From assembly GCA_003448685.1 (NCBI GenBank), contig DLXW01000274.1, forward strand, positions 4,755 to 16,840: DNA of 12,086 nt, read 5' to 3'. Below are positions 1-12,086 of the stretch, piece by piece; position 1 is the stretch's first letter; each line of letters begins with the position of its first letter. The notes below the pieces were generated by a model that worked only from the letters and a program-made list of their open reading frames with translations, ran no database searches and was not told where the DNA came from. The translations under genes and the position numbers were made by a program. This stretch comes from Cyanothece sp. UBA12306. Its GTDB lineage: Bacteria; Cyanobacteriota; Cyanobacteriia; Cyanobacteriales; Microcystaceae.

Positions 1-94
1 GCATAGTATGTACTGTAGAACCACTTTTTCTCCTAACTTATTTTATTTATGAGCAAATTTAAAATTTTAATTATAAGTTAAGCCGAAGTTAGAA

Positions 95-1726
95 TTAAGA
101 ACCAAAAGCTGAATCTAAAGTTGCAACTATTTTGACATCAAATTCACTTTCAAAGACTGATTTTTTGTAATCCAAGTTCCATAATTCCAAAGCACAATCG
201 TCATTATTGTTAGTAGGAACTAAATGCAAATGAAGCTTTTTATATTCCGCATCATACTTACATTGAATTTGTTTAATTGCCCCTATTTGTCTGCGATCAA
301 GAGCAACAGCTAAACGCAAAATTGCACTCAATTGTTTGACCATACTCCGGTAAGTATCAGGTAATTTACTGTAGGGATCATGTTTTTTCTTCGGGGTACT
401 TTTGCGATGATAACGCGCAATACTAGCAATAGTTTCTAATTCAACTTCTGTAAATCCTGATAATTCTGCATGGCGAATGAGATAATAAGAGTGTTTATGA
501 TGGGCTGAATGGCTAATATACAAACCACAGTTATGTAAAATAGTAGCTGCCCAAAGTAATTCCCATTCTTGGTTTCCCCAATGATGAAGGATACCTTGGA
601 GTTGTTCAAATAAACTCTTGGCAAATCGCGCCACTCTTTCACTATAATCCAAATCGACTTGATACTTACGAGCGATTTTCTGGACACTGCGCTGACGCAC
701 ATCACCTTGATATTTTAGTCGATCTTCAATTAACCTGTGAGTTAACATCCAATCAACAATCATGCCTTCGCGCAAAGCCCGTTCACAAATAATAATATTA
801 TCTATTTTTAACAGACTCATTGCTTCCATCAGAACTACTCCACCCGCGAGAATAATTTCTGCTCGTTTATCGGACATTCCTGGAACTTCTAAACGCTCCT
901 CATAAGTCATAGTTGCAAAACTCTTAACTAAAGCTTTGACCTCTTGACGACTCATTTGATAACCTTGGAGTGGACTAGGAATCTCTCCTAATGTTTGTAA
1001 AGCGTTGATATTGGCTAGAGTTTCAATGGTTCCTGATGTACCCACTAACTGTGGTTCTTCATTGTCTATGATTTTACGATTTACCTCTTCAATGGGACGT
1101 TCGAGCATTCCCCTAACATAAGCGCGTAGATAGCTAAATTCTTTCTCACTAATAGGATCAGTGCTAACGAGTTTTTCTGTCAATCGCACGGCCCCTACTT
1201 TGGTACTACTGAGAAAACGTGCCTCTTTAGAGTCAGCAAGGATGATTTCCGTCGAACCTCCACCAATATCAATAATAACGTGGGGTTGGTCCTGAAAATC
1301 CATGCCGGAGAAAACCCCTAAATAGATGCGTCGGGCTTCTTCATAGCCAGAAATTAGGTTGATAAAAATCCCAACTTCTGATCTAACTCGTTCAATAAAG
1401 GCTTGTCCATTTCCTGCTTCTCTGGTAGCACTCGTAGCGGTGGCGACAATATTATCCACCTTCATGCTAGTAGCTAGATCTTTACACCTTTGTAGGGATG
1501 CGATCGCCCGTTCCATGGCTGCTTCGGTGAGATGTCCCGTTTTTGCATCGATCTCTCCTAGTCGCACCGTGTCTTTTTCTCGGGTAATGATGGTAAAAGC
1601 AGGCAAGGTTTTGTCAATTTCTACTATCACCATATGAATGGAGTTAGTGCCAATATCGATCGCAGCCAATAAGCAAGTGTTAGTGCGATCGCCACTGATG
1701 GGGTTAGGTTTAAGGGATTCTATCAT
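95..1726 (-). CDS. ppx: Ppx/GppA family exopolyphosphatase/guanosine pentaphosphatase
   Basis: Cytoplasmic phosphatase that should release orthophosphate from the ends of polyphosphate and/or convert pppGpp to ppGpp, linking phosphate storage to the stringent response. Seen, numbered from the ATG at 1726 (543 aa): the actin-fold phosphate-1 motif AIDIGTNSIHMVIV near 22-35, ISGYEEARRIYLG near 125-137 with the family's catalytic glutamate region, the phosphate-2 motif IIDIGGGSTEIIL near 151-163, and GTSGTIETLA near 229-238. The C-terminal half is the HD-like helical domain (AATILHNCGLYISHS near 393-407, RLAVALDR near 471-478). Length fits the family (about 500-550 aa). The start is uncertain: an in-frame GTG at 1744 would add six residues, but its purine-rich sequence abuts the start with no spacing, so the ATG is preferred. 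It lies 88-106 bp downstream of the SulP gene and may be co-transcribed or use its own promoter in the gap. Ppx and GppA activities cannot be separated from sequence alone. Confidence 0.93.
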   Translation of the reverse strand: MIESLKPNPISGDRTNTCLLAAIDIGTNSIHMVIVEIDKTLPAFTIITREKDTVRLGEIDAKTGHLTEAAMERAIASLQRCKDLATSMKVDNIVATATSATREAGNGQAFIERVRSEVGIFINLISGYEEARRIYLGVFSGMDFQDQPHVIIDIGGGSTEIILADSKEARFLSSTKVGAVRLTEKLVSTDPISEKEFSYLRAYVRGMLERPIEEVNRKIIDNEEPQLVGTSGTIETLANINALQTLGEIPSPLQGYQMSRQEVKALVKSFATMTYEERLEVPGMSDKRAEIILAGGVVLMEAMSLLKIDNIIICERALREGMIVDWMLTHRLIEDRLKYQGDVRQRSVQKIARKYQVDLDYSERVARFAKSLFEQLQGILHHWGNQEWELLWAATILHNCGLYISHSAHHKHSYYLIRHAELSGFTEVELETIASIARYHRKSTPKKKHDPYSKLPDTYRSMVKQLSAILRLAVALDRRQIGAIKQIQCKYDAEYKKLHLHLVPTNNNDDCALELWNLDYKKSVFESEFDVKIVATLDSAFGS

Positions 1727-1750
1727 AAACTCAATTTCCGTCACCTTTCT

Positions 1751-1778
1751 AGGATAGGACGTTTGAGCGATTTCTCAA
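1751..1778 (-). promoter_or_regulatory. candidate sigma70-type promoter for ppx
   Basis: On the minus strand a TTGAGA hexamer (1773-1778) is followed after 16 bases by TATCCT (1751-1756). Transcription would begin close to 1745, giving a leader of about 18 bases to the ATG at 1726. The -35 lies in a perfect inverted repeat, TTTGAG-6-CTCAAA (1762-1779), which could be an operator or chance. It is not a typical terminator for the upstream transporter gene, because no T-run follows on the minus strand. This rests on a consensus match only. Confidence 0.3.
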
Positions 1779-1832
1779 ATAATTTTTGTTAACTAAATGT
1801 TGCGCCGATTAAAGTGTGCAATGAGGACAATT

Positions 1833-3314
1833 TCAATGATTAGCAGTTGGTTCAACCGCATCAGTTTTGTCATGGGTAGCTAAACGTTCTAATAGGGTGG
1901 CACTAGCTTGATTAAGTCCAATTAATTTCACTTTAACTCCCCGCTTACGGTAGCGCAATACCACCTTATCTACTGCATCAACGGCCGAGTGATCCCATAA
2001 ATGGGCATGGGTTAAATCAATAGTAACCTGTTGTAATCTTTCACGAAAATCAAAAGCACTCAGAAAGTCATCAACAGAGACAAAAAAGATTTGACCATTA
2101 ACACTATAAACCCGTTCACGGCCATTGCCTTTGAGCAGGGAATCGACAAAAATTAAACCAGCGATTTTACGACTAAAGAAAATAGCACTCAGGGCAACCC
2201 CAATAACGACCCCAATAGCTAAATTATGAGTCAAAATAGTAATTAAAACCGTAGTGATCATGACCACAGTTTCATTTTTAGGAAACTTTTGAATATTACG
2301 AATAGAATTCCAGTGAAAAGTGCTAATAGAAACCATAATCATAACAGCTACCAAAGCAGCCATAGGAATACGGGCCACCCAATCTCCGAAAACAATAATA
2401 AAAACGAACAGAAAAATAGCTGCACTCAAAGTAGAAAGTCGGGCCCGTCCTCCAGAACGAATATTAATTACCGACTGACCAATCATGGCACATCCGGCCA
2501 TACCTCCAAAAAATCCTGTTACAATATTGGCAACTCCTTGAGCCATCGCCTCTTGATTTTTGTTACTTGATGTATCAGTCATGTCATCAATGACATTAGC
2601 CGTCAAAAAAGATTCTAATAACCCCACAAAGGATAGGGGCAAAGCATAGGGTAAAATAATTTGTAGTGTTTCAAGGTTAATTGGAATATCTGGGACTAAG
2701 AAGACAGGAAGAGATGTAGGGAGAGTTCCCATATCACCCACAGTGGCAACTTGAGTTCCTGTGATTAAGGAAACCGTCGTTAAGATAACAATAGCCAATA
2801 AAGGAGAAGGCAATACGGTGGTTAGTCGAGGTAAACCATAAATAATAGCCAATCCCACCGCTACCATAACATAGACAACCCAAGAAGCTCCTTCAAATTG
2901 GGGAAGTTGGGCATCAAAGATTAGAATAGCCAAAGCATTAACAAAACCCACCATCACAGCTTTGGGAACAAAGCGCATATGATTTCCTAGCTTGACCCAA
3001 CCCCAAATAATTTGTAGGATTCCAGTTAGAACTGTTGTGGCTAACAAATATTGTAAACCATGATCTTTAACTAGAGTGGTCATTAATAGGGCCATAGCTC
3101 CTGTAGCTGCTGAAATCATTCCTGGCCGGCCACCCAAAACAGAGGTAATAATAGCAATGCAAAACGAAGCATAGAGTCCCACTTGGGGATCAACTCCTGC
3201 AATAATAGAAAAAGCGATCGCTTCAGGTATTAAAGCCAAAGCTACTACAGTTCCTGCTAGGACATCATCTTTAACATTAGAAAACCAGACTTTTTTGGTA
3301 AAAATTTCACTCAT
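1833..3314 (-). CDS. SulP family inorganic anion transporter with STAS domain
   Basis: Integral inner-membrane transporter of the SLC26/SulP family. Known substrates in the family include sulfate, bicarbonate (cyanobacterial BicA) and C4-dicarboxylates. Seen in the 493 aa protein: a short N-terminus, then a long run of hydrophobic helices (about 18-380) with the family's opening core [20 protein letters not shown] (28-47), a [15 protein letters not shown] stretch (61-75), the helix-8 region [17 protein letters not shown] (231-247) and [19 protein letters not shown] (272-290). A cytoplasmic STAS domain fills about 400-482, with DHSAVDAV (441-448) at the position where anti-sigma-antagonist-type proteins carry their regulatory serine. 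At 493 aa it is shorter than BicA (about 560 aa), and its helix-8 sequence does not look BicA-like from memory, so bicarbonate should not be assumed. The ATG at 3314 has no strong ribosome-binding site. It is divergent from psb27. Confidence 0.92.
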
Positions 3315-3376
3315 GCTTATTTTTAGCTGAAATAACAGAGACTCGTAAATACATTAGTCCCCTGCTGACTTCGGCC

Positions 3377-3382
3377 ATAATA
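3377..3382 (-). promoter_or_regulatory. possible -10 element for the SulP gene
   Basis: TATTAT on the minus strand lies about 62 bases upstream of the SulP ATG in the divergent intergenic region. No convincing -35 hexamer stands at the right distance, so this is only a candidate. Confidence 0.18.
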
Positions 3383-3444
3383 CCTAATTTGTCTATGATT
3401 GACTGCATCACTTCATACAACAACACTTAACCTGATAGGATGGG

Positions 3445-3450
3445 TAGAAT
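3445..3450 (+). promoter_or_regulatory. possible -10 element for psb27
   Basis: TAGAAT is close to the TATAAT consensus and lies 33 bases upstream of the psb27 ATG. No good -35 hexamer is present 17 bases further upstream (AACACT); a TTGACT at 3399-3404 is too far away to pair with it. A start site mapped near 3457 would confirm it. Confidence 0.28.
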
Positions 3451-3483
3451 CACCAGATCATCCATTTTATTGAAACCTTGATC

Positions 3484-3888
3484 ATGTTTATAAAATCTTC
3501 CTTATCGCGTCTTCTGGCTATTATCCTTGTAGCTGTTATTTCCCTAGTAGGTTGCACTAATACTTCTAGCGGACTGACTGGAAACTATACAGAGGATACC
3601 TTAGCAGTAATTGAAACCTTAACCACAGTTATTGATTTACCCGATGATGCAGATAATAAAACCGAGTTACAAACCCTAGCTCGAGAGCAAATTAACGACT
3701 ATATTTCTTTGTATCGCCGTGATACTAAGTCTGGAGGACTAAAATCGTTTACCAGTATGCAAACAGCGTTAAATGCTTTAGCAGGTTATTATACTTCTTA
3801 TGGTAGTCGTCCCCTTCCTGAAAAGTTGAAGAAACGCTTAGCAAAAGAATTTAAACAGGCTAAAATAGCTGTTAATCGTGGTTTTTAG
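3484..3888 (+). CDS. psb27: photosystem II assembly lipoprotein Psb27
   Basis: Lumenal lipoprotein that binds CP43 in photosystem II assembly and repair intermediates and helps keep them ready for manganese-cluster assembly. Seen in 134 aa: a basic N-terminus (MFIKSSLSRLL), a hydrophobic helix and the lipobox LVGC with the lipidated cysteine at 24, then the four-helix Psb27 domain. The signature stretches are LTGNYTEDTLAVI, EQINDYISLYRRD and a C-terminal block around TALNALAGYYTSYG and PEKLKKRL. The ATG at 3484 is preferred over an in-frame TTG two codons upstream (3478), because ATG gives the 134-residue length I remember for Synechocystis Psb27 and a normal signal peptide. No strong Shine-Dalgarno sequence is visible. 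It stands alone as a transcription unit, divergent from the SulP gene and closed by the terminator at 3905-3935. Confidence 0.96.
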   Translation: MFIKSSLSRLLAIILVAVISLVGCTNTSSGLTGNYTEDTLAVIETLTTVIDLPDDADNKTELQTLAREQINDYISLYRRDTKSGGLKSFTSMQTALNALAGYYTSYGSRPLPEKLKKRLAKEFKQAKIAVNRGF

Positions 3889-3904
3889 GGTTTTAATCTT
3901 GGAC

Positions 3905-3935
3905 TAGCGGGGTGAAAAACCCCGCTATATTTTTC
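3905..3935 (+). terminator. intrinsic terminator of psb27
   Basis: Perfect 9-bp stem TAGCGGGGT / ACCCCGCTA with a GAAAA loop (3905-3927), followed by TATTTTTC. It begins 17 bases after the psb27 stop. Because it ends only 40 bases before the next ATG (3975), it separates psb27 from the following module and implies that the module has its own promoter in the short AT-rich interval 3936-3974. A TATTAT lies there at 3958-3963, but without a matching -35. Confidence 0.9.
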
Positions 3936-3974
3936 TACAAAACTACTTCGAATCGAGTATTATTAATAATAAAA

Positions 3975-6900
3975 ATGAGTAATCTTGTTTTAGTTCCTAT
4001 CCAAATCGATGGGTTACATCTTCAGTTTGGAAGTAGTGTGGCCGAAGCATCAGCAGAGTTTGAAAGTTTACCTTATTTTAATAACAGAAGAGATATTAAT
4101 CCCGATATAGCTAATCTCAGTGAGTTAATGGTTAGCCAAGCGTTTCAGAATAAAAATCTCTTTTTGAAAGGTGGAATACATCTTCATTGGGCATTACCAG
4201 ATGCTTTGACACAGGAGATGGAGGAGGGTATTTTTCCCGCAGTTCCTAACCGTTGGCTAGTCAGAAGAAAAGATGATGAAGGGATCATATCTTGGGTAGT
4301 AGAGAGTGATTATTTATATCCAGTTACAGCAATTTTTCAAGAGAATAGTGTTAGTTTTCCTTGTGAAAATAAGGACAATGTAACGGATCAAAGATTTCGT
4401 TATTTAGGTCGGAAGTTACCATTTGCTCAATGGTCAGAAAATGATTCTGCTGAGTATTTAAACCGTTTAACTGTGGTCGGTTATGGCGAACCTACCTTTG
4501 CTGCTTTTTATCCAAATTGTCGTAGTGTTTTTGGATTTCATGATGGGAAATATTCAGAGAATACGCCCATTGTTGAGGGATTACAATATGATGTAATTGG
4601 TTGGTATAGTAACCCTAACCAAGATTATTTAAAGGAGTTTTTAGAAGTTTTTAAAAGGGAATATTTAGATAGTTTTTCTGAGGAAGCTAGTTTAGATGAA
4701 TTATTAGAAGTCATTAAAGATGAGTTGCAATGGAAAGGGGTTGTTTTAGAGGATAATAATCAATCACCTGATCTAGTTTGTTATTCTCGTTTAATTTTTA
4801 ATCCCCCTCCTGACTATCAAGGACAAAGTTCCTTAAAACCAGTTGATATTACCTTAGCCGTGGGTAATACTGGAACAGAGGCTTTGTCTGCTTATTTAGC
4901 CCAAACCATTAAACCGACTCAAAAAGGGATTATTGAGGAACAATTAGAAGCTTTACAGTTATCAGAGACATTAAATAGCCAAAACCTCGATATTGGGGCA
5001 AAATTTCAGCAAATGCGCCACGAATCTGGATTTGATGCCGTAACTGCTGGAATTCGTTGGACGATAGTTTTAGAGACACAACGGGGAAAAGCAGGGGAAG
5101 CATCTTCTGAGAGTCATTTGCATTTACCCGAAAGGCTGATTAATCAACTCGGTGATTTGAATCAGTTACAACGCACCTATAATCAAAATTTAGGGGAAAT
5201 TCAATCTCGACGCAAGCAACTGTTTGCAGACTGGTATAAATACATGATCTCAGTTTATCCCCCTGAACAGAGTTCGGATGATTATCCTGAGATTGACAGA
5301 GTTAAATATTATGTGGAAACGCAAGATTTAGAGCCATTAAATTCTCTTTTAAACCAAACAGGGGAATTTAGCCTAGTAACAGATGAAACGGGGCGGTTAA
5401 TTGCAGCGAGGACGGAAGGCACTGAAAATACATTAGCTTTTGAGATCACCAATGGGATCAATGGATTAATTACGAATATCAATCGTTATAATTTAGATAT
5501 TACAGAAGAAAATAACAATAATACTCCCTCTAAACCCACTTATCGCCTAGAAACAATTGCTGACGCTCGTTATTGGCAACCGAAAGAACCAGTGGTTCTT
5601 ATGGTGGGGGACGAAGTGAAGGCAACACAACGCTACGGGTTTGATAGTCGTTTAACAGAGGATGGTTTACTACCTTGTGTCACCATTCCTAATAAAAATA
5701 TATCAGATTTAATTAATGAAGAATTTGCGACAATTGTTGATTATTTAGACGGTTTATCGGCTGAAAATCCATCTATTGGTCTTAATATCTGGAAAAAAAA
5801 ACCTTGGAACCCGTTTATCTTACAGTGGTTAGTGGAAGTTTTTCCCGTCTCCAACTTTAATAATAAGACGACAGAAAATCGCCAGTATAAAAAGAATTTT
5901 CTCACAGCGAATTATAGTTTAAAGGAGCAAGCGGTTGATTTATCGCCTAAATCAGCTTATGAGATTTTAAACAATCCTTCAAACCCTAATCACATTAAAA
6001 CAGACCGAGATTCTCATATTTACAGTGGTTTTAGTTTGTTAACCCCCTATGCTAATTTTCTGTTACAAGAACGAATTGAAACCTATTTAAACAAATATGA
6101 TGATAAAACGGAGACAATGGTCAATCCAGCTTATCAAATTATTAGTAAGTATGAGCAAAAATTAGCTAGTGGAGATAAAAGGGATAAACAGATAGAAAAT
6201 ACTATTAGACGACAAATTCCTCTTAATTTCCCCGAGTATTCTCAGGCGATCGCCATTGATGATGATCCTTATTTGGGTGATTTAAACAATATTCAGACCT
6301 TAAAAGTTTTTTTTGAAGAAAATAACCTGGTTAACTTGCCCAGTCCTATATTTACTGCGAAAGAAGCTCAAAACAACTTAGAAAATCTCAATTGCTTATC
6401 CCAGTCCTTGAGTGGCTTTAATGAAGCGATGCTAATGTTCAAGCAGACGCTACAATTAGAAATTGATGATCCCCTAGGATTTCCTGACTATCAAAGCTTT
6501 ACCGAAGCAGTTAAAACCGCAGTAGCAGGGGAAAATAGTAGCGCGCCCCAACCTTTGGATGATTTTAGTCCCATTCGCGCTGGGGAGTTACGCATCATTG
6601 AGTTAAGCTTAATTGATAGTTTTGGACAGGTTCGCAGTTTAGACTGGGGCGATCGCATCATCACCCCTGAACCGTTGAAAACCAATGAATCGGATCGTCT
6701 GCTGCTTCCCCCTCGTTTTGTGCCACCCATACGGCTTAATTTTCGCTTTTTAGGGGCAGATAAAAGAGAAAATGAGAGTTTTGAGGATACGCCGATTTGT
6801 GGCTGGATTATTCCCAACAATCTTAATGGTAGCCTTAATATTCACAGTAATAGGGGACAAGCATTAGGGGCAATTAATATTAATGGGGAATGGGATTATG

Positions 6901-8051
6901 CCCCTGGAAGTAATACGTTTGAACCTAATGATATTCCAAATTTACATTTGCGCAAAGTAGTCAAGCAAATTTTAAGCTTATCAGAAGTAACTCAAAATAG
7001 TAGTGAGAAATTTATCGATAACTTCTTAATTACCCTGAATAATGCCTTAGAAAATATTGATCCTGAAAATTTTGCCCAAAATCAAAGTGTAGCCTTATTA
7101 TTGGGTCGTCCTATAGCAGTGATTCGGGCTAGTATAAACTTAGAATTAGAAGGTATTGCAGCAATTAGCCAAGATTGGCATATTTTTCGCCAAGAAATGC
7201 AGCAATTACTCCCGTTAACCCAAAGAAATAACGATAATTTTGTCAATGTTGACTTTCCCATTCGTATTGGAGAATATCAACAACTCAATGATGGTGTCAT
7301 TGGTTATTGGAAAGAAACAGAAGAACCAGAGAGCGAGGGAGGATATGGCTATGAAAACGAGATATTCTATGCCCAACAGAGTGATAGTAACGAATCTCGC
7401 TATATTGAGACACAATTCTTTGATCCCAACAATATTCCTGGGGTGAGTGAAGAAAGTCCCATTAATATTATGCAATCTATCGCCAGTCCTGGGCAAAAGC
7501 TAACCCTATTGGTTGACCCCAGGGGGAGTATTCATGCTACTTCTGGTATTTTACCCAGTAAAGTATTGACAATTCCTCCAGAACAATATTTAGATGTCTT
7601 GTCTTCCATTGAAGTCACCTTTTTGACCTCTCCTATTATAAGCGATCGCCAAAAATTGAATTTACCTTTACCAACAGAACCAGAATATGATTGGTCTTGG
7701 TTAGAAAAACGGGGGGAACAATGGTCAGAAATATTCACCTTTGCGGTGATAGAAAGGTCAACTTTTATTGCTAATTTTCCTCAAGAAAATGGGGATACGG
7801 TTTGGGAAAATTTAATCACTCAAGGATGGTTAAGACCATTAGGAAATGAAACAGAGCAAGCAGAAGTCATTGCCAAAGATCAACGAGAAATATTAACTGA
7901 TAATTTGGCAAATTTAGATAGTATAATTGAGACAGTCTTTGATCTTAATAAAATTAGAATTGAACCCGTAACAACCTTAGCTAATTTTCCTGGATCTCAA
8001 GAAATTAGAGAAGGTTGGTTGGTGCTACGAAAAGTTAATTCAGTTGAATAA
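3975..8051 (+). CDS. very large conserved-looking protein of unknown function (1358 aa)
   Basis: I cannot assign a function or a named domain. The protein looks soluble: no signal peptide, no transmembrane helix and few cysteines. Visible landmarks are an N-terminal block GGIHLHWALPDAL (66-78) running into FPAVPNRWLVRR (87-98); a helical, probably coiled-coil segment LINQLGDLNQLQRTYNQNLG (388-407) continuing to about 424; ADARYWQPKEPVVLMVG (529-545); PWNPFILQWLVEVFPV (610-625); a beta-rich region with ELSLIDSFGQVRSLDWGDRI (876-895), RLLLPPRFVPPIRLNFRFLG (908-927) and CGWIIPNNLNGSLNIH (942-957); LTLLVDPRGSIHATSGILP (1176-1194); and a tryptophan-rich C-terminus (1238-1350). I have a loose memory of the GIHLHWALPDAL / FPAVPNRWLV pattern in large uncharacterised bacterial proteins. 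An in-frame GTG at 3912 is rejected as the start because it lies inside the psb27 terminator. The ATG at 3975 lacks a clear Shine-Dalgarno sequence. Three HIP1 sites lie inside the gene. It leads a three-gene set with the 53-aa and fibre-like proteins, so a structural or assembly partner role for the fibre is the best inference. Confidence 0.85.
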   Translation: MSNLVLVPIQIDGLHLQFGSSVAEASAEFESLPYFNNRRDINPDIANLSELMVSQAFQNKNLFLKGGIHLHWALPDALTQEMEEGIFPAVPNRWLVRRKDDEGIISWVVESDYLYPVTAIFQENSVSFPCENKDNVTDQRFRYLGRKLPFAQWSENDSAEYLNRLTVVGYGEPTFAAFYPNCRSVFGFHDGKYSENTPIVEGLQYDVIGWYSNPNQDYLKEFLEVFKREYLDSFSEEASLDELLEVIKDELQWKGVVLEDNNQSPDLVCYSRLIFNPPPDYQGQSSLKPVDITLAVGNTGTEALSAYLAQTIKPTQKGIIEEQLEALQLSETLNSQNLDIGAKFQQMRHESGFDAVTAGIRWTIVLETQRGKAGEASSESHLHLPERLINQLGDLNQLQRTYNQNLGEIQSRRKQLFADWYKYMISVYPPEQSSDDYPEIDRVKYYVETQDLEPLNSLLNQTGEFSLVTDETGRLIAARTEGTENTLAFEITNGINGLITNINRYNLDITEENNNNTPSKPTYRLETIADARYWQPKEPVVLMVGDEVKATQRYGFDSRLTEDGLLPCVTIPNKNISDLINEEFATIVDYLDGLSAENPSIGLNIWKKKPWNPFILQWLVEVFPVSNFNNKTTENRQYKKNFLTANYSLKEQAVDLSPKSAYEILNNPSNPNHIKTDRDSHIYSGFSLLTPYANFLLQERIETYLNKYDDKTETMVNPAYQIISKYEQKLASGDKRDKQIENTIRRQIPLNFPEYSQAIAIDDDPYLGDLNNIQTLKVFFEENNLVNLPSPIFTAKEAQNNLENLNCLSQSLSGFNEAMLMFKQTLQLEIDDPLGFPDYQSFTEAVKTAVAGENSSAPQPLDDFSPIRAGELRIIELSLIDSFGQVRSLDWGDRIITPEPLKTNESDRLLLPPRFVPPIRLNFRFLGADKRENESFEDTPICGWIIPNNLNGSLNIHSNRGQALGAININGEWDYAPGSNTFEPNDIPNLHLRKVVKQILSLSEVTQNSSEKFIDNFLITLNNALENIDPENFAQNQSVALLLGRPIAVIRASINLELEGIAAISQDWHIFRQEMQQLLPLTQRNNDNFVNVDFPIRIGEYQQLNDGVIGYWKETEEPESEGGYGYENEIFYAQQSDSNESRYIETQFFDPNNIPGVSEESPINIMQSIASPGQKLTLLVDPRGSIHATSGILPSKVLTIPPEQYLDVLSSIEVTFLTSPIISDRQKLNLPLPTEPEYDWSWLEKRGEQWSEIFTFAVIERSTFIANFPQENGDTVWENLITQGWLRPLGNETEQAEVIAKDQREILTDNLANLDSIIETVFDLNKIRIEPVTTLANFPGSQEIREGWLVLRKVNSVE

Positions 8052-8096
8052 TTAACTCAGATTTTCAGTCAAACAATAGCGTTAACTTAGGAATTT

Positions 8097-8258
8097 ATGG
8101 AACAAATTAGCTTAAATTTAACCGTGGAAGAAGTCAACCAAATCTTGGAAGTATTGGGACAATTACCTTATGTTAAAGTGTGCCAAATTATTAACAAAAT
8201 TCAGGTGCAAGCAGAAGCACAGCTAGAAGCCAAAAAACAGCATCAACAAGAAATGTAA
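8097..8258 (+). CDS. small helical protein, phage-associated type (53 aa)
   Basis: A 53-codon gene starting at ATG 8097 with AGGA (8089-8092) four bases upstream and ending in TAA, lying in the gap between the two large genes (45 bp after one, 43 bp before the other). The product begins MEQISLNLTVEEVNQILEVL and continues GQLPYVKVCQIINKIQVQAE, ending in a charged, glutamine-rich tail. It reads as two amphipathic helices joined by a GQLPY turn. Short proteins of the form 'LT-VEE-N-IL-ALG-LPY-V---I-KIQ-QA' are, in my recollection, common as unnamed open frames in tailed-phage genomes; this was not checked by search. Position and spacing argue for an operon with both neighbours. Possible roles are a small chaperone or adaptor for the fibre, but this is inference. 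Confidence 0.72.
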   Translation: MEQISLNLTVEEVNQILEVLGQLPYVKVCQIINKIQVQAEAQLEAKKQHQQEM

Positions 8259-8301
8259 ACCAAACTCATCCTTAAATAATAGTTAAACAGGAGCATTAAA
8301 A

Positions 8302-10548
8302 ATGACAGTAAGCAACCAAATAATTCTCAATCAAAATATTATCACTTCCGATGTTTTTCAAGTCTTTTTATTTGACGAAGATGGTCAAAATGTCTTAGGA
8401 ATTGATGAAGGAAACCTCAAACAGAGTTTAACCATTGAGCTTGTTAATACCTCTGGGAAAAACATTGAATTACAAACTATTAGTGACGAAATTAGCAGTA
8501 ATAATTATCATTTTTGTTTCTTATTTCGTCCTGGAACTATTTTACCTGATAGTTTAAATGAAATTACTTTAAAACAAAGCACAGAAGGCTGGAAATTACA
8601 ACAACAAGATCACACCTTTTATTGTTTATTAACCGCCAATGCTTCTCAAAATAGAACCATTGCACCAGGAGCCAAAATCACCTTAACCCTAGAAAATATT
8701 AGTGCAGCACCAGAAGGGGGTTCTCGCGGTACAAGAGTCCAAATAAAATACAATTATCTGAACTATCAAGGATCAAACGAAGACTTAAGCGGTAACCGTT
8801 TACAGTATCTCAATATTGTTAATCAAAGAGGTAAAAAAACTGTTCCCCTTCACGTCAGTTGTTTAGGATCAAATACCATTCTTAATGATGGAACTGAGAA
8901 CGAATTAACCCTCAGCATTAGCTATTTATATAATGGTCGTTTACCTTTAAAAATTGCCTCTGAACAAGATATTCAAGAAACCTTAACTAACCTCAATTTA
9001 ACAGAGAATTTAAAGCTAACTTCCTTAGAAGAAATGACCGAAATCAATGGAGAAACTAGTATTATGTCTCTCCATGAAATGAAGGAAATGAGTCAAGAAA
9101 AATTAGACAGTATGATTGGTAATTTATTAGTAGTCACCGCAGATAAAAATAAACCAGTTGAAGGTAATTTAAAGTTAAAAGGTATCAAGGAAGGTTTCCT
9201 TGATCAAGCCACAAGATTAAGTATTTCTTTTGATGTTGCTCAGGAGAATAATGACGCTGCAAACTGGGCATTAATTGAAGCTAATAATGCTGATGATGTT
9301 AACATTTCTATCATGGCAGGTCAAGATCATTGGTTATTTGATGGTCGTCATGATCTGGGTTTAACACCTCAATGGCATTTTATCTGTAAAAATGCCTGGC
9401 AAGCTGTTGAAGCAAAAGAAATTTTAAGGCTGAAAATTAGTAATTTCAAAACCTTACTCAAAGCTGGATTTGCTAACCTTTATGTACGTTATGAAAATGT
9501 GCCTGGATATTGGGATGGACAAATTATAGTTCCTATTCATAAAGGGCCTTTAGTCTATCGAGAAATGACAAATGAAATTGGCAGTGTCGGTATTGGAACT
9601 GATGAACCTAAAGCCAAATTACATATTAAACAAAAAGAAGATAATCATGCTGCAATTTTTGAGGGAGGAAATGTAGGAATTGGAACGACAACCCCCGAAG
9701 CTACTCTACATCTTAATATTAATAATAGTCAATCAGAAGATAGTATTTTATTAGGCAATACTGATAGTAAAGGTTTGAGATTACGAGATACCGGAGGAGC
9801 AGTTGATATAGAAAGTTTAGGCGTTCCTTTATACATTAATAACAGTGGTCAAAATACCTTAATTAATTCCGAAAATGCTGGAAATGTTGGTATTGGAACC
9901 ACTGATCCAGGTGATAATAAACTAAAAATACAAGGAAAAACAGAGATTGCAGGTAATCTATCAGTTACTAATGGGTTAGTGGGTATTGGTTCTGCAAACT
10001 TGTCTAAAGAACCTTTAGTCATTCGAGCAAGAGAAAGACAAGAAAGTTTAATTGCTTTTGAGGATCCCCAAGGGAGAAAAAAATGGCACATTGAACAAAA
10101 TTATGGTGGAAATAAACCAGGATTAAATTTTGTTGAAACTGGGGTAAAAGATTTTCGATTATTTATTGGAAAAGGGGGAAATGTTGGTATTGGAACAGGA
10201 AACCCTAGTGATAAACTACATATAAAAGGAAGTTTAAGAGTTGATGGCAACTTGAAAATTCAAGGAACGGAACCCATCATTATTCGTAGATATAACAATT
10301 TAGGAGATAGTATTAATTATAATACCAATTGTTCTGCAAGTACCTATACTGCTGCGATCATCGGTTTTCGCGCGCTAAATGGAGATATTAAAGAAAATGA
10401 TACAGGAAATATTATTCAAGTCTATATGTATATTAACAGTGGGATATGGTATATTCGTGCTGATTTTCGTACCCACAAAAATAACGAAACCTGGTACGTT
10501 GATGTCATGTTTATCCGCAATGAATTAGTCAAGAGAATTGGTTACTAA
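8302..10548 (+). CDS. tail-fibre-like / adhesin-like protein with VGIGT repeats (748 aa)
   Basis: Likely an elongated, possibly trimeric fibre protein. It has a good ribosome-binding site (AGGAG at 8289-8293, eight bases before the ATG). Residues 1-420 look like beta-sandwich domains and include an apparent duplication: ITLTLENISA....IKYNYLNYQG (126-157) resembles LRLKISNFKT....VRYENVPGYWDG (375-405). Residues 428-643 carry five repeats of the pattern VGIGT-x2-P-x-KLHI, the last degenerate-free copy at 627-642. These are typical of the shaft regions of bacterial and phage fibre proteins. A cap domain follows (about 655-748; RRYNNLGDSINYNT, GNIIQVYMYINSGIWYIRAD). The S74 intramolecular chaperone often found after such repeats is not visible. 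There is no signal peptide, YadA anchor, LPXTG motif or transmembrane helix, so export by Sec is unlikely; either it stays inside the cell, is released by lysis, or belongs to an injection particle. It follows the 53-aa gene by 43 bp. Confidence 0.8.
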   Translation: MTVSNQIILNQNIITSDVFQVFLFDEDGQNVLGIDEGNLKQSLTIELVNTSGKNIELQTISDEISSNNYHFCFLFRPGTILPDSLNEITLKQSTEGWKLQQQDHTFYCLLTANASQNRTIAPGAKITLTLENISAAPEGGSRGTRVQIKYNYLNYQGSNEDLSGNRLQYLNIVNQRGKKTVPLHVSCLGSNTILNDGTENELTLSISYLYNGRLPLKIASEQDIQETLTNLNLTENLKLTSLEEMTEINGETSIMSLHEMKEMSQEKLDSMIGNLLVVTADKNKPVEGNLKLKGIKEGFLDQATRLSISFDVAQENNDAANWALIEANNADDVNISIMAGQDHWLFDGRHDLGLTPQWHFICKNAWQAVEAKEILRLKISNFKTLLKAGFANLYVRYENVPGYWDGQIIVPIHKGPLVYREMTNEIGSVGIGTDEPKAKLHIKQKEDNHAAIFEGGNVGIGTTTPEATLHLNINNSQSEDSILLGNTDSKGLRLRDTGGAVDIESLGVPLYINNSGQNTLINSENAGNVGIGTTDPGDNKLKIQGKTEIAGNLSVTNGLVGIGSANLSKEPLVIRARERQESLIAFEDPQGRKKWHIEQNYGGNKPGLNFVETGVKDFRLFIGKGGNVGIGTGNPSDKLHIKGSLRVDGNLKIQGTEPIIIRRYNNLGDSINYNTNCSASTYTAAIIGFRALNGDIKENDTGNIIQVYMYINSGIWYIRADFRTHKNNETWYVDVMFIRNELVKRIGY
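9583..10227 (+). repeat. five VGIGT-type shaft repeats inside the fibre-like gene
   Basis: Units begin at 9583 (SVGIGTDEPKAKLHIK), 9670 (NVGIGTTTPEATLHLN), 9883 (NVGIGTTDPGDNKLKIQ), 9976 (LVGIGSANLSKEPLVIR, degenerate) and 10180 (NVGIGTGNPSDKLHIKG). Spacing is irregular (87 to 213 bases), because linkers of different kinds sit between units, so this is a protein-level repeat. The DNA core GGAAATGTTGGTATTGGAAC is identical at two of the sites (around 9880 and 10177) and could support recombination between units. Confidence 0.85.
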
Positions 10549-10576
10549 AAGTAGTCCCAAGCAAGTAAATTGTATT

Positions 10577-10581
10577 AGGAG
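10577..10581 (+). promoter_or_regulatory. ribosome-binding site that fixes the uma2-like start
   Basis: AGGAG lies seven bases before the ATG at 10589, in an otherwise AT-rich stretch. It decides against the longer in-frame TTG start at 10538, which would overlap the end of the fibre-like gene by 11 bases and has no such site. Confidence 0.75.
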
Positions 10582-10588
10582 AATTAAG

Positions 10589-11176
10589 ATGATTATTGAA
10601 ACCCAAAAACAACATTATACCTCCGAAGAATATTTAATATTAGAGGAACAAGCAACAGAAAAACATGAATATCGAGACGGAGAAATTGTACTCATGACAG
10701 GAGGAACCACTAATCATAATCAAATTGCAGGTAATTTTTGTCGCAAATTTCCCTTAACAATTAAGGATCAGGATTATTATATCTATATCAATGATGTTCG
10801 CTTATGGATACCTCAATATCGTGTCTATACCTATCCTGATGTAATGGTAATTAAAGGAAAACCAATTTATGAAGTAACGGGTACAATAAACGTAACGAAT
10901 CCTTTAATTATTGTTGAAATTCTTTCCAAATCGACACAAGATTATGATCGAACAGATAAGTTAACTTATTATCGTTCTATTCCTGAATTTAAAGAATATA
11001 TTTTAATAGATCAATATCGTTTTTATGTGGCTCAATATGTTAAGCAAGAGGATAAAAAATGGCTTTTTAATGATTATCAAGGAGAAGAAGCTATTTTAAA
11101 ATTGGCTTCAGATGAGTTTGAAATTGCGTTACAAGATTTGTATGCAAGAGTTGATTTTGAGTTAGATGGAGGGTGA
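10589..11176 (+). CDS. Uma2 family (DUF820) PD-(D/E)XK endonuclease
   Basis: Putative restriction-endonuclease-fold protein of the Uma2 family, which is greatly expanded in cyanobacteria; physiological roles are mostly unknown and a link to mobile elements or DNA processing is only suspected. Seen in 195 aa: the N-terminal YTSEEYLILEE helix (10-20), the HEYRDGEIVLMTGGT strand pair (26-40), TNHNQIAGNF (41-50), the first catalytic aspartate in YPDVMVIKG (D84), the second acidic residue in IIVEILSKST (E110), and DKLTYYRSIPEFKEYILID (123-141). The full-length core is present with no obvious loss of a key residue. It starts 40 bp after the fibre-like gene with its own ribosome-binding site. Co-transcription with that gene is possible because no terminator is seen between them, but a functional link is not implied. 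Confidence 0.9.
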   Translation: MIIETQKQHYTSEEYLILEEQATEKHEYRDGEIVLMTGGTTNHNQIAGNFCRKFPLTIKDQDYYIYINDVRLWIPQYRVYTYPDVMVIKGKPIYEVTGTINVTNPLIIVEILSKSTQDYDRTDKLTYYRSIPEFKEYILIDQYRFYVAQYVKQEDKKWLFNDYQGEEAILKLASDEFEIALQDLYARVDFELDGG

Positions 11177-11199
11177 TTCTACAACAGGGAAAACAATTA

Positions 11200-11218
11200 A
11201 ATAATTACACTAATTATT
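11200..11218. repeat. AT-only inverted repeat between the two nuclease genes
   Basis: AATAATTA-CAC-TAATTATT is a perfect 8-bp inverted repeat with a three-base loop, lying in the 54-bp gap after the Uma2 gene. It has no G or C in the stem and no T-run after it, so it is unlikely to be a strong terminator. It could be a weak hairpin, a protein site or chance in AT-rich DNA. Confidence 0.35.
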
Positions 11219-11230
11219 CCAGTTAAGTCT

Positions 11231-11899
11231 ATGATTCAAACTTACCCAATTTCTAAAACCATAACAACATTAGCTGATCTTGAACAAAGATTTAATTTGT
11301 CTCCCACTAATAATGAGCAATTTTTTCGTGAATGGCAAGAAAATTTACCTAAATTAACTTCTCAAGAAAAAGAAAATTTAGACCAAATAAAAAGACGATT
11401 TGAACGTCATAGAAAACAAAATTCTTTAGCAGAAGGAGTTATTAATCAATTACTTATTTCTCCTTTATTAACATTAGCTGGTTTATATGATGATCCTTTT
11501 TATCTTACTACTGAAGCAAGTGTTGAACTAGAAGTAGAAGAAAAAAAAGAAATTTTGCGCGGCAGAATTGACACTTTAATTATTTCTCAACAGCTTTGGA
11601 TTTTAATCATTGAATCTAAATCTACTATTGCTTTTACGGTTGCTTTACCACAAATAATGACATATATGTTAGCCAATCCTAACCCTGAAATTCCTGTCTA
11701 TGGTTTAATTGGGAATGGGGATGAATTTATGTTTATTAAAATGTCAACTTCAGGGGTTCCTCAGTATGATTTGTCTAATATTTATTCCTTACTTTTACCG
11801 CACAAAAATCAGTTATATGATGTTTGTCGTATTCTTAAGCAAATTGCAAATATAATGGCTATAAATTTGAAAGATAAGCCAACAAAAACAATTAATTAA
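11231..11899 (+). CDS. PD-(D/E)XK nuclease-like protein, RecB/type I R-subunit-like
   Basis: Small nuclease-fold protein of 222 aa. Seen in order: an N-terminal helical region (1-65); the helix AEGVINQLLISPLL with E69; a strand GRIDTLI with D114; IIESKST with the E128-x-K130 pair; and QIMTYML with Q141-x3-Y145, the QxxxY motif of RecB-type and type I R-subunit nuclease domains. The catalytic set E-D-ExK-QxxxY looks intact. It resembles the N-terminal nuclease domain of type I restriction R subunits, but the helicase/translocase part is absent and no hsdM or hsdS gene is near. Stand-alone proteins of this kind are, to my knowledge, common hypothetical proteins in cyanobacteria, so it is not a complete restriction system. 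The ATG at 11231 has no evident Shine-Dalgarno sequence. It ends 28 bp before the nucleotidyltransferase gene and may be co-transcribed with it. Confidence 0.8.
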   Translation: MIQTYPISKTITTLADLEQRFNLSPTNNEQFFREWQENLPKLTSQEKENLDQIKRRFERHRKQNSLAEGVINQLLISPLLTLAGLYDDPFYLTTEASVELEVEEKKEILRGRIDTLIISQQLWILIIESKSTIAFTVALPQIMTYMLANPNPEIPVYGLIGNGDEFMFIKMSTSGVPQYDLSNIYSLLLPHKNQLYDVCRILKQIANIMAINLKDKPTKTIN

Positions 11900-11927
11900 G
11901 ATTACTATCGAAAAGGATTATTAACTG

Positions 11928-12086
11928 ATGCCAGTAACTATTATCAATGAAAAACTACAAACAATCCTCACTCAACTGAAACTTCAATTAGAAACCTATT
12001 ACGGTGATCATCTTCAACGATTAATTCTGTTTGGTTCTCAAGCGAGGGGAGATGCAGGTCCTGACTCTGATATTGATATTTTAGAT
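11928..12086 (+). CDS. MNT-type nucleotidyltransferase, 5' part only
   Basis: The first 53 codons of a gene that runs off the right edge. The end of the readable part is LILFGSQARGDAGPDSDIDI, carrying the nucleotidyltransferase signature GSxARG-x5-SDxD that binds the metal and nucleotide. AGGA (11914-11917) lies ten bases before the ATG. Small proteins of this type are usually the antitoxin half of MNT-HEPN toxin-antitoxin pairs, in which the transferase AMPylates the HEPN RNase. The HEPN gene would be expected immediately adjacent; upstream there is only the nuclease-like gene, so if present it should lie downstream, outside the window. Confidence 0.88.
   Translation, partial: MPVTIINEKLQTILTQLKLQLETYYGDHLQRLILFGSQARGDAGPDSDIDILD

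What the first reader, a model, noticed from the sequence alone, without database searches (positions are those of the whole stretch)
3975..10548. Possible undescribed three-gene module: 1358-aa protein, 53-aa helical protein, VGIGT-repeat fibre
The three genes share a strand and have short gaps (45 and 43 bp), and the module is insulated on its left by a strong terminator. The third protein is fibre-like, the second resembles small phage proteins, and the first is very large and unassigned. All lack signal peptides and membrane helices, which is odd for surface adhesins but normal for phage-tail or contractile-injection parts. No other particle gene lies in the window, so this is either an orphan fibre module that serves a particle encoded elsewhere or a stand-alone system. 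The module role is inference.
Basis: partly seen in the sequence, partly recalled or inferred. Interest (0 to 1): 0.72.

Follow-up and report, generated by a model that had tools for sequence, protein, structure and literature searches.

The report
Sheathless fibre-aimed enzyme delivery cluster
In a cyanobacterium, these three genes are part of a gene cluster found in six or more bacterial phyla that often joins a phage-like fibre to an exchangeable enzyme gene, and it is predicted to build a so far undescribed machine that would carry the enzyme to other cells.

Summary
The three ORFs are real and their pairing is conserved. A FIBRE gene lies near BIG in 21 of 26 loci, and DUF6603 in 18 of the 19 whose contig reaches far enough. 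In 148 related genomes BIG and DUF6603 co-occur 13/3/1/131.

Two segments are exchanged independently between close relatives: the FIBRE tip, and the slot gene (MBL nuclease-like, endonuclease/exonuclease-like, lipase, or no known family). The first ~220-450 residues of DUF6603 are present in 16 of 16 slot loci scored, missing (by length) from 6 slot-less ones, and track the slot family.

BIG has a confident model with no fold match found. DUF6603 looks like a long amphipathic beta-sheet, in a weak model. A sheath gene was never found at the module: elsewhere in the 9 genomes with both, absent from 7 of 16 BIG genomes.

Best reading: a fibre-aimed, cargo-carrying complex with an unknown core. 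Cluster and swaps are shown; delivery is inferred (about 0.45).

The parts
3905..3927 (+). Intrinsic terminator between psb27 and BIG; left edge of the module
   Evidence: 9-bp stem, -17.4 kcal/mol, z -4.5
3975..8051 (+). BIG, 1358 aa, core protein of unknown function (no Pfam, NCBIfam, PHROG, PADLOC or PDB sequence match)
   Evidence: structure of a 47%-identical homologue P0107: pLDDT 85.6, pTM 0.84, no Foldseek match better than E 0.2 in PDB or 0.076 in viral models
8097..8258 (+). SMALL, 53 aa, consensus LTxxExNxiLeaLGxxPxxxVxxlixkiQxQa; phage relative in a tail gene block
   Evidence: consensus of 9; best Microcystis phage MACPNOA1, E 4e-5; the gene lies two after the tape measure gene and just before an 858-aa unknown; 8 of 26 loci
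8302..10548 (+). FIBRE, 748 aa, tail-fibre-like protein
   Evidence: PHROG tail fibre E 2e-9, in the repeat part; bd2133, E 0.003; 389 homologues among 7987 candidates scored
8302..8931 (+). FIBRE N-terminal conserved region (about residues 1-210), the part shared by homologues; many carry a LamG lectin domain before it, the window protein does not
9586..10197 (+). Five VGIGT/VGIGS repeats (residues 429, 458, 529, 560, 628), close to the motif V-G-G/N-x-x-x-P-x-x-x-L described for trimeric beta-helix fibres
   Evidence: motif from a passage of PMC10769870; the match is by eye
10249..10548 (+). FIBRE C-terminal tip (about residues 650-748); in some relatives this part is Peptidase_S74, Collar or Gp10_C, and it is exchanged
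10589..11176 (+). Uma2 nuclease-like gene, passenger between FIBRE and the slot gene (not core)
   Evidence: PF05685 E 6.5e-28 (scanned from 10586)
11231..11899 (+). HSDR_N-like nuclease gene, passenger (not core); related ORFs near the module in L013 and L023 and look-alikes in Microcystis G031/G046
   Evidence: PF04313 E 1e-4, below the family cut-off

Best explanation
BIG, SMALL and FIBRE are the first three genes of a conserved cluster (BIG, SMALL, FIBRE, variable slot gene, DUF6603, C3) that is predicted to assemble into a sheath-less complex which likely binds other cells through the fibre and would hand over an enzyme riding on DUF6603. Shown: the cluster, its spread over phyla, the co-occurrence, the exchangeable fibre tip and the exchangeable slot gene. 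Also shown: the N-terminal extension of DUF6603 that appears with a slot gene and follows its family, and catalytic motifs kept in the MBL, lipase, EEP and subtilase proteins looked at. Predicted: FIBRE is a trimeric fibre whose N-terminal part sits on the particle and whose tip chooses the target. SMALL would help attach or fold the fibre, as its closest phage relative lies in a tail gene block. BIG and C3 would be the structural body. The DUF6603 extension would be the docking site for the cargo enzyme. The amphipathic beta-sheet of DUF6603 would be the part that meets lipid or membrane. Release, as no part examined has an obvious signal peptide, would be by lysis.
For: Conserved neighbourhood in loci from Cyanobacteria, Chloroflexota, Acidobacteriota, Bacteroidota, Pseudomonadota and Actinomycetota, and as DUF6603-C3-BIG without a recognised FIBRE on a Bacillota plasmid. 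BIG x DUF6603 in 148 genomes 13/3/1/131; C3 in 17 of 148. Slot swap: window genome vs Crocosphaera BIG 87%, FIBRE 75%, DUF6603 74%, C3 89%, slot no BLAST hit; of 8 pairs compared 4 have unrelated slots. Microcystis G042 vs Cylindrospermum: slot 58%, DUF6603 extension 80%, DUF6603 core 51%, BIG 42%. The extension tracks the slot: 0 of 2000 Mantel permutations, also with the core partialled out. It is present in 16 of 16 slot loci scored; 6 slot-less loci have short DUF6603 of 915-1137 aa. Slot enzymes: MBL HxDxDH motif in 9 of 9, lipase GHSLG in 1 of 1, EEP GDFN in 3 of 3 (families). Tips: Peptidase_S74, Collar, Gp10_C. DUF6603 strands alternate in hydrophobicity, z 7.0 vs 1.4 for BIG; best structural rows are ushers, porins, LptD and apoB.
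Against: No experiment and no secretion route. The BIG fold matches nothing, so its role as body is a guess. The DUF6603 model is poor (pLDDT 60.6, pTM 0.48; Foldseek TM by query length at most 0.19 in the rows shown; VIA rmsd 10-16 A). The slot protein of the window's own genome (625 aa) has no recognised enzyme domain and no relative in the other 387 genomes searched. Some loci have no slot gene. The extension lies next to the slot gene, so one recombination tract could carry both, and the extension also follows the DUF6603 core (partial 0.38, same as for the slot); 15 of 89 pairs with unrelated slots still share some extension similarity. Several slot calls are below the Pfam cut-off (see full report). 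The MBL slot protein tested also resembles anti-phage effectors. The one PLD-like candidate shows no HKD motif.
Confidence: 0.45

Rival explanations
1. A surface or matrix complex: the fibre, with lectin domains, holds the complex on polysaccharide or on neighbouring cells, and the slot enzyme degrades extracellular DNA, lipid or protein there, without entry into a target cell.
For: LamG lectin domains in many FIBRE homologues; enzyme types (nuclease-like, lipase, subtilase) suit extracellular digestion; patchy occurrence, 7 of 386 cyanobacterial genomes.
Against: No signal peptide or anchor by hydropathy in the proteins examined; the cargo-matched extension of DUF6603 and its amphipathic sheet are not needed for it.
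Confidence: 0.22
2. An anti-phage defence system: BIG, C3 and DUF6603 sense infection and release a nuclease or lipase effector from the slot; the fibre part was borrowed from phages.
For: MBL slot protein of Herpetosiphon matches LmuA (E 2e-22), a reverse-transcriptase-associated MBL (1e-20) and Avs1a (1e-10); exchangeable effectors and patchy spread are usual for defence (general knowledge); passenger genes include Uma2, HSDR_N-like and, by eye, nucleotidyltransferase/HEPN-like ORFs.
Against: No PADLOC match of BIG, FIBRE, DUF6603 or C3; a receptor-type fibre with exchangeable tips has no evident place in an intracellular sensor.
Confidence: 0.17
3. Accessory fibres and cargo for a contractile injection system encoded elsewhere in the genome.
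For: Sheath gene in 9 of 16 BIG genomes vs 40 of 132 others, p 0.049 uncorrected; on a Paenibacillus plasmid the module lies about 9 kb from baseplate-V-like genes.
Against: In the 9 genomes with both, the sheath gene lies on another contig (8, draft assemblies) or over 2 Mb away (G046); four contractile loci read around a sheath gene hold none of the five families; near-complete BIG genomes G139, G029, G048 show no sheath gene.
Confidence: 0.08
4. A decayed prophage or tailocin.
For: Tail-fibre-like FIBRE; SMALL has a phage relative.
Against: BIG, FIBRE and a DUF6603 protein have no tblastn match in 50,697 phage records, and a pattern scan of IMG/VR found no BIG (close relatives only); BIG keeps 38-72% identity to the Chloroflexota protein P0107 over the 76 other rows, so it is maintained.
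Confidence: 0.03

Closest known systems
Extracellular contractile injection systems (eCIS)
   Same: Receptor-binding fibres with exchangeable tips (S74, collar) and varied associated toxins; catalogue PMC12923769 (start of abstract and passages seen), PMC8213781 (start of abstract seen).
   Different: No sheath gene at the module; BIG, C3 and DUF6603 have no named function and gave no injection-system family in the scans (BIG; DUF6603 and C3: Pfam only).
Tc (ABC) toxins
   Same: In function only: a translocator and an exchangeable enzyme in a dedicated complex (PMC6868009, start of abstract seen).
MAT fibres of Bdellovibrio (mosaic adhesive trimers)
   Same: Repeats close to V-G-G/N-x-x-x-P-x-x-x-L, S74 or other C-terminal tips swapped on a conserved fibre; FIBRE weakly hits Bd2133 (E 0.003; passages of PMC10769870 seen).
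   Different: MATs have a signal peptide and the passages seen mention no BIG/DUF6603/C3-like cluster; FIBRE shows no obvious signal peptide.
DUF6603 (Pfam PF20248)
   Same: The cluster gene is a member: E 2e-141 in Herpetosiphon, 2.9e-138 in the window's genome.
   Different: The family has no assigned function in Pfam; no paper among the 5.39 million held mentions the name.

Membership tests
Contractile injection system (eCIS/tCIS/T6SS) | Contractile sheath gene (PF04984) in the gene cluster | tested here: not met
   in the 9 BIG genomes with a sheath gene it lies on other contigs (8, drafts) or over 2 Mb away (1); 7 of 16 BIG genomes show none
Contractile injection system (eCIS/tCIS/T6SS) | Tube, baseplate J and AAA+ genes in the gene cluster | not tested
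   families not searched one by one; none of the module proteins scanned matched such a family
Contractile injection system (eCIS/tCIS/T6SS) | Receptor-binding tail fibre with exchangeable tip | tested here: met
   (receptor binding itself not tested)
Tc (ABC) toxin | TcA/TcB/TcC sequence families (names recalled) | tested here: not met
   Pfam scans of BIG, DUF6603 and C3 list no such family; fold search of BIG inconclusive
Tc (ABC) toxin | Non-conserved toxic enzyme carried by a conserved scaffold | tested here: inconclusive
   slot gene varies and DUF6603 extension follows it; that it is carried is not shown
MAT fibre | Repeat motif V-G-G/N-x-x-x-P-x-x-x-L and exchangeable C-terminal tip | tested here: met
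   motif compared by eye
MAT fibre | N-terminal signal peptide | tested here: not met
   hydropathy only, best 19-residue mean of FIBRE 1.05; no dedicated predictor
MAT fibre | Trimeric beta-helix structure | not testable with these tools
   no multimer prediction on hand
DUF6603 (PF20248), the fifth gene | Profile match over cut-off | tested here: met
Known anti-phage defence system | Core proteins match PADLOC models | tested here: not met
   no match for BIG, FIBRE, DUF6603, C3; only the two slot proteins match (MBL strongly, EEP one weak row)
Prophage or tailocin | Homologues of the module proteins in phage genomes | tested here: not met
   none for BIG, FIBRE, DUF6603; C3 not searched there; SMALL has hits

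The most novel reading that the evidence does not exclude
A previously undescribed class of protein-delivery machine, unrelated to contractile injection systems and Tc toxins: a phage-type fibre with an exchangeable tip aims a particle built of BIG and C3, a cargo enzyme docks on the matched N-terminal domain of DUF6603, and the long amphipathic beta-sheet of DUF6603 carries it through the target membrane. Tip and cargo are swapped separately, as two cassettes, in a cluster spread over cyanobacteria, Chloroflexota, Actinomycetota and others.
Probability: 0.33. Interest if true: 0.92.

Novelty: categorically new. Interest (0 to 1): 0.76.

Why it matters
Known bacterial protein-delivery machines fall into few types. 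A six-gene cluster in six or more phyla with an unassigned core, an exchangeable aiming part and an exchangeable cargo matched to its carrier would be a new type, and gives Pfam family DUF6603 a testable role. It is directly testable: the slot protein should bind only the DUF6603 extension from its own locus. Even if the function is another one, the co-exchange of a slot gene with a neighbour's N-terminal domain is a concrete rule that any explanation must meet.

Tried and rejected
Contractile link: a hand-picked set of 30 genomes gave sheath in 10 of 15 BIG genomes against 1 of 15 others. Over all 148 relatives it shrank to 9 of 16 against 40 of 132 (p 0.049), so I dropped it as main evidence. 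Four contractile loci were read: none of the five module families there.

Papers: DUF6603 0 papers; VGIGT 13 papers, on microcin J25, other peptides and archaeal flagella by title; a search with DUF6603, PF20248 and MAT-fibre terms gave only the Bdellovibrio paper as relevant among the 20 of 73 listed; two multi-term searches gave nothing; two gave contractile-system and Tc papers; one gave 5 papers on such systems. Only open-licence PMC is held, so absence from print is not shown.

Own slot protein: no Pfam family, no significant PDB sequence match, no relative in the other 387 genomes of the order searched. Own DUF6603 extension against other extensions: best E 0.005, so no family for it. 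Its first 202 residues and the first residues on contig C195 (up to 300 codons read) gave no hit to the Crocosphaera protein at E 1e-3, although the longer C195 piece does align from its residue 151 on.

Recount: one search repeats the locus counts with profiles at E 1e-5. FIBRE scores in 22 of 26, but in L024 the signal is inside a BIG ORF, so I count 21. DUF6603 scores in 18; L007 adds a truncated ORF that clusters with DUF6603 only by BLAST and is counted as running off the contig.

Rows dropped from the slot/extension count: loci with a truncated or split DUF6603, unclear upstream or duplicates (L004, L007, L012 as copy of L073, L019, L022, L023, L025, L071, L079, L080, own genome). Of these L004 and L025 have short DUF6603 ORFs (901 aa) after a 189- or 117-aa ORF, L019 1341 aa with upstream not seen, L022 1202 aa after a 385-aa unknown ORF. 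Slot-less L075 was the reference for the core, so it lacks an extension by construction; for the other five the absence is judged by length.

Full report
What the window is. It lies on contig C281 of a 4.65-Mb draft genome, a cyanobacterium by its nearest BIG (Crocosphaera) and its psb27 gene. On the left are Ppx/GppA, a SulP-type transporter and psb27. A strong terminator separates psb27 from BIG. BIG (1358 aa), SMALL (53 aa) and FIBRE (748 aa) follow on one strand with 45- and 43-bp gaps.

The module does not end with FIBRE. A protein search found 1517 BIG homologues among the 7991 candidates scored; of the 120 listed only 2 carry a precomputed Pfam domain, PF13385. A genome scan gave 26 loci. 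Clustering of the ORFs around them and profile searches show a fixed set of partners. A FIBRE gene lies near BIG in 21 of 26 (gap under 1 kb except in L010, where DUF6603 stands between); of the other five, two end at BIG (L003, L027). SMALL is found in 8 of 26. DUF6603 is found in 18 of 26; seven of the eight others run off the contig, and L024 lacks it within the flank read. C3, a protein of about 620 aa with no Pfam family, is found in 12 of 26. The usual order is BIG-(SMALL)-FIBRE-slot-DUF6603-C3, in several loci with overlapping or nearly touching genes. On a Paenibacillus and a Streptomyces plasmid the order is DUF6603-C3-BIG, with no FIBRE recognised. In the window's own genome the contig goes on with passenger genes and a 625-aa slot gene, and ends inside a large ORF. 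The next piece is on contig C195, whose end overlaps C281 by exactly 22 bp and which carries DUF6603 and C3. Placing these next to each other is an inference from that overlap and from the related Crocosphaera locus.

Co-occurrence. In the same 148 related genomes BIG is in 16, DUF6603 in 14 and C3 in 17, two of them weak and one a fragment. BIG and DUF6603 share 13 genomes (Fisher p 5e-15, not corrected for kinship). Genome G037 keeps only a 55-aa remnant of BIG and an interrupted C3. Over the phylum BIG is rare: 7 of 386. A tree of 22 BIG proteins does not group the cyanobacteria as one clade, e.g. Kineosporia (Actinomycetota) sits with two cyanobacteria at 100/100. Horizontal spread is likely, not proven.

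Two exchangeable segments. Eight pairs were compared gene by gene. Window genome against Crocosphaera: BIG 87%, FIBRE 75% over its full length, DUF6603 74%, C3 89%, slot proteins without any BLAST hit. Two Okeania: BIG 88%, DUF6603 75%, C3 86%, slots unrelated (lipase against an unknown protein), FIBRE alike only over residues 1-580 of 862. Two Microcystis with the same right-hand flanking genes (G031, G042): BIG 81%, DUF6603 74%, C3 82%, slots unrelated, FIBRE alike only to residue 612 of 805. Cylindrospermum and Hormoscilla: BIG 69%, slots unrelated. Four pairs have similar slots: G031 and G046 (85%, but different fibre tips), two Prochloraceae loci (32%), Cylindrospermum and G042 (58%), G031 and Westiellopsis (34%). 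So tip and slot change separately. In relatives where a Pfam tip was mapped it is Peptidase_S74, Collar or Gp10_C, some below the cut-off. Among the 120 FIBRE homologues listed, 35 carry PF13884 (Peptidase_S74) and 34 carry PF13385 (LamG; N-terminal wherever its position was mapped) (counted by eye from the table, twice).

A carrier matched to its cargo. All 16 scored loci with a slot gene have a DUF6603 protein with an N-terminal extension of 216-451 residues; six slot-less loci have DUF6603 of 915-1137 residues. The extension follows the slot: Microcystis G042 and Cylindrospermum share slot (58%) and extension (80%) although BIG is only 42% identical, while G031 and G042, with BIG 81%, share neither. 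Over all 120 pairs the similarity of extension and slot correlates (Spearman 0.39; 0 of 2000 label permutations reach it; partial given the DUF6603 core 0.38, again 0 of 2000). The extension also follows the core equally well (partial 0.38). Of 31 pairs with similar slots 17 have similar extensions, of 89 without 15 do. One recombination tract may carry both slot gene and extension.

What the slot proteins are. MBL fold in nine loci, with the HxDxDH motif in 9 of 9 and HHGS in 7 of 9. By Pfam four of these are over the cut-off (L018, L006, L020, L014), three are below it (L017, L063, L081), and two were assigned by similarity only (L067, L078). The Herpetosiphon one is nearest to the ComEC/competence MBL domain in the PDB (E 4e-7). 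Exo_endo_phos-like in three (L082 over, L007 and L023 below the cut-off), GDFN in 3 of 3; a class-3 lipase in one with GHSLG; a subtilase two genes after FIBRE in the Acidobacteriota locus. Several have no known family, the window genome's own among them. The Herpetosiphon MBL protein also resembles defence effectors LmuA and Avs1a, which keeps the defence rival alive.

SMALL. Of five phage hits up to E 1 two are under E 0.01: one lies two genes after the tape measure gene of Microcystis phage MACPNOA1, the other three genes after a tail fibre gene in Bacillus phage P59. The other three are not significant; of these one lies between fibre and structural genes, one among structural genes and one among replication genes. 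A helper role for the fibre is inferred.

Verdict. Cluster, spread, co-occurrence and the two exchangeable segments are shown. The delivery function is the best single reading of aiming part plus exchangeable enzyme plus matched carrier, at about 0.45. It works like a fibre-aimed delivery system but is not a member of the contractile or Tc families by the features tested.

Noticed in passing
window 10589-11899, L048, L063, L067: A similar set of passenger genes (HSDR_N-like, Uma2, and by eye nucleotidyltransferase-like and HEPN-like ORFs) sits between FIBRE and the slot gene in the window's genome and in two Microcystis genomes, as if it travels with the module.
   Followed up: partly
L048 2272-2410: The 46 codons before the own slot gene are 78% identical over 23 residues to the methyltransferase/TPR gene that precedes the slot in Crocosphaera L081, a likely recombination scar.
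   Followed up: partly
L059, L060, L061: Distant DUF6603 genes on a haloarchaeal and two Streptomyces plasmids are followed by large proteins with weak similarity to C3 (E 1e-3 to 7e-5) and other giant unknown proteins: perhaps a wider superfamily of such clusters.
   Followed up: no
L078 (G037), G064 C1:2433751-2437551: Decaying copies: BIG reduced to 55 aa with a split C3 in one Microcystis genome, and an internal stop in BIG of G064.
   Followed up: no
L065, L066, L075: A second type of locus has two tandem FIBRE genes, no slot enzyme and a short DUF6603.
   Followed up: partly
L054 and L062 (Paenibacillus polymyxa plasmid): The module lies about 9 kb from an island with two baseplate-V-like genes, a DUF4280 gene and a GH-E nuclease gene; a PLD-like gene without an HKD motif lies downstream of BIG.
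   Followed up: partly
L022 19354-19788: An ORF that clusters with the window's Psb27 also lies next to the module in Hormoscilla; probably coincidence.
   Followed up: no
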